A stretch of DNA of 64,000 nt from Flavobacteriaceae bacterium (GTDB lineage Bacteria; Bacteroidota; Bacteroidia; Flavobacteriales; Flavobacteriaceae): contig JAAZVY010000002.1 in assembly GCA_018623195.1 (NCBI GenBank), positions 20,446 to 84,445 on the forward strand. The letters run 5' to 3'. The notes under the pieces are model-generated. The model was not told where the DNA came from and did no database searches. It saw only the letters and a program-made list of their open reading frames with translations. A program made the position numbers and the translations under genes. This document shows positions 1-64,000 of this stretch, piece after piece; the stretch's first letter is position 1, and every line of letters begins with the position of its first letter.

Positions 1-983
1 GCATCTTCAGGATTATTTTCATTTACCACCGTGCCTGCATTAGCTCGTATAGGTAGCATTAGCCAGGTAGAGAGACCTAAAAAGAAAAAGAATACGCTGT
101 GTGTAAGTAAAGACCATAACGGGCTATTTGCTTTATTCGAGCGCTTAATGGCATACAGGAATCCCGCAGTCAAAACAATACCGAGAAAAATACTTCCTGA
201 GTTAAAGGGTAATCCTATACTGTTTACCATAAAGATTTCTACCGCTCCAAATAGCTTTAATATATAGGTAAGAGAAAATTTAAATACCAAAAATAGAAGG
301 GCTATCACGCTGACATGAGCGACGATAAAGTTTTTAACCGTAATCTGATGATACTTCTTGAAATAGTAGAGTAGACCAATCGATGGAATCGCTAGGAATC
401 CCATGAATTGAATTCCAAAGACCAATCCGACAACGAAACTTATAAGCAACACCCATCGATCCGCCTTTTGGTCTTTTAGTTCATCGGTCCATCGAATTCC
501 TAAATAAAGTAAGAGGGCCATCATTAGACTTGCCATGGCATAAACTTCAGTTTCAACGGCGTTAAACCAAAAGCTGTCTGAGAAACAAAGGGCGAGTGCT
601 CCGATCGTGCTCGCTGTTACCAGTTTTAATTCTTCAGCTGATGTTTCAGAATTTCCGATGATTCTTCGAATTAATCGATGAATGATTTGGTAGGTAAGTA
701 AAATGGTGAGCGCGCTAGAAAGTACCGATACCGAGTTGACCATGAGTGCTATTCTTTCTGGGTCACCAAAGGCGAAAAGCGCCGCAAAGGCTCCAATGAT
801 TTGAAAAAGGGGGGCTCCAGGAGGGTGACCTACCTGTAATTTTGCGGAGGTAGCGATGTATTCCCCGGCATCCCAAAAGCTAACAGTGGGTTCAACCGTA
901 AGCCCATAAGTTAAAAGAGCAACCGTAAATACTAGCCATGCACCTATATTTTGATAGCTCATTTTCTTGATAATTTCCCTCAT
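1..983 (-). CDS. DUF2723 family membrane protein, 5' part (runs off the left edge)
   Basis: Reading the minus strand from the ATG at 983 gives an open frame of 327 codons with no stop before the window edge, so the C-terminus is missing. After a first hydrophobic segment comes FWDAGEYIATSAKLQVGHPP, the hallmark of the DUF2723 family (GT117-like, resembling protein O-mannosyltransferases), with an acidic residue in the first periplasmic loop. Several further membrane segments follow, and IRANAGTVVNENNPEDA near the visible end is a second family signature. The family is common in Bacteroidota as large polytopic proteins thought to transfer sugars from lipid carriers. The substrate is unknown. 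An in-frame ATG at 962 is an alternative start. Confidence 0.85.
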   Translation of the reverse strand, partial: MREIIKKMSYQNIGAWLVFTVALLTYGLTVEPTVSFWDAGEYIATSAKLQVGHPPGAPLFQIIGAFAALFAFGDPERIALMVNSVSVLSSALTILLTYQIIHRLIRRIIGNSETSAEELKLVTASTIGALALCFSDSFWFNAVETEVYAMASLMMALLLYLGIRWTDELKDQKADRWVLLISFVVGLVFGIQFMGFLAIPSIGLLYYFKKYHQITVKNFIVAHVSVIALLFLVFKFSLTYILKLFGAVEIFMVNSIGLPFNSGSIFLGIVLTAGFLYAIKRSNKANSPLWSLLTHSVFFFFLGLSTWLMLPIRANAGTVVNENNPED

Positions 984-1028
984 CGTAAAAATCTTTTTGG
1001 AACGAACACGAAATTACCATTTTTAATT

Positions 1029-1058
1029 TTTGCTAATTCTAAGAATATTCTAAATTTG
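1029..1058 (+). promoter_or_regulatory. Promoter of tRNA-Gln
   Basis: TTTG (1029-1032), an 18-base spacer and TAAATTTG (1051-1058) match the Bacteroidota consensus (TTTG at -33, TAnnTTTG at -7). The tRNA begins 17 bases downstream. Confidence 0.65.
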
Positions 1059-1075
1059 CACCCTCGATTGAGTCT

Positions 1076-1150
1076 TGGCCTATGGTGTAATTGGTAACAC
1101 AGCTGATTTTGGTTCAGTCGTTCAAGGTTCGAGTCCTTGTAGGCCAACCA
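1076..1150 (+). tRNA. tRNA-Gln (anticodon TTG)
   Basis: A full cloverleaf can be drawn. The acceptor stem is TGGCCTA/TAGGCCA (7 pairs), the D stem GTGT/ACAC, and the anticodon stem GCTGA/TCAGT around loop TTTTGGT with anticodon TTG. The T arm contains GGTTCGAGTCC. The discriminator is A and CCA is encoded (1148-1150). It has its own promoter and a terminator 42 bases downstream. Confidence 0.97.
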
Positions 1151-1191
1151 ACTTTCTTCAAGCCTAGCTTGAACGTTTAGTAAAAGACATG

Positions 1192-1220
1192 AAGAGGGGA
1201 CATTAGTCCCCTCTTTTATT
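1192..1220 (+). terminator. Rho-independent terminator after tRNA-Gln
   Basis: AAGAGGGGAC, loop ATTA and GTCCCCTCTT form a perfect 10-bp stem followed by TTATT. It ends only 8 bases before the rimP start codon, so it separates the tRNA transcript from the rimP operon. Confidence 0.85.
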
Positions 1221-1227
1221 AGGTAGT

Positions 1228-1692
1228 ATGGAATTTAAAGAACAGGTATTAACGCTTCTAAATCAAGCCTTTGAGAAAAGGCAAGATCTCTTTTTGATCG
1301 ATTTTTCAATGGATGCCAAGAGCCACATTGAAATTATTATCGATGGGGACAAAGGGGTAAGTATTAGTGACTGTGTAGAGATTTCTAGAGCTGTCGAGCA
1401 TCAATTAGATCGTGAAGTTCATGATTTCTCGTTGAGCGTTCAGTCTTCTGGGGCTACTGCGCCACTTAAGATGGCACGTCAATATCCGCAGCATAAGGGT
1501 AGAACACTGAAGGTGAAATCTGAGGGTTCTGAATTTAAGGGTAAACTTATCGAGGTAACAGATAATGAAATTACCCTGGAATGGAGCGAAAGAGTCCCTA
1601 AAGAGATTGGTAAAGGAAAACAAACGGTGGTTCGAAAAGAAACCATTGCATATAATACTATTGATCAAGCACAAATTGTGTTAACGTTTTAA
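1228..1692 (+). CDS. rimP: Ribosome maturation factor RimP
   Basis: This 154-residue protein has the two-domain RimP layout. The N-terminal alpha/beta domain contains IDGDKGVSISDCVEISRAV (about 38-56), and a C-terminal SH3-like domain covers about 90-154. The family binds the 30S subunit and is needed for its late maturation. The usual SPG signature after the first domain reads QSSGA here, a mild divergence. It is followed 9 bases later by nusA and then infB, the classic rimP-nusA-infB order, which supports the call. Confidence 0.95.
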   Translation: MEFKEQVLTLLNQAFEKRQDLFLIDFSMDAKSHIEIIIDGDKGVSISDCVEISRAVEHQLDREVHDFSLSVQSSGATAPLKMARQYPQHKGRTLKVKSEGSEFKGKLIEVTDNEITLEWSERVPKEIGKGKQTVVRKETIAYNTIDQAQIVLTF

Positions 1693-1701
1693 TCGCTAAT
1701 T

Positions 1702-2934
1702 ATGGAGAATTTAGCACTTATTGAGTCGTTTTCTGAATTCAAAGACGACAAGTTCATCGACAGAGTAACCCTTATGGCTATTCTTGAAGAAGTGTTCAGA
1801 AATGCTTTAAAAAGAAAGTTTGGTTCGGATGATAACTTTGATATCATCATCAACCCTGATAAAGGAGATTTAGAGATTTGGAGAAATCGAATCGTAGTTG
1901 AGGATGATATGGTCGAGGATGAGAATGAACAAATTTCGTTGTCTGAAGCGCGTAAAATAGAGCCTGACTTTGAGGTAGGTGAGGACGTGTCTGAAGAGGT
2001 GAAGCTTATTGATCTTGGAAGACGTTCGATCTTAGCACTTCGCCAAAATCTAGTTGCTAGGATTCAAGAGCACGATAATACTACTATCTACAAACAATTC
2101 AAGGATCTTGAAGGTGAGATTTACACTGCTGAGGTGCACCATATTCGCCATAAAGCGGTCATCTTATTGGATGATGAAGGAAATGAGATCATTCTTCCGA
2201 AGGATCGTCAAATCCCTTCTGACTTCTTCAGAAAAGGGGATAATGTTCGAGGAATTATCGAGAGTGTTGAGCTGAAAGGAGTAAAACCTGCAATTATTTT
2301 GTCTAGAACTTCACCGAAGTTCTTAGAGCAGCTCTTTCATCAAGAGATTCCCGAGGTTTTTGATGGTTTGATTACCATTAAAAAAGTAGTTCGTATCCCT
2401 GGAGAAAAGGCGAAAGTGGCAGTAGATTCTTATGACGATCGTATTGATCCAGTAGGTGCATGCGTTGGAATGAAAGGTTCTCGTATTCACGGTATTGTAA
2501 GAGAGCTAGGAAATGAAAATATCGATGTAATTAATTGGACTAATAATAAGCAACTGCTTGTCACACGTGCATTAAGCCCAGCCCGTGTAAGCTCGGTTAA
2601 GCTGAATGATGAAGATATGACTGCTCAGGTTTATCTGAAGCCTGAAGAGGTTTCTAAAGCGATTGGACGCAGTGGTCATAACATTAGGCTAGCTGGTCAA
2701 CTTACCGGCTACGAAATCGACGTGTTTAGAGAAGGCGTTGAAGAAGATGTTGAGTTAACTGAATTCTCTGATGAAATCGATGCATGGATCATTCAAGAAT
2801 TCAAGAAGATTGGTCTTGATACGGCTAGAAGTGTATTAGAATTAGATATTGAGGATCTTATTAAACGCACCGACCTTGAAGAGGAGACTGTTCAAGAAGT
2901 TGTTAAAATACTAAAAGCAGAGTTTGAGGACTAA
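1702..2934 (+). CDS. nusA: Transcription termination/antitermination factor NusA
   Basis: This 410-residue protein has an N-terminal RNA polymerase-binding domain (about 1-125), an S1 RNA-binding domain (about 135-200) and two KH domains (about 230-370). The conserved DPVGACVGMKGSRI and the second KH EEVSKAIGRSGHNIRLA are both visible. It ends in a short acidic tail and lacks the C-terminal AR repeats of enterobacterial NusA. The protein modulates pausing, termination and antitermination. It lies in an operon with rimP (9-base gap) and infB. Confidence 0.97.
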   Translation: MENLALIESFSEFKDDKFIDRVTLMAILEEVFRNALKRKFGSDDNFDIIINPDKGDLEIWRNRIVVEDDMVEDENEQISLSEARKIEPDFEVGEDVSEEVKLIDLGRRSILALRQNLVARIQEHDNTTIYKQFKDLEGEIYTAEVHHIRHKAVILLDDEGNEIILPKDRQIPSDFFRKGDNVRGIIESVELKGVKPAIILSRTSPKFLEQLFHQEIPEVFDGLITIKKVVRIPGEKAKVAVDSYDDRIDPVGACVGMKGSRIHGIVRELGNENIDVINWTNNKQLLVTRALSPARVSSVKLNDEDMTAQVYLKPEEVSKAIGRSGHNIRLAGQLTGYEIDVFREGVEEDVELTEFSDEIDAWIIQEFKKIGLDTARSVLELDIEDLIKRTDLEEETVQEVVKILKAEFED

Positions 2935-2939
2935 CCTCT

Positions 2940-2947
2940 TATATTTG
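2940..2947 (+). promoter_or_regulatory. Possible internal -7 element before infB
   Basis: TATATTTG matches TAnnTTTG, 35 bases before the infB ATG. No well-spaced -33 box is visible (the nearest TTTG is only 13 bases upstream), so this is a weak candidate. Confidence 0.25.
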
Positions 2948-2982
2948 TAAATCCGACCCCTAAAAAGGTAATAGCATTATTT

Positions 2983-5655
2983 ATGTCTGAAGAAAAGACC
3001 ATTAGAATTAATAAAGTACTCCGAGAACTTAATATTTCTCTCGATCGTGCTGTGGAGCATTTGAAGGAGAAGGGACATGAGATCGAAGCTCGTCCTACTA
3101 CCAAAATTAGTACTGTGGAGTACCAAGTTTTGCTTGATGAGTTTCAGACGGATATGTCTAAAAAAGTTGCTTCTATCGAGGTAGGGGAGGAGAAGAGAAA
3201 AGAAAAAGAAGCGCTACTTCAGCAAATTGAGAAAGAGCAGGAGGAGAAGAAGGCAATCAAAGAAAAGGAGCCAACTGTTATTAGAGGAAAAGCTTCGCTA
3301 TCTGGCCCTAAAACGGTAGGTAAGATTGATTTAAATCCGAAGGCAGAAGAGGTTAAAGAACCTGAGAAGGTTGAAGAAAAGGAAAAAGCATCCCTTGCAG
3401 AAGAGGTTAAAGAACCTGCAAAAGAAGAGCAACCGGTTGAGGTAAAAAAAGTTGCAGCTGCTGAAGCTCTCAAGGAAGCCCCTAAGAAAGAGGAGGTTAA
3501 AGAAGAAAAGCCTACTACAGAAGCAGAGGGTGATCAAATTAAAACCCAATACCAGACTTTATCAGGTCCAAAGATCGTTGGTGCCAAGATTGATCTGACT
3601 CAGTTTGAAAAGAAAAAGAAGCCTGCTGAAGCTAATGCTGAAAATGATCGAAAGCGTAAGCGTAAGAGAATTGTTAGCGATAAGAATACGCACAAAGGGG
3701 GAAATAAAAAAGGAGGAAGAAATCAACCTCAAGTTCAACGTGCCGAACCTACTGAGGAAGAGGTTCAAAGACAGGTTCGCGAAACCTTAGAAAAGCTTCA
3801 AGGAAAGTCTTCTAAAGGGAAAGGGGCGCGTTATAGAAAAGAAAAGAGAGATCTTCACGAGCAACAAAGAGAGCGCGAACAAGAACAGCAAGAGCTTGAA
3901 AGCAAGGTGCTCAAAGTGACAGAGTTTGTTACGGTCAATGAAGTTGCTACTATGATGGATGTGTCTTCAACCCAAGTGATTTCTGCATGTATGTCGTTAG
4001 GAATCATGGTTACCATGAATCAGAGATTAGATGCTGAAACCTTAACGATCGTTGCTGATGAATTTGGCTATCAGGTGGAGTTTATGCAAGCTGAGCTTGA
4101 AGAGACAGTCATAGAGGAAATTACAGATAGTGAAGATGATCTTCAGCCTAGAGCACCAATTGTTACGGTAATGGGGCACGTAGATCATGGTAAAACCTCG
4201 TTACTTGACTATATCAGAAAAGAGAATGTAATCGCTGGTGAAAGTGGGGGAATTACCCAACACATAGGTGCCTACGGTGTAACTCTTGAAAGCGGTCAGA
4301 AAATATCGTTTTTAGACACTCCTGGTCACGAAGCCTTTACGGCGATGCGTGCTAGAGGTGCACAGGTTACAGATATCGCAATTATCGTTGTTGCGGCAGA
4401 TGATGATATTATGCCTCAGACGAAAGAAGCTATTGCTCACGCGCAAGCTGCTGGAGTGCCTATGGTATTTGCGATTAACAAAATAGATCGTCCAACCGCT
4501 AATCCGGATAAGATTAAAGAAGGCCTTGCTGCCATGAATCTCTTGGTAGAAGATTGGGGTGGTAAAATTCAATCTCATGATATCTCGGCTAAAACAGGTC
4601 AGGGGGTTAATGAACTTCTTGAAAAGGTTCTTTTAGAGGCTGAACTTTTAGAGTTGAAGGCTAATCCGAATCGCGAGGCTTCGGGTACAGTGGTCGAGGC
4701 TTTCCTTGACAAGGGTAGAGGTTATGTGTCCACTATTCTTGTACAAAATGGAACTCTTCGAATCGGAGATTATGTTTTAGCGGGAACTTCAAGTGGTAAA
4801 ATACGCGCCATGCAAGATGAGCGTGGCAAGAACATTAAAGAGGCAGGTCCTGCTACACCGATATCAATCCTAGGACTCGATGGAGCTCCCCAGGCTGGTG
4901 ATCGTTTTAATGTGCTAATTGATGAGCGTGAAGCTAAGCAAATTGCTCAGAAGCGATCTCAATTACAAAGAGAGCAGAGTGTTCGAGCTCAGCGTCAGCT
5001 TACTTTAGATGAGATTGGTAGACGTATTGCAGTTGGTGATTTCCAAGAACTTAATATTATCCTTAAAGGGGATGTAGATGGTTCAGTGGAGGCTTTAACT
5101 GATTCGTTCCAGAAACTTTCAACTGAGGAAATTCAAGTCAACATCATCCACAAAGGTGTTGGTGCGATTACCGAGTCTGATGTGTTACTTGCAAGTGCTT
5201 CATCAGCGGTAGTGATCGGATTTAACGTGCGACCTATGGCAAACGCCCGTACCGTTGCTGAGAAGGAAGAAGTTGACATCCGTACCTACTCAATTATCTA
5301 CGATGCTATTGATGATATCAAGAAGGCAATGGAGGGTATGTTGAGTCCTGAAATGAAAGAAGAAGTTACCGGTACTGCAGAAATTCGTGAAACCTTTAAG
5401 ATTTCTAAGATTGGAACCATTGCAGGCTGTATGGTTCTTTCAGGTAAAATCTTCAGAAATTCCAAGATTCGTATCATTCGTGATGGTGTTGTAACCTTCG
5501 ATGGTGAACTCGCTTCGCTTAAACGATTCAAAGACGATGTTAAAGAAGTTTCAAAGGGTTATGATTGTGGACTTCAGGTCAAGAATTACAACGATATTAG
5601 AGTCGACGACCAGATAGAAGCTTACCAAGAAGTGGCGGTACAGAAAAAACTTTAA
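2983..5655 (+). CDS. infB: Translation initiation factor IF-2
   Basis: This 890-residue GTPase places initiator tRNA on the 30S subunit. A short IF2_N element (residues 1-60) is followed by a long Lys/Glu-rich low-complexity linker (about 60-310) and a second IF2_N region. The G domain has GHVDHGKTS (about 398-406), DTPGHEAF (about 445) and NKID (about 499). Domains II to IV follow, with [10 protein letters not shown] near the C-terminus. Length and layout are normal for Bacteroidota. Its stop codon overlaps the stop codon of the convergent gene downstream. Confidence 0.98.
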
Positions 5656-6059
5656 TTGTTTTTTCCGGGTTCTAGAATCATGATCCCTCTAAAAAAAGGA
5701 CGAAGCCTCTTAGAGGCTTTTTCTGTTTCTAGACGTGTTCTAAAGTGCTCTAAGCGAAGACGATAGGTAGGCGAATTAAAAGACAGTTTCAGAGGGTGTT
5801 TTTGATGAAAAATCGTATCCTCAGCAAATAGAGTGTTGTAGCGTTCTTTTAAATTCTCCATCTCGGTAAGTGAGCCGAAACCTAATTGAATTTGGTAGTC
5901 ACCCTTCTCAACCTTCATTAGTCTATAAATATCACTCAATTGTGAGATGCTGACTTCTGTGAATGGAACAGAGTCTAAACTTAATTCTTTCACTTGGGAA
6001 TAACTGATCGAAGTCATTAAAAGACTAGTAATAAGACAGTTAAATATTTTATTTTTCAT
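5652..6059 (-). CDS. Small secreted SPOR-like protein
   Basis: This 135-residue protein starts with a clear signal peptide (hydrophobic core at residues 6-16, likely cleavage after SYSQ). The middle reads [20 protein letters not shown] and the end contains [18 protein letters not shown], the pattern of a SPOR repeat (peptidoglycan-binding, two beta-alpha units). A SPOR-domain gene beside infB and facing the act operon is, as I recall, usual in flavobacteria. The role is probably envelope-associated. It has its own upstream -7 element on the minus strand, and its stop overlaps that of infB. Confidence 0.65.
5703..5725 (+). terminator. infB operon terminator embedded in the convergent SPOR-like gene
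   Basis: AAGCCTC, loop TTA and GAGGCTT form a 7-bp stem followed by TTTCTGTTTC on the plus strand, about 47 bases after the infB stop. The whole structure lies in the 3' coding part of the minus-strand SPOR-like gene. Read on the minus strand the hairpin is not followed by a T tract, so it should act only on the infB transcript. Confidence 0.6.
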
Positions 6060-6113
6060 TGCTTAATTGCTGTTTGCTCTGTTGCCTTCGCAAGGTAATC
6101 AATTCCTTTAGGA

Positions 6114-6141
6114 CAAAAATATTATTTAGAACGATTACAAA
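6114..6141 (-). promoter_or_regulatory. Promoter of the SPOR-like gene
   Basis: On the minus strand TTTG (6141-6138), a 16-base spacer and TATTTTTG (6121-6114) resemble the Bacteroidota promoter. The ATG lies about 54 bases downstream. The spacing is slightly short. Confidence 0.4.
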
Positions 6142-6186
6142 TTACAAGAACCTCAAACTTAACTTTTTTAATACCCCCTTCAGTAT

Positions 6187-6194
6187 TATTTTTG
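6187..6194 (+). promoter_or_regulatory. Candidate upstream -7 element of the act operon
   Basis: TATTTTTG matches TAnnTTTG. The -33 position holds only a T-run (6164-6169). The leader to the actA ATG would be about 55 bases. Confidence 0.4.
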
Positions 6195-6232
6195 TGGCAA
6201 TTTGAGATGATTATGCCGTTGTAGAATGCGGT

Positions 6233-6240
6233 TATTTTTG
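6233..6240 (+). promoter_or_regulatory. Second candidate -7 element of the act operon
   Basis: TATTTTTG lies 14 bases before the actA ATG. It has no well-placed TTTG at -33, so either this element or the one at 6187 may be used. Confidence 0.35.
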
Positions 6241-6254
6241 CATAATTAAGCTAT

Positions 6255-7568
6255 ATGAAAGGATTTCCTAACCTCCTAAAACAAGCTCTTTTCTCATTAG
6301 TGCTTGTTGTTAGTGCTACTTCTCTCTCTTTTGGGCAAGATGGTGGTGACCCGGCCAAGGGTAAACAATTGTTCAATCAAAATTGTGCTGCTTGTCACGC
6401 GCTAAACCGTAAAATGACAGGTCCTGCTTTAGCAAACGTTGAATCGCGATTGGCTGAAGATGAAGGTCTTGATCGTGATTGGTTGTATGCGTGGATTAAA
6501 AACAGTTCTGGGGTTATTAATTCTGGAGACGATTACGCCAATCGTATTTATAACGAGTACAATAAAGCGGCAATGACTGCTTTCCCCACCTTATCGAATG
6601 AGGATATAGATAATATTTTAGCATACACGGCAGCTCCTCCACCCGCTCCCGTTGTTCCTGCTGCTACCGCTACTGCAGCAGCTGCTTCTTCTGAAGGAAA
6701 TGGTGCAAATAGTGATTTAGTTCTTGCGGTTCTATCCTTTGTTTTACTTGTTCTAGTAGCAATGCTTGTTTTAGTTAATCGAACACTACGTCAAATTGCG
6801 GTTGCTAATGGTATTGATGTTGAAAAGGAAAAAGTGCAACGTTTACCGCTATGGAAGGCTTTTGCGCAAAATCAATTTTTAGTATTTGTTTCGGTTGTAA
6901 TTCTCCTTTTAAGTAGTGCCTATTTTGCTTATGCATATATGATGCAGGTAGGTATCGATCAAGGATATGCTCCAGTTCAACCCATCCATTATTCACATAA
7001 GATTCACGCTGGAGATAATAAAATTGAATGTACTTACTGCCACAGTTCTGCTAGAGTTTCTAAGCATTCGGGAATTCCTTCGTTAAACGTTTGTATGAAT
7101 TGTCACAAGTCGATCTATGAGTACACGGGTAATCCTGAAGGTCCTTCTGCTGAAGATCTAGCAAATGGTTACACGAATGAATTCTATACTGGTGAAATTA
7201 AGAAGCTGTACAAGGCCGTAGGTTGGGACGAAGAAAATCAACGTTACACCGGAGAGAGCTATCCTGTAGAATGGGTTCGTATTCACAATCTCCCAGACTT
7301 TGTTTACTTCAACCACTCTCAGCACTACAGTGTTGCTGGTGTTGAATGTCAAACTTGTCACGGTCCAGTTGAAGAAATGGAAGTAATGTATCAATATGCA
7401 CCGCTGACTATGGGATGGTGTATCAATTGTCACCGTGAAACTAACGTTCAACTTACTTCGAATCCTTATTACGAAAAGATTCACGAAGAATTGTCTAAAA
7501 AATATGGGGTCGATGAGCTAACTGCAGCTCAAATGGGTGGCCTTGAATGTGGTAAGTGCCACTATTAA
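6255..7568 (+). CDS. actA: Alternative complex III subunit A, multihaem cytochrome c
   Basis: This 437-residue subunit takes electrons through c-type haems in alternative complex III (menaquinol:cytochrome c oxidoreductase). Signal peptide at 1-28. One haem site CAACH (44-48) lies in an N-terminal monohaem domain. A Pro/Ala-rich linker leads to membrane helices at about 153-174 and 207-228. Five more CxxCH motifs form the pentahaem domain: CTYCH (259), CMNCH (280), CQTCH (365), CINCH (389) and CGKCH (432). It is the first gene of actABCDEF. The pentahaem part is the conserved core. The N-terminal haem domain adds a sixth site. Confidence 0.95.
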   Translation: MKGFPNLLKQALFSLVLVVSATSLSFGQDGGDPAKGKQLFNQNCAACHALNRKMTGPALANVESRLAEDEGLDRDWLYAWIKNSSGVINSGDDYANRIYNEYNKAAMTAFPTLSNEDIDNILAYTAAPPPAPVVPAATATAAAASSEGNGANSDLVLAVLSFVLLVLVAMLVLVNRTLRQIAVANGIDVEKEKVQRLPLWKAFAQNQFLVFVSVVILLLSSAYFAYAYMMQVGIDQGYAPVQPIHYSHKIHAGDNKIECTYCHSSARVSKHSGIPSLNVCMNCHKSIYEYTGNPEGPSAEDLANGYTNEFYTGEIKKLYKAVGWDEENQRYTGESYPVEWVRIHNLPDFVYFNHSQHYSVAGVECQTCHGPVEEMEVMYQYAPLTMGWCINCHRETNVQLTSNPYYEKIHEELSKKYGVDELTAAQMGGLECGKCHY

Positions 7569-7587
7569 TCTGGAATTCTACAATATT

Positions 7588-10500
7588 ATGGCATCACATA
7601 AACAATATTGGAAAAGTGAAGCGGAGCTTACAAACGACCCGGTGGTTGAACAATTAGCTCAAAACGAATTCACCGAAACCTTACCTGTAAATGATTTCTT
7701 TGAACAAGAATCATCATTAAAAGATTCTCAATCGTCACGTAGAGATTTTCTTAAGTTCTTAGGTTTTAGTACTGCAGCTGCAACACTTGCGGCGTGCGAA
7801 GGGCCTGTTAAGAAATCCATTCCTTACGTGATTCAACCAGACGAAATCGTTCCAGGAGTTGCGAATTATTACGCAACAACGATAGCAGATGGTTATGACT
7901 TTGCAAGTGTCTTGGTAAAGACTCGCGAAGGTCGTCCTATTAAGATTGAGAATAATGATCGTGCCACTCTTTTCGGAGGGGCTAATGCTCGTGTTCAAGC
8001 CTCTGTACTAAACCTTTACGATAAGAATAGATTACAAGGCCCTGAGGCTTCTGGATCTGTAATTTCTTGGAGTGATTTGGATGCAGCTGTCATTGCGAGA
8101 TTAGAAAGTGCTAAGAACTCTGGAAAAAAAGTTTTTGTTCTTTCTGGTACTAAGGCTAGTCCTTCATACTCAAAAGCTATTGAAGCTTTAAAAGCTAAGT
8201 ATCCGAATGTTGAGTACCATACCTATGATGCTATTTCATCCGCTTCTGCTCTAGATGCTTTTGAAGAGGCCTATGGCGAAAGAGCCCTGGCTGACTATAA
8301 CCTTTCTTCTGCGGATATCATCGTATCGTTCGATGCTGATTTCTTGGGTGATTGGCAAGGTGGTGGTTATTCTAAAGGATATGCAAAAAATCGCGTACCG
8401 CATCACGGACACATGTCGCATCATGTACAACTAGAGTCGAACATGACTTTAAGTGGGGCTAACGCTGATAAACGTATACCTCTCACAACGGTAGAGCAAA
8501 AGAGAGCACTTGCTGCATTATATAATGCGCTTAAAGGAGTTTCAGCGTCAGAATCAACTACATCGATTTCTGGTCATGTTAACGCAATGGCTCAAAAGCT
8601 TAAAACTGCAGGTTCTAAAGCGGTTGTTCTTTGCGGTATTGATGATAAGGACGCACAACTGATCACGCTAGCTATTAATGAATTGCTGAAAAGTGATGCT
8701 TTTGATGTTGCCGAGCCAAAATACGTTCGTTCAGCTTCGGCTTCGGTTCTTGAAGATATAATTGCTGCCGCTAATAAAAATGAAGTTGCAGCTATCTTAA
8801 TCGATGGGGTTAACCCACTATACAGTGCTCCTAATGCAGAAGCTTTTTCTTCTGCCTTGTCGCAAATCGGTTTTTCTGTAACCTCTTCTTTCTCATTAAC
8901 TGAAACTGCAGCGGCCTCTACTTTTGTTGCATCTGCTTCTCATTTCCTTGAATCATGGGGTGATGTTGAGATTAAGAAAGGTCATTATGGAATTACTCAG
9001 CCGGTGATTCGAAATCTTTTTGACACTCGTCAATTTGAACAATCATTGCTAGTTTGGGCAGGAGTTTCTGAAACCTACCATGATTTCATTCAAAAGAATT
9101 GGAGAAGTACTGTTTTAAAAGGTAGTTCATGGAGTCAAGCGGTTCAAGATGGAGTTTTCTACAGCTCTTCTAAAGGATCTCGTAACTTCGGAATTAGCGA
9201 AGGTGATTTACAATTGTCTTCGAATAAACTTTCTAATTCATCATCAAATGGTGTTGAATTAGTTCTTTATGCAAAAACCGGAATGGGTGACGGTCAAATG
9301 GCAAACAATCCTTGGTTGCAAGAATTCCCAGATCCTATTTCAAGAGCATCATGGGATAATTACCTGACGATCTCTAAGGCTGATGCATTAGCCTACGGTT
9401 TTGAAAATATAAATGTTGCTAACGGTGGTCTTGATGGTAGTTATGCTACGCTAAAGGTTGGTGATGTAACTTTAAATAGAGTTCCTGTTCTTATTCAACC
9501 AGGTCAAGCTAAAGGCACGGTTGGTTTAGCACTAGGTTACGGCCGTAAATCGGGTATTCAAGAAGAAATGCAAACCGGAGTGAATGCTTACTCACTGTAC
9601 CTTGGTCAATCTAAAGTACAATCGGTTACCATAGAAAAGGAACGCGGAATGCACGAATTTGCATGCGTACAGCTGCATAAAACTCTAATGGGCCGTGGTG
9701 ATATCATCAAAGAAACTACCCTAGAGGATTTTATTAGCAAGCCTTCAGAAGAATGGAATCCAACTCCAATGGTGTCTTTAGATCACCAAGAAGTTCCAGC
9801 TACCTCTGTAGACCTTTGGGAATCATTCGATCGTACCGTAGGTCATCATTTTAATCTGTCGATTGATCTAAATGCATGTACAGGATGTGGTGCTTGTGTT
9901 ATTGCATGTCACGCCGAAAATAATGTACCCGTTGTTGGTAAACATGAAATTAGAGTATCAAGAGATATGCACTGGTTGCGTATTGATAGATATTATTCTT
10001 CAGAGGAAACTTTTGCTCAGGATACTGAGAAGAAAGAGAATCTAGATGGTTTATTCGGTGATAACGGTAGTCTAAGTGGATTTGGGTCTATGGAAGATCC
10101 TTCAGAAAATCCTCAAGTAGCCTTCCAGCCAGTAATGTGTCAGCACTGTAATCATGCCCCTTGTGAGACCGTATGTCCTGTTGCTGCTACTTCGCACTCG
10201 CGTCAAGGTCAAAACCATATGGCATACAACCGTTGTATTGGTACAAGATATTGTGCGAATAACTGTCCTTATAAAGTTCGCCGCTTTAACTGGTTCTTAT
10301 ACAACCAAAATGATGAATTTGATTTCCACATGAACAATGACCTTGGTCGTATGGTTCTAAACCCAGATGTGAATGTTCGTTCTAGAGGGGTGATGGAAAA
10401 ATGCTCAATGTGTATCCAACGTACCCAGAAAACTATTCTGGATGCTAAAGCTGAAGGACGCTCAATTAAGGATGGTGAATTCCAGACGGCTTGTTCTGCG

Positions 10501-10662
10501 GCTTGTGATACAGGGGCTTTAGTGTTTGGTGATATTAACGACAAAGAAAGTCGTGTTGCTGAACTTAAAGAAAGTGAGCGCATGTACCATCTATTAGAGC
10601 ATGTAGGTACTCAGCCTAATGTGTTCTACCATGTCAAAGTAAGAAATACCGAAAAGGCCTAA
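7588..10662 (+). CDS. actB: Alternative complex III subunit B, molybdopterin-oxidoreductase-like/iron-sulfur protein
   Basis: The start is the ATG at 7588, 19 bases after the actA stop; upstream in-frame codons lie inside actA. Length 1024 residues. A twin-arginine region (RRDFLK, R51-R52) runs into LAAC, with C70 as a likely lipoprotein cysteine. Residues about 75-740 resemble the molybdopterin oxidoreductase fold, which in this family carries no cofactor. Residues about 755-1005 form a ferredoxin domain with CTGCGACVIACH (C764), CQHCNHAPCETVCPV, CIGTRYCANNC and CSMCIQR/CSAAC clusters. The family passes electrons from quinol towards the haem subunits. Confidence 0.95.
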   Translation: MASHKQYWKSEAELTNDPVVEQLAQNEFTETLPVNDFFEQESSLKDSQSSRRDFLKFLGFSTAAATLAACEGPVKKSIPYVIQPDEIVPGVANYYATTIADGYDFASVLVKTREGRPIKIENNDRATLFGGANARVQASVLNLYDKNRLQGPEASGSVISWSDLDAAVIARLESAKNSGKKVFVLSGTKASPSYSKAIEALKAKYPNVEYHTYDAISSASALDAFEEAYGERALADYNLSSADIIVSFDADFLGDWQGGGYSKGYAKNRVPHHGHMSHHVQLESNMTLSGANADKRIPLTTVEQKRALAALYNALKGVSASESTTSISGHVNAMAQKLKTAGSKAVVLCGIDDKDAQLITLAINELLKSDAFDVAEPKYVRSASASVLEDIIAAANKNEVAAILIDGVNPLYSAPNAEAFSSALSQIGFSVTSSFSLTETAAASTFVASASHFLESWGDVEIKKGHYGITQPVIRNLFDTRQFEQSLLVWAGVSETYHDFIQKNWRSTVLKGSSWSQAVQDGVFYSSSKGSRNFGISEGDLQLSSNKLSNSSSNGVELVLYAKTGMGDGQMANNPWLQEFPDPISRASWDNYLTISKADALAYGFENINVANGGLDGSYATLKVGDVTLNRVPVLIQPGQAKGTVGLALGYGRKSGIQEEMQTGVNAYSLYLGQSKVQSVTIEKERGMHEFACVQLHKTLMGRGDIIKETTLEDFISKPSEEWNPTPMVSLDHQEVPATSVDLWESFDRTVGHHFNLSIDLNACTGCGACVIACHAENNVPVVGKHEIRVSRDMHWLRIDRYYSSEETFAQDTEKKENLDGLFGDNGSLSGFGSMEDPSENPQVAFQPVMCQHCNHAPCETVCPVAATSHSRQGQNHMAYNRCIGTRYCANNCPYKVRRFNWFLYNQNDEFDFHMNNDLGRMVLNPDVNVRSRGVMEKCSMCIQRTQKTILDAKAEGRSIKDGEFQTACSAACDTGALVFGDINDKESRVAELKESERMYHLLEHVGTQPNVFYHVKVRNTEKA

Positions 10663-10683
10663 TCATTAATAATACAATCTATT

Positions 10684-12153
10684 ATGGCATCGCATTATGA
10701 AGCTCCGATACGTAAACCGCTAGTAACTGGCTCAAAGAGTTACAGCGATGTATCGAATGATATTGCTCGACCTGTTGAGGGAAAGGCAAATAAACAATGG
10801 TGGATCGTTTTCTCCATTGCACTTGTAGCCTTTTTATGGGGTTTAGGATCGATTATTTACACCGTCGCCACTGGTATCGGTGTTTGGGGTCTAAACAAGA
10901 CAGTAAACTGGGCTTGGGATATCACCAACTTCGTTTGGTGGGTAGGTATTGGTCACGCGGGTACGCTTATTTCTGCGGTACTTCTCCTATTTAGACAGAA
11001 GTGGCGTATGGCAATTAACCGTTCTGCCGAAGCGATGACTATTTTCTCGGTAGTTCAGGCTGGTTTATTCCCAATTATTCACATGGGTAGACCTTGGTTA
11101 GCTTTCTGGGTACTGCCAATTCCTAACCAATACGGATCATTATGGGTGAACTTTAATTCACCTCTATTATGGGACGTATTTGCGATTTCAACGTATTTAT
11201 CGGTTTCTCTTGTATTCTGGTGGACAGGATTACTTCCTGACTTCGCAATGATTCGAGACCGTGCCGTTCGTCCATTCCAAAAGAAAATCTACAGTCTTTT
11301 AAGTTTCGGATGGACAGGTAGAGCTAAAGATTGGCAGCGATTTGAAGAGGTTTCATTAGTACTTGCAGGTCTTGCAACTCCACTAGTATTATCGGTACAC
11401 ACGATTGTATCGTTTGACTTCGCTACCTCGGTAATTCCTGGATGGCATACCACCATTTTCCCACCTTACTTCGTTGCAGGTGCGATTTTCTCTGGTTTTG
11501 CAATGGTAAATACGCTACTGATCATCATGCGAAAAGTAGTAGGTTTTGAGGACTATATCACGCTTCAACATATCGAACTGATGAACATTGTAATCATGAT
11601 TACAGGTTCGATTGTTGGTTGTGCTTATATCACAGAGCTTTTCATTGCTTGGTATTCGGGAGTAGAGTATGAGCAATACGCCTTCTTAAATCGTGCCACA
11701 GGACCTTACGCTTGGGCTTATTGGTCAATGATGACTTGTAATGTGTTCTCTCCACAGTTCATGTGGTTCAAAAAATTAAGAACGAGTATTATGTTCTCCT
11801 TCTTTATTTCGATTGTGGTAAACATAGGTATGTGGTTTGAGCGTTTCGTGATTATCGTTACTTCTCTTCATCGCGATTACCTTCCATCTTCATGGACGAT
11901 GTTCTCACCAACCTTTGTAGATATTGGAATCTTCATTGGAACGATTGGTTTCTTCTTTGTCCTATTCCTTTTATACTCAAGAACTTTCCCAGTAATTGCA
12001 CAGGCAGAGGTTAAGTCTATCTTGAAGTCTTCTGCAGACAACTACAAGGCACTTCGAGCTGAAGGGAAGCCTTTATATGAAATGCCTCCTAGAGGTAAAG
12101 TAACCACTTACGAAGTGGAAGAATCTAACACTAACTCAACCACCGATCACTAA
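10684..12153 (+). CDS. actC: Alternative complex III subunit C, NrfD-like quinol-binding membrane protein
   Basis: This 489-residue polytopic protein has about ten hydrophobic helices, typical of the NrfD/PsrC family. GHAGTLISAVLLLFRQKWR in the second helix region is the conserved element near the quinol site. It follows actB by 21 bases and precedes actD by 1 base. In the family this subunit oxidises menaquinol in the membrane and contacts the iron-sulfur clusters of ActB. The C-terminal tail from about 450 is hydrophilic. Confidence 0.95.
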   Translation: MASHYEAPIRKPLVTGSKSYSDVSNDIARPVEGKANKQWWIVFSIALVAFLWGLGSIIYTVATGIGVWGLNKTVNWAWDITNFVWWVGIGHAGTLISAVLLLFRQKWRMAINRSAEAMTIFSVVQAGLFPIIHMGRPWLAFWVLPIPNQYGSLWVNFNSPLLWDVFAISTYLSVSLVFWWTGLLPDFAMIRDRAVRPFQKKIYSLLSFGWTGRAKDWQRFEEVSLVLAGLATPLVLSVHTIVSFDFATSVIPGWHTTIFPPYFVAGAIFSGFAMVNTLLIIMRKVVGFEDYITLQHIELMNIVIMITGSIVGCAYITELFIAWYSGVEYEQYAFLNRATGPYAWAYWSMMTCNVFSPQFMWFKKLRTSIMFSFFISIVVNIGMWFERFVIIVTSLHRDYLPSSWTMFSPTFVDIGIFIGTIGFFFVLFLLYSRTFPVIAQAEVKSILKSSADNYKALRAEGKPLYEMPPRGKVTTYEVEESNTNSTTDH

Positions 12154-12154
12154 T

Positions 12155-12679
12155 ATGGCATCAAAAGTTTTTAGAGCGCTTTATACTGATGACGACATTC
12201 TTATGAATGCTGTCAAGCAGGTTCGTGGCCAAAAGTATCATATTGAAGAGGTATACACTCCTTTTCCAGTACACGGGCTAGATAAAGCCTTAGGTCTTGA
12301 AGATAGTCGTATTTCTATGGCTGCCTTCCTATACGGAGTACTAGGTTTAACTGTAGCGGTGACCATGATGAATTACATCATGATCGAAGACTGGCCACAG
12401 GATATCGGAGGTAAGCCGAGCTTTACTTTTTTACAGAATTTACCAGCATTCATTCCGGTGATGTTTGAGATGACCGTTTTCTTTGCTGCTCACCTTATGG
12501 TAATTACCTTTTACTTGAGAAGTCGCATGTGGCCTTTCAAGAAAGCTGAAAACCCTAATCCTAGAACCACTAGCGATATCTTCTTGATGGAGGTAGCTGT
12601 AAAGTCAGAACAGGAAGAGGCATTAACCGAACTTTTACTTGATACCGGGGCCATTGAGGTTCAGGTTCCTAAAGCTTAA
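12155..12679 (+). CDS. actD: Alternative complex III subunit D (DUF3341)
   Basis: This 174-residue protein has the DUF3341 layout: a short soluble N-terminal part (VYTPFPVHGLDKALGL, about 37-52), two membrane helices (about 58-78 and 104-125) and a small soluble C-terminal domain. It carries no cofactor motif. The subunit is structural within alternative complex III. It lies 1 base after actC and 3 bases before actE, so the genes are almost certainly translated together. Confidence 0.93.
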   Translation: MASKVFRALYTDDDILMNAVKQVRGQKYHIEEVYTPFPVHGLDKALGLEDSRISMAAFLYGVLGLTVAVTMMNYIMIEDWPQDIGGKPSFTFLQNLPAFIPVMFEMTVFFAAHLMVITFYLRSRMWPFKKAENPNPRTTSDIFLMEVAVKSEQEEALTELLLDTGAIEVQVPKA

Positions 12680-12682
12680 TAC

Positions 12683-13246
12683 ATGAAGTCAGTTTTATCT
12701 AAAATTACGCTCATAGCGCTAGCTTTTACTGCGGTGTCTTGCTTCGATAAGAGCAAGCCTAATTTTCAATATTTTCCTAACATGTATGAGTCAGTGGGTT
12801 ATGAAACCTACAGCGAGGCATCCATTCTTCCTGAGAATACTGCGGCACTATTACCTGCTGAAGGAACGGTTCCTAGAGGTTGGTTGCCCTACGAATTTGA
12901 TAATACCCTTGAAGGTAAGGAACTTGCTAGAGCAGACAAAAGCCCACTTCTTTCTGAAAACAGAGAAAGTGATCTTGCAAAGGGCAAAGAACTTTACAAT
13001 GTGTATTGTGCTATTTGCCACGGAACCAAAGGTGATGGTCAAGGTACTTTAGTAAAACGCGAGAAAATTTTAGGGGTACCTACTTATGCAGATGCTGCTC
13101 GTAATATTACTATCGGAAGCACCTATCACACCATTTATTACGGTCTTAATTCAATGGGTTCTTACGCAGCTCAGTTAAGTAGTGAAGAAGAAATATGGCA
13201 GATTTCTGCTTATGTAATGGAATTAAAAAAGGACCTAACTAAATAA
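12683..13246 (+). CDS. actE: Alternative complex III subunit E, monohaem cytochrome c lipoprotein
   Basis: This 187-residue protein has a lipoprotein signal peptide ending TAVSC (C20), one haem-binding motif CAICH (109-113) and a likely distal Met ligand in NSMGSYAAQ. It belongs to the cytochrome c class I fold. In the complex it is the last electron carrier before the oxidase. It sits between actD and actF in the standard order. Confidence 0.94.
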   Translation: MKSVLSKITLIALAFTAVSCFDKSKPNFQYFPNMYESVGYETYSEASILPENTAALLPAEGTVPRGWLPYEFDNTLEGKELARADKSPLLSENRESDLAKGKELYNVYCAICHGTKGDGQGTLVKREKILGVPTYADAARNITIGSTYHTIYYGLNSMGSYAAQLSSEEEIWQISAYVMELKKDLTK

Positions 13247-13256
13247 GTAAATTAGT

Positions 13257-14666
13257 ATGTATCAGTTTTCACAACGATTTAAGATAACTACCCTTATACT
13301 TATGGGGTTAGGGCTTCTAGGCCTAGGTTATGGTTTTATGAGTGCTCCTTCAACGATTGAGGAGGCTAAAGCTATAATGGCATCTCATGAAGGCGGCCAT
13401 GGTGAAGAGCACGGAAGTGCTGACCATCCGACTTTAGCTGAAGCTCATCATGGAAGTGCAGAAGAACATCACGGGTCTAACTCAGAAGCTTCACATTCTG
13501 AAGAACATGATGATTCAATGAACCACGATAGTCATGCAGCAGTAGCTGAAGACCACGGTTCGTCGCATGACCAGCATGTTTTAGATCAAATGAAAAACAG
13601 ACCTTGGTCTGCTTTTTATGTAAGTGCATTATTCTCGTTCCTTATCGCTCTAGGAGTTTTAGCTTTTTACGCTATTAATCGCGCTGCACAAGCGGGTTGG
13701 TCTCCACTATTGTTTAGAGTTATGGAGGGTATTACTTCGTATCTTATCCCTGGTGGTATCATTCTATTTGCTTTCTTTATTTTATCTGGCTTGCATATGA
13801 ATCACCTGTTCGTTTGGATGGATGCTGATGTGGTGGCTCACGATCAACTCATTCAAAACAAGAGCGGATATTTAAATACTCCTTTTTTCCTCGTTCGTGC
13901 AGCTATTTACATCGGAGGATGGATTGCTTACAGACAATACTCTAGAAAACTTTCTCTGGCAGAGGAGACTGCTTCAGACCATAAGCCGTTTGTTACTAAC
14001 TTCAAGTTAGCGGCTGGTTTCTTAGCTTTTTTCTTGGTATCTGAGTCAATGATGTCTTGGGACTGGATTATGAGTGTTGATCCGCACTGGTTTAGTACAC
14101 TTTTCGGATGGTATGTATTCGCTAGTTTCTTTGTTTCAGGGATTACTGTAATTGCCTTATTTACGCTTTACTTAAAGTCTAAAGGACTTCTTGAATCAGT
14201 GAACAATTCACACATTCATGACCTTGCAAAGTTCATGTTCGGTATTAGCATCTTTTGGACATACTTGTGGTTTAGCCAGTTCATGCTGATTTGGTATGCC
14301 GATATCCCTGAAGAGGTAACTTATTATGTGATGAGATTTGAGGCCTACAAGGTTCCTTTCTTAGGTATGTTAGTTCTTAACTTCCTCTTCCCACTTCTAG
14401 TGATAATGAGAAGTGATTACAAGCGTATTCCTTGGTTTGTTCAGACTGTGGGTATCTTTATTCTTACAGGTCACTACTTTGATTTTTATAATATGATTAT
14501 GCCAGGTACTGTTGGAGCACATTGGTCTTTCGGTATCCCTGAATTAGGTGGAATTTTATTCTTTACTGGGTTATTTCTTTACGTTGTTGCTACCGCCCTT
14601 ACTAAGGTAGCTGTTGAGCCTAAAGGGAATGCACTTTTAGAAGAGAGTAAACATTTTCACTATTAA
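13257..14666 (+). CDS. actF: Alternative complex III subunit F, NrfD-like membrane protein with a His-rich loop
   Basis: This 469-residue polytopic protein is a paralogue of ActC (NrfD fold, about ten helices). After the first helix (about 10-30) it carries a hydrophilic segment at about 42-110 with 15 histidines plus many Glu/Asp/Ser. The next helix starts near 116. Conserved acidic and aromatic helix positions such as SMMSWDWIMSVDPHWFSTLF lie in the core. ActF is thought to help with quinol handling or proton movement. The His-rich stretch looks like an added loop rather than part of the fold. Confidence 0.94.
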   Translation: MYQFSQRFKITTLILMGLGLLGLGYGFMSAPSTIEEAKAIMASHEGGHGEEHGSADHPTLAEAHHGSAEEHHGSNSEASHSEEHDDSMNHDSHAAVAEDHGSSHDQHVLDQMKNRPWSAFYVSALFSFLIALGVLAFYAINRAAQAGWSPLLFRVMEGITSYLIPGGIILFAFFILSGLHMNHLFVWMDADVVAHDQLIQNKSGYLNTPFFLVRAAIYIGGWIAYRQYSRKLSLAEETASDHKPFVTNFKLAAGFLAFFLVSESMMSWDWIMSVDPHWFSTLFGWYVFASFFVSGITVIALFTLYLKSKGLLESVNNSHIHDLAKFMFGISIFWTYLWFSQFMLIWYADIPEEVTYYVMRFEAYKVPFLGMLVLNFLFPLLVIMRSDYKRIPWFVQTVGIFILTGHYFDFYNMIMPGTVGAHWSFGIPELGGILFFTGLFLYVVATALTKVAVEPKGNALLEESKHFHY

Positions 14667-14687
14667 TAACGACGTTAGTTAATAAAT

Positions 14688-15755
14688 ATGACAACACCAT
14701 TAATTCTAGCAGTTTTAGTTCTTGTTGCAATTGCAGTTTGGCAATTAGCTAAGATTTTCGAACTATCGCAATTAACAACAGGTAAGAAGTCGGATGCTAC
14801 TATCGCCGATGATGAGGATAATAAGTACAATGGTTATTTACTATTTGCTTTCCTGGTTTTCATTTATGGAATCACCATTTTTAGTTTCTCGAAGTATGGA
14901 AAAATGGTTCTACCGATGCCTGCTTCAGAACACGGGGTCGATTATGATCGTTTGATGTGGATTTCTTTTGCGATTATTTTCGTGGTGCAAACGATCACTC
15001 AATTCTTACTTCACTATTTCGGATATAAATACCGTGGTGCTAAAGGTAAAAAGGCTCTTTTTTATGCCGACAACGATAAGCTAGAGCTTATCTGGACAAT
15101 TATCCCTGTAATTACCCTTGCAAGTCTTATTTTATATGGTCTTTATTCATGGACCAATATTATGGATATCAACGAGGAGGGAGATCCTTTAGTTGTAGAG
15201 CTTTATGCTCAACAATTCAACTGGACCGCTCGTTACGGGGGTGAGGACAATGTTCTTGGAGATGCTAGTGCTCGACTTATTGATATTGATAAGGCGAATA
15301 TCTTGGGTATCGATGAATCTGATCCAAATGCAGTAGACGATATCATCGTTAAAGAATTACACTTACCTGTAGGACGTAAGGTTAATTTCTACATGCGTTC
15401 TCAGGATGTGCTTCATTCCGCTTACATGCCACACTTTAGAGCACAAATGAACTGTGTTCCTGGTATGGTTACCCAGTTTTCTTTCACTCCTACAGTTACT
15501 ACTGAAGAGATGCGTTTGCAACCTGAAATCATCGATAAGGTGAAGAGAACGAATAAAATTCGTGCTGAACGTGCAGCAGCCGGTGAAGAGAATAGTGATC
15601 CTTGGGAATTCGACTATGTTCTTTTATGTAATAAGATTTGTGGTAAGTCTCATTACAACATGCAAATGAAAATTATTGTAGAGTCTGAAGAAGATTTTCA
15701 GAAATGGTTGGACTCTCAAAAAACCTTTGGAGAAACTGTTATCGCAGTTCCCTAA
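14688..15755 (+). CDS. coxB: Cytochrome c oxidase subunit II
   Basis: This 355-residue subunit carries the CuA electron-entry site. Three hydrophobic segments are visible (about 2-22, 48-68 and 130-155), and KLELIWTIIPVI is a family signature. CuA ligands are H243 (in VLHSAYMPHF) and CNKICGKSHYNM (C314, C318, H322, M325). An insertion of about 40 charged residues (about 265-305) lies between the His and Cys parts. The gene follows actF by 21 bases and precedes coxA, consistent with the alternative complex III-oxidase supercomplex known in flavobacteria. Confidence 0.96.
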   Translation: MTTPLILAVLVLVAIAVWQLAKIFELSQLTTGKKSDATIADDEDNKYNGYLLFAFLVFIYGITIFSFSKYGKMVLPMPASEHGVDYDRLMWISFAIIFVVQTITQFLLHYFGYKYRGAKGKKALFYADNDKLELIWTIIPVITLASLILYGLYSWTNIMDINEEGDPLVVELYAQQFNWTARYGGEDNVLGDASARLIDIDKANILGIDESDPNAVDDIIVKELHLPVGRKVNFYMRSQDVLHSAYMPHFRAQMNCVPGMVTQFSFTPTVTTEEMRLQPEIIDKVKRTNKIRAERAAAGEENSDPWEFDYVLLCNKICGKSHYNMQMKIIVESEEDFQKWLDSQKTFGETVIAVP

Positions 15756-15801
15756 ATTTGTAACGAAAAAGAAAATTTAAAAGTTTAAATAAGGTAGTAT
15801 T

Positions 15802-17592
15802 ATGGCTCACGAGGCAGAACACCATCACAAAGAAACCTTTATCACCAAGTATATCTTTAGTCAAGATCACAAGATGATCGCTAAACAATACTTGATTACG
15901 GGATTAATTATGGGTTTCATAGGAATCGCAATGTCCCTTTTATTCCGAATGCAGTTAGCATGGCCAGGAGAAGCTTCTCCTGTTTTCAAAGCGCTTCTTG
16001 GTAAGTGGGCGCCTGACGGAGTGATGGACGCGGATATTTATCTAGCCTTAGTAACGATTCACGGTACCATCATGGTATTCTTTGTACTTACTGCAGGTTT
16101 AAGTGGAACGTTCTCGAATCTTCTGATTCCACTTCAGATTGGTGCACGAGATATGGCATCTGGGTTCCTTAATATGCTTTCTTATTGGTTATTCTTTTTG
16201 TCTTGTGCAATCATGCTAGGGTCCTTATTTGCTGAAGCAGGGCCGGCAGCTGCAGGATGGACGGTTTACCCGCCACTTTCAGCGCTTCCACAAGCTCAAC
16301 CCGGTTCAGGATTGGGTATGACGATGTGGTTAGTTTCAATGGCGATTTTCATTGCTTCCTCTCTTTTAGGTTCACTGAATTACATTGTGACGGTTCTCAA
16401 CCTAAGAACTAAAGGAATGACCATGACACGTCTTCCACTTACGATTTGGGCGTTCTTTGTTACTGCCATTATCGGAGTAGTTTCTTTCCCAGTACTACTT
16501 TCGGCTGCATTATTATTGCTTATGGACCGTAGTTTTGGTACTTCTTTCTTCCTATCGGATATCTTTATTCAAGGAGAGGTATTGCACTATCAAGGTGGGT
16601 CACCAGTACTTTATGAGCACCTTTTCTGGTTCTTAGGACACCCTGAGGTTTATATTGTACTATTACCCGCTTTAGGTATTACTTCAGAAGTAATGTCTAC
16701 GAACGCTCGTAAACCGATCTTCGGATACCGTGCGATGATAGCTTCTATTTTAGGTATCGCTTTCCTTTCGACGATCGTATGGGGTCACCACATGTTCGTT
16801 TCAGGGATGAATCCTTTCCTTGGTTCTGTATTCACCTTTACCACACTTCTAATTGCTATCCCATCAGCGGTTAAGGCGTTCAACTATATCACTACACTTT
16901 GGAAGGGTAATCTTCAATTGAATCCTGGTATGCTGTTTTCGATAGGTCTAGTATCTACTTTCATTACGGGTGGCCTTACAGGAATCATCTTAGGGGATAG
17001 TACTCTTGACATTAATGTTCACGATACTTATTTCGTGGTTGCCCACTTCCACCTAGTAATGGGTATTTCGGCTCTTTATGGTCTATTTGCTGGTGTATAC
17101 CATTGGTTCCCTAAAATGTTCCACGGTCGCATGATGAATAAGAACCTGGGTTATATCCACTTCTGGGTAACTGCCGTTGCTTCTTATGGAGTATTCTTCC
17201 CGATGCACTTTGTGGGTATGGCAGGGGTACCAAGAAGGTACTATGAGAACACCGCATTCCCAATGTTTGATGAGTTAACCGATGTACAGGTATTAATGAC
17301 GGTTTTCGCACTTATTGCTGCAGCCGCTCAATTAGTATTCGTATATAACTTCATCTACAGTATTTTCTATGGTAAGAAGGGCTCGCAAAACCCTTGGAAG
17401 TCAAATACACTAGAGTGGACTACTCCATTAGAGCACATTCACGGAAACTGGCCTGGTGCTATTCCTGAAGTTCATCGTTGGTCATACGACTACAGTAAGA
17501 CTTATGATGATGGATCATATATCATTGAGGGGCAAGATTTCGTTCCTCAACACATTCCTCTTCAACCTAATGAAGAAGAATTGAATCACTAA
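15802..17592 (+). CDS. coxA: Cytochrome c oxidase subunit I
   Basis: This 596-residue haem-copper oxidase has about twelve helices. GHPEVYIV carries the cross-linked H280-Y284 pair, HH at 329-330 completes the CuB ligands, and the haem ligands are in VVAHFHLV (H415, H417) and TIHGT. The GHPEVYI motif marks an A-type proton-pumping enzyme. It reduces oxygen to water. It is the last gene of the act-cox run and is followed by a strong terminator at 17616. Confidence 0.97.
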
Positions 17593-17615
17593 GATCAACT
17601 CGTTTTATATAAAGG

Positions 17616-17642
17616 AAGCCTTGCAAATGCAGGGCTTTTTTT
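17616..17642 (+). terminator. Rho-independent terminator after coxA
   Basis: AAGCCTTGC, loop AAAT and GCAGGGCTT form a 9-bp stem (one G-T pair) followed by TTTTTA. It lies 24 bases after the coxA stop and 36 bases before the ruvB ATG, so it ends the act-cox transcript. Confidence 0.85.
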
Positions 17643-17677
17643 ATGAGGATTCCCTACCTTTAAATAAAGCTTTGTAT

Positions 17678-18703
17678 ATGAATGAGAACTTAGATGCTAC
17701 CGGAGCGCATTTCGAAAAAGAAGAATTTGATATCGAGCGTGCTCTAAGGCCTAAGGGTTTCGATGATTTTGCGGGACAGGAAGCAGTTCTTGAGAATTTA
17801 AAAATATTTGTGGAGGCTGCTAACCTTCGAGATGAGGCACTTGACCACACTTTACTCCATGGTCCTCCTGGTCTAGGTAAGACTACCCTTGCTCATATTT
17901 TAGCGAATGAGTTAGATGTGAATATTAAAATCACCTCGGGTCCAGTTTTAGATAAACCCGGTGATTTGGCAGGTCTTCTCACCAATTTAGAGGAGAGAGA
18001 TGTGTTGTTTATCGATGAGATTCATCGCCTGAGCCCGGTAGTAGAGGAGTATCTATATTCTGCTATGGAAGATTACAAGATTGATATTATGATTGAGACA
18101 GGGCCAAACGCTCGCTCTGTTCAGATTCATCTAAAGCCATTCACCTTAATTGGAGCTACCACTCGGTCGGGTCTGTTAACCGCTCCGATGCGTGCGCGAT
18201 TTGGTATTCAGTCTCGTCTCTCGTATTACAGCACAGAGTTATTATCGACAATTGCTTTACGTAGTGCTGAAATTTTACGTGTTCCTATGGATGAAAGCGC
18301 AGCTATTGAGATCGCTGGAAGAAGTAGGGGTACTCCTAGAATTTGTAATGCCCTATTGCGTCGTGTTCGAGATTTTGCACAGATTAAAGGAAATGGAACG
18401 ATCGATTTAGAGATTGCTCGATTTGGTTTAAAGGCACTCAATGTTGATGCTCATGGTCTCGATGAGATGGATAATAAAATTCTATCCACACTTATTGATA
18501 AGTTTGGTGGAGGCCCGGTTGGTATCAATACTTTAGCTACTGCAGTTTCAGAAAATCCTGAAACGCTAGAAGAAGTGTATGAGCCCTTCTTGATTCAAGA
18601 AGGTTTTCTGGTTAGAACTCCGAGAGGGCGAGAGGCAACACCTTTAGCGTATGCACATTTAGGAAAGACCAAATCTTCAAGCCAGAAGGGACTTTTTGAA
18701 TAA
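17678..18703 (+). CDS. ruvB: Holliday junction branch migration helicase RuvB
   Basis: The ATG at 17678 was chosen because upstream in-frame start codons fall inside the coxA terminator. Length 341 residues, normal for RuvB. Seen: [12 protein letters not shown] near the N-terminus, Walker [10 protein letters not shown] (62-70), Walker [10 protein letters not shown], sensor GATTRSGLL, and a winged-helix end with [20 protein letters not shown]. RuvB hexamers drive branch migration with RuvA, which is encoded about 5 kb downstream. queG follows after 2 bases. Confidence 0.97.
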
Positions 18704-18705
18704 GG

Positions 18706-19647
18706 ATGCAAAAGGATGAGAAACTACATAGACGTTCTGTTTTTCTAAAGGAGGCGGCTCTGCGTCACGGGTTTCTATCTTCTGGTATTGCAAAGGCTGG
18801 GTTTCTTGAAGAGGATGCTCCTCGATTAGAGTCCTGGTTAAATAAAGGTTATCAAGGTCAGATGACCTATATGGAACGCAATTTTGATTTGCGATTGGAT
18901 CCCACCAAGCTTGTTCCGGGAGCAAAATCGGTTATTTCACTTTTATTTAATTACTATCCGTCTGAAACAGTCGCGTTTAAACAAGATCAGTTTAAGATTT
19001 CTAAGTATGCCTATGGTAAAGACTATCATGAGGTAATTAAGAAGAAATTGCGGGCTCTATTTTATGATTTACAGCAAGAATTCGGTGCGATTGAAGGGCG
19101 TGTTTTTGTTGACTCTGCTCCAATATTAGAAAAATCCTGGGCGCAAAAATCTGGTCTTGGATGGGTGGCTAAAAATGCCAATCTAATCAGTAAGCAAAAG
19201 GGCTCTTTTTTTTTCTTGGCCGAAATCATTCTCGATTTAGAGTTTGAGTATGATCATCCGGTAACCACAGATCACTGCGGAAGTTGTACGGCCTGCATTG
19301 ATGCGTGCCCTACTCAGGCTATTGTCGCTCCAAATGTAGTTGATGGGTCTAGCTGTATCTCATACTTCACCATAGAGTTGAAAGAAGCGATTCCGACTAG
19401 TTTTAAAGGCCTTTTCGATGATTGGGCGTTTGGTTGTGATACCTGTCAAGATGTTTGTCCATGGAATCGTTTTTCGAAAAGCCATAGTGAGCCGTTATTT
19501 GACCCTCAATCTGAACTATTAAACTTAAGTGCTAAGGACTGGATCGAAATGACCGAAGAAACCTTTTCAAGGGTGTTTAAAAAATCTGCAGTGAAACGTA
19601 CCAAGTATGCGGGTTTAAAAAGAAACATCGACTTTTTGAAAAAGTAG
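18706..19647 (+). CDS. queG: Epoxyqueuosine reductase QueG
   Basis: This 313-residue cobalamin-dependent iron-sulfur enzyme performs the last step of queuosine formation in tRNA. Seen: the N-terminal DUF1730 part with [16 protein letters not shown], then the two-cluster motif [16 protein letters not shown] and [13 protein letters not shown]. It lacks the C-terminal HEAT-repeat extension found in longer homologues. It is cotranscribed with ruvB (2-base gap). Confidence 0.94.
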
Positions 19648-19674
19648 CTATATTCATGGACTAAACGTACAACC

Positions 19675-21393
19675 ATGAATCAATTAAGCACGCTCGATAT
19701 TGGAGTTATTATCGTCTATCTTATAGGTATTGTTATCTATGGAATTTCTAAATCGAAAAGAGAAAGTTCAGAGGACTATTTCTTAGGAGGAAGAACAATG
19801 ACCTGGCCAATTGTCGGAATTGCTCTTTTCTCTGCGAACATTTCGAGCTCCACATTAGTGGGTTTAGCCTCTGATGGTTTTCAGACCAATATTAACGTCT
19901 ACAATTATGAGTGGTATGCTGTAATCGTCTTGATCATATTTTCGGTTTTCTTCTTGCCTTTTTATCTAAAATCAGGAGTGTATACCATGCCTGAATTTTT
20001 AGAGCGTCGTTTTGATAAGCGTTCTAGATATTACTTTTCATTAATTACGGTCATTGGTAACGTAATGGTGGATACCGCTGCTGCACTGTATGTGGGTTCG
20101 ATTGTTTTGAAACTACTTTTTCCCGAGTACAGCTCAACAACGATAATTATTCTCTTAGCGATTGCAGCTGCAGCCTATACTATTCCTGGAGGACTTAACT
20201 CAGTAATTCAAACTGAAGTAATTCAGGCGATTCTTTTAATTATAGGATCTTGTTTAATAACCTACTTTGCCTTTGATCAATTAGGTGGAGGTTGGTCAGC
20301 CATGATGGATAGTCTAGACGGAATGTTAGCTGCTGGTCAAATAGACTTTGGGGATCGAGCTGCGAACGGTGCCTATATACCCGAGACTGCTCAGGAGGTG
20401 TTTAGCGTTGTTCGTCCTGCGAACGATGAGTTTATGCCTTGGTGGGGATTAATTTCGGGAGTTGCTCTATTAGGGTTTTATTTCTGGGCAAATAACCAGT
20501 TTATGGTTCAACGAGTTCTTGGAGCGAAAGATTTACATCACGGTCGTATGGGAGCGCTCTTTGCAGGGTTTCTTAAACTACCTGTGATTTTCATTATGAT
20601 TGTTCCTGGGGTTTTGGCCTTGTTACTTTTTAACGATTTAGATATTAGTGGACTTAATTATCCGCTGGCCAGTGGAGAGATGTGCGCCTCACTGACGGAT
20701 TGTCCGAACCTTACTTACCCAGTATTATTATTCCAGTTATTGCCAACAGGGGTTCTAGGTTTGGTGGTAGCAGGATTGTTGGCTGCAATGATGTCTTCAG
20801 TGTCAGCTACTTTTAATTCGGCCTCAACCCTAATCACCATGGACTTTGTAAAGCAATTCAAGCCAGGATTAGATGGTAAGCAACTAGTGAGAGTAGGCCA
20901 GATCACAACATTAGTTTTAGTGGTGTTAGCCTCGCTGTGGGTACCTTTCATTGAAAAGGTTAGTGACTCTCTATGGGGTTATCTTCAATTGGTGATTGCA
21001 TTTACCTCACCTCCAGTAGTGGCTACCTTTATTTTAGGTCTTTTCTGGAAAAAATCAAACGCAAATGGTGCCTTCTCAAGTCTAATGGTCGGAGGTGCCT
21101 TTGCTGTATTTATGATTCTTTCAGCATCCTTTGATTGGTCTCCCTATATTAACGATCTGCATTTTTTAGCGAAAGCCAATTTACTATTTGTGATTGCTGT
21201 TGTAGTTAACGTTGTAGTCAGTCTAACTTCTGGTAAGGTAGATGAACAAAAAATTGCTGAGTATACCTATAAGCGATCGTTCTATAACGAAGAAACTGAA
21301 CAACTGAAAGGGCTTCCTTGGTATAAAAATTACCGCACACTATCGGTGATCTTACTCATAATCACTGCGATTTTTGTCGGAATGTTCTGGTAG
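19675..21393 (+). CDS. Sodium:solute symporter (SSS/SLC5 family)
   Basis: This 572-residue polytopic protein has about 13-14 hydrophobic segments. EDYFLGGRTMTWPIVGIALF followed by SANISSSTLVG is the characteristic first-helix region of the family, and YTIPGGLNSVIQTEVIQAI the next signature. Within the family it looks closest to the sugar-type (SglT-like) branch, but the substrate (sugar, inositol, sialic acid or other) cannot be read from the sequence. It starts 27 bases after queG with no clear promoter, so it may be cotranscribed. Confidence 0.88.
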   Translation: MNQLSTLDIGVIIVYLIGIVIYGISKSKRESSEDYFLGGRTMTWPIVGIALFSANISSSTLVGLASDGFQTNINVYNYEWYAVIVLIIFSVFFLPFYLKSGVYTMPEFLERRFDKRSRYYFSLITVIGNVMVDTAAALYVGSIVLKLLFPEYSSTTIIILLAIAAAAYTIPGGLNSVIQTEVIQAILLIIGSCLITYFAFDQLGGGWSAMMDSLDGMLAAGQIDFGDRAANGAYIPETAQEVFSVVRPANDEFMPWWGLISGVALLGFYFWANNQFMVQRVLGAKDLHHGRMGALFAGFLKLPVIFIMIVPGVLALLLFNDLDISGLNYPLASGEMCASLTDCPNLTYPVLLFQLLPTGVLGLVVAGLLAAMMSSVSATFNSASTLITMDFVKQFKPGLDGKQLVRVGQITTLVLVVLASLWVPFIEKVSDSLWGYLQLVIAFTSPPVVATFILGLFWKKSNANGAFSSLMVGGAFAVFMILSASFDWSPYINDLHFLAKANLLFVIAVVVNVVVSLTSGKVDEQKIAEYTYKRSFYNEETEQLKGLPWYKNYRTLSVILLIITAIFVGMFW

Positions 21394-21416
21394 AGAACAA
21401 TTCTGTTTTGGCGACA

Positions 21417-21444
21417 TTCCCAGCGAGGGAATCACGTATCTTTG
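21417..21444 (+). promoter_or_regulatory. Promoter of the malic enzyme gene
   Basis: TTTG (21417-21420), a 16-base spacer and TATCTTTG (21437-21444). The ATG is 18 bases downstream. The -7 box is a perfect match and the spacer is slightly short. Confidence 0.5.
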
Positions 21445-21462
21445 ATATACAATTAGACTGAA

Positions 21463-23736
21463 ATGAGAAACTCAAGACAGCGAAGAGAATCGCTAGTATA
21501 TCACGCAAAACCACAGCCGGGAAAGATTAAGATTGTCCCGACCAAACCCTACCAAACACAGAGAGATTTAGCGATTGCCTACTCTCCTGGAGTCGCTGAG
21601 CCTTGTTTGGAAATCGCAGAAACTCCAACAGATGCGTACAAGTATACTGCTAAGGGAAATATTGTTGCGGTTATTTCAAATGGTACTGCTGTACTTGGTT
21701 TAGGTGATATAGGTCCATTGGCTTCAAAGCCTGTGATGGAGGGTAAATGCGTACTCTTTAAAATATTTGCAGATATCGATGGTATGGATATCGAGGTCGA
21801 TACTACCGATGTGGATGAGTTTGTAGAGACGGTGAAGCGTATCGCTCCAACTTTTGGAGGAATCAATCTTGAAGATATCAAGGCGCCAGAGGCCTTTGAG
21901 ATCGAGCGTAGGTTGAAAGAAGAATTAGATATCCCAGTCATGCACGATGACCAGCATGGCACTGCGATTATTTCAGCTGCTGCACTAATTAACGCTCTTG
22001 AATTGGCTGAAAAGAATATCGAAGATGTTCGAATTGTGGTAAGTGGGGCAGGAGCGGCTGCAGTTTCTTGCACTAAACTATACAAAGCCTTTGGTGCTTC
22101 TGCAGAGAACATTATTATGCTTGACAGTAAGGGCGTGATTCGCAAGGATCGTGAAAACCTAAGCGCTTCAAAAGAGGAGTTTGCAACTGCCATTGATGTT
22201 CATACCCTTGAAGAAGCGATGGTGAATGCAGACGTTTTTATCGGTTTGTCAATTGCTGATATTGTAACTCCAGAGATGCTTCAATCGATGGCTGCGAATC
22301 CTATTGTATTTGCTATGGCGAATCCAGATCCAGAGATTAACTATGATCTAGCCATTCGAACTCGTGAAGATATTATTATGGCTACCGGTCGTTCAGATCA
22401 CCCGAATCAAGTGAACAATGTCTTAGGATTCCCTTTCATTTTCAGGGGAGCATTAGATGTTCGCGCTACTAAGATTAATGAAGAAATGAAGATGGCTGCC
22501 GTTCGTGCTTTAGCTGATTTGGCAAAAGAACCGGTGCCCGAGCAGGTGAATATTACTTACGATATTACTCGATTAGCTTTCGGTAGAGAGTATATTATTC
22601 CAAAACCTTTTGATCCAAGGCTTATTTCTAAAATCCCGGTAGAGGTGGCTAAGGCTGCTATTGCTTCTGGGGTTGCTCAAATTGAAATTACCGACTGGGA
22701 GAAGTATGAAGAGGAGCTAATGGCGCGCTCGGGTAATGACAACAAATTTATTCGATCACTTCATGATAAAGCTAAGCTCAACCCTAAGCGTGTGGTTTTC
22801 GCTGAAGCAGATCAAATTGATGTGCTTAAAGCTGCTCAGTTTGTTTCTGATGAAGGAATGGCTTACCCAATTCTTTTGGGAGATAAGGAGGTAATTGAAA
22901 GCCTTAAAGAGGAATTAGAATTTGACGCTGAGGTTCCAATTATTGATCCATCTGATGATGATCAACAGGCTCGTCGAGATGAGTTTGCTAAGCTTTTATG
23001 GAGTCGAGGAGAACGCGATGGAGTACAGAGATACAGTGCAGGTGTTCGAATGATGCATAGAAACTATTTTGGTCCTATGATGGTTCTTTCGGGAGAAGCT
23101 GATGCAATGATCTCAGGGTATTCTCGCTCATTCCCTAAGGTGTTGCTTCCGGTATTAGAAACGGTGGGTAGAGGCCCTGGAATCAAGAGAGCTGCCACGA
23201 TGAATATCATGATGACTCCGCGCGGACCATTATTCTTAGCGGATACAGCCATCAATGTTAATCCTACCGCCGAAGAGTTAGCTGAGATTGCAGTGATGAC
23301 TGCAAGAGAAGTTCGTTCTTTCGGATATGAGCCTGTAATGGCAATGCTATCTTATTCTAACTACGGTTCTTCAAGTAAACCAGAAGCGAGAAAGGTAAAG
23401 AACGCGGTAAAAATCTTGCATAGAGATCATCCAGATTTGATTGTTGATGGAGAGATTCAAGCAGATTTCGCACTAAATCCTGAGATGGGTGCCCAAACCT
23501 TCCCATTCTCAAAACTGGCCAATCGAAAAGTCAACACCTTAATATTTCCTAACCTTGATTCTGCCAATATCACATACAAACTGATGAAGGAGCTACACGG
23601 TGTAAAATCAATAGGGCCTGTCATGTTAGGTTTAGATAAACCGATCCATATTCTGCAGTTAGGAGCTAGTGTTGAGGAAATAATCAACATGACTTCTATT
23701 GCGGTAACTGACGCTCAACGTGCCACCAAAAAATAA
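21463..23736 (+). CDS. maeB: NADP-dependent malic enzyme fused to a phosphate acetyltransferase-like domain
   Basis: This 757-residue protein has the MaeB layout. The malic enzyme part (about 1-430) shows KPYQTQRDLAIAYSPGVAEP, MHDDQHGTAIISAAAL and the nucleotide-binding VVSGAGAAAVSC. The C-terminal phosphotransacetylase-like part (about 435-757) has VFAEADQIDVLKAA and MGAQTFPFSKLANRKVNTLI. The enzyme decarboxylates malate to pyruvate with NADPH production. The C-terminal domain is regulatory in the family, sensing acetyl-CoA, rather than catalytic. It is followed 6 bases later by ruvA. Confidence 0.95.
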   Translation: MRNSRQRRESLVYHAKPQPGKIKIVPTKPYQTQRDLAIAYSPGVAEPCLEIAETPTDAYKYTAKGNIVAVISNGTAVLGLGDIGPLASKPVMEGKCVLFKIFADIDGMDIEVDTTDVDEFVETVKRIAPTFGGINLEDIKAPEAFEIERRLKEELDIPVMHDDQHGTAIISAAALINALELAEKNIEDVRIVVSGAGAAAVSCTKLYKAFGASAENIIMLDSKGVIRKDRENLSASKEEFATAIDVHTLEEAMVNADVFIGLSIADIVTPEMLQSMAANPIVFAMANPDPEINYDLAIRTREDIIMATGRSDHPNQVNNVLGFPFIFRGALDVRATKINEEMKMAAVRALADLAKEPVPEQVNITYDITRLAFGREYIIPKPFDPRLISKIPVEVAKAAIASGVAQIEITDWEKYEEELMARSGNDNKFIRSLHDKAKLNPKRVVFAEADQIDVLKAAQFVSDEGMAYPILLGDKEVIESLKEELEFDAEVPIIDPSDDDQQARRDEFAKLLWSRGERDGVQRYSAGVRMMHRNYFGPMMVLSGEADAMISGYSRSFPKVLLPVLETVGRGPGIKRAATMNIMMTPRGPLFLADTAINVNPTAEELAEIAVMTAREVRSFGYEPVMAMLSYSNYGSSSKPEARKVKNAVKILHRDHPDLIVDGEIQADFALNPEMGAQTFPFSKLANRKVNTLIFPNLDSANITYKLMKELHGVKSIGPVMLGLDKPIHILQLGASVEEIINMTSIAVTDAQRATKK

Positions 23737-23742
23737 CCTGTT

Positions 23743-24330
23743 ATGATTAGCCACCTCAGAGGTCGAATGATAGAAAAAACTCCTACTCATGTAATTCTTG
23801 AGTGTAATGGGGTAGGATATCATCTCGAGGTATCGCTTCATACCTTTTCGGGATTGAGTTCTGAAGAGGAGCAGCTCTTGTACACCCATCTCCAAATCAA
23901 GGAGGATAGCCATACGCTATTCGGATTTTTGTCTGAATTTGAACGAGCAGTATTTCGATTGCTTATTTCGGTAAGTGGAGTTGGGGCGGCAACTGCTAGA
24001 ACGATGCTTTCATCTTTAAGTCCTTCTGATGTAGTTGGAGCAATTGCATCTGAACAAGTAGCCGTTGTGCAGTCGGTTAAAGGAATCGGTGCCAAGACGG
24101 CTCAACGAATGATCTTAGAATTAAAAGATAAAGTCTTAGCATTAGAGGGTGCCGAAGATGTGGTAGCAAATACAACGGTTAAAGGACAAAATGGAGAAGA
24201 AGCAATAGCTGCCTTAGAGGTACTTGGCTTCACTCGAAAATCGGTTCAGAAAATTGTAGATAAGCTCTTAGCTGCAGACTCGCAGATGAGTGTTGAAGAT
24301 CTTATCAAGAATACGCTAAACGCAATTTAA
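23743..24330 (+). CDS. ruvA: Holliday junction DNA helicase subunit RuvA
   Basis: This 195-residue protein has an N-terminal OB fold (MISHLRGRMIEKTPTHVILE), two helix-hairpin-helix motifs (SVSGVGAATARTML and SVKGIGAKTAQRMILELK) and a C-terminal RuvB-binding domain with EEAIAALEVLGFTRKSVQK. It recognises four-way junctions and loads RuvB. It lies between maeB and sprA with gaps of 6 and 1 bases, so it is probably expressed from the maeB promoter. Confidence 0.97.
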   Translation: MISHLRGRMIEKTPTHVILECNGVGYHLEVSLHTFSGLSSEEEQLLYTHLQIKEDSHTLFGFLSEFERAVFRLLISVSGVGAATARTMLSSLSPSDVVGAIASEQVAVVQSVKGIGAKTAQRMILELKDKVLALEGAEDVVANTTVKGQNGEEAIAALEVLGFTRKSVQKIVDKLLAADSQMSVEDLIKNTLNAI

Positions 24331-24331
24331 A

Positions 24332-27300
24332 TTGAAGATTAGACTGGATTCAATACGGTCTCTTTGTGTCTTGCTCGCGTTTTTCGCCGTTACACTGACT
24401 CAGGCACAAAAACTACCAGCATTATCTCCCTTTAGTATCGACCAGATCTATCAGTACGATCCGGTAAATAATAGATACGAGTTACTCCCTTCTGTGTCGG
24501 GAAAGGTCGTAGGGTATCCTAGGTATTTAAGTTTTACCCAGTACTACGAGGCACTTCGAGCGCAGATGATTAAGTCTAACTACCAGACCAAAACCGATGC
24601 CCTTTCGAAAGTGAATGACACGGTAGCTGACGCACGTGAGGATTTACTTCCCACTTATTATGTTAATTCTGCCTTTTTTGAATCTATATTCGGCGGTAAC
24701 ACTATCACTGTTGACGCTTCAGGAGGTTTTTCCCTTGATCTAGGTGCTCTTAGTCAAAAATCAGAAAATCCATCTGTATCTATTCGTAATCAAAGAAGCA
24801 CCGTTCTTGATATCGATCAGCAATTTGATTTAAATGTGGATGCACAGGTCGGAGAGCGTTTAAGAGTTCAAGCAAATATGGACTCCCGTTCAAGCTTTGA
24901 TTTTCAAAATCTTTTCAAAATTGAATATACTCCGAATGAGGATGACCTGATTCGCAATATCGAGTTTGGTAATGTAAGTATGCCACTCAAAAGCAGTCTG
25001 ATGACTGGCGCTCAGAATTTATTTGGACTCAAAACTGATTTACAGTTCGGGCGTACTTCTGTGACCGCCGTTTATGCAGAACAACGATCTCAACGAAATA
25101 CGGTCAGTACTCAAAATGGATCAGTCATTAATGAGTTTGAGCTTACCGCTCTCGATTATGAGGAAAACACCCACTTTTTCTTAAGTCAACATTTTAGAGA
25201 TGCTTATGACCTAGCGCTTAAGAACTACCCCTTCATTGCTTCAAATGTTCAGATTACCCGTATTGAGGTTTGGGTAACCAATCGATCTCAACAGACTGAG
25301 AACGTTCGACAAATTGTAGGTTTTCAAGATCTTGGAGAATACAATCCTGAAAAAGTTCGGTTTGGGGGTCCTCAGAATTTTTTTCGAGCTACCGAGTCTT
25401 TACCCGATAATGAGGCCAACCTTCTTAATCCCGCATGGATAGGTGGTGAAGGTCTTCCTAGTTCAATAAGAACTGCGGCTGGTGCCGCCTCTGGAATAAG
25501 TTTATTAGGTGAGCCTTTAGTAAACGGCCTAGACTATGCTTCTCTAGAAAATGCGCGAAAATTAGAAGCCGGTTTAGATTACTCGTACCATCGTCAGCTC
25601 GGATACTTGTCACTGAATCAACCATTGGCTACTGATGAGGTGCTCGCGGTTGCTTATGAATACACTTACAATGGATCTGTTTATACGGTCGGAGAGTTCT
25701 CTAACGACAATCAAAGAGATGCCTCCAGTGCACTTGTTGTAAAACTTCTAAAGAGCAATATTACCCGAGTTGAGGATCCTATTTGGGATTTGATGATGAA
25801 GAATATCTATTCGACCGGAGCCTTCGGAATTAGTGCGAATGATTTTGAGTTTCAATTACTTTACACCGATCCTAGTCCCCGAAACTTTTTAACGCCGGCA
25901 GACCCTTCGGTTCCCTGGCCAGAAGAATTTTCGAATAGTACGCTATTGAAAATTTTCAACTTAGATCGACTCGATGCTTATCAAAATCGTTCGGAACAAG
26001 GGGATGGTTTCTTTGACTTTGTAGATGGTATTACCGTTGATGCTTCGAATGGTAGAATCATTTTTACCCAGGTAGAGCCGTTTGGTATATACTTGTTTGA
26101 ACAATTCTCTAGTGATGTTACCGAAGACTACGAGATTGAGGAATCCTATAATGGTAATCAAAGACAATATGTTTATCGTTCTCTCTATGAATTAACGAAA
26201 ACAGCTGCCTTACAGCAGGCAGATGCGAATCGCTTTTTACTCAGAGGTTCCTATGGCGGCAGCACCGCCTCTTCGGGTCAAAAGTTGTCGCTTGGAGTTG
26301 CGTTCGCGTTACCCGGCTCCGTTCAGGTGAGTATTGGCGGTAGAGTGCTTACTGAAGGAGTTGATTACATCGTTGACTACGCAGCGGGTCAGGTGGAGAT
26401 TCTTGATCCGAGTCTTCAGAATTCTGGTCTTCCGATTGATATTTCGGTTGAAGATGCTGGTCAAATCGGGCAGTTAACTCGACGATTCACAGGAGTCGCT
26501 ATTCAGCATCGCGCCTCTAGTGAACTATCCTTTGGGGGTGCCTTTTTAAATCTTAGAGAACGACCACTCACTCAGAAGTCTGCTTATGGAATCGAGCCTA
26601 TTAATAACTCGATGATTGGTGCGAATGTTTCGTTTCGCAAAGAGGTTCCCTGGCTCACGCGACTCATTAATCAGTGGCCCACTATTGAGACTGAAGCGCC
26701 GTCTTCGATTGACTTTTCTGCAGAAATCGCTGCACTCATCCCATCGGCTCCAAATAATGCCCAATTCGGTGGCGAAGTAACTACTTATATCGATGATTTT
26801 GAGGAGGCCCAACAATTCTTAGATCTTAGAAACCCTTCTGATTGGGTACTGTCGAGTAATCCTTTTGGTCAGACCGGTATTGAGGCTTCTAGGTCGAGGG
26901 CTCGACTGGCATGGTACACCATTGACCCAGTGCTTTATAGCAGGTTAAGACCCTCAGACATTACTGATGCGATGTTGCAAGAAGATGAAGCGCGTCGAAT
27001 TTTTATAAGAGAGGTTTATCCCGAAACCGATGTAGTCCAGGGACAATCTGCAGTTCAGTCTACCTTAGATATCGCCTACTATCCCGATGAGGCAGGACCG
27101 TATAATACGGCGTCCGATTTTGGTGCAGTTGCTAACAAATGGGCAGGGACTATGCGAGCCCTTACCGTTACTGACTTTGAACAGGCAAATATTGAATACT
27201 TGCAGTTTTGGATGTTGCATCCGCTCGAACCTTCAGAAGTTGGGGAGGGAGGTAAATTGGTGATTGATCTTGGGAACCTCTCTGAGGATATTCTTCCTGA

Positions 27301-30300
27301 TGGAAGAAAGCAATATGAAAATGGACTTGGAGTTCAAGTGGATCCAACCATCTATGGATCGGTACCTTCTAGAAGTGCCCTGATTTACACTTTTGATAGT
27401 GATGCGGGTGCTCGAGAACTACAAGATGTCGGATTAGATGGTCTTTCAGATGCTCAGGAAGGTTTGATTTATACAGGACCAAGTGATGACCCGGCTAGAG
27501 ATAATTATGTGAATTATTTAGAAGCGCAGGGAAGTATCCCAAATCGTTACAAGTATTTCAATAATCCTGAAGGTAATACACCGATTAATCCGACCGATGA
27601 GTTAAGAGGTTCTACACTATTACCCGACGTTGAGGATGTCGATCGAGACTTTGCCATGAATGTGGTCGAAAGTTATTATCAATATGAACTTCCCATTAAT
27701 TCGGTAGTAAGCGAATCGATGCCTTACATTACAACGGTTCGAGAAGTTACTTTGGACACAGGACGCAAAGTTCGTTGGGTGCAGTATAAGATTCCTCTTC
27801 GGGAATACACCCGTGCGGTAGGCGGGATTACCGATTTTAGGTCGATACCTTTTATTCGTATGTCCTTACAGGGATTTCAAAGTTCCACCGTTTTACGATT
27901 TGCTGCACTTGACCTCATTCAAGGTAGTTGGAGAATCTATGACAAAGAATTAGATCCAGAAGCTAACTTACCCGTAAGCCCCTCAACTACCTTTGAATTG
28001 GGTGCGGTGAATATTGAAGAAAACAGTAATAGAAATCCTATTCCATACGTTCTTCCACCAGGGGTTCGACGCGAAGCCTTGAATAATACGAATACGATAG
28101 TACGACAAAATGAACAGTCGTTAAGTATGCAGTTTACCGATTTACCATTAGGGGACGGAAGAGGAGCTTTTAGACGTGTAAAATTTGATATGCGCCGTTT
28201 TGAGAAGCTTAAGCTTTTTGTTCATGCCGAGCGAATAGGAGCTTCAACAGTTCAGGATAATGATCTAGTGGCTTTTCTCAGAATAGGAACCGATTACAGT
28301 TCTAACTACTATCAAATCGAGTGGCCTTTAACCTTTACCAATAATGCCACTCAAGACGCAGGACTTATTTGGCCGGATGCGAATGCTCTTGATTTGGATT
28401 TAGCACTATTGAGTAGTGTAAAGGCAGAGCAAATTGCCTCCGCAGAGCCCGAGTTTTCAAAAGTTCTTGAGAATGGAATGACTATTCGTGTAAAAGGGAA
28501 TCCGTCGATCGGGAATATTACCTCTGCCATGCTTGGGGCCATCAATCGATCATCAAGCCTACCGGTTTCGGCAGAGCTTTGGTTTAATGAATTGCGTCTA
28601 GCAGGAATCAACCATAAAGGAGGCTGGGCGGCAACAGCCAATGCCTCTGTTCAGCTATCTGATGTAGTTACTTTGGGGGCCGGTTTCTCTAAGACAACGG
28701 TAGGTTTCGGAGCTATCGACGGGGCGGTTAATACACGTTCTTTAGATGATACCGAAAACTTTGATTTCTCGGTACGTACAGATCTCGGACAATTTTTATC
28801 TAAGGCCAGTCGATTGAAACTACCATTGAATTATTCGATGGCTTCTACGCGAATTACTCCTGAGTATGATCCGGTATATGAGGATATTCGTCTCGAGGAC
28901 CGTCTTAGTGCCGCGACCAATAACGAGGATAAACGAGCAATTCGAGAGCAGGCCGAGTCGTATACAGAAGTTTCTAGCCTCGCGCTAAATGGTGTTCGAA
29001 TAGAACGCAAAGAGGGTAGTAATGTCGATTTCTTCGATCCTGAGAATGTCACGGTTAATTATAGCCACTCAACTAAATCGCATCGCGATTTTGAAATCTC
29101 AGAATCGCTTCAGTCGCAAGCAAGAGCTTCACTCGATTATACGTATACGCCTTCTATTTTCTCGTTAACCATGGGAGCCTCTATTGATCGATCACTTAGT
29201 GAACAGCGCTTCAGACAAATCTTTATACCCGGTGTAACCCTTCTTGATTTACCCCTTTTAAGTCAACAAAACTTTAGGTCCGGATGGAACGGTTCGATTA
29301 AAGCGAATCCATTCAAATTCTTTAGCACCTCATTTACTGCCACCCAGAATAATATCGTTAATCTCGATCTTAATCAAAACCTAGGTTTTAATTCTGTTTG
29401 GGAGTCCTTTTTCTCTTGGGGTAAGCCAAATACCTACGCGCAACAACTGCAGCTTGGACTAGAAATTCCATTCAGTTCATTTAAGCCCCTCGATTTTTTA
29501 ACTACCCGCTTAGATTACGGAGGCACGCTTAATTGGCAACGAGGTTCTGACGCACTCGCTGAGGTTGCGGGTCGACCTTTACATACTGTTCAGACGGCAA
29601 GTACTTTGTCGCTCAGTAGCGGCCTTGATTTAAAGTCAGGATTGAAAAAACTGATAAAAATTCCCGATGCGATTGGAGCTCAAGTGGCTTTGAATTATTC
29701 TGAAACCTCTGGGGTAGTCTTACCAGGTTATTTACCGACGATCAATGATCGGAGTCTACTTCAATTAGATCCGAAATTACTGCTAGGTTTGGCTTCTTCT
29801 GATTTTAGGTTTGAAGCTGCCCGACAAGGATATTTGACAGATTTTGATGGGTTCAACACTCCTTTTGTTATCGACGAAAACGAGAATCTTTCTGCAACTG
29901 CTAATCTTAGCATCGGTAGCGCTGTTTCTATTGGTCTTAGTTATGATCGAAGAAAGAGCGATCGTTTTCAAGAGCAGTTCAGAGTGACCCCCTCTGACTT
30001 TGGACCAACTTTTCAGTCGTTACTCGCAAACCAGACTGGTAGTTACAGTACTACAGCCTTTCTACTTTCAACCGCTTTTGATGGCTCAATGGGAGATACG
30101 GGGTCAGAGGCTTTTGAACGTTTCAAAGCTTCTAGAATTGAAATGGCTAATCGATTAGCTAATGCTTCGGGTATGGATTTGTCGGCTGTTGACTCTGAGG
30201 GTTATCCTGTTGCCTACGGAGCCTATCATCCCGAGGTGTTGTTGGGTTCTTTTATTGCTGCCTACTCAGGTAAGTCGATAAGCGAAGTCAGTTTAGGGCC

Positions 30301-30982
30301 TTTTGAATCTTTCGGTATTCCAAATTGGGACGTTTCAATCAGTGGTTTATTCCCCGAAGTGTTTAGTCGTTTTGCAATCAATCATGGATATAGAGCTGCC
30401 TATAGTATTAATAATTTTCAAAATAACCTCAGTCGAAACGAGGGCTTATTTAACCTTGAAAATGGAGATTTAAAACCAGAATTACTAATTGGAGCGGTGG
30501 TGATGAACGACCAGTTTAACCCACTTATTGGATTCGATTTTGAAACAGAGTCGTTCTGGCAAATTCGAACAGAATGGCGAAAAGATAGAGCGTTGAATCT
30601 AAGTTTTGCCAATAGTTTGCTTACTGAGATTAAAGGTCAAGAATTTGTTCTTGGATTAGGAAAGCGTATTACCGATTTACGTTGGAACCCTAAAATTGGA
30701 GGCAAGAGAAGACAGTATCGGGGCGATTTAGTGCTTAGGGGAGACGTGTCCTATCGATCCAATACGACCTTCATAAGAAATCTAGACGAGATCGTCGGGG
30801 ATCAGATTACTTCTGGTCAACAAAGTTTCTCGGCTCAATTCTCAGCGGATTACGCTCTGAGTAACACCTTAAATCTTGCTGCCTATTACGATCATAGCTT
30901 TTCAAAATTTAGAGTTTCTACCTCGTTTCCACAAACTACTATGCGTACGGGACTCAGCTTAAAATATCGATTTGGCGAGTAG
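24332..30982 (+). CDS. sprA: SprA, outer-membrane translocon of type IX secretion and gliding
   Basis: This 2216-residue protein matches the size and position of flavobacterial SprA, the very large outer-membrane barrel through which type IX cargo leaves. It starts with TTG at 24332, 1 base after ruvA. This is supported because it gives a complete signal peptide (hydrophobic core about 12-22, cleavage near TQAQ) and the next ATG is far inside. Seen: YTPNEDDLIRNIEFGNVSMP and FGLKTDLQFGRTSVTAVYAE in the N-terminal part and aromatic, beta-rich repeats to the C-terminal SLKYRF. The order ruvA-sprA-gcvH is, as I recall, conserved in flavobacteria. Confidence 0.95.
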   Translation: MKIRLDSIRSLCVLLAFFAVTLTQAQKLPALSPFSIDQIYQYDPVNNRYELLPSVSGKVVGYPRYLSFTQYYEALRAQMIKSNYQTKTDALSKVNDTVADAREDLLPTYYVNSAFFESIFGGNTITVDASGGFSLDLGALSQKSENPSVSIRNQRSTVLDIDQQFDLNVDAQVGERLRVQANMDSRSSFDFQNLFKIEYTPNEDDLIRNIEFGNVSMPLKSSLMTGAQNLFGLKTDLQFGRTSVTAVYAEQRSQRNTVSTQNGSVINEFELTALDYEENTHFFLSQHFRDAYDLALKNYPFIASNVQITRIEVWVTNRSQQTENVRQIVGFQDLGEYNPEKVRFGGPQNFFRATESLPDNEANLLNPAWIGGEGLPSSIRTAAGAASGISLLGEPLVNGLDYASLENARKLEAGLDYSYHRQLGYLSLNQPLATDEVLAVAYEYTYNGSVYTVGEFSNDNQRDASSALVVKLLKSNITRVEDPIWDLMMKNIYSTGAFGISANDFEFQLLYTDPSPRNFLTPADPSVPWPEEFSNSTLLKIFNLDRLDAYQNRSEQGDGFFDFVDGITVDASNGRIIFTQVEPFGIYLFEQFSSDVTEDYEIEESYNGNQRQYVYRSLYELTKTAALQQADANRFLLRGSYGGSTASSGQKLSLGVAFALPGSVQVSIGGRVLTEGVDYIVDYAAGQVEILDPSLQNSGLPIDISVEDAGQIGQLTRRFTGVAIQHRASSELSFGGAFLNLRERPLTQKSAYGIEPINNSMIGANVSFRKEVPWLTRLINQWPTIETEAPSSIDFSAEIAALIPSAPNNAQFGGEVTTYIDDFEEAQQFLDLRNPSDWVLSSNPFGQTGIEASRSRARLAWYTIDPVLYSRLRPSDITDAMLQEDEARRIFIREVYPETDVVQGQSAVQSTLDIAYYPDEAGPYNTASDFGAVANKWAGTMRALTVTDFEQANIEYLQFWMLHPLEPSEVGEGGKLVIDLGNLSEDILPDGRKQYENGLGVQVDPTIYGSVPSRSALIYTFDSDAGARELQDVGLDGLSDAQEGLIYTGPSDDPARDNYVNYLEAQGSIPNRYKYFNNPEGNTPINPTDELRGSTLLPDVEDVDRDFAMNVVESYYQYELPINSVVSESMPYITTVREVTLDTGRKVRWVQYKIPLREYTRAVGGITDFRSIPFIRMSLQGFQSSTVLRFAALDLIQGSWRIYDKELDPEANLPVSPSTTFELGAVNIEENSNRNPIPYVLPPGVRREALNNTNTIVRQNEQSLSMQFTDLPLGDGRGAFRRVKFDMRRFEKLKLFVHAERIGASTVQDNDLVAFLRIGTDYSSNYYQIEWPLTFTNNATQDAGLIWPDANALDLDLALLSSVKAEQIASAEPEFSKVLENGMTIRVKGNPSIGNITSAMLGAINRSSSLPVSAELWFNELRLAGINHKGGWAATANASVQLSDVVTLGAGFSKTTVGFGAIDGAVNTRSLDDTENFDFSVRTDLGQFLSKASRLKLPLNYSMASTRITPEYDPVYEDIRLEDRLSAATNNEDKRAIREQAESYTEVSSLALNGVRIERKEGSNVDFFDPENVTVNYSHSTKSHRDFEISESLQSQARASLDYTYTPSIFSLTMGASIDRSLSEQRFRQIFIPGVTLLDLPLLSQQNFRSGWNGSIKANPFKFFSTSFTATQNNIVNLDLNQNLGFNSVWESFFSWGKPNTYAQQLQLGLEIPFSSFKPLDFLTTRLDYGGTLNWQRGSDALAEVAGRPLHTVQTASTLSLSSGLDLKSGLKKLIKIPDAIGAQVALNYSETSGVVLPGYLPTINDRSLLQLDPKLLLGLASSDFRFEAARQGYLTDFDGFNTPFVIDENENLSATANLSIGSAVSIGLSYDRRKSDRFQEQFRVTPSDFGPTFQSLLANQTGSYSTTAFLLSTAFDGSMGDTGSEAFERFKASRIEMANRLANASGMDLSAVDSEGYPVAYGAYHPEVLLGSFIAAYSGKSISEVSLGPFESFGIPNWDVSISGLFPEVFSRFAINHGYRAAYSINNFQNNLSRNEGLFNLENGDLKPELLIGAVVMNDQFNPLIGFDFETESFWQIRTEWRKDRALNLSFANSLLTEIKGQEFVLGLGKRITDLRWNPKIGGKRRQYRGDLVLRGDVSYRSNTTFIRNLDEIVGDQITSGQQSFSAQFSADYALSNTLNLAAYYDHSFSKFRVSTSFPQTTMRTGLSLKYRFGE

Positions 30983-31001
30983 TTTAAAAGACTCTTTTAA
31001 T

Positions 31002-31009
31002 TACCTTTG
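31002..31009 (+). promoter_or_regulatory. -7 element before gcvH
   Basis: TACCTTTG matches TAnnTTTG, 26 bases before the ATG. The upstream region holds only TTTA near -33. A small AT-rich inverted repeat (30984-31000) lies just upstream and could be the end of the sprA message. Confidence 0.4.
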
Positions 31010-31035
31010 AATCTTATTAATAATCAGAAATTGTT

Positions 31036-31416
31036 ATGAATTTTCCAGAAAACTTAAAGTATACAAAAGACCATGAGTGGGTGCTTATCGAAGGGAATAC
31101 AGCAACCGTTGGTATTACTGATTTTGCACAATCTGAACTTGGGGATATTGTTTATGTAGAGGTTGAAACGGTAGATGAGACTCTCGATAAAGAAGAGGTT
31201 TTCGGCACTGTAGAAGCTGTTAAGACGGTTTCTGACTTATTTCTTCCGTTATCTGGAACGATTGAATCTTTCAATGAAGAATTAGATCAAAATCCAGAAT
31301 TAGTAAATAGCGATCCTTATGGAGCGGGATGGATGATCAAAATGAGTATTGATAATCTAGACGAGATTGAAGAATTGTTGGATGTCGATGCCTATAAAGC
31401 CCTAGTGGGTGCTTAG
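31036..31416 (+). CDS. gcvH: Glycine cleavage system H protein
   Basis: This 126-residue lipoyl carrier shuttles the aminomethyl group in glycine cleavage. It has [20 protein letters not shown] near the N-terminus and the lipoylation site in [11 protein letters not shown], with K63 as acceptor. [13 protein letters not shown] closes the hybrid-barrel fold. Length is standard. The other glycine cleavage genes are not in this window. The VanZ-like gene starts inside its last codons. Confidence 0.97.
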
Positions 31417-31822
31417 AATTAAACACCGTTTATTTAATCCGTTTACCGCCGCCTTTTTGCTTTACGCCATTGGTATTACCGTGCTTAGTTTAGTGCGCAT
31501 CGACTCGAGTGGTCGATCACTTCTTAGTTTTGAAGGTGCGGACAAATTGGTACACTGCCTTTTCTACTTCGGCTTTACTTTTCTTCTGGCTTTAGCCTAC
31601 AAAGGTTCTTTTGTTATAGCTTTAAATCAGAAGGCACAAGTAATAGTTGCATTGATTGCAATGACCTACAGTGGCATCATTGAATTGTTGCAAGGTTTTT
31701 TCACTGTCTATCGTTCGGCAGAACTTGGTGATTTTGTTGCCAATTCGGTAGGAGTCATTTTTGGATTAGTGGCCTTAAAGGTTTTAAATCCTTTTTTTAA
31801 CAGAATGAAAAACCCGAAATAA
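31409..31822 (+). CDS. VanZ-like membrane protein
   Basis: This 137-residue protein starts with GTG at 31409, overlapping the gcvH stop by 8 bases, which suggests translational coupling. No closer ATG is in frame. Four hydrophobic helices are visible, with [21 protein letters not shown] (about 41-61), the conserved VanZ element, and [23 protein letters not shown]. The family name comes from teicoplanin resistance, but in flavobacteria the function of this gene, often next to gcvH, is unknown. Confidence 0.8.
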
Positions 31823-31875
31823 TTCGGTGCTTTTTCGAATTAATATTTAAATTAGCCATCATCAAAATTTAGAGT

Positions 31876-32580
31876 ATGGAACCGAAGAAAAGTCCAAAAG
31901 CAGATATAGGTCGTAATAGTGGATTGTATTTCGCACTAGGTCTAGCCCTCACAATGTTCATCGTGTGGAGAGCCTTAGAGTGGAAGAAATACGATGAGGT
32001 AACGAATTATGATATATCTCTAAATGTAGAAGATCAGCTTGATGAAGAGGTGCCAATGACCGAACAAATCAAGACTCCACCACCTCCACCACCTCCAGCA
32101 GCTCCTGAAGTTATTGAAGTGGTAGAAGATGAGGAAGAGGTTGAAGAAACGATCATTGAATCAACCGAAACATCTCAAGAAGAAGAGGTGATTGAAATCG
32201 AAGAGGTTGAGGTTGAAGAGGTAGAAGAAGATATTTCAATTCCATTCGCGGTTATTGAAGACGTACCTGTATTCCCAGGTTGTGAGGGTGCAAGTGATAA
32301 AAAAGCTTGTTTCCAACAGCAAATGCAAAAGCATATTCGCAAGCACTTCAGATATCCTGAAATTGCTCAAGAAATGGGTGTTCAGGGTCGTGTGAACGTA
32401 ATGTTCGTCATTCAAAAAGACGGTTCAATTGGAGGAATTCGAATGAGAGGTCCAGACAAAAATCTAGAGGCCGAAGCATTACGTATTATCAACCTGCTTC
32501 CAAACATGACACCAGGTAGACAGCGTGGGCGTCCTGTTAAAGTACCATTCAGTATTCCAATTACTTTCCGTTTACAGTAG
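31876..32580 (+). CDS. TonB-like energy transducer
   Basis: This 234-residue protein has one N-terminal helix (about 18-35), a Pro run (TPPPPPPPAAPE, about 67-78), a very acidic linker (about 78-125, mostly Glu and Val) and a C-terminal TonB domain (about 145-234) with HFRYPEIAQEMGVQGRVNVM. TonB proteins pass proton-motive force from ExbB/ExbD to outer-membrane receptors. The linker is acidic instead of the Lys-Pro type of enterobacteria. Two cysteines (in FPGCEGASDKKACF) just before the domain may form a disulfide. Confidence 0.88.
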   Translation: MEPKKSPKADIGRNSGLYFALGLALTMFIVWRALEWKKYDEVTNYDISLNVEDQLDEEVPMTEQIKTPPPPPPPAAPEVIEVVEDEEEVEETIIESTETSQEEEVIEIEEVEVEEVEEDISIPFAVIEDVPVFPGCEGASDKKACFQQQMQKHIRKHFRYPEIAQEMGVQGRVNVMFVIQKDGSIGGIRMRGPDKNLEAEALRIINLLPNMTPGRQRGRPVKVPFSIPITFRLQ

Positions 32581-32600
32581 TAAGGAGAAGAAATTATACA

Positions 32601-32628
32601 AAACCGGGCTTATTGCCCGGTTTTTTTA
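32601..32628 (+). terminator. Rho-independent terminator after the tonB-like gene
   Basis: AAACCGGGC, loop TTATT and GCCCGGTTT form a perfect 9-bp stem followed by more Ts. It lies 20 bases after the stop. Confidence 0.9.
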
Positions 32629-32658
32629 TTTGAAAGCTATTTGTGCATCTTATCTTTG
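32629..32658 (+). promoter_or_regulatory. Promoter of the ctaB-cox operon
   Basis: TTTG (32629-32632), an 18-base spacer and TATCTTTG (32651-32658) match the Bacteroidota promoter exactly. The -7 box ends 6 bases before the ATG at 32665, so the message would have almost no leader. Confidence 0.7.
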
Positions 32659-32664
32659 CACTCT

Positions 32665-33558
32665 ATGATTGAAGGGGCGACAACACATCCTACTTCCTTG
32701 TTCTGGACAGATCTAAAGGCTTTAACGAAGGTTCGTTTAGCACTTAGCGTGGTGTTCTCTGCATTGGCGGGCTATCTGTTGGGCGCTGAATCATATAAGG
32801 CGCTAGAACTTGTGCTTCTTCTAGTCGGAGGTTTTTCGTTGGTTGCAGCTTCGAATGCCTATAACCAAATCATAGAAAAGGATCTAGATGCAAAGATGAA
32901 TCGTACCAAAGAGCGACCATTACCTACTGGTCGTTTCTCGAATGCCTTGGCCTTGATTATTGCCTTTTCACTCACGATTCTAGGAGGGGGATTACTTTAT
33001 TTTCTGAATTTGAAAACGGCCCTTTTTGGTTTACTCTCGGTAATTCTTTACGCTTTAGTCTATACTCCGTTAAAAACTAAAACATCATTATCTGTTTTTG
33101 TTGGTGCTTTTCCCGGAGCCATACCATTCATGTTGGGTTGGGTTGGTGCTACAGGCTCTTTCGGAATTGAAGCTGGAACTTTATTTATGATTCAATTTTT
33201 TTGGCAGTTTCCTCATTTCTGGGCACTGGCCTGGATGTTAGATGAGGATTATAAAAAAGGAGGGTTCAAAATGCTTCCAACGGGTGAGAGAGATCAGAGT
33301 ACCGCGTTTCAAATTATTGTTTACACCTTTTGGACGATTCTAGCATCGATCACTCCAGCATTTGGATTTACCGGAAAGCTGGTGATTTCAATTCCTGCTG
33401 CAATAGCTGTGGGTATTTCGGGCCTTTACATGATGATGCCTGCACTTCAATTGTTTAATTCTCTAGAGGTGTCTTTTGCTAAAAAATTAATGCTTAGGAG
33501 TGTAATATATATTTCATTAATTCAGGTGATCTATGTGATCGATCATCTTATTAGATAG
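32665..33558 (+). CDS. ctaB: Protohaem IX farnesyltransferase (haem O synthase)
   Basis: The ATG at 32665 is taken as the start because upstream in-frame codons overlap the -7 box of the promoter. Length 297 residues, with about nine helices. The prenyl-diphosphate motif NAYNQIIEKDLDAKMNRTKE carries the N..D..D pattern, and DEDYKKGGFKMLPT the second Asp-rich loop. The enzyme farnesylates haem B to haem O, a step towards haem A of the oxidase. It heads a run of oxidase subunit and assembly genes. Confidence 0.95.
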   Translation: MIEGATTHPTSLFWTDLKALTKVRLALSVVFSALAGYLLGAESYKALELVLLLVGGFSLVAASNAYNQIIEKDLDAKMNRTKERPLPTGRFSNALALIIAFSLTILGGGLLYFLNLKTALFGLLSVILYALVYTPLKTKTSLSVFVGAFPGAIPFMLGWVGATGSFGIEAGTLFMIQFFWQFPHFWALAWMLDEDYKKGGFKMLPTGERDQSTAFQIIVYTFWTILASITPAFGFTGKLVISIPAAIAVGISGLYMMMPALQLFNSLEVSFAKKLMLRSVIYISLIQVIYVIDHLIR

Positions 33559-33569
33559 ACCAAAAAATT

Positions 33570-34145
33570 ATGTTAGAACGCACAGAATTTGAAAAGCAAC
33601 AACGCGCAAAAAAAATGATGCTTTGGTTCGGAATCATCTCCCTAATCATGGGGTTTGCAGGATGGACAAGCGCCTATATCGTAAGTAGTAAGCGAAAAGA
33701 TTGGGTGGCCAATATTGAATTGCCTCAGGCCTTTTGGTGGTCAACCGCGGTCATCGTTTTGAGTAGTCTAACCTATATTCTCTCCCGTCTTGCTCTTAAG
33801 GCAGATAAGTTGAAATTATCTTCGAGATGGGCTCTAATTACCCTAGGATTAGGTGTTTCGTTTGTTTTTATTCAGTTTAATGGATTTAGTCAAATGGTTG
33901 CTGCTGGATACTATTTTACGGGACCCACTAGCAGTATTAAGATGTCTTACATTTTCTTAATCGCTTTTGTCCACCTACTGCATCTATTTGCCGGGCTAAT
34001 CAGTTTAGGGCTTGTTAATTACAAATTGATACGTTCAAAATATTCATCTGAAAACAGATTGGGCTTTGAATTAGGAGAGACGTTCTGGCATTTCCTTGGG
34101 GTGCTTTGGGTTTATCTTGTTTTATTTATGTTTTTCGTCAAGTAA
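33570..34145 (+). CDS. Cytochrome c oxidase subunit III-type protein, short paralogue
   Basis: This 191-residue membrane protein has five helices and the subunit III pattern. VHLLHLFAGLISLGLVNYKL and GETFWHFLGVLWVYLVLFMF near the end carry the conserved His and Trp positions. It lacks the first two helices of seven-helix subunit III, as is usual in many bacteria. A longer paralogue follows 64 bases downstream. Both probably belong to the oxidase whose subunits I and II are encoded at 14.7-17.6 kb. Confidence 0.88.
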   Translation: MLERTEFEKQQRAKKMMLWFGIISLIMGFAGWTSAYIVSSKRKDWVANIELPQAFWWSTAVIVLSSLTYILSRLALKADKLKLSSRWALITLGLGVSFVFIQFNGFSQMVAAGYYFTGPTSSIKMSYIFLIAFVHLLHLFAGLISLGLVNYKLIRSKYSSENRLGFELGETFWHFLGVLWVYLVLFMFFVK

Positions 34146-34181
34146 ATCGATTCAATTATTTTTATAAAATACTCAAAGGTG

Positions 34182-34189
34182 TACCTTTG
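34182..34189 (+). promoter_or_regulatory. Possible -7 element before the second subunit III gene
   Basis: TACCTTTG matches TAnnTTTG, 20 bases before the ATG. Only a T-run lies at the -33 distance, so this may be a weak internal promoter. Confidence 0.35.
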
Positions 34190-34209
34190 CGACAATTAAT
34201 GCCAAACTA

Positions 34210-35187
34210 ATGGATACTTCAATTTCAACAGCTAAAGACGAAAACGTTTGGGGTGGTGGTGATCAACAACCACTAAGAGCGAGTTATGGTAAATTGATGA
34301 TGTGGTTTTTCATCGTCTCTGATGCCTTAACCTTCTCTGGTTTTCTTGCCGCTTACGGTTTTTCTAGATTTAAATTTATCGAGACCTGGCCTATTGCAGA
34401 TGAGGTTTTTACCCACGTACCATTCTTTCATGGGAACTACCCAATGTATTATGTGGCCTTCATGACTTTCATTCTGATCATGTCTTCGGTAACTATGGTA
34501 CTTGCTGTTGATGCTGGTCATCACATGGACCGAAAGAAAGTAACTCTTTATATGCTTCTTACCATTATTGGAGGAGCTATATTCGTTGGCTCTCAAGCTT
34601 GGGAGTGGGCTACTTTTATCAAGGGAGATTTTGGTGCCTTAGAAACTAAGGGAGGTCGTATTTTACAATTTGTAGATATTGAATCAGGAGAGCGCGTTGC
34701 GCTTAGAGATTTCGCCATTGAAAATCCAAACGAAACCGCTGTATACCACGAATCTTCAAAGGGTATTTGGTTTTTAGAAGGTGATAAGCCTTCAACTTAC
34801 AGTCTAGAAGAAGTTAAAGCAGGATTCCTTGCTGATGAATCAGTGACGATAAGAACTGAGCAAATCATCGAAGGAGAAAAGAATGTACTTTCTCGTGAAG
34901 ATGCAGTTGCTAAGTTAACTGACGCTGCCATCGTTGTCGAAGGAGCGAATCTTATTCGCAATGAATATGGAAGTCGATTATTTGCAGACTTCTTTTTCTT
35001 CATCACTGGGTTCCACGGTTTTCACGTTTTATCAGGTGTTGCGATTAACGTGATTATTTTCTTCAACGTTCTAATGGGAACTTATGACAGAAGAGGTCAC
35101 TACGAAATGGTTGAGAAAGTTGGGTTGTATTGGCACTTTGTAGACCTTGTTTGGGTATTTGTATTCACATTCTTTTATCTGGTATAA
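34210..35187 (+). CDS. Cytochrome c oxidase subunit III, long form with a soluble insertion
   Basis: This 325-residue protein has the subunit III helices at about 18-40, 70-98, 112-135 and, after an insertion, at about 258-325, with FITGFHGFHVLSGVAIN and GLYWHFVDLVWVFVFTFFYL. The insertion (about 140-250) is hydrophilic and mostly acidic, and lies between two helices. This makes the protein well over 100 residues longer than its neighbour. The core is unmistakable. The job of the insertion is unknown. Confidence 0.9.
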   Translation: MDTSISTAKDENVWGGGDQQPLRASYGKLMMWFFIVSDALTFSGFLAAYGFSRFKFIETWPIADEVFTHVPFFHGNYPMYYVAFMTFILIMSSVTMVLAVDAGHHMDRKKVTLYMLLTIIGGAIFVGSQAWEWATFIKGDFGALETKGGRILQFVDIESGERVALRDFAIENPNETAVYHESSKGIWFLEGDKPSTYSLEEVKAGFLADESVTIRTEQIIEGEKNVLSREDAVAKLTDAAIVVEGANLIRNEYGSRLFADFFFFITGFHGFHVLSGVAINVIIFFNVLMGTYDRRGHYEMVEKVGLYWHFVDLVWVFVFTFFYLV

Positions 35188-35189
35188 TT

Positions 35190-35573
35190 ATGGCACACGA
35201 GCACAAACTATCAATTTTTAGAGGGTTAGTAACCTTCAAGAATAACCAGCAAAAGATTTGGGGAGTTCTTTTATTTCTCTCTATCGTAACCGCTATAGAG
35301 GTTGGATTGGGTATTGTAAAGCCTGAGTTTTTAATGAATACTTCATTCCCTGGAATGAAGCCACTTAACTGGATTTTCATTATTCTTACCTTAGTTAAAG
35401 CCTACTATATTGCCTGGGACTTTATGCACCTTCGCGATGAAAAGGCGTCGTTAAGAAGAGTAGTGGTATGGACACCGGTTTTCCTTATTTCTTACTTAGT
35501 TACTTTACTTCTTTTTGAAGCAACCTATGTCTATGAAATTTTCAATACAACTTTCATGACTTGGAACTTCTAA
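35190..35573 (+). CDS. Cytochrome c oxidase subunit IV family protein
   Basis: The ATG at 35190 lies 2 bases after the previous stop and gives 127 residues beginning MAHEHKLSIF. Upstream in-frame codons overlap the preceding gene and were discarded. Three helices are visible (about 22-40, 52-75 and 88-110), with KAYYIAWDFMHLRDEK between the second and third, the typical prokaryotic subunit IV element. It is a small accessory subunit. A strong terminator follows. Confidence 0.88.
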   Translation: MAHEHKLSIFRGLVTFKNNQQKIWGVLLFLSIVTAIEVGLGIVKPEFLMNTSFPGMKPLNWIFIILTLVKAYYIAWDFMHLRDEKASLRRVVVWTPVFLISYLVTLLLFEATYVYEIFNTTFMTWNF

Positions 35574-35596
35574 GAGTTCGATAAATAATATACTTG

Positions 35597-35630
35597 AGGC
35601 GATTACCGATTAGGTGATCGCCTTTTTTTT
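35597..35630 (+). terminator. Rho-independent terminator after the oxidase subunit genes
   Basis: AGGCGATTACC, loop GATTA and GGTGATCGCCT form an 11-bp stem with one G-T pair, followed by TTTTTTT. It begins 23 bases after the subunit IV stop. Its T tract runs into the -7 box of the next gene. Confidence 0.9.
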
Positions 35631-35637
35631 ATTTTTG
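35630..35637 (+). promoter_or_regulatory. -7 element of the SCO operon
   Basis: TATTTTTG matches TAnnTTTG and shares its first T with the preceding terminator. The ATG lies 18 bases downstream. The -33 position falls inside the terminator stem. Confidence 0.45.
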
Positions 35638-35655
35638 TACTTCAGTTTATCTGCT

Positions 35656-36297
35656 ATGAAAAAACCACTGGTACTAGGTATCTTATTTATTCTACCCTTG
35701 GTGATCTATCTTTTCTTCGCCTCAGGGGTGAACCGATTCGGACGTTTACCTGTGTTGACAGATAGCTTTGCATCAGAAACGGTTTTGTTGTCCTCTGAAA
35801 AGGAGGCAATGGATCTTTTTCAGAATAAGATCACTGTACTTTCTTTTCTAGGGGAAGAGGTGGAGCTAATGAAAGGCTATCTATTTAATTTCAATCAGAA
35901 AATTTACAAACGATTTTACGAGTTTAATGACTTTCAAACACTCCTAGTCGCTTATCCCAGTCAGAAAGTTGCTGTCGAACAATTGTTGTTAGAGTTGGGC
36001 CAAATTACAGACACTAGTCGCTATAAGATTCTTTATCTTGATGAATCCGATTCGATACGACTGTTTGATGCCTTAAAGAGCCAAGGAGAATTAAGCTCAG
36101 GTAGTTCTCCTCTGGTTTATATTATTGACAAGAATGGTTCGCTCAGAGGAAGAACAGATGATGAGGATGAAGGAGTTCTATACGGTTATGATATCAGATC
36201 GGTAGCGGTCTTGAATAACAAGATGGAGGATGATGTAAAGGTCTTGCTCGCTGAATACCGCCTAGCTTTAAAAAAGAATTATGCCGACCGCAAGTAA
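35656..36297 (+). CDS. Cysteine-free thioredoxin-like membrane-anchored protein
   Basis: The ATG at 35656 was chosen because earlier in-frame codons lie inside the upstream terminator and promoter. Length 213 residues, with one N-terminal helix (about 4-21). The soluble part reads like a degenerate thioredoxin/SCO fold: NKITVLSFLGEEVEL at the first strand and SSPLVYIIDKNGSLRGRTDD at the strand-turn that in SCO proteins reads ALIDSEGYFR. No cysteine is present, so neither redox chemistry nor SCO-type copper binding is likely. It overlaps the real SCO gene by 17 bases, suggesting a partner role in oxidase assembly. This is inferred from context only. Confidence 0.6.
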   Translation: MKKPLVLGILFILPLVIYLFFASGVNRFGRLPVLTDSFASETVLLSSEKEAMDLFQNKITVLSFLGEEVELMKGYLFNFNQKIYKRFYEFNDFQTLLVAYPSQKVAVEQLLLELGQITDTSRYKILYLDESDSIRLFDALKSQGELSSGSSPLVYIIDKNGSLRGRTDDEDEGVLYGYDIRSVAVLNNKMEDDVKVLLAEYRLALKKNYADRK

Positions 36298-37045
36298 ATC
36301 GAACAAAAAGACCACCTATTTATGGGTGTCAATCATCGTTTTCATCTTTGGGATAGTTACTATCCCTAGCTTAGTATCTCGCATAAAAAATGGAACGATC
36401 ACTGATAACAATCGATTGACTTTAACCCCTGAGGTATTGTATGGTTCTTCGGAAGAATCTCTTGCTTATTTAATGGGGCCTGATGGTGCCCGTCAAATTC
36501 CGGATTTTAGTTTTACAGATCAAAACGGGAATATCTTGTCTCCTGATGATCTAAAGGGAAAAGTCGTTGTTCTTGACTTTTTCTTCACGACCTGTCCAAC
36601 TATTTGCCCAATCATGTCTCAGAACATAGCAGAGTTAGCAGATGAGTTTAAAGATGACGAGGTTGCTTTTGTATCTATTAGTATTAATCCATTCTATGAT
36701 ACTCCTGAGCGCTTATTGAGTTATCAGAAGAAGTATTTGGCTGATTCCCATTCATGGTTCTTGTTAACAGGAGAGCGCGAAGAAATCTATGCGCTCGCTG
36801 AACAAGGATTTTTCATGATTGCCCAAGAAGATGAGGCTGCTCCAGGTGGTTTTGAGCACTCAGGATTATTTGCTCTAATTGATTCAGAGGGATACTTTAG
36901 ATCTTCTAAGGATGGTTTCGGGAATCCACTGATTTACTATCGCGGAACGATCACTCGTGAGATGGGGGTTGATTCAGATGGCGAAACTGAACAAATATCT
37001 CAGCTAGTGGCTGACATCCATAGTTTATTAAACGAAAAGAAGTAA
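36281..37045 (+). CDS. SCO1/SenC copper chaperone for cytochrome oxidase
   Basis: This 254-residue protein has one N-terminal anchor helix (about 13-30) and a thioredoxin-like domain. Copper ligands are CPTIC (C105, C109) and H193 in GGFEHSGLF, the usual SCO set. FVSISINPFYDTPERLLSYQ is another family stretch. SCO proteins help build the CuA site of subunit II (coxB). The start overlaps the preceding gene by 17 bases and DUF420 follows after 1 base. Confidence 0.95.
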   Translation: MPTASKSNKKTTYLWVSIIVFIFGIVTIPSLVSRIKNGTITDNNRLTLTPEVLYGSSEESLAYLMGPDGARQIPDFSFTDQNGNILSPDDLKGKVVVLDFFFTTCPTICPIMSQNIAELADEFKDDEVAFVSISINPFYDTPERLLSYQKKYLADSHSWFLLTGEREEIYALAEQGFFMIAQEDEAAPGGFEHSGLFALIDSEGYFRSSKDGFGNPLIYYRGTITREMGVDSDGETEQISQLVADIHSLLNEKK

Positions 37046-37046
37046 T

Positions 37047-37565
37047 ATGAAAGAGTCTGTAGCAAAGAAGTTAATTACGATTGTCTCTATCGCTGTTCCT
37101 GCGGTTGTTGCGATCTTGTTTGGGGTTCGACTACCCGATGTAGAACCTTTAAGTTTTTTACCACCCATTTATGCTTCAATTAACGGCTTAACTGCGCTTC
37201 TCCTCTTAGTAGCACTTTGGTCGATAAAAGCAAAAAAGATTACGCTTCACCAGAATATCATGAAGACTTGTATAGCCCTTTCGCTTTCATTTCTTTTGAT
37301 GTATGTGGCGTATCATATGACTTCAGATTCTACTCCGTTTGGGGGTGAAGGAGTAATTAGAACAGTTTATTTTATCCTATTAGTGTCTCATATCCTGTTA
37401 TCAATAATTATCATTCCCCTTGTATTGCACACTTACTTAAGAGCTTATTTGAAAGATTTTCAAGGGCATAAAAAGCTCGCTAGGATTACCTTCCCAATCT
37501 GGCTCTATGTGGCAGTTACTGGTGTTGTAGTATACTTAATGATTTCACCCTATTATGCCTACTAG
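37047..37565 (+). CDS. DUF420 membrane protein
   Basis: This 172-residue protein has five helices and the DUF420 (CtaM/YozB-like) pattern: LPPIYASINGLTALLLLVAL, then HQNIMKTCIALSLSFLLMYV, and HTYLRAYLKDFQGHKKLARI with conserved histidines. Related proteins are linked to cytochrome oxidase maturation. The position after SCO fits this. The next gene starts inside its last codons (11-base overlap). Confidence 0.88.
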   Translation: MKESVAKKLITIVSIAVPAVVAILFGVRLPDVEPLSFLPPIYASINGLTALLLLVALWSIKAKKITLHQNIMKTCIALSLSFLLMYVAYHMTSDSTPFGGEGVIRTVYFILLVSHILLSIIIIPLVLHTYLRAYLKDFQGHKKLARITFPIWLYVAVTGVVVYLMISPYYAY

Positions 37566-37785
37566 AGTAAAATCGCTATTCATTTTTGGATTTTTTCTAT
37601 TCTTCTTTTCAGAGGTGAGTGCTCAATGTGCTATGTGTCGGGCAGTGCTCGAATCAGGTACTGACACTTCTGCTGCCGAAGGAATTAATAATGGTATTGT
37701 CTACCTTATGGCCATCCCTTACATCCTTGTTGGAGTAGTCTTTTATGCGGTTTATAAAAAATTGAGACCCACAAAATACTCTTAA
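37555..37785 (+). CDS. Small membrane protein with a CAMC motif
   Basis: This 76-residue protein has a signal peptide or first helix (about 6-22, ending VSAQ), then CAMCRAVLES, a short loop and a second helix (about 46-66). The CxxC just after the predicted cleavage site would face the periplasm, where it could bind metal or haem or be redox active. The overlap with DUF420 and the oxidase-assembly context suggest a role there. I do not recognise a characterised family. Confidence 0.7.
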   Translation: MPTRVKSLFIFGFFLFFFSEVSAQCAMCRAVLESGTDTSAAEGINNGIVYLMAIPYILVGVVFYAVYKKLRPTKYS

Positions 37786-37806
37786 ACACTGCCCTTTTTT
37801 AATGAG

Positions 37807-37830
37807 CGCTGTGATTTATAAATCGCAGCG
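37807..37830 (+). repeat. Near-perfect inverted repeat upstream of the HTH gene
   Basis: CGCTGTGATTT, AT, AAATCGCAGCG: 11 pairs with a single G-T pair. No T tract follows on either strand, so it is not an ordinary terminator. It lies 63 bases before the HTH gene and could be its operator. Confidence 0.5.
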
Positions 37831-37892
37831 AATATAATTTCGTAAACAACTGTATACGAGATAGTTTGCTATTCGTTTTAAAATCATTTACG

Positions 37893-38162
37893 ATGAATAG
37901 TATTAAAAATCTACACCGATTAAAGAGATTACACCAACTCATTCGATCTGAATGCACGGGTACTCCCTATGAACTTTCTAGACGTCTTCATATCAGCGAG
38001 CGTTTGGTTTATCTTTTGGTAGAACAGCTTAGAGACTTTGACGCACTCATTGAATACGATCGATCAAGACAGACCTATTATTACCGCGAATTGTTTGATT
38101 TAGAAGTGGATATTTCAGTTCGGGTTTACAATAAAGATCAGATGATTGAATTATATCGTTGA
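37893..38162 (+). CDS. Small helix-turn-helix protein
   Basis: The ATG at 37893 gives 89 residues; an upstream in-frame TTG is less likely. Residues about 22-48 (TGTPYELSRRLHISERLVYL) look like an HTH_11 or winged-helix DNA-binding unit, and the rest (DRSRQTYYYRELFDLEVDI) like the wing. There is no effector domain. It is the first gene of the AT-rich island and is likely its regulator, possibly acting on the inverted repeat just upstream. Regulation is inferred from position only. Confidence 0.65.
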   Translation: MNSIKNLHRLKRLHQLIRSECTGTPYELSRRLHISERLVYLLVEQLRDFDALIEYDRSRQTYYYRELFDLEVDISVRVYNKDQMIELYR

Positions 38163-38198
38163 TCGATTTGACTGAAAGGTTATTGCATTGTCGGCTTC

Positions 38199-38206
38199 TA
38201 GTTTTG
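38199..38206 (+). promoter_or_regulatory. -7 element in front of the peptide-island operon
   Basis: TAGTTTTG matches TAnnTTTG, 17 bases before the ATG of the 47-codon ORF. No clean TTTG sits at the right distance for -33, so it may depend on an activator such as the HTH protein. Confidence 0.4.
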
Positions 38207-38223
38207 AAACAAATTCAATGATT

Positions 38224-38367
38224 ATGTACAACACTAAGTTTAAAAAAAGTAAGCACATTAAACCGTTAGAACCTCGATTTGAAATGGGTTGGTTCAAAAG
38301 CGGTGAAATTAGTACGAGTATTCAATCAGATGGGGATTTCACCGTCACCGGTAAGATTCGTTTTTAA
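38224..38367 (+). CDS. Small ORF, 47 residues, unknown
   Basis: The ORF begins MYNTKFKKSKHIKPLEPRFE and ends TVTGKIRF. It is basic in the first half and has no membrane helix or cysteine, but has one Trp. Support for being real: a -7 element 17 bases upstream, an ATG start, and a stop that lies 1 base before the ATG of the next gene (stop 38365-38367, ATG 38369), as in coupled operons. It could be a leader ORF, a precursor peptide or a small accessory protein. I do not recognise it. Confidence 0.45.
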   Translation: MYNTKFKKSKHIKPLEPRFEMGWFKSGEISTSIQSDGDFTVTGKIRF

Positions 38368-38368
38368 T

Positions 38369-39190
38369 ATGTTCGGCGCCTACCAAGCCCTCTTTCGAAG
38401 GGGGCTTATTTATATTTTATACTTAGCTAGTTTCTTTATGCTGTATGGTCAATATTCAAATTCTATTGAGTTAGAAGAGGTCGAATTGTCGCCTGATAAT
38501 CTTGTGTTCATGTTGAAATCAATACAAGAATTGCCTCAATCTGAAAGCGTTTCAAAATTTAGTCACGTGGACTATCGCGAAATATTATCTGCTGGTAGTC
38601 ATTCGGTTATCACCACTGATAGAAAACTTATTTATCAATTAAATGTAGAACATCCCCTGAACTATTCGGATGCTTTTGAATCGAACTGGTGGTTAACCGA
38701 TGAAAAGTGTTCTTACTCTGGAAGATACAAAGGACCGTTTCCTGATTTATCTTTTGCCGCACGCACTTTTCAATTGAGCTATTTCATAAAATTATTGGAG
38801 GATTACTTTGATCGTTTAATTGTATCTAGGGAACCTGATAAACTGGGCTTGAGTTATCACTTTAGAGCTGATTCTAATATCTCTCAAATGAATATTTCAG
38901 GCTCTTTATTGTTTAATCATGAGAATCAATTATTAGAAATTCAGTTGTTTTTGCGATTGAAGCCTGGAAATTCAAATCTGTCCATTGAGAGTTTGCATAT
39001 AGTGAATACGTATCCTTTTAATGAGAAGTTAAGTCGTCAACAAGCGATGACTACCTATATTGATGCAAGTAATAAGAGAATTACTCAGTTCCAAGATTTT
39101 AGATTTTCTGAGGTCTTGGTCGAAGCTGACCAACTTCAATTGCCAGTGGATCATAAAAAGGCTCTAAAGCCCTCTTGTTATGAGCCCTGA
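38369..39190 (+). CDS. Secreted protein of unknown function
   Basis: The ATG at 38369 was chosen because it immediately follows the stop of the 47-codon ORF and gives a good signal peptide (RRGLIYILYLASFFMLYG, likely cleaved near LYGQ). Upstream in-frame TTG/ATG codons overlap the small ORF. Length 273 residues. The mature part is soluble, rich in beta-type alternation (RADSNISQMNISGSLLFNHE), and has two cysteines. No family is recognised. It overlaps the following gene by 11 bases, so it is tightly coupled to the island operon. Confidence 0.6.
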   Translation: MFGAYQALFRRGLIYILYLASFFMLYGQYSNSIELEEVELSPDNLVFMLKSIQELPQSESVSKFSHVDYREILSAGSHSVITTDRKLIYQLNVEHPLNYSDAFESNWWLTDEKCSYSGRYKGPFPDLSFAARTFQLSYFIKLLEDYFDRLIVSREPDKLGLSYHFRADSNISQMNISGSLLFNHENQLLEIQLFLRLKPGNSNLSIESLHIVNTYPFNEKLSRQQAMTTYIDASNKRITQFQDFRFSEVLVEADQLQLPVDHKKALKPSCYEP

Positions 39191-39923
39191 ATTGGTATAT
39201 GTACTTTCTCATGATAGTTCTAGTCCTTTCTATAAATCTTATGCTAGTTTGTTCAAAGGCTTTCTGTTGGATAGTATTGATAATCAAGTAATTGAAGATC
39301 TTGACATTATCGGTCATTTATTGTTTCAAATGATGATGCATATTGATCGCATCGAAGATGATCAAGCGAAAGGTATGGATATGGTTATTGCACTTCAAAC
39401 AGAAGCTGCCAAGAGACTTTCGTATTATTTTCCCATTAACCATTCCTTTTGGATGCAATACGATCGAATTGCCAAAGAGTTTGCTCAACGCAAAAGACTT
39501 GATAGATTATGTCATCAGAGAAGTAGTTGGGTTAATTATGAGACTCTCGCATTATCTCGATCAATTTATGCCGAACTAGGTTTAATAGCTCTCTTAGAAT
39601 TAGGTCTACTTCAAAATCAACGATTTAATACGCTTATTAAGAGTCATAGACAATTTGTTATTGCCTTTCAGCTTTATGATGATTGTGCTGATTTCTATGA
39701 AGATCAGAGTAAGGAACAATTCAATTGGGCAATTCACAAGGCTTCTGCAAAGGGTATTCCTCTTGATCAATTCTATCGATCTACGCTTTTTAGTGCACTA
39801 ATTGATACTGTCGTTGGTCACTTGAATAATGCTGCTGAGTTGATTGAGGAATTGCCAAGAAGTGAGTATGGCTTGCTTATAAAGAAGATAAGAGACTCGG
39901 TGGATTCCCTTTACCAAGTATAA
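39180..39923 (+). CDS. Class I isoprenoid-synthase-like protein
   Basis: This 247-residue, mostly helical protein carries QLYDDCADFYED (164-175), with D167, D168 and D171 forming DDxxD preceded by FQ. That matches the second Asp-rich motif of trans-prenyl diphosphate synthases. Around residues 54-65, HIDRIEDDQAKG (D56, D60, D61) could serve as the first metal site but is not a clean DDxxD. The length is short for a full synthase. Class I prenyl enzymes acting on peptides exist (ComQ modifies the ComX pheromone). Here the gene abuts a peptidase gene (0-base gap) in a peptide island. Function inferred; it may be inactive or use another diphosphate. Confidence 0.5.
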   Translation: MSPELVYVLSHDSSSPFYKSYASLFKGFLLDSIDNQVIEDLDIIGHLLFQMMMHIDRIEDDQAKGMDMVIALQTEAAKRLSYYFPINHSFWMQYDRIAKEFAQRKRLDRLCHQRSSWVNYETLALSRSIYAELGLIALLELGLLQNQRFNTLIKSHRQFVIAFQLYDDCADFYEDQSKEQFNWAIHKASAKGIPLDQFYRSTLFSALIDTVVGHLNNAAELIEELPRSEYGLLIKKIRDSVDSLYQV

Positions 39924-41018
39924 ATGAATTCAAAATTATTTCATTGCCCTTTGCACTTTGAGCTTATTTCAGGTCAAACCTATTTACTTAATGATAAGAT
40001 TCAATTAGTGAGTTACGAGTTAAGTAAAGAGTTATTTGATCTGTTAACTTACTGTCGTCTCCCCAGAACCAAAGCAGAACTGATCGACGAATTATCAAAG
40101 AAATTGATCTCATCCGAGGAATGCCAAGAATTAATCTTAGAGTTAGATCTACTTACAGGTAAAGAACAAAGGATTCGTTCTAAGGTACTTCGTCGAATAA
40201 ACCATGCTGGTTTACGCGGGATAGATTTAAGGATTAATCGGTGTCAATTTTCTTGGCTCAATACCTTGAAATTATTTTCAATCGAGGTTATGGTAGGTCT
40301 CTGTCTACTTGCTATGCTATCTCTGATGGCTGTTGGAATAGTGTTGGGAAAAAGTGTCCTTGATACTCCACTGCCATTTTGGGGATTGTTATTAGTTCTG
40401 CTTAGTACTCCTATTCATGAATTAGGGCACGCTATGGCCTATAAAAGTCTGGGAGGAAGCGCTTTTAGTATAGGAGCGGGTTTCTATTTTTTTATTCCGG
40501 TTTTATTCGTTGATGTTTCATTAAGCAATTCACTTTCTAGAGCTAGCCGTTTGAAAATTAGTCTAGCAGGTGTCTATTTCGAATTGATTTGGATTTTGTT
40601 TTTACTTGGTTTTGGGTTGGCTTTTCAAATTGATTGGATGTATACAGCGATCCTTTTGATCGGTATTCAAGCCTTGTGGAATTTGAACCCATTTTTTCGA
40701 TCAGATGGTTATTGGATTCTCTCTGACTTAACAAATACTCGATGGCTTTCACGAAGCAGTGCTGAAGAATTAAGGATGTTTATTAAGGCTAATAGACCTT
40801 TAAACGGGTTAGTTTTTTATGCGATTACAAGAAGTTTTTTTGTCGCTTATTGTTTTATTCATCTCATTTATCAATTCTTTTTTGCCGAAAAACGATTGGT
40901 TGAGGTCTTGATTGATTTTATTCGATCTCCTTCGATTGATCATTTTTCAGTGACACTTATACTGCCTTTTCTGTTTGTAATATCCCTTTTTCGTTATGCT
41001 GCAAAGAGATTGCAATGA
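39924..41018 (+). CDS. M50-type membrane zinc metalloprotease with PqqD-like N-terminus
   Basis: This 364-residue protein has an N-terminal soluble part (about 1-85; YLLNDKIQLVSYELSKELFD) resembling PqqD/RiPP-recognition winged helices. About eight hydrophobic segments follow. HELGH (165-169) in a helix and NPFFRSDGYW (255-264, D261) are the two metal-binding motifs of the M50 branch found with peptide-maturation clusters (YydH-like). Such proteases cut within or next to the membrane. It sits immediately after the isoprenoid-synthase-like gene and 37 bases before the double-glycine peptide, a plausible substrate. Confidence 0.75.
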   Translation: MNSKLFHCPLHFELISGQTYLLNDKIQLVSYELSKELFDLLTYCRLPRTKAELIDELSKKLISSEECQELILELDLLTGKEQRIRSKVLRRINHAGLRGIDLRINRCQFSWLNTLKLFSIEVMVGLCLLAMLSLMAVGIVLGKSVLDTPLPFWGLLLVLLSTPIHELGHAMAYKSLGGSAFSIGAGFYFFIPVLFVDVSLSNSLSRASRLKISLAGVYFELIWILFLLGFGLAFQIDWMYTAILLIGIQALWNLNPFFRSDGYWILSDLTNTRWLSRSSAEELRMFIKANRPLNGLVFYAITRSFFVAYCFIHLIYQFFFAEKRLVEVLIDFIRSPSIDHFSVTLILPFLFVISLFRYAAKRLQ

Positions 41019-41055
41019 GCTCGGATATCTTACCCTTCAATTCAAAAACATAACA

Positions 41056-41199
41056 ATGAAAAGAGCTTTATCAATACCTGAAATGAAAAAAGTGAGAGGT
41101 GGTTTCTTACCCTTTGTAGTCATCCTAGTTATCGATGCTACACTACTCGGTTTTATGAGTGGATATATTTATGAATCTTTTACCAGTGATCACCAATGA
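41056..41199 (+). CDS. Double-glycine leader peptide (bacteriocin or signal peptide precursor)
   Basis: A 47-residue ORF with ATG at 41056. The first 16 residues, MKRALSIPEMKKVRGG, fit the double-glycine leader pattern (hydrophobic residues at -15 and -12/-7 relative to the cut, Glu, then GG). The predicted core has 31 residues, begins FLPFVV, is strongly hydrophobic and contains GFMSG (a GxxxG helix-packing motif as in two-peptide bacteriocins), and ends with a polar tail. It has no Cys or Trp. A C39 leader peptidase is encoded 170 bases downstream. An in-frame upstream ATG at 40996 overlaps the protease gene and would destroy the leader pattern. Confidence 0.75.
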   Translation: MKRALSIPEMKKVRGGFLPFVVILVIDATLLGFMSGYIYESFTSDHQ

Positions 41200-41218
41200 T
41201 TTTCTCTGCATTAACCAA

Positions 41219-41251
41219 AAAATCTCTTGAGGTGGGTCTTTTCGAGATTTT
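41219..41251 (+). other. Stem-loop between the two peptide genes
   Basis: AAAATCTC (41219-41226) and GAGATTTT (41244-41251) can pair over a 17-base loop. Only TCGTT follows, so it is a poor terminator. It might stabilise or attenuate the peptide message. Confidence 0.3.
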
Positions 41252-41301
41252 CGTTCAAAGCTTTAAAAGAGGACAAGATTTTTATCATAGAAACTGTAAT
41301 C

Positions 41302-41388
41302 ATGAATAAAGAATGGCAATATGGGTTAGGTTTTGTAGCAATACTTGCCCTGTTTATAATCATTGGAAGATGGGTAGCTACCCATTAA
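41302..41388 (+). CDS. Hydrophobic micropeptide, 28 residues
   Basis: The ATG at 41302 opens a 28-residue ORF beginning MNKEWQYGLG and ending GRWVATH, with a 12-residue hydrophobic core between. It has two Trp near the membrane borders and a Lys/Arg at each end, the profile of a single-span membrane peptide. Its last 19 bases overlap the C39 peptidase start, suggesting coupled translation. It has no double-glycine leader. It could be a second bacteriocin-type peptide, an immunity-type peptide or an exporter partner. A chance ORF remains possible. Confidence 0.45.
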   Translation: MNKEWQYGLGFVAILALFIIIGRWVATH

Positions 41389-41774
41389 TCTCGGTTAAAC
41401 AACGATCTTTTTTCGATTGTGGAATAGCTTGCTTAAAAAGCCTATTTCTATACCATGGTTGTTTTTTCAGCCTTCCGAGACGACAAAAACGCTTTCGGGG
41501 GTATAGTCTTTATGAGCTTTTTAAGTTAGCTGACCAGCAAGGGATGCAAGCGTTTGTTTATCGATCCTCATCATTTGACGTAGACTGTATTCCTTGTCTG
41601 GTTCAATTAAGCTACATGGGGGTCGGACACTACGTTGTTGTATATGGTTACACTGCGAATAAAATACAGATCATGGACCCATCGGTGGGTCGTATTTATT
41701 GGTTGCCTGAAACGAAATTTCAGCGATTGTGGTCGGGATTTTTCTTAGTTCTATCAGAGAAAAAACCTCTGTAA
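41370..41774 (+). CDS. Stand-alone C39-family leader peptidase
   Basis: The ATG at 41370 is preferred (134 residues); an earlier ATG at 41313 would add 19 residues unlike the family and overlap the micropeptide. VKQRSFFDCGIACLKSLF holds the oxyanion Gln and the catalytic Cys, GVGHYVVVYGY the catalytic His, and IMDPSVG the Asp. This is the domain that cuts double-glycine leaders, normally fused to the N-terminus of a peptide ABC exporter. Here it is free of any ABC part. An ABC ATPase gene begins 100 bases downstream but is of the MacB type. Confidence 0.85.
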   Translation: MGSYPLISVKQRSFFDCGIACLKSLFLYHGCFFSLPRRQKRFRGYSLYELFKLADQQGMQAFVYRSSSFDVDCIPCLVQLSYMGVGHYVVVYGYTANKIQIMDPSVGRIYWLPETKFQRLWSGFFLVLSEKKPL

Positions 41775-41874
41775 AATCTGTTTTATTGAAATTTTAACGT
41801 TTGTGGACAACATAAGCTGTAACAAAGCAGTTTCTTTGTCGTCTAAAGGGGTATAAACGTAGCTACTCGTATCG

Positions 41875-42576
41875 ATGATAGAAATTAAAGACTTGCATAA
41901 GTCATATCAAATGGGCAGTAATTCACTGCATGTCTTAAAAGGAATCAACTTTTCTGTAGAACAAGGTGAATTAGTGGCAATTATGGGTTCTTCGGGTTCT
42001 GGTAAATCGACTTTACTGAACATCTTAGGAATGTTAGATGAAGCTGATTCAGGTTCTTATACCTTAGATTCTGTACCTATTGTAGACCTTAATGAGACCA
42101 AGGCAGCTGAATATCGAAATAAGTTTCTTGGATTTATTTTTCAGTCTTTTAACTTGATCAACTACAAATCAGCCGTTGAAAATGTTGCTCTTCCATTGTA
42201 TTATCAAGGTAAATCTAGAAAGGAGCGAAATGCTACAGCACTAGAATATCTTGATCGAGTCGGTCTAAAACCCTGGGCAGACCATTTGCCCAGTGAGCTA
42301 TCAGGAGGTCAAAAGCAGCGTGTAGCTATTGCCCGTGCAATGGCTGCAGACCCTAAAGTTCTCTTAGCTGATGAGCCCACCGGAGCTTTAGATAGCAAAA
42401 CTTCTTATGAGGTGATGGACCTCATTCAGAAAATTAATGATGAGGGTAATACCATACTCGTGGTAACTCATGAGGAGGATATCGCTCATATGTGCAAACG
42501 AATCGTCTACTTGAAAGACGGCGTGATTGTTGAAGATAAAAAAGTAGACCAAGTACGCGCCTCTCAATATGTTTAG
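41875..42576 (+). CDS. MacB/LolD-type ABC transporter ATPase
   Basis: This 233-residue ATPase has Walker [10 protein letters not shown], the signature LSGGQKQR, Walker [13 protein letters not shown] and a switch His (VVTHEED). It belongs to the MacB/LolD/FtsE branch. It is the first gene of a five-gene exporter operon (ATPase, two permeases, adaptor, TolC). Base composition is that of the chromosome, not of the AT-rich island upstream. A substrate cannot be inferred from sequence. The island peptide is one candidate. Confidence 0.94.
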
Positions 42577-43798
42577 TAGAGATACCTGGAAAGAGATTTT
42601 CGATACCATTCGAAAGAATAAGCTTAGAACCTTTTTGACAGGGTTCACAATGGCCTTAGGGATTTTTATTGTAGTCATCCTGGTAGGGTTTACCAATGGT
42701 TTGCAGAATACCTTTGAAAAATTCTTTGGGGATGATGCCACCAACACCCTGTTTGTATTTCCAGGAAGAACATCGATGCCCTACAAGGGATACACTTCAA
42801 ATCGAAGAATTCAATTCGATAATTCAGACTTAAAAGATATCGAGGAAAATTTTGCAATGTTTCTCGATTATATTACTCCACGTATTACTCGTTCTAGTCT
42901 TGTAAGATATAAGGGAGAATCTAATAACTATACGAATAGAGCAGTGGCTCCAGCCCATCAATTCAGTGAGAAAACGATTATTATGAAAGGTCGTTTTTTA
43001 AATGAAAATGACATAAATATCAGAGCGAAGTATGCAGTGATTGGGCGTTTAGTTGCCAAGGATTTATTTAAAGAGGAAGATCCTATTGGGAAATACATCA
43101 CTTTGGGCGACAGTGCATTTAAAGTTATTGGTGTGTTTCAAGACGATGGAGGGGACAATGAAGAGCGCTTCATTTATATCCCTTATACTACGAGACAACT
43201 TATCGAAAAAGGGAATGATAAGATTGAACAGATCATCCTTGGGTTTAACCCTAGTATAGGCTATGCTGGTGCTATGGCTCTTGAGAAAAATGTAACTAAA
43301 CTTCTAAAGGAGAAGAAATTCATTGCAAGAGAAGATCGCAGCGGAATATTCATTCGAAATATTGCAGATGAACTCAAGCAGAATCAACAATTTGCTCAGG
43401 TATTAGGATTTATAGCATTGTTTTTTGCCATTGGTACTATTGTTGCAGGTATCATTGGTGTAAGTAATATCATGATTTTTGTGGTAAAGGAGCGCACTAA
43501 AGAAATCGGAATTCGAAAAGCTTTAGGAGCGACACCTAGAGTCGTGATTAGTACCATTTTATTAGAGGCTACCACGATAACGATTTTATCTGGCTTCTCT
43601 GGAATGCTTGCTGGAGTGGTTATTCTTCAGAATCTGGGAGGCAAGCTTGAAGATTATTTTATCACTAATCCTTACATCGATTTGGGTTTCGCAATTGGAG
43701 CAACCGTAATCTTAATCATTTTCGGAAGTATCGCTGGGTATATTCCCGCGAAGCGTGCTGCTCGAATTAAACCCATTGTAGCACTTAGAGACGAATAA
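42569..43798 (+). CDS. MacB-type ABC permease, first copy
   Basis: This 409-residue permease has one helix near the N-terminus (about 18-40), a large periplasmic MacB_PCD domain (about 45-250), and three C-terminal helices of the FtsX fold with [20 protein letters not shown] before the second. It overlaps the ATPase gene by 8 bases and precedes a paralogous permease by 1 base. Two permease subunits would form a heterodimer. The family couples ATP hydrolysis to periplasmic substrate extrusion through an adaptor and TolC. Confidence 0.93.
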
Positions 43799-43799
43799 T

Positions 43800-45062
43800 A
43801 TGCGATTTTTATTTAAAAGCGATACATGGCAAGAAATATTCAGCTCGATTAGCAAGAATCGAGTAAGAACACTCTTAACCGTTATTGGGGTGCTTTGGGG
43901 AATCTTCGTCTATATTGCAATGTCTGGTGCTGCCAAAGGTTTAGATAATGGTTTTGAAAGACAATTTGAGACGGTTGCAATGAATTCGCTGTTTGCTTGG
44001 TCCCAGTCTACGAGCAAACCTTATAAAGGTTTTCGAACTGGTCGAAGAATTCAACTTCGATTAGGAGATATTGATGTTTTAAAGAAAAGAATTCCAGAAA
44101 TTCAGTACATCGCGCCACGAAATGCTACCGGTGTTTTTGGTGGAAGTCCTGCCTTGACGGTTAGAGGTCAGAAATCGGGTAGTTATAACGTGTACGGAGA
44201 CTTCCCGGTATACACTAAGATTGCAACAAAGAAAATTTACGATGGCGGAAGGTTCATCAATGAAATGGATATTGAAGAGTCTCGCAGAGTTTGTGTTATT
44301 GGAGAAAGAACTAAAACCGAACTTTTTGAAGATGAAGAGGAGGCAATAGGATCCTTTATTCGAATTAACGACATCTATTTTAGAGTGGTCGGTGTGCACA
44401 AGTTTGTTCCTGGTGGAGGTTTTGAATCAGATAGCGATATTTTTATCCCTTTTACCACCTTCAATAAACTCTACAATAAAGGGGATGACGTAGACTTTAT
44501 GAGCATCGCAGCCTTTGACGATGCAGATATCGTGAAAGTCGAAGAGGATGTTAAGACGGTATTAAAGTCGATTCACAACGTTGACCCAACCGATGATCGC
44601 GCTTTTGGTTCATTTAATCTTGGGGAGATTTTTGGTCAAATTCGCGGATTTGCGAACGGTTTAACCTTTTTATCTCTAATTATTGGAGCTGCAACTATTC
44701 TTGCCGGTGTTATCGGAATTGGTAATATCCTGCTGATCTCGGTTAAAGAGCGAACGAAAGAACTTGGAGTTAGAAGAGCACTTGGAGCCACTCCGGCTGA
44801 GGTGAGAAATTTGATTTTACTGGAGTCCGTTTTCTTGACCCTCGTATCCGGCTTACTAGGCATCATTTTAGGTGCTGCAACGCTGAACTTAGTTAATAAT
44901 TTAACCGAAGGGAGTGATTTCCCTTATACGAATCCGACAGTTCCAATACCCTATGTGGTTGGAGCACTTGCTTTAATGGTCATTCTTGGTACACTTATTG
45001 GACTAATTCCTGCGCAGAGAGCGGTAAGTATAAAACCAATTGATGCGCTAAGAGAAGAATAA
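43800..45062 (+). CDS. MacB-type ABC permease, second copy
   Basis: This 420-residue paralogue of the preceding permease has the same topology: N-terminal helix, periplasmic domain with RGQKSGSYNVYGDFPVYT, then three FtsX-type helices with SVKERTKELGVRRALGATPA. Both copies begin with a similar motif (DTWQEIF/DTWKEIF), so they come from a gene duplication. It is expected to pair with the first copy. It is followed 38 bases later by the adaptor gene. Confidence 0.93.
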   Translation: MRFLFKSDTWQEIFSSISKNRVRTLLTVIGVLWGIFVYIAMSGAAKGLDNGFERQFETVAMNSLFAWSQSTSKPYKGFRTGRRIQLRLGDIDVLKKRIPEIQYIAPRNATGVFGGSPALTVRGQKSGSYNVYGDFPVYTKIATKKIYDGGRFINEMDIEESRRVCVIGERTKTELFEDEEEAIGSFIRINDIYFRVVGVHKFVPGGGFESDSDIFIPFTTFNKLYNKGDDVDFMSIAAFDDADIVKVEEDVKTVLKSIHNVDPTDDRAFGSFNLGEIFGQIRGFANGLTFLSLIIGAATILAGVIGIGNILLISVKERTKELGVRRALGATPAEVRNLILLESVFLTLVSGLLGIILGAATLNLVNNLTEGSDFPYTNPTVPIPYVVGALALMVILGTLIGLIPAQRAVSIKPIDALREE

Positions 45063-45100
45063 TTTAATCAATACTATTACTATATAATTAAATACCTATC

Positions 45101-46234
45101 ATGAAAAACGTAGTTAAATGGAGTGTAATTGCTGTGCTTACCTTAGGTGGTCTTTGGGCAGCCGCATTCTTTGTAAAATCGAATAGCAAGGGTGCAATTA
45201 CTTATGAGTCTTTCCAGCCTTTTTACGGTGATATCGAACAAAAGACCGTAGCGACTGGTACCGTAGTTCCTGAGGATGAAGTTGAGATCAAGCCTCAGAT
45301 TCAAGGAATTATCGATGAGCTCGTCAAAAAAGAAGGAGACTTTGTTCAGGTTGGTGATTTAATTGCTGTGATCAAGGTGGTTCCAAATGAGCAATCTCTT
45401 TTTGCTGCTCAAGGACGTGTAAAAAATGCAGAATTACGATTGAACAATGCTAAGCTTGAGTTTGAAAGAAACGAGGCTCTTTTTGAGCGCGGTGTTATTT
45501 CGAATCAAGATTACAATAATCTGAAACTAGCTTTTGATCAAGCAACCCAAGATTTAAAAAATGCAGAGGCCGATTACCAGATTATTAAAGAAGGTTCTGT
45601 AGGAGGCTCTTCTTCTGCAAATACCAATATTAGAGCGACTACTACTGGTACTATTCTTGAAATTCCAGTTGAAAAGGGGGATCAGGTTATTCAATCGAAC
45701 TCGTTTAACGCTGGTACTACGATTGCCACTGTAGCTGACTTAACCAAAATGGTTTTTGAAGGTAAAGTGGATGAAGGAGAGGTAGGTAAGCTTAAAGTTG
45801 GTATGCCTTTAAAGGTCAGTCTTGGTGCCATTGTTGATAAAGAATTCGATGCTAGACTTCGATTTATTGCTCCAAAAGGACAAGAGGAGTCTGGTGCGGT
45901 TAAATTTAAGATTGAAGGAGATGTAGTCATTGAAGATGATTTTACCGTTAGAGCGGGATACAGTGCAAACGCATCTTTAATCTTAGAAAGAAAGGAGAAT
46001 ATCCTAGTTTTACCTGAAGCACTTTTACAGTTTGATAAGGCAACGGATTTACCTTATGTTGAGGTAGAGGTTGGGGAGCAAAAATTCGAAAGAAGAGATA
46101 TTACCATCGGAATTTCGGATGGAATTAACGTAGAGATCCTTGACGGATTAACTGCAGATGATAAGGTAAAACAGTGGAACAAGACTGAGCCAATAAAGAT
46201 TGAGAAGGAAGATGCTCCAGAACGTGGAGTGTAA
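45101..46234 (+). CDS. Periplasmic adaptor (MacA/HlyD-type membrane fusion protein)
   Basis: This 377-residue protein has an N-terminal anchor helix (about 7-25), a biotinyl-lipoyl domain split by an alpha-hairpin (KPQIQGIIDELVKKEGDFVQ; hairpin about 100-160) and a beta-barrel with VADLTKMVFEGKVDEGEVGK. It links the MacB permeases to TolC across the periplasm. The gene sits between the permeases and tolC in the standard order. Confidence 0.93.
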   Translation: MKNVVKWSVIAVLTLGGLWAAAFFVKSNSKGAITYESFQPFYGDIEQKTVATGTVVPEDEVEIKPQIQGIIDELVKKEGDFVQVGDLIAVIKVVPNEQSLFAAQGRVKNAELRLNNAKLEFERNEALFERGVISNQDYNNLKLAFDQATQDLKNAEADYQIIKEGSVGGSSSANTNIRATTTGTILEIPVEKGDQVIQSNSFNAGTTIATVADLTKMVFEGKVDEGEVGKLKVGMPLKVSLGAIVDKEFDARLRFIAPKGQEESGAVKFKIEGDVVIEDDFTVRAGYSANASLILERKENILVLPEALLQFDKATDLPYVEVEVGEQKFERRDITIGISDGINVEILDGLTADDKVKQWNKTEPIKIEKEDAPERGV

Positions 46235-46264
46235 CAAGTACTTCTTAATTCTAAACTACAACCT

Positions 46265-47644
46265 ATGAGATCATATTTATTACTTTTTTTAACGGTTTTC
46301 AGTATTGGAGCATCTGCTCAGGTGAAGAAGATGTCTTTGGCTGAATGCGTAGAATATGCCCTAGAAAACAATATTACAGTTGCACAGTTTGAGTTAGACC
46401 TAGAATCGGCTGAACTAGGAAATTTGGATGCCCTAGGTCAATTTCTACCACGATTGAATGGTTCGCTTTCTGTGAACGAGAGTAAAGGTTTAATTCTTGA
46501 CCCACAAACTCAAACGAATGTAGCCGGTAATATTTTATCGGGGAGTATTAGCCTTTCAGCAGGATACACCATTTTTGATGGTCTTCGTAATATTAAAAGA
46601 GCGCAGAGAGCTCAAATCAATACGATTGCTAATCAGTATCGCCTAGCTAATCTTCAAGATGATATTCGTTTAAGAGTAGCTAATGCCTATTTAAGTGTAA
46701 TATCATCGAAGGAGTCGCTCCGCGTTGCTGAAGCTCAATATGCGGTTACTGAGCAGGATCTAAAAAGAACGAAAGAACTAGTAGGTTTAGGAGTAGTGCC
46801 ACAGGGTGATCTTTTAGAGATTGAGGCTACTGCTGCGAATCAAGAACAAGCTATTGTAAATGCTGAGGCTCGTGTTATTCTTTCGAGAATTACGCTAGCA
46901 CAGCTTCTACAAATTACCGACTATGAAAACTTTGATATTGCAGATGAATCGTTTGAGGTTCCGAGTTCAGATATTTTAGATAAGACTCCCCGTCAAATTT
47001 TCAATAAAGCTTTGAGTTTTAGAAATGATATTAAATTATCAGAGGCGAATGTTTCATTGTCTGAACAAGACTTAGCAATTGCCAAAGGCGCTGCACTACC
47101 TACGCTAAACGCCTTCTTAAACTACAACACCTTTGCCAGTGATCGTTTCACGATTCAGGCTAATCCGAATGAAGATCCTAACGACCCTACGGATGATTTC
47201 AATTTAGTAAGGCCCGATTTTGTCGCTCAGTTAGAGGCCAATGATGGAATCTCTTTTGGGATGTCGATGAATATTCCGATTTTCAACGGATTCTCAACAA
47301 ATAACAGCATTAAACGTGCTGAAATCGGAGTAAGAAGATCAAAGCTCCAATTCGAGCAGGCAAAACTAGATCTTGAAAACGCAGTGAATCAAGCCTATAA
47401 CGATGTGAAGACTTTTGCTAAGGCTTATGAGGCGGCACAAAAGACCCTAGAAGCTAGAAAATTGGCCTACCAATATGCAAAAGAGCGTTTTGATGTCGGT
47501 CTTATGAACTCTTTCAACTTTAGTCAAGCTCAGGCGCGTTTAGATAATGCTGAGGCAAGTGTGATTCGTACTAAGTATGACTATATCTTTCGATTAAAGA
47601 TTTTAGAATTCTACTTCGGCATTCCGATTACTGTACTTCAATAA
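46265..47644 (+). CDS. TolC-family outer-membrane efflux protein
   Basis: This 459-residue protein has a signal peptide (about 1-18, ending ASAQ) and two OEP repeats of long helices with the strand regions of the barrel between. LSLAECVEYALENNITVAQ-like starts (here MSLAECVEYALENNITVA) and RAQINTIANQYRLANLQDD are typical. It provides the outer-membrane channel for the exporter encoded upstream. tsaB follows 24 bases later with its own promoter. Confidence 0.94.
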   Translation: MRSYLLLFLTVFSIGASAQVKKMSLAECVEYALENNITVAQFELDLESAELGNLDALGQFLPRLNGSLSVNESKGLILDPQTQTNVAGNILSGSISLSAGYTIFDGLRNIKRAQRAQINTIANQYRLANLQDDIRLRVANAYLSVISSKESLRVAEAQYAVTEQDLKRTKELVGLGVVPQGDLLEIEATAANQEQAIVNAEARVILSRITLAQLLQITDYENFDIADESFEVPSSDILDKTPRQIFNKALSFRNDIKLSEANVSLSEQDLAIAKGAALPTLNAFLNYNTFASDRFTIQANPNEDPNDPTDDFNLVRPDFVAQLEANDGISFGMSMNIPIFNGFSTNNSIKRAEIGVRRSKLQFEQAKLDLENAVNQAYNDVKTFAKAYEAAQKTLEARKLAYQYAKERFDVGLMNSFNFSQAQARLDNAEASVIRTKYDYIFRLKILEFYFGIPITVLQ

Positions 47645-47656
47645 GAGCAAGCCTAC

Positions 47657-47664
47657 TATCTTTG
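47657..47664 (+). promoter_or_regulatory. -7 element of tsaB
   Basis: TATCTTTG ends 4 bases before the tsaB ATG, so the transcript is likely leaderless or nearly so. No clear TTTG is visible at -33. Confidence 0.5.
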
Positions 47665-47668
47665 CCTT

Positions 47669-48373
47669 ATGGCTTGCATTATTGTATTTGATACATCAAC
47701 TAAAGCATGCTCGGTTTCTCTTTACAGAGACTCCGAGCTTTTAGCTTCATGGCATAAGGTGTCAGAGGGCTATACGCATGCTGAAGAACTTCATCTCAGA
47801 ATTTCGGAGATCATGCAAAAGGCTCAAGTGAAATTCAGTCAACTAGATGCCGTGGCGGTAGGTAAAGGACCTGGCTCATATACAGGATTAAGAATTGGAG
47901 TATCTTCTGCCAAAGGCCTAGCTTATGGTCTTGACATTCCTCTGATTTCAATCGAGAGTCTAGATTTAATCGTTGCGGATGTAGATACTCCAAATCAATC
48001 GATTGTTATCCCTATGATTGATGCTAGGCGTTTAGAAGCTTATGCGAAAGTTTTTATTCGAAAAGAAAATGAATTCGTCGAGTTAGAATCAACGACCAAT
48101 ATTATTCTTGACAGTGAAGCTTTTAAATCGCTTTTAGAAAGATATACTGATCTTTCAATACACTTTGTGGGTGATGCAGCGGTCAAAACAAGAGAATTTT
48201 TAATCTCTCATGAGCGTATCAATCAATTCACTTTTTCTCCAGAGGGTTATCCGGATACCCGATCGATTGGGCCTATACTTGAAGATTTATTCAAACAAAA
48301 AAGGTTCGAAAATGTAATCACCTTCGAACCCTTTTATTTGAAAGATTTTATGCTTACACCAAAGCGTGGGTAA
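47669..48373 (+). CDS. tsaB: tRNA threonylcarbamoyladenosine synthesis protein TsaB
   Basis: This 234-residue protein of the ASKHA fold has IIVFDTSTKACSVSL at the N-terminus, KGPGSYTGLRIGVSSAKGLA (about 65-84) and PMIDARRLEAYAKVF, all family hallmarks. TsaB is a catalytically dead partner of TsaD in making t6A in tRNA. The gene directly abuts the convergent mscS-like gene (no gap), and its 3' coding part contains a terminator hairpin. Confidence 0.95.
   Translation: MACIIVFDTSTKACSVSLYRDSELLASWHKVSEGYTHAEELHLRISEIMQKAQVKFSQLDAVAVGKGPGSYTGLRIGVSSAKGLAYGLDIPLISIESLDLIVADVDTPNQSIVIPMIDARRLEAYAKVFIRKENEFVELESTTNIILDSEAFKSLLERYTDLSIHFVGDAAVKTREFLISHERINQFTFSPEGYPDTRSIGPILEDLFKQKRFENVITFEPFYLKDFMLTPKRG
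48297..48340. terminator. Bidirectional terminator embedded in the 3' end of tsaB
   Basis: GGTTCGAA (48303-48310) and TTCGAACC (48323-48330) form an 8-bp stem with a 12-base loop. On the minus strand it is followed by TTTTTTG, a good T tract for the nfuA-DUF255-mscS operon. On the plus strand by CTTTTATTTG, weaker but usable for tsaB. It lies entirely within tsaB codons. Confidence 0.7.
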
Positions 48374-49207
48374 TTATTTCTGTGAGACCATCACACGATG
48401 TGGGAATGGTATTTCGATTCCTTCTCGATCGAAGGCCGCTTTGATATTTTCAATCATTTTGAATTTAGTTGGCCAAAAAGTCTCTGTAGTTGTCCAATAA
48501 CGTATCGAAAGATTCACTGAACTATCTGCAAGCTCTGTCACAACCACCATTGCTTCTTTACCCTCCTCTGTTAGGATATTTTCATCCGCTGCACACAATT
48601 CGAGAATAAGATCTTTTGCTTTCTGGATGCTGCTATCATAACTGATTCCAATCACTAGATTTTCTCTCCGAAAACCTTCAGAACTATAGTTGGTGATTTT
48701 ATCATTAGAAAGGTTTCCGTTTGGAATGATTACCTCTTGATTTCCAAAGGTGACGAGTTTGGTGTTAAAAACTGTGATCTGTTTAACGGTGCCCTCACTG
48801 CCTTGGGCTGAAATAAAATCTCCCACTTTAAATGGCTTGAAGATTAGAATAAGGATTCCACCAGCAAAATTGGATAGTGATCCTTGAAGAGCTAATCCCA
48901 ATGCAAGACCGGCTGCACCTAGCATCGCTATGAGTGACGAGGTTTCTACTCCAACTTGAGTAATAACCATCACAAAAAGGAGGACCTTTAAACCATTATT
49001 AATAAAGTCCTCTAAAAAGGTTTCAAGGGTGCGATCGTAATCTTTTCTTTCAAAGAATTTAGCTACACCGATGTTGATGAGTTTGATTACCCACCATCCT
49101 ACAAAACCTAGGATTAGGGCAGATACTAAATTTGGGAAAATCTCCCATAGCAAATTGATCAGCTCTTTAATGTGCTCTTCGTAATTTTTAATGGTTTGTT
49201 CGATCAT
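48374..49207 (-). CDS. Small-conductance mechanosensitive channel (MscS family)
   Basis: This 277-residue protein has three N-terminal helices, of which the third is the pore helix (LGAAGLALGLALQGSLSNFA, with the Gly/Ala spacing typical of MscS). The beta domain with PFKVGDFISAQGSEGTVKQI follows, then VIIPNGNLSNDKITNYS. It protects against hypo-osmotic shock. Its ATG overlaps the stop of the DUF255 gene upstream by 4 bases. Confidence 0.95.
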   Translation of the reverse strand: MIEQTIKNYEEHIKELINLLWEIFPNLVSALILGFVGWWVIKLINIGVAKFFERKDYDRTLETFLEDFINNGLKVLLFVMVITQVGVETSSLIAMLGAAGLALGLALQGSLSNFAGGILILIFKPFKVGDFISAQGSEGTVKQITVFNTKLVTFGNQEVIIPNGNLSNDKITNYSSEGFRRENLVIGISYDSSIQKAKDLILELCAADENILTEEGKEAMVVVTELADSSVNLSIRYWTTTETFWPTKFKMIENIKAAFDREGIEIPFPHRVMVSQK

Positions 49208-51246
49208 AATGATGCATTTATCGGTTTGTAGTTCTTAGGATCTGTGATCGGTAATGAACAACTTCCTTCTACACATGTAAAGATAGAGGTTTGTTCTTCT
49301 GAATAACGATTTCTGAACAGATCAAGATTCGAATTGTTTTCGCTCGCGGCGATGATTCGATTAGAAACCCATGTTGAATCTAACTGGTCTGACCACTTAA
49401 AAGCCTTTTTGCCACTTATTATAGTTACCTCAAAGGGGTTTTCTAGTAATAGGGATAGGCGAAGCCAATTCGAATGGTTCTTGGGGAATTGATTCACGCG
49501 ATCTCTCATTTGAGAAAGCATCGCTTGTGCCCTGGTCTTCAGATCTTCACCAAATCCTAATTGATAGAGTTTATAGAAATTAATGGCCATCACTGAATTA
49601 GATGCGCTTACAACATTGTCCTCTGTTTCTATACTTCGTCGTATGAGTTCTCGGCTATTCGCTGAGGTATAGTAAAACAGGGCGTCTTCAGAACTAAATT
49701 TTTCAATCACATACGACTTCAACTTTACGGCTGCCGTTAAGTAATTTTCATTGAAGCATAATTCATACCCTTCAATGAGTGCCGCTACGGCAAACGCGTA
49801 ATCTTCTAGTACTCCGTCAAGTGTAGCTCGCTTGCCCGTATGGTTTCTTAAAAGACTGCCGTCCGCACCAATGCGGTTATATACAAAATCAACAGCCTTG
49901 ATTGCGGTTTCTTTTATCGACGGATGCTCTCTGAGTGCAAATCGGTAGGCTCTACTGAGGCCTATAGCCATCATAGCCGTATTACTCAGCAATATTTTGT
50001 GATCTCGAAGGGGAAGGGATCTACTTTTTCTAACCTCTTTCAATCGCTGAATGGCTTGTTCTAGTTGCATTGAAACCTCTAATTCATCGATTCCTAGCTT
50101 AGCGGCAAGGTCTGAATTGCTTGAAGTTCGGATGAGAACATAGTTGCCTTTTTCCCAGTAACCATAGTCGTTGATGTTGTAGGCTAAAGAAAACAATTCG
50201 TAATTACTTCCAAGTTGTTGTTGTAGTTCATCCTTGGTGAAAACGTAATAGGCTCCTTCTTCAAGGATTCCTTCGGCATTTAGGGAGTCTGCATCGTATG
50301 CGGTGAAACATCCGCCAGTATCTGGATCAATAAAATGGGATCGGATGAATGCGGCTGTTTTTGCTGCGATTTCTTTAAAGAAAGGCTCCTTAAAATATTG
50401 GTATGATTCAGCGTAAAGTCCTAATAATTGTGCGTTGTCATAGGCCATTTTTTCAAAGTGAGGAATGTGCCATCGATCATCAACACTGTATCTTGAGAAT
50501 CCACCGTCGATAGGGTCAAAAATACCTCCGTACCCCATCCTAAGAAGACTCGTTTTAATGAGTTCGTGTGTCTCTGCATTAGGCTTTAGACTCACGCAAT
50601 GCAACAGATACTCGAGCGTATTGGGCATCATGAATTTTGGAGCGCCTTTGAATCCGCCATAAATCGGATCTAGGGCTTCTAGATAGGTCTTTATGGCAAT
50701 GGAATGGTCAATAGCCTCAGGACTACTAGACTCAGAAACAATTTCAGTCATTCCTTTTAATCCTCGAGACAGTGAGGCTGCGTATTCTAGAACTCGTTCG
50801 ACATCTTCGATGTAAATAGAAACGAGTTGATTCAGAGAGGCGAGAAATCGTTCTTTGGGAAGATAGGTGGCTCCCCAAAAGGGCCTCCCGTCGGGTAGAC
50901 AGATAACGTTGAGTGGCCATCCTCCTGACCCAGTCATGAGTTGAAGTGCATCCATGTATATTTGATCGACGTCAGGCCTCTCTTCGCGATCCACTTTGAT
51001 GGAGATAAAATGTTGTTTTAGAAAATCGGCTACTTCTTGGTCTTCAAAGCATTCTGATTCCATCACATGGCACCAGTGGCAGGCAGAATAACCAATGCTT
51101 ATGAACAACAGCTTTCGTTCTTTTCTGGCTCTGTCAAGAATTTCTTGGTTGAAGGGCTTCCAGTCTACTGGGTTGTAAGCGTGTTGCAAGAGGTATGGTG
51201 AACTCTCATGCTGTAAATCATTGGCTTTATTTGAATCACTAGCCAT
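49204..51246 (-). CDS. Thioredoxin-domain protein of the DUF255/YyaL family
   Basis: This 680-residue protein has an N-terminal DUF255 thioredoxin-like domain (about 8-170) with SPYLLQHAYNPVDW and the CHWC site (C56, C59) in GYSACHWCHVMES. The C-terminal (alpha/alpha)6 barrel resembles N-acylglucosamine epimerases and glycosidases (KGAPKFMMPNTLEYLL). It is a homologue of human SPATA20. The biochemical role is unknown. It overlaps nfuA by 8 bases upstream and the mscS-like gene by 4 bases downstream, so the three form one operon. Confidence 0.93.
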   Translation of the reverse strand: MASDSNKANDLQHESSPYLLQHAYNPVDWKPFNQEILDRARKERKLLFISIGYSACHWCHVMESECFEDQEVADFLKQHFISIKVDREERPDVDQIYMDALQLMTGSGGWPLNVICLPDGRPFWGATYLPKERFLASLNQLVSIYIEDVERVLEYAASLSRGLKGMTEIVSESSSPEAIDHSIAIKTYLEALDPIYGGFKGAPKFMMPNTLEYLLHCVSLKPNAETHELIKTSLLRMGYGGIFDPIDGGFSRYSVDDRWHIPHFEKMAYDNAQLLGLYAESYQYFKEPFFKEIAAKTAAFIRSHFIDPDTGGCFTAYDADSLNAEGILEEGAYYVFTKDELQQQLGSNYELFSLAYNINDYGYWEKGNYVLIRTSSNSDLAAKLGIDELEVSMQLEQAIQRLKEVRKSRSLPLRDHKILLSNTAMMAIGLSRAYRFALREHPSIKETAIKAVDFVYNRIGADGSLLRNHTGKRATLDGVLEDYAFAVAALIEGYELCFNENYLTAAVKLKSYVIEKFSSEDALFYYTSANSRELIRRSIETEDNVVSASNSVMAINFYKLYQLGFGEDLKTRAQAMLSQMRDRVNQFPKNHSNWLRLSLLLENPFEVTIISGKKAFKWSDQLDSTWVSNRIIAASENNSNLDLFRNRYSEEQTSIFTCVEGSCSLPITDPKNYKPINASL

Positions 51247-52159
51247 TTACTGCGATTACTTGTCCGACCTGATCGCCAAGCATGTTTTGTAGCATGGTTT
51301 CAATACCATTTTTTAAGGTAAAAGTAGAAGAAGGACATCCGCTACAAGCTCCCTGCAGAACAACGTGTACCGCTTTGGTATCTGCATCAAATTTCTCGAA
51401 GGCGATATTTCCCCCATCTGCTGCTACAGCAGGTTTTACATACTCCTCGAGGATAGATACGATTTTAGCTTCGATACTCCCTTCTTCGAAGTTTGCCAAA
51501 GGGGCAGGAGCAGGCGCTTCTTTCGTTGGGGTACCTTCGGTTGGTTTTTTACTTGCAACCTTTTGAGTAATGACCGCTTCTTGGTCACTTGCCATGAAGT
51601 CTCTGATCAGTTCTCTTAGTTCTACGGTGATTTCATCCCAGTTTCCAATATCGTATTTGGTTACTGAAACATAATTCTCATCCATAAACACTTGTTTCAC
51701 ATAAGGCTTTTGAAAAAGTGCAGTGGCAAGGGGAGCATCTTTAGCTTCGTCGATATTTTTAAATTCATACAGCGCTGGTACAATAGGTTTATTCGCGACA
51801 AACTTCATCACTCCAGGGTTAGGAGTAGCTTCGGCATAAACCGTAATGGCCTGGGGACCGCCGGTGGTGGTTTCGTGCACTACAGGCTCACCTTCATTGA
51901 GGTAATCTACCAGCCGCTGAGCGACGGCGTCCTTAACATCATCCCACTCTACAATATCATAGCGCTGAATCGCCACAAAGTTACTTGCGATGTAAACCGT
52001 CTTCACAAAGGGTAATTGGAATAATTCATAGGCCAGTGGTGCATTTTTAGTGTCGTCAATGGAGGCGAATTCATAAGTGCCTTTAACTAAAAAGTGGTTG
52101 GCTTGAAACTTGAGAATTGAAGGGTGTTTCGTTGCTATTGTGGTGATGTTGTATTCCAT
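51239..52159 (-). CDS. NifU/Nfu-type iron-sulfur carrier with two N-terminal Nfu_N domains
   Basis: The ATG at 52159 gives 306 residues; an in-frame TTG at 52165 is less likely. Two tandem Nfu_N domains (about 1-90 and 105-195) are recognisable from the parallel stretches PFVKTVYIASNFVAIQRYDI and PYVKQVFMDENYVSVTKYDI. A Pro/Ala linker precedes the NifU C-terminal domain (about 225-306) with CSGC (C272, C275), which binds an iron-sulfur cluster for delivery to target proteins. It is the first gene of a three-gene minus-strand operon. Confidence 0.93.
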   Translation of the reverse strand: MEYNITTIATKHPSILKFQANHFLVKGTYEFASIDDTKNAPLAYELFQLPFVKTVYIASNFVAIQRYDIVEWDDVKDAVAQRLVDYLNEGEPVVHETTTGGPQAITVYAEATPNPGVMKFVANKPIVPALYEFKNIDEAKDAPLATALFQKPYVKQVFMDENYVSVTKYDIGNWDEITVELRELIRDFMASDQEAVITQKVASKKPTEGTPTKEAPAPAPLANFEEGSIEAKIVSILEEYVKPAVAADGGNIAFEKFDADTKAVHVVLQGACSGCPSSTFTLKNGIETMLQNMLGDQVGQVIAVNG

Positions 52160-52174
52160 TTTCAAAACTTTTTA

Positions 52175-52182
52175 CAAAAGTA
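52175..52182 (-). promoter_or_regulatory. -7 element of the nfu operon
   Basis: On the minus strand TACTTTTG (52182-52175) matches TAnnTTTG, 15 bases before the ATG at 52159. No clear -33 box. Confidence 0.4.
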
Positions 52183-52231
52183 CGAAGTGCTGAATTGTTA
52201 ACCTTGCCGTATTTTCGCTAAAATTTTTGAT

Positions 52232-53113
52232 ATGAAAGCAGCAGTTTTTCCGGGTCAAGGGGCTCAATTTGTAGGAATGGGTAAAGAGTTATACGAGCAA
52301 TCGGCTCTGGCTAAATCTTATTTTGAAAAGGCCAATGATATTCTTGGTTTCCGAATTACTGATGTAATGTTTGAAGGTGATGCTGAAGCATTAAAGCGAA
52401 CTGAGGTAACTCAACCTGCCATTTTTATTCATTCGGTGGTTGAAGCGTTGCTTGAAGGGGATTCTTTTAACCCTAGCATGGTTGCGGGCCACTCTTTAGG
52501 AGAGTTTTCGGCTCTTGTAGCTGCCGGCGTTTTAACCTTTGAGGACGGATTGAAATTGGTTGCTCAAAGAGCTCAGGCCATGCAAGAAGCTTGTAGTTTA
52601 CAAAAAGGGACCATGGCCGCTGTTTTGGGTCTTGAAGATGCTGTGGTTGAAGAAGTTTGTGACTCGATTGAAGGTGTGGTGGTTGCTGCCAATTACAACT
52701 GTCCTGGTCAATTGGTAATTTCGGGTGCTTACGAGGCTGTAGAGCATGCTTGTGAAAAGATGAAAGAAGCGGGAGCGAAGCGAGCGCTTATTTTGCCAGT
52801 AGGAGGTGCTTTTCATTCACCACTCATGGCTCCGGCGAAGGAAGCATTAGCATCAGCTATTGAAGCTACTACTTTTTCAAGTCCGAAGTGTCCAATCTAT
52901 CAAAATGTAAGTGCTACAGCAGTTACCGACAGCGAACTTTTAAAAGCCCAGTTGATCGCCCAATTAACGGCTCCGGTAAAATGGACGCAGAGTGTTCAGC
53001 AAATGATTGAAGATGGTGCTACTTCATTTACAGAATACGGACCAGGGAAGGTACTTCAAGGACTCATCAAAAAAATTGATCGTTCTGCTGAAGTTGCTAG
53101 TGCATCAGAATAA
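52232..53113 (+). CDS. fabD: Malonyl-CoA:ACP transacylase FabD
   Basis: This 293-residue acyltransferase loads malonyl groups on acyl carrier protein for fatty-acid synthesis. FPGQGAQFVGMG opens the protein, GHSLGEFSALVAAG carries the nucleophile S88, GGAFHSPLM the catalytic His and GPGKVLQGL the end signature. Length is standard. Its 3' end overlaps the convergent Nramp-like gene by 9 bases. AATTTTTG just before the ATG is a near-match to the -7 box. Confidence 0.96.
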   Translation: MKAAVFPGQGAQFVGMGKELYEQSALAKSYFEKANDILGFRITDVMFEGDAEALKRTEVTQPAIFIHSVVEALLEGDSFNPSMVAGHSLGEFSALVAAGVLTFEDGLKLVAQRAQAMQEACSLQKGTMAAVLGLEDAVVEEVCDSIEGVVVAANYNCPGQLVISGAYEAVEHACEKMKEAGAKRALILPVGGAFHSPLMAPAKEALASAIEATTFSSPKCPIYQNVSATAVTDSELLKAQLIAQLTAPVKWTQSVQQMIEDGATSFTEYGPGKVLQGLIKKIDRSAEVASASE

Positions 53114-54334
53114 GCTGATCAGATAGTAAATCGAGAATCCTCCAAGAAAAATAATACCGCAATAACTGAGTACTCTCATCACTTTGGGAGGCTTAGCTTC
53201 GAAGTCATCTGCAAAAACTAGACGGTGATTCATGTAGCCGAGTATAGGGGCAAAGACAAAAGATGCAAAGGTGGCTATACTCACCAATTTTCCCATAGAG
53301 CTAGTAAACCCAATGATCACTGAAAGATTGGATAGTGATAACCCAATTACCGCTAGGTTGAAGTAACTTTTCTTTGTCCAATTTAATCGTTGGCTCATAT
53401 CCACTAAAACCCTAGCTAAGGCATCGTGTGCACTTAGACAGGTGCTGAACATCGCGGCTAATGCGGATATCGAAATTAGAACGCGGGCCCAGCTCCCTAA
53501 TTGTGCCGTAAATATCTCGGTAAGTTCTTTTGCAAAGACGACTCCACTTGCGCTTAGTGCGGTTCCTGTTCCGTAGAGCGTCATAAAACCTAGGAAGAAG
53601 AAAAATACGGCGAGCAATGCCGTGATGAAATAACCTAGATTAAACTCACGAAGGGTTTCCTTTAAGCTGGGCGGCTGCGTATGCTTCTTCAACTTTTCAA
53701 GATTCCAAAGACTCACCCAGCCAGAAGCTTCGACTGCTGTAGGCATCCATCCGATCAAACTAATTAGAAATAACAGTCCTGTTTGGTCAAAGATATCGGG
53801 AGCAATGAAATTTTCTGCGGTGGCTACTTTTCCTTTTCCTAGAGCTAAGAAAACGGTAGCTAACAGGGCGATAAAGAGAATGATAACTAGATACTTCAAC
53901 GATTTTTCGAGATAGGCGTATTTCCCTATGATAATCAGAAGACTGATTAGAATAAATAGAATCAAGGACATCGATTGCGTGCTTAGCCCGCTTCCTTGTC
54001 CGATGATATTTAATGTCATCCCTGCTGTTACCGAATAAAGGGCTGCCAAAATGGTAAAAGCACTAACTAGATTAACCCCAGCATAGATCCATAGATAAAA
54101 TTTGGAGGTTTTTGCATATCCTTCAGTTAGGGAATGCTCTTTAACCCTTGTATATCGTACACCAAATTCGAAAAAAGGGTATTTCAAAAGGTTGGCGAGT
54201 AAGATAGGAACGACCATTAACATTCCGTAAACGGCCCCAGCCTTTGTGGATAGCACTAGGTGCGAAGTACCAATTGCCATACTAGCAAAAAGCAGCCCGG
54301 GTCCAAGGCGGTTGAAAAATCGTTTAATATCCAT
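53105..54334 (-). CDS. Nramp-family transporter lacking the canonical metal motif
   Basis: This 409-residue protein has about eleven helices. The N-terminus GPGLLFASMAIGTSH aligns with the first Nramp helix, but the metal-binding DPGN is replaced by GTSH (22-25). In the sixth helix GWMPTAVEASGW takes the place of the canonical MPH element, so the His is missing. It therefore probably does not move Mn/Fe as bacterial MntH does. The substrate is open. It ends by overlapping fabD by 9 bases. Confidence 0.8.
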   Translation of the reverse strand: MDIKRFFNRLGPGLLFASMAIGTSHLVLSTKAGAVYGMLMVVPILLANLLKYPFFEFGVRYTRVKEHSLTEGYAKTSKFYLWIYAGVNLVSAFTILAALYSVTAGMTLNIIGQGSGLSTQSMSLILFILISLLIIIGKYAYLEKSLKYLVIILFIALLATVFLALGKGKVATAENFIAPDIFDQTGLLFLISLIGWMPTAVEASGWVSLWNLEKLKKHTQPPSLKETLREFNLGYFITALLAVFFFFLGFMTLYGTGTALSASGVVFAKELTEIFTAQLGSWARVLISISALAAMFSTCLSAHDALARVLVDMSQRLNWTKKSYFNLAVIGLSLSNLSVIIGFTSSMGKLVSIATFASFVFAPILGYMNHRLVFADDFEAKPPKVMRVLSYCGIIFLGGFSIYYLISLF

Positions 54335-54407
54335 ATCGAAAAGTGGTTAAATCTATTGAAAAATAGGGTTACTTCGTAGAGAAGTTTCATCGCATAGATC
54401 AACAGGT

Positions 54408-55415
54408 ATGAAAAAACTCTGGTTAGTACTGTTTTTGGTGGCAGTTTTAGACTTGCTCTTTTTAGGGTATGTCTTAGGTCCCAAGGTAGAAAGACCTTCT
54501 TTCGACAAGATCTTACCAGTAATCGATATACCCCTTGAAGAAATTGATGCCTACATCGCAGAGAAAGAAGCTAGTTTGCCGGTGAAAGAAGGAAACGAAT
54601 CTAGAATTATTTGGGCTGATTCTTCAAAAACAAAGACGCCAATTAGTGTTGTTTATTTGCATGGTTGGTCAGCTTCTGCCGTTGAGGGTGACCCGGTTCA
54701 TCGTCAAATTGCTCAGGATTTAGGAGCTAATTTATATTTGCCAAGGCTCGCCGAACACGGGCTTTCTAAAGAAGAGGCGCTTTTAGACATCACTGCTGAT
54801 GATTTGGTTGATTCGGCGAAGGAGGCCCTCAGTATCGCTCAGCTTATTGGGGATCGTGTAGTTATTGTGGCCACCTCTAATGGGGGCGCTCTAGCACTTT
54901 ATTTAGCAGAATCAGTACTTGACCTAGCAGCGCTTGTACTCTACTCTCCAAACATTGAGATTTATGATCCGACGGCGAAGCTTTTAGATGACCCATGGGG
55001 CCTTGAAATTGCTAAGAAGGTGAAAGGGAGTAACTATCACATAGCGAATATGCCTGATAGTAGAAAGCCTTATTGGTATCACAAATATCGATTAGAAAGT
55101 CTACCTCAATTGCAAGCCTTTGTTTCACGAGCTATGACCCCTATGAACTTTAAGACCGTGGATGAGCCTGTGTTTTTAGGTTACTACTATAAAAATGAAC
55201 AGGAGCAAGACAAGGTAGTTTCTGTACCTGCAATGCTTCGAATGTATGAGCAATTAGGTACCCTATCGAGTCAAAAGCGAAAGCAAGCTTTTCCAAAAGC
55301 AGGAGATCATATTTTGGCCAGTCCATTGGCATCAAATGATGTTGAGGGCGTGTATAGAGCGACCTATAACTTTTTAAAAGAAGTTGCTAATCTCGAGGTT
55401 GAGGCTCCTCATTAA
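54408..55415 (+). CDS. Membrane-anchored alpha/beta hydrolase
   Basis: This 335-residue protein has an N-terminal hydrophobic segment (about 3-24; no obvious cleavage site) and an alpha/beta hydrolase domain with VVYLHGWSASAVEGD (oxyanion region) and ATSNGGALALYLAE, where Ser is the likely nucleophile (SNGG instead of GxSxG). The late KAGDHILASPLASNDVEG supplies the His. It is probably an esterase or lysophospholipase facing the periplasm. The substrate is unknown. Confidence 0.8.
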   Translation: MKKLWLVLFLVAVLDLLFLGYVLGPKVERPSFDKILPVIDIPLEEIDAYIAEKEASLPVKEGNESRIIWADSSKTKTPISVVYLHGWSASAVEGDPVHRQIAQDLGANLYLPRLAEHGLSKEEALLDITADDLVDSAKEALSIAQLIGDRVVIVATSNGGALALYLAESVLDLAALVLYSPNIEIYDPTAKLLDDPWGLEIAKKVKGSNYHIANMPDSRKPYWYHKYRLESLPQLQAFVSRAMTPMNFKTVDEPVFLGYYYKNEQEQDKVVSVPAMLRMYEQLGTLSSQKRKQAFPKAGDHILASPLASNDVEGVYRATYNFLKEVANLEVEAPH

Positions 55416-55433
55416 ATCCTCAACTTGCTTTGT

Positions 55434-55471
55434 AATTGAAATAAGAAGCTTCATTTTATTTCAATTTTGTT
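55434..55471 (+). terminator. AT-rich terminator after the hydrolase gene
   Basis: AATTGAAATAA and TTATTTCAATT form a perfect 11-bp stem over an 11-base loop (itself containing GAAGCTTC), followed by TTGTT. It begins 18 bases after the stop. Confidence 0.55.
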
Positions 55472-55490
55472 AGCCATATCTGGGTTTTTT

Positions 55491-55502
55491 GTCAAAGTTG
55501 AC
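55491..55502 (+). promoter_or_regulatory. Palindrome in the ppc promoter region
   Basis: GTCAAAGTTGAC is a 12-base inverted repeat (GTCAA, AG, TTGAC). It lies between TTTG (55488-55491) and TACCCTTG (55513-55520), a near-match to the -7 box, so it would sit in the promoter spacer and could be an operator for ppc. Confidence 0.35.
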
Positions 55503-55540
55503 TATATTTTAGTACCCTTGCATCAATCAAAAATCACGAA

Positions 55541-58117
55541 ATGGCCAGAAGACCTCAAATTGAGCGCTTTAATGAAGTAGTTAAGTCTAAGTTTCAGATC
55601 TATAATAGTCTGTTCTTAACGCTTCCTTTCCCGAGTATTAAAAACACTGCTCTATTACTTCCACTTTTTGCAGAAACTTGTAAAGAAGGCTTTGCAGCTG
55701 GACTTAGTCCCAATCAAATTGTAACGAACTTTTTTGACACCTATTTGAAAGATATTGGAGAAAAGGATCGCAATGATTTACTCTTCTCCTTTATTAAATA
55801 CATCGAAAGACAGGTAGTACTTTTTGACGCTATTGAGGATGCGGGCTTCTCCTACGTGAACAATATGCATGGTAGAGGTACCCTTCGCTATATTAAAGAA
55901 GAGGCTCAGAACAATAACAAATATGAAGATCTTCTGGAGTATTTAGAGCGGTTTGCTGTTCGTGTAGTACTCACTGCTCACCCTACTCAGTTCTATCCGA
56001 ATAGTGTGTTAGGTATTATTCGATCACTTTCTGCCGCTGTTAAGCGCAATGATATTGATGATATTAAGCAATTACTCGATCAACTAGGTCTTACTCCATT
56101 TTATAATAAGGCAAAGCCCTCACCACTTGATGAAGCGAATGGGCTCATTTGGTATCTAGAGAATGTATTTTATCACTCTGCGGGATCGATCGTTAATTAC
56201 CTTAGAAAGAACTTCTTTGACAATAAAGTAATCAAACATCGTTTATTTGATTTCGGATTCTGGCCAGGGGGAGACCGCGATGGTAACCCGTTTGTGACCT
56301 CAGAGATTACCATGAAGACGGCTCAAACGCTTAGACATCATATCCAGCGTAATTATTACAGGGAGATTCGAGATTTAAAAACCCGATTGACCTTCAAGGG
56401 TATTCTAGAACGAGTTGAAGAGCTTGAGACAAGGATGTATCACACCTTGTTTTTTCCAGAGCTCCCATCCTTATCCCTAGAAGAATTAGAGACTGAATTA
56501 CAATCGATACATCTAGAAATCAAGGAGAAACACAGTGGGTTATACGAAGATCTTGTATTAGATCTTATTCAAAAAGTGAAACTGTTCGGATATCATTTCG
56601 CTAGCCTTGACCTACGTCAGGATTCTAGAATTCATGAGGCGGTGTTTGCGGAGATTATCAATCATCCAATGGCAACTGCTCACATTGAAAATCTGCCCTC
56701 TAAACCTTATGCTGAACTGAGTTTAGAAGAGAAATATCAAGTACTCATCAGTTTAAAAGGATCGGTATCGTCAAGTTGGTTTGATGCAGATTCAATCACT
56801 GCTCAGACGATTGATTCGATCTATGTAATGAAGCAAATTCAGGCTGAAAACGGAGAGCTTGGAGCGAATCGATACATCATCAGTAATTGCCAATCGCTAG
56901 AACATTTATTGCAACTTTATGCGCTTGTTCGTATGTGTGATTGGGAGCATCCGACGGTAGATTTTATTCCTCTTTTTGAAACTATTGATGATTTAAATGC
57001 GGCTCCTCAAATTATGAGTGAATTCTATTCAATTACGGAGTATGCCGCCCATTTAGAAACTAGAAGAAATAAGCAGACAATCATGTTAGGTTTCTCTGAC
57101 GGAACCAAAGATGGCGGATACCTTATGGCTAACTGGGGAATCTATAAGGCTAAGGAGGCACTTAGTAAGGTTTCTACAGAGAATGGTATATCAGTTGCCT
57201 TCTTTGATGGTAGAGGAGGTCCTCCTGCTCGCGGAGGGGGTCGCACTCACGAATTTTATGCTTCGATGAGTGAGGATATTCAGGCTGATGATATTCAACT
57301 AACCGTTCAAGGACAAACGATTAGCTCTAATTTCGGAACTTTAGAGTCTTCCCAATATAACCTCGAGCAATTACTTAGTTCAGGTATTAAAAATCAATTG
57401 ACTAATAAAGGCCAGAACAATTTAAGTGACTCTGATCGCGCCACTATTGAAGAATTGGCTGAATTAAGCTACCAGGCCTACCAAGCCTTCAAAGCGCACG
57501 ATAAATTCTTACCCTATCTACAAGAAATGACCACGCTACCTTATTATGCGAAGACAAATATTGGTAGTCGTCCCGCCAAGCGTGGAGGTAAAAAGGAGTT
57601 AGCTTTTGAGGATCTTCGCGCCATTCCATTTGTAGGTAGTTGGAGTCAGTTGAAACAAAATGTTCCCGGGTTCTTTGGAGTAGGAACGGCACTTCAAGCG
57701 TTCAAGGATAGCGGTAGATTCGATCATGTTCAATCACTATACAAGAGCAATGCTTACTTCAGAACACTGATTGCAAATTCTATGATGAGTCTTACAAAGT
57801 CCTTCTTTGATCTCACTTCCTATATGTCTGAAGATCCTGTCTATGGAGATTTCTGGAAGCTGATTCATCAGGAGTACCTCAAGTCTAAGGAATTACTTCT
57901 TGAGCTGACCGGTTTTGAACAGCTCATGCAAAATGAAAAGGCAGGTAAGGCTTCGATTGAAATCAGAGAAGGTATTGTTCAGCCCCTACTTACCATACAG
58001 CAGTATGCACTCAATAGAGTTAGTAAAACCACGAATAGCGATGAAAAGCAGCTTTTTGAGAAGATGGTTACTCGCTCGATGTTTGGTAATATTAACGCTA
58101 GTCGTAACTCGGCGTAA
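55541..58117 (+). CDS. ppc: Phosphoenolpyruvate carboxylase
   Basis: This 858-residue enzyme fixes bicarbonate onto PEP to give oxaloacetate. Catalytic motifs are TAHPTQ (about 145-150), GGDRDGNPF (about 243-251), LGFSDGTKDGGYLMANW and FFDGRGGPPARGGGRTHEF (about 552-570). The C-terminus reads NINASRNSA where classical enzymes end in MRNTG, a mild divergence. It replenishes the TCA cycle. With the malic enzyme in this window it forms a C3/C4 interconversion pair. Confidence 0.95.
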   Translation: MARRPQIERFNEVVKSKFQIYNSLFLTLPFPSIKNTALLLPLFAETCKEGFAAGLSPNQIVTNFFDTYLKDIGEKDRNDLLFSFIKYIERQVVLFDAIEDAGFSYVNNMHGRGTLRYIKEEAQNNNKYEDLLEYLERFAVRVVLTAHPTQFYPNSVLGIIRSLSAAVKRNDIDDIKQLLDQLGLTPFYNKAKPSPLDEANGLIWYLENVFYHSAGSIVNYLRKNFFDNKVIKHRLFDFGFWPGGDRDGNPFVTSEITMKTAQTLRHHIQRNYYREIRDLKTRLTFKGILERVEELETRMYHTLFFPELPSLSLEELETELQSIHLEIKEKHSGLYEDLVLDLIQKVKLFGYHFASLDLRQDSRIHEAVFAEIINHPMATAHIENLPSKPYAELSLEEKYQVLISLKGSVSSSWFDADSITAQTIDSIYVMKQIQAENGELGANRYIISNCQSLEHLLQLYALVRMCDWEHPTVDFIPLFETIDDLNAAPQIMSEFYSITEYAAHLETRRNKQTIMLGFSDGTKDGGYLMANWGIYKAKEALSKVSTENGISVAFFDGRGGPPARGGGRTHEFYASMSEDIQADDIQLTVQGQTISSNFGTLESSQYNLEQLLSSGIKNQLTNKGQNNLSDSDRATIEELAELSYQAYQAFKAHDKFLPYLQEMTTLPYYAKTNIGSRPAKRGGKKELAFEDLRAIPFVGSWSQLKQNVPGFFGVGTALQAFKDSGRFDHVQSLYKSNAYFRTLIANSMMSLTKSFFDLTSYMSEDPVYGDFWKLIHQEYLKSKELLLELTGFEQLMQNEKAGKASIEIREGIVQPLLTIQQYALNRVSKTTNSDEKQLFEKMVTRSMFGNINASRNSA

Positions 58118-58225
58118 GGGTCTTACACTCACCTGGTATTTTGTGATATTTTCAATTTCTTTTTAGAAAGAGTTGTTTATTCCAGATGCCCATCTCATAT
58201 TTGCAGCGTTCATTCACATGATGTA

Positions 58226-58328
58226 ATTGTTATCAAGAAAGGTGAAGGGAATAGACCCTATGAAGCCTTAGCAACCCTCGTTCTTCGAGAAGGTGCTAAA
58301 TTCTACCCCAATTGGGAGAGATAACGAT
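58226..58328 (+). promoter_or_regulatory. SAM-I (S-box) riboswitch
   Basis: P1 pairs ATTGTTATC (58226-58234) with GATAACGAT (58320-58328). Between them lie CAAGAAAGGTGAAGGGA, GACCCTATGAAGCC, TTAGCAACCC and AAGGTGCTAAATTC, the conserved core of the S-box in the right order. A hairpin AGCCA-CTT-TGGCT and a T-rich tract follow as a possible expression platform. CATATTTG (58196-58203) upstream is a near-match to the -7 box. It controls the methionine genes downstream. Confidence 0.9.
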
Positions 58329-58331
58329 GCT

Positions 58332-58360
58332 AAGCCACTTTGGCTACCCATCTTTTCTTT
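58332..58360 (+). terminator. Possible riboswitch expression-platform hairpin
   Basis: TAAGCCA, loop CTT and TGGCTA form a short stem (5-6 pairs) followed after a few bases by TCTTTTCTTTTT. This fits transcriptional control by the S-box, but the stem is short. Confidence 0.4.
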
Positions 58361-58407
58361 TTAGCAGTTGCCTCATTATTATTTAACCTAAAAAAAATTA
58401 CATCGTA

Positions 58408-59682
58408 ATGAGTGCACAACACCAATTCGCCACTAGCGCATTAACCGCAGGGCACAATCTCAATCAGCATGGTAAAACAGTAGCCGTGCCCATTTACCAA
58501 ACCACGGCTTATCGATTTGATTCTTCAGATCATGCTGCCGCATTATTCAATCTTAGTGAAGCAGGTAATATCTATACCCGCCTTACCAATCCTACCAATG
58601 CTATTCTAGAGGAACGTCTCGCGGCTCTTGAAGGAGGAATTGGAGCCGTAGTAACTGCTTCGGGAACCTCTGCCGTTGCAACAACCCTTCAGGTGTTATT
58701 GAAGCAGGGAGATCACATCGTAGCGTCAAACAGTGTCTATGGGGGTACGTATAATTTACTAGCGGTAACCTTGCCAAGATTAGGGATTACTACCACTTTT
58801 GTTGACCCATCAAAGATTCAAAACTTTGAAGATGCCGTAACAGAGAGTACGCGTGCGGTTTTTCTTGAATCGATTGGAAATCCAAAGTTGGATATCCTTG
58901 ACATCGAGGCCATCTCTTCGGTAGCCAAAAGACACCAAATTCCTCTAATAGTCGATAACACGGTTCCTACCCCTGCATTATTAAACCCAATAAAATACGG
59001 AGCGAATATTGTAATTCATTCTCTCACTAAGTATATCAATGGGAATGGTACTGCATTGGGTGGAGTGATCATTGACGCTGGAACCTTTGACTGGTCTAGT
59101 GGAAAATTTGATGAGTTTACTACTCCTTCACCCGGATACCACGGTCTAGTTTATCACGATGCTTTAGGAGCCGCAGCATTTATTACTAAGGTACGAATCG
59201 AAGGGCTAAGAGATTTCGGAGCAGCGCTGAGTCCGCTAAACGCATTTCAAATTATTCAAGGATTAGAAACCTTAGATATAAGAATCAAAAAACACAGCGA
59301 GAACGCCTTAGCACTTGCTGAATGGCTGGCTGCAAGACCCGAGGTGGAATGGGTAAATTATCCAGGTCACAAAAACTCTAGAGAGCAAATCTTAGCTGAG
59401 AAATACCTTCAAAAAGGAGCTAGTGGTTTACTTACCTTTGGATTAAAGGGAGGTTTCGAGGCAGCAAAAAAGGTAGCAGATGCGACGTTAATATTTAAAA
59501 TTGCAGCAAATTTTGGAGATTCGAAATCGATCATTGTGCATCCGGCTTCTACCACACACCAGCAGTTAACTGACAAGCAGCAAGAAACCACTGGGGTCAC
59601 ACCAGAGCTTATTCGCTTATCCGTTGGCCTAGAAGATCTTCAAGACCTAAAAACAGATTTAGAACAAGCCTTTCTAGCTTAA
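58408..59682 (+). CDS. metY: O-acetylhomoserine sulfhydrylase (Cys/Met metabolism PLP enzyme)
   Basis: This 424-residue PLP enzyme of the gamma-family has PIYQTTAYRFDSSDHAAALF, YTRLTNPTNAILEERLAALE, the PLP-binding Lys in HSLTKYINGNGT (K208) and VEWVNYPGHKNS. It matches the MetY/Met17 branch, which makes homocysteine from O-acetylhomoserine and sulfide. The SAM-I riboswitch upstream and the metX-like gene downstream agree with methionine synthesis. Confidence 0.94.
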   Translation: MSAQHQFATSALTAGHNLNQHGKTVAVPIYQTTAYRFDSSDHAAALFNLSEAGNIYTRLTNPTNAILEERLAALEGGIGAVVTASGTSAVATTLQVLLKQGDHIVASNSVYGGTYNLLAVTLPRLGITTTFVDPSKIQNFEDAVTESTRAVFLESIGNPKLDILDIEAISSVAKRHQIPLIVDNTVPTPALLNPIKYGANIVIHSLTKYINGNGTALGGVIIDAGTFDWSSGKFDEFTTPSPGYHGLVYHDALGAAAFITKVRIEGLRDFGAALSPLNAFQIIQGLETLDIRIKKHSENALALAEWLAARPEVEWVNYPGHKNSREQILAEKYLQKGASGLLTFGLKGGFEAAKKVADATLIFKIAANFGDSKSIIVHPASTTHQQLTDKQQETTGVTPELIRLSVGLEDLQDLKTDLEQAFLA

Positions 59683-59698
59683 GAAAGTATATTAGTGT

Positions 59699-60676
59699 AT
59701 GTTACGTTCGATTGAGATTAGTGATTTCGAAACTGTGAATAAAAGGGTTCTTGATCCTTTTCCACTGAGCTACGAAGTTTTCGGTAGGCCCTTAGGGTCA
59801 GCACCGCTAATTTTGGTCGGCCACGCGCTTACTGCCAACTCTAGTCTGACCGGAGACAAGGGTTGGTGGGAGCCCATCGTGGGTTCAGCTAAGGCTATTG
59901 ATACAGATCGTGCTACCGTACTTTGTTTTAATATACCCGGTAATGGGTATGACGGATTTTTCTTTGACGCAGATATTCAATTAACCGCAACCGACATCGC
60001 ACGTATTTTCATCACCGGTCTAGAAAGTTTATCGATTTCAGAAGTAGCCCTTTTTGTTGCTGGATCTGTCGGCGGTGGAATTGCCTGGAGTATGGTAGCG
60101 CAAAATCGCATTCATTTTAAGCGTTTTGTTCCTATCGCAACGGATTGGAAATCTACCGATTGGGTTATTGCCCATTGTCACATTCAAGAGCGTCTGTTAG
60201 AAGAAGAAACCGAATGGGGTCTAAAACTTGCTCGTCAACATGCCATGCTTACTTACCGAACGCCGCAATCCTTCGATTCGCGCTTTCAGCGCGAAAGAAA
60301 AAGCTCTAATTATGCGGTAGAATCTTGGCTTGACTATCACGGAGATGCCCTTACCTCTCGCTTTCATGCTAGAGCCTACCGACATCTGAATCAAATTCTA
60401 AGACAGATTGACGCCGTACCCGAAGATCACACCTTTGAATCTGTTTTTGCTCCAGTGAAAACAGAATTTTATGTGGTCAGCATTACCTCTGACTTACTTT
60501 TCATTCCTACAGAAGACGATAAAACCGTCAATTCACTTCGATCTCTAGGAAAACCTACCGATCACTTTAAAATTTACTCCCTTCATGGCCATGATGCCTT
60601 CCTTATCGAACACGATCAAGTGGCAGCAGTAATCAAGGGTATTTGGAGCCAAGCTAAGGAGTTGAGAGAGGCTTAA
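59699..60676 (+). CDS. Homoserine O-acetyltransferase-like alpha/beta hydrolase
   Basis: This 325-residue protein has the MetX-type fold: GHALTANSSLTGDKGWWEPI near the N-terminus, the nucleophile in AGSVGGGIAW, ARQHAMLTYRTPQSFDSRFQ in the cap region, and the acid/base pair in ITSDLLFIP and HGHDAFLIEHD. The nucleophile elbow reads GSVGG where classical MetX has GSMGG. It is shorter than typical MetX. It probably makes the substrate for MetY encoded 16 bases upstream under the same riboswitch. Confidence 0.85.
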   Translation: MLRSIEISDFETVNKRVLDPFPLSYEVFGRPLGSAPLILVGHALTANSSLTGDKGWWEPIVGSAKAIDTDRATVLCFNIPGNGYDGFFFDADIQLTATDIARIFITGLESLSISEVALFVAGSVGGGIAWSMVAQNRIHFKRFVPIATDWKSTDWVIAHCHIQERLLEEETEWGLKLARQHAMLTYRTPQSFDSRFQRERKSSNYAVESWLDYHGDALTSRFHARAYRHLNQILRQIDAVPEDHTFESVFAPVKTEFYVVSITSDLLFIPTEDDKTVNSLRSLGKPTDHFKIYSLHGHDAFLIEHDQVAAVIKGIWSQAKELREA

Positions 60677-60710
60677 CTATCGGCAAAAGGTTGGCAGAAA
60701 AGCTTTTGAA

Positions 60711-60748
60711 AACAAAAAACCCCTTGATAATCAGATGATTAAAAAGAG
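60711..60748 (-). terminator. Terminator after tRNA-Leu (minus strand)
   Basis: On the minus strand an imperfect hairpin (outer CCTCTT/AAGGGG, inner AATC/GATT) is followed by TTTTTTGTTTTC. Reading on the plus strand gives no T tract. Confidence 0.45.
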
Positions 60749-60754
60749 GCTTTG

Positions 60755-60839
60755 TACTCGAGGCGGGACTTGAACCCGCACGACCGCAATGGTCATTGGA
60801 TTTTAAGTCCAACGTGTCTACCAATTCCACCACTCGAGC
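60755..60839 (-). tRNA. tRNA-Leu (anticodon TAA)
   Basis: Minus-strand cloverleaf with acceptor GCTCGAG/CTCGAGT, a D arm with GGTGGAATTGGTAGACAC, and an anticodon stem TTGGA/TCCAA around CTTAAAA (anticodon TAA). A class II variable arm (TGACCATTGCGGTCG) and T arm GCGGGTTCAAGTCCCGC follow. CCA is not encoded; the next bases read CAA. Confidence 0.96.
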
Positions 60840-60865
60840 CTTCGTTAGACAAGTCTAACTGTTTC

Positions 60866-60891
60866 AAAAAAAAAGCTGCGATGTTCGCAGC
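60866..60891 (-). terminator. Terminator after tRNA-Gly (minus strand)
   Basis: GCTGCGA, loop TGT and TCGCAGC form a 7-bp stem (60875-60891). On the minus strand it is followed by nine Ts. It lies between the two tRNAs, so most tRNA-Gly transcripts should end before tRNA-Leu. Confidence 0.8.
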
Positions 60892-60897
60892 ATTTTG

Positions 60898-60970
60898 AGC
60901 GAAAAACGGGGTTCGAACCCGCGACCTCAACCTTGGCAAGGTTGCGCTCTACCAGCTGAGCTATTTTCGC
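60898..60970 (-). tRNA. tRNA-Gly (anticodon GCC)
   Basis: Minus-strand cloverleaf beginning GCGAAAATAGCTCAGCTGG, with anticodon stem CAACC/GGTTG around TTGCCAA (anticodon GCC), T arm GCGGGTTCGAACCCCGT and acceptor GCGAAAA/TTTTCGC with discriminator T. CCA is not encoded. Confidence 0.96.
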
Positions 60971-61064
60971 ATGATGTTAAGAACATATCCTAGAATATCT
61001 AGGGGATGCAAATTTAGAATATTTCTTCAAATTCAAAACATTCTCTTGTCAAAAAAAAGAGGTC

Positions 61065-63647
61065 TTATAGCTTTCCTAATCGTTTTTTGATCGATTCTAG
61101 GGTAACCAAGGCTTCTACAGGGGTTAAGGAGTTTACGTCAATATCCATCAATTCTTCCTTGATTTCTAGCAAAACGGGGTCGTCTAATTGGATAAAACTA
61201 AGTTGCATTTCTCCAGAGTTACTAGATAGGGTTGCCTGTTTTTCTTGACGATCTCCGCTTTTTTCTAAGTTTTTAAGAACTTTTTGAGCTTGTTGTAAAA
61301 GAGTTGCAGGCATTCCAGCCATTTTAGCGACATGAATTCCGAAGCTATGTTCTGATCCGCCTGGTAATAGCTTTCTTAAGAATAGCACATGGTCTTTACT
61401 TTCCTTCACTGCCACGTGATAATTTTTGACTCTTTCGTAAGAGTCTGTCATTTGATTCAATTCATGGTAGTGTGTGGCGAAAAGAGTTTTGGGTCGATCC
61501 TTGCTCTCGTGTAAGTAAGTGGCAATAGCCCAAGCAATGGATATTCCGTCATAGGTGCTGGTACCACGTCCTATTTCGTCCATTAGAACGAGACTCCTTG
61601 GGCTTAAATTATTGATGATCGCGGCAGTCTCATTCATTTCGACCATGAAAGTCGATTCGCCCTTACTGAGGTTGTCACTAGCACCGACACGTGTGAAAAG
61701 TTTGTCGGTGATCCCCATTTCTGCATCGCTTGCGGGAATAAATGACCCTGACTGGGCCAAAATTACACACAGAGCGGTTTGACGTAGGATCGCTGACTTA
61801 CCGCTCATATTAGGCCCGGTAATCATCATGATCTGTTGCTTTTGATCATCTAATAATACATCATTCGCGATATAGCTTTGATCATGGGGTAGACGTTGTT
61901 CAATGACAGGGTGTCTGGCTTCCTTTATCGATAGAGTAAAGGAATCGTTTAGCTTTGGTCGATGGTAGTTATAAGCTTTTGCGATGTAGGCAAAGTTCGA
62001 TAGACAGTCAATACTTGCAATTTCATTAGATAATTGCTGCATTGAACTAATATTAGGCTGTAGGTCTTCAACAAGCTGGGAATAGAGCTCTTGTTCTAAG
62101 ATCTGAATTCGCGCCTCTGCCGAAGAGATCTTACTTTCATATTCTTTGAGCTCTTCTGTGATATAGCGTTCTGCATTGACAAGGGTTTGTTTTCGAATCC
62201 ACTCTTCAGGAACCTTATCCTTATGGGTGTTTCGCACCTCGATATAATATCCGAAAACGTTATTTGATGCAATTTTTAAAGAGGTGATTCCTGTTCTTTC
62301 GATTTCTCTTTCGAGTAATGCATTAAGGTGATCATGTCCTTTTTCTGACAGTGATCGTAGCTCATCGAGTTCTTCGCTTACTCCGGTTCTAATCACACCT
62401 CCCTTTGAGACTAGTACTGGAGGGTTTTCTTCTAAACGTGAATCGAGTAATTCGGTGATAGCGGTTACTGTCTGATCATCAATAGAGGAGTGATAAGAAT
62501 TAGACTCTAAGAGTGTTGATAGTTCTAAGACGTTGTGCAAAGATGAGGACAGTGCTTTAAGCTCTTTAGGATGTACACGTGCTGCTGCAATTCGTGCTAC
62601 CACTCGTTCAATATCAATGCATTTAGATAAAGTAGAGCGAACCGATTCAAAAAGATTTTCTTTCTGCAGCTCTGAAACTTTTTGGTGGCGCTTTTCGATA
62701 TGCTCTCGATCAGTAAGGGGTAGGCCAATCCATCTTTTTAGAAGTCGACCGCCCATGGCTGTCTGTGTATGATCGATGATGTCAATTAATGCGGTTCCTC
62801 CCGGTTGTAGCGGATGAAAGAGTTCTAAATTGCGAATACTGAAATGATCTAGCCAAAGTGTACCGTCAGGGCTAATTCGTCGAATGGTCTGGATGTGTCC
62901 TAGTTTGTCATTTCGAGTTTCACCTAAGTAGTGAAGAATGGCTCCTGCACTAATGATACTATCAACCTTATTGTCTAAGCCAAAACCAGTGAGATTATGG
63001 GTTTTAAAGTGAGACAACAGTTTTTCATTAGCGAAGCTCTCACTAAAAATCCAAGATTCTAAAGTAAATAAGGGTTTGCCTTGAAGGGATTCTTGAAGTT
63101 GGTTTCGCTGAGGCTTTGAAATAAGAATTTCAGAAGGATTAAATTGAGTTAATAATTTTAGAATGTAAGATTCAGAACCTTCAGCGACTGAGAATTCACC
63201 GGTTGATACATCGGCTAACGCCAATGCATAATTCTTCTCGCCTTTATAAATAGCGGCTAAAAAATTGTTTGTCTTCGAATCGAGTAGCTCACTTTCATAA
63301 GTGACTCCTGGAGTGATGATTTCTGTGATTCCTCTTTTTACGATTCCTTTGGTTTGACTCGCGTCTTCTAACTGATCACAGATAGCCACTCGTTCTCCGG
63401 CCTTCACTAGCTTATACAAATAGGTGTTTAAGGCGTGATGCGGAAATCCAGCGAGTGGAGTTTGGTCACCTCCATTGTTTCGAGCAGTGAGAACAATCCC
63501 CAGTATTTTGGCTGTTTTTTCAGCATCAGAACCAAAGGTTTCATAGAAGTCTCCAACTCTGAATAGAAGTAGTGCGGTAGGATGCTTTGCTTTTATTGCA
63601 TCGTACTGTTGCATCAGTGGGGTAGTGCTCTTTTTGTTTTTTGCCAT
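61065..63647 (-). CDS. mutS: DNA mismatch repair protein MutS
   Basis: This 860-residue ATPase recognises mismatches. The N-terminal mismatch-binding domain shows PLMQQYDAIKAKHPTALLLF and VGDFYETFGSDAEKTA (the Phe-x-Glu wedge is in this stretch). The C-terminal ATPase has GPNMSGKSAILRQTAL (Walker A), VLMDEIGRGTSTYDG and FATHYHEL. Length and layout are standard. It is divergent from a TrmH-family methyltransferase gene 15 bases away, a neighbour pair common in flavobacteria as I recall. Confidence 0.97.
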   Translation of the reverse strand: MAKNKKSTTPLMQQYDAIKAKHPTALLLFRVGDFYETFGSDAEKTAKILGIVLTARNNGGDQTPLAGFPHHALNTYLYKLVKAGERVAICDQLEDASQTKGIVKRGITEIITPGVTYESELLDSKTNNFLAAIYKGEKNYALALADVSTGEFSVAEGSESYILKLLTQFNPSEILISKPQRNQLQESLQGKPLFTLESWIFSESFANEKLLSHFKTHNLTGFGLDNKVDSIISAGAILHYLGETRNDKLGHIQTIRRISPDGTLWLDHFSIRNLELFHPLQPGGTALIDIIDHTQTAMGGRLLKRWIGLPLTDREHIEKRHQKVSELQKENLFESVRSTLSKCIDIERVVARIAAARVHPKELKALSSSLHNVLELSTLLESNSYHSSIDDQTVTAITELLDSRLEENPPVLVSKGGVIRTGVSEELDELRSLSEKGHDHLNALLEREIERTGITSLKIASNNVFGYYIEVRNTHKDKVPEEWIRKQTLVNAERYITEELKEYESKISSAEARIQILEQELYSQLVEDLQPNISSMQQLSNEIASIDCLSNFAYIAKAYNYHRPKLNDSFTLSIKEARHPVIEQRLPHDQSYIANDVLLDDQKQQIMMITGPNMSGKSAILRQTALCVILAQSGSFIPASDAEMGITDKLFTRVGASDNLSKGESTFMVEMNETAAIINNLSPRSLVLMDEIGRGTSTYDGISIAWAIATYLHESKDRPKTLFATHYHELNQMTDSYERVKNYHVAVKESKDHVLFLRKLLPGGSEHSFGIHVAKMAGMPATLLQQAQKVLKNLEKSGDRQEKQATLSSNSGEMQLSFIQLDDPVLLEIKEELMDIDVNSLTPVEALVTLESIKKRLGKL

Positions 63648-63654
63648 AGCTTTG
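63647..63654 (+). promoter_or_regulatory. -7 element of the TrmH-family gene, overlapping the mutS start
   Basis: TAGCTTTG on the plus strand overlaps the first base of the mutS start codon and lies 8 bases before the ATG at 63663, giving a very short leader. No clear -33 box. Confidence 0.4.
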
Positions 63655-63662
63655 TCGAAAAT

Positions 63663-64000
63663 ATGAAAACTCCCTTTATTAAAACCGAAAATCAGGCATT
63701 AGGTCGACCCGATATCGATACTTTTAAGTCGATCGATAAACGTTTTGTAGTTGTACTTGATGAGGTTAGAAGTGCCCATAACGTAGGATCTATCTTTAGA
63801 AGTTCTGATGCCTTTCTAGTTGAAGAGTTAATGTTATGTGGAATTACGCCAACTCCACCGAGTAAGGAAATACGTAAAACAGCTCTGGGAGCTGAGCAAA
63901 GTGTAGCATGGAGTAAATGGCCTTCAACTCTAGAAGCTATCGACGAGTTAAAGAAGCAAGATTATCAGATATGGGCGATTGAACAGGCTTCCTCAGCCAC
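63663..64000 (+). CDS. TrmH/SpoU-family RNA methyltransferase, N-terminal part (runs off the right edge)
   Basis: An open frame from the ATG at 63663 continues for 112 codons to the window end. DKRFVVVLDEVRSAHNVGSI followed by FRSSDAF is motif 1 of SPOUT methyltransferases of the TrmH type (Asn for ribose 2'-O methylation), and CGITPTPPSKEIRKTALGAE follows as usual. The target (tRNA position 18 or rRNA) cannot be told from the fragment. Divergent from mutS. Confidence 0.9.
   Translation, partial: MKTPFIKTENQALGRPDIDTFKSIDKRFVVVLDEVRSAHNVGSIFRSSDAFLVEELMLCGITPTPPSKEIRKTALGAEQSVAWSKWPSTLEAIDELKKQDYQIWAIEQASSA

Follow-up and report, generated by a model that had tools for sequence, protein, structure and literature searches.

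A conserved island in a Flavobacteriaceae genome probably encodes a tryptophan-prenylated peptide linked to a second, bacteriocin-like module

A tight group of genes in a Flavobacteriaceae genome, encoding an isoprenoid-synthase-like protein, two proteases and several very small ORFs, raises the question of whether these genes belong together and which of the encoded peptides is the one that is modified. The group lies at 37893-41774 of the window, by which we mean the whole analysed stretch of 64,000 nucleotides, and its source is a small-genome Bacteroidota bacterium. The earlier note on this DNA had described eight ORFs running in one direction with small gaps or overlaps, and we recovered all eight on the + strand in that arrangement; it had overlooked a ninth conserved ORF of 37 amino acids at 41196-41309, whose start overlaps the stop of the preceding double-glycine (GG) peptide gene (ATGA) and which is present in five of five congeners. 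The same note took the genes for a conserved unit, and the island is indeed a genuine one: gene order and site are the same in five congeners of the source genome, far beyond chance, and both are kept, with a larger fused synthase, at the same chromosomal site in one other genus (G605, locus L081). The co-occurrence that it had suggested looking for in other genomes thus holds for the full set in the five congeners and G605, while elsewhere the prenyl and GG modules are mostly separate.

Comparison with congeners revealed purifying selection on each island ORF, with dN/dS of at most 0.21 in all of them against two close congeners. The small ORFs are coding, the changes between congeners being mostly synonymous (dN/dS 0-0.15), and the near-invariant small peptides were the most constrained products of all, the 47-codon ORF retaining 98-100% protein identity compared with 81-88% for the surrounding enzymes. 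At the head of the island stands an HTH regulator of 89 aa (37893..38162, + strand; weak HTH_11 match, 69-98% identity in congeners), members of whose family head prenyl-precursor loci (L017, L081) as well as GG-peptide loci (L082-L084). The upstream flank carries a small conserved ORF at 37555-37785.

The substrate of the modification is likely to be the 47-codon ORF and not the GG peptide. This ORF (38218..38367, + strand) encodes a likely RiPP precursor of 49 aa, or 47 aa from the ATG at 38224 (38224-38364), with a leader ending in KPLEPRFEM and the core GWFKSGEISTSIQSDGDFTVTGKIRF, which has a Trp at +2; around the proposed junction, marked here by a slash, it reads PLEPRFEM/GWFKSGE. Its dN/dS among congeners was 0-0.03. 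A search with the leader motif EELExRxEM, a pattern of which Trp is no part, gave 37 distinct Bacteroidota members, close relatives included and not all independent, and each of the 37 had a Trp in its core, in 35 cases at +2 or +3 past the motif. The shuffled control contained no precursor-type motif ORF in 1.29 Mb. A 38th motif ORF, in locus L062, is antisense and without the leader pattern, and we set it aside as a chance match. As expected of precursor peptides, C. defluvii carries as many as six such ORFs in tandem, and their cores vary. When prenyltransferase relatives were sought in whole genomes and in named genomes, one or more short EELExRxEM ORFs adjoined nearly all of them. The window precursor is one of a widespread Bacteroidota family that has a simple sequence signature; in Pfam and NCBIfam, neither it nor the secreted protein nor the micropeptide of the island found a useful match.

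The isoprenoid-synthase-like protein is a standalone, trans-IDS-like prenyltransferase of 247 aa (39180..39923, + strand) with the motifs D56xxxD60 and Q164LYDDxxD171. Its AF2 model (pLDDT 94) has the isoprenoid-synthase fold and aligned to human GGPP synthase with a Z score of 20.7 and 2.8 A over 237 residues. The Asp residues of the FARM and SARM together with the Gln before the SARM (D56, D60, Q164, D167, D168, D171) were invariant in 23 sequences; since canonical synthases share this Gln, it is not diagnostic of Trp recognition. Unlike both canonical synthases that this genome encodes, the protein is without GKxxR, and the second Asp of its first Asp-rich motif (DDxxD) is replaced by Arg. 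Its Pfam score fell far under the cut-off, and in a sequence search of solved structures the protein (P0003) alone gave only chance matches and the alignment profile gave polyprenyl synthases. What it does match are fused prenyltransferase-terpene cyclases, in their N-terminal half: most relatives are proteins of 609-666 aa in which this domain makes up the first half and is followed by a match to squalene-hopene cyclases (SQHop) in the second, and the loci of these fused relatives also encode EELExRxEM precursors, an M50 protease and a CarboxypepD_reg protein that is secreted. Of the 27 loci recovered, 26 have the prenyltransferase gene close to the M50 gene (L064 has no more than a fragment), which upholds the earlier view that the prenyl-synthase-like protein, the M50 protease and the peptides belong together. 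A weak match in G741 turned out to be a different kind of protein.

No cyclase domain is present in the 247-aa protein, and the source genome gave no SQHop match, although at 87% completeness a cyclase could be missed. In the tree, standalone prenyltransferases occupy at least three separate places, and the window enzyme branches from within a group whose genes accompany those of Trp precursors and M50 proteases; its clade sits on a long branch (2.5 changes per column), and for this reason its chemistry may have drifted. G605, whose island is the nearest complete one to have a fused enzyme, shares the chromosomal site, which suggests that the window lineage lost its cyclase domain, a reading kept tentative by the long branch and the deep forks of the tree. 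The terpene cyclase domain would then be optional in this family, and it has probably been lost several times.

The next gene encodes an M50 intramembrane metalloprotease with an RRE/PqqD-like N-terminus (39924..41018, + strand), whose HExxH motif at 165-169 contains the invariant residues H165, E166 and H169. Its closest model was daptide_HExxH (6.5e-23), and its scores were under the equivalog cut-offs of both daptide MpaP (81.5 bits vs 300) and the epipeptide protease (48.4 vs 225). The N-terminus was modelled as beta3-alpha3, in an M50 model of only pLDDT 73, and its weak Foldseek matches included three RiPP proteins known to bear RREs (E 0.6 to 8.6); the modelled structure is suggestive of an RRE-like domain. 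Between the precursor and the prenyltransferase lies a secreted protein of 273 aa (38369..39190, + strand), conserved in five congeners. It had been called a secreted orphan, of which the first word stands and the second does not quite, since it may be related, as a short and divergent form, to the CarboxypepD_reg protein that the related loci encode; hhalign gave this pairing an E of 0.0025 at a probability of only 12%, and the longer relatives carry CarbopepD_reg_2.

The remaining genes make up a GG-peptide/C39 module. The GG peptide itself (41056..41199, + strand; 47 aa) has the leader MKRALSIPEMKKVRGG and a 31-aa hydrophobic core, and it was found in seven genomes of the genus, the window's included, and in four other genera of the family; three congeners have AG in place of GG. 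The 37-aa ORF that follows (41196..41309, + strand), ending in FYHRNCNHE, has relatives with a GG leader in other genera, and a search of 395 genomes of the order with its profile gave no match beyond the window's own genome; because the leader has been lost here, the peptide would not be a C39 substrate. Next come a single-TM micropeptide of 28 aa (41302..41388, + strand; dN/dS 0.04-0.07), which is a candidate immunity protein and has a small hydrophobic ORF as its positional counterpart in the congeners, L081, L082 and L083, and a free-standing C39 peptidase of 134 aa (41370..41774, + strand; Pfam 5e-19). The latter is the only C39 found in the source genome; Q11, C17, H87 and D103 are present and the catalytic residues invariant. 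In L082 and L083 the order is a HlyD-type gene, HTH, GG peptide, second GG peptide, one-helix micropeptide and C39-ABC transporter, where the second GG peptide is a relative of the window's 37-aa ORF; in L082 the first peptide is moreover present in a second, partial copy. A GG peptide occurs with C39-ABC genes in L084, where there is no clear second peptide, and in L081 the two modules stand together at the window's island site, the C39 there being free. The two-GG-peptide C39-ABC loci, the leader loss of the 37-aa peptide and the AG variants mark module 2, by its sequence relationships, as the descendant of a bacteriocin-like locus with two peptides, although it is without two of the features that define the class.

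Three further congeners have deleted the island, with differing breakpoints, and in all three both modules were removed together: in G007 only the first HTH codons precede the exporter, in G003 32 HTH residues are fused to the C39 end, and in G005 the C39 end alone remains. In G002 a 721-aa opposite-strand ORF follows the precursor, the GG peptide and C39 lie on a separate contig, and a search of this congener for the prenyltransferase found none; in G001 the C39 gene is split. The exporter operon, which had been counted with the island, is real and begins 100 bases past it (ABC, two permeases, HlyD and TolC; 41875..47644, + strand), but it is probably not part of it. It is preceded by a conserved box, TGTAACAAA..TTTGTCGTCT (41795..41874, + strand), which is likely the exporter's own promoter. 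The core of this box is kept in 11 loci, including the three island-deleted congeners, and the exporter was intact wherever fully readable, also after island deletion; because box and exporter persist where the island is gone, we regard the exporter as an independent neighbour. It adjoins tsaB in another genus too.

We therefore favour, with a probability of about 0.72 for the explanation as a whole, two linked modules, of which module 1 would make a Trp-prenylated peptide without terpene cyclization, its leader then removed by the M50 protease, and module 2 bacteriocin-like peptides. One HTH regulator would head the operon. Binding of the precursor, through its conserved leader (PLEPRFEM), would fall to the RRE-like domain at the N-terminus of the M50 protease, and the standalone prenyltransferase would link the only Trp of the core to an isoprenoid of probably C10-C20, the tail staying linear because there is no terpene cyclase. 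The M50 protease would then remove the leader at or near EM/GW, at the membrane, and so release the prenylated peptide, while C39 would trim the GG peptide and the micropeptide may confer immunity. The sequences themselves establish which genes are present, their conservation, the precursor family, the fold, the motifs and the lack of a detectable cyclase; we infer the Trp prenylation, the tail length, the cleavage site, the export route, the biological role and any functional connection of the two modules. As to the role of the prenylated peptide, signalling would fit the shared HTH regulator and cores that hardly vary within the genus, and competition would fit the neighbouring GG peptides.

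The earlier note had also proposed a peptide that is cut and prenylated, which stands as the best reading, but it had assigned this fate to the GG peptide, with cleavage by C39 and export through the operon downstream. Such an assignment would suit a peptide encoded in the same operon, with a GG leader, a C39 peptidase and an exporter 100 bases 3'. However, the GG peptide contains neither Trp nor Cys, its relatives in G758, G692 and G827 sit in loci without a prenyltransferase, prenyltransferase loci elsewhere mostly have an EELExRxEM precursor and no GG peptide, and the exporter outlives the island, so that we consider the GG peptide a very improbable substrate. The fold and the second Asp-rich motif of the window protein, both as in trans-IDS enzymes, would also suit a small-molecule terpene synthase or an ordinary prenyl diphosphate synthase with no relation to the peptides; yet the nesting of the window protein among enzymes whose loci also have Trp precursors and M50 proteases, its missing GKxxR and weakened first motif, which set it apart from the genome's own two synthases, and its low Pfam score argue against this, and we find it improbable.

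Within the favoured two-module explanation, and not in competition with it, one may ask whether the modules are functionally independent, sharing only the locus and perhaps the HTH regulator. The prenyl module occurs alone in L043-L063 and L099 and the GG module alone in L082-L084, but two genera have them joined at one and the same site, and three deletions took both at once, although linkage alone could explain one joint loss; we hold independence to be a real possibility, if somewhat short of even odds. That the island is a decaying remnant without function might be read from at least three deletion scars in congeners, the split C39 of G001, the lost cyclase and the lost leader of the 37-aa peptide, yet the low dN/dS of all ORFs, the near-invariant peptides and the intact catalytic residues leave this with hardly any probability. 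A bolder extension of the two-module explanation, unlikely in our estimate, would make the island a Gram-negative counterpart of ComQX, in which a linear-prenylated Trp pheromone, sensed via the shared HTH regulator, controls the two-peptide bacteriocin of the same operon, and repeated whole-island deletion gives rise to non-producing strains.

Among known systems, PalX/PalQ and ComX/ComQ, compared by description and not by sequence, resemble the window in combining a trans-IDS-like fold with a short Trp precursor. ComQ is reported to be without the second Asp motif DDxxD; unlike it, the window enzyme keeps this motif, and its locus has an M50 protease with an RRE-like domain, while the island genes include neither ComP/ComA nor a histidine kinase. 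The Q/D/D spacing at the SARM of the window enzyme equals that reported for PalQ Q197/D200/D204 (PMC10853753). A close parallel is ChrPC, a fused prenyltransferase-terpene cyclase RiPP enzyme which, as far as PMC13290415 (citing Hubrich et al. 2024) describes it, prenylates an internal Trp and cyclizes the chain. Relatives of the window enzyme in Chryseobacterium, Epilithonimonas and others are like ChrPC, compared by description only, in having a homologous-looking N-terminal trans-IDS-like domain and an SQHop-like C-terminus, and the window and these fused relatives alike have a precursor with an internal Trp and an M50 protease nearby; prenyltransferase domain and precursor leader are common to the fused loci and the window. 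Unlike the ChrPC type as described there, the window has the prenyltransferase domain only, no cyclase found in its genome, and an extra GG-peptide/C39 module. Since fused enzymes of this kind have been published (PMC13290415), the earlier label 'undescribed' is only partly true, and the island as a whole is most likely a trimmed version of a peptide-lipid system first described in 2024; on a Bacteroidota prenyl-RiPP with an M50 protease, the literature searched gave nothing direct. The favoured explanation would bring peptide prenylation and a bacteriocin-like module together in Flavobacteriaceae with small genomes, and it opens to direct test both the question of linear versus cyclized tails and the part that the RRE-like M50 protease plays.

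The protease also has described counterparts. MpaP is an RRE-dependent intramembrane peptidase that removes the daptide leader (PMC10036551), and M50 proteases also act in epipeptides (PMC10885120); the window protease is likewise an intramembrane M50, as are MpaP and YydH/LiaK, with neither a daptide aminotransferase nor an epipeptide radical-SAM gene among the island genes. From class IIb GG bacteriocins the window differs in that its second peptide has no leader and only the 47-aa peptide has GG; its C39 stands free, and the source genome yielded no C39-ABC transporter. The likeness to this class lies in L081-L083, where relatives of both window peptides have GG leaders and are followed by a one-helix micropeptide, and, in L082-L083, by a C39-ABC gene.

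Many precursor cores (in the window and at loci L052, L050, L058, L043 and L046 of other genomes) end in an aromatic residue that follows alternating polar and hydrophobic residues, as in ..VTGKIRF, VEAKVKF, VTYSF, VKLSF and KWTINF, and by sequence these ends resemble the outer-membrane beta-signal. The precursor that accompanies a standalone prenyltransferase and M50 pair in genome G666 (L099:7512-7748) has a core rich in Cys, His and Gly (GWYSCGCGCGCDGGGHHGGG..), a composition possibly suited to metal binding. At two distant pairs of this kind, L100:7456-9423 and L101:7292-9272, no precursor was recognised. Immediately upstream of the precursors at two loci from Bacteroidales MAGs, we observed ORFs for Ser/Thr-type protein kinases (L044:514-1734 and L050:4520-5692).

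A Tenacibaculum locus (L057:3897-10349) carries two prenyltransferase-cyclase genes in tandem and also encodes an M50 fusion of 691 amino acids. In congener G002 the precursor is followed by a 721-amino-acid ORF on the opposite strand (L065:1436-3601); no prenyltransferase was found in this congener. The C39 peptidase of congener G001 is broken into two ORFs (L014:7893-8352), reflecting either a frameshift or an assembly error. In G605, which belongs to another genus, the HTH gene is separated from the conserved flank by a second set of HlyD and permease genes (L081:14531-18196), so that export genes stand on both sides of the island.
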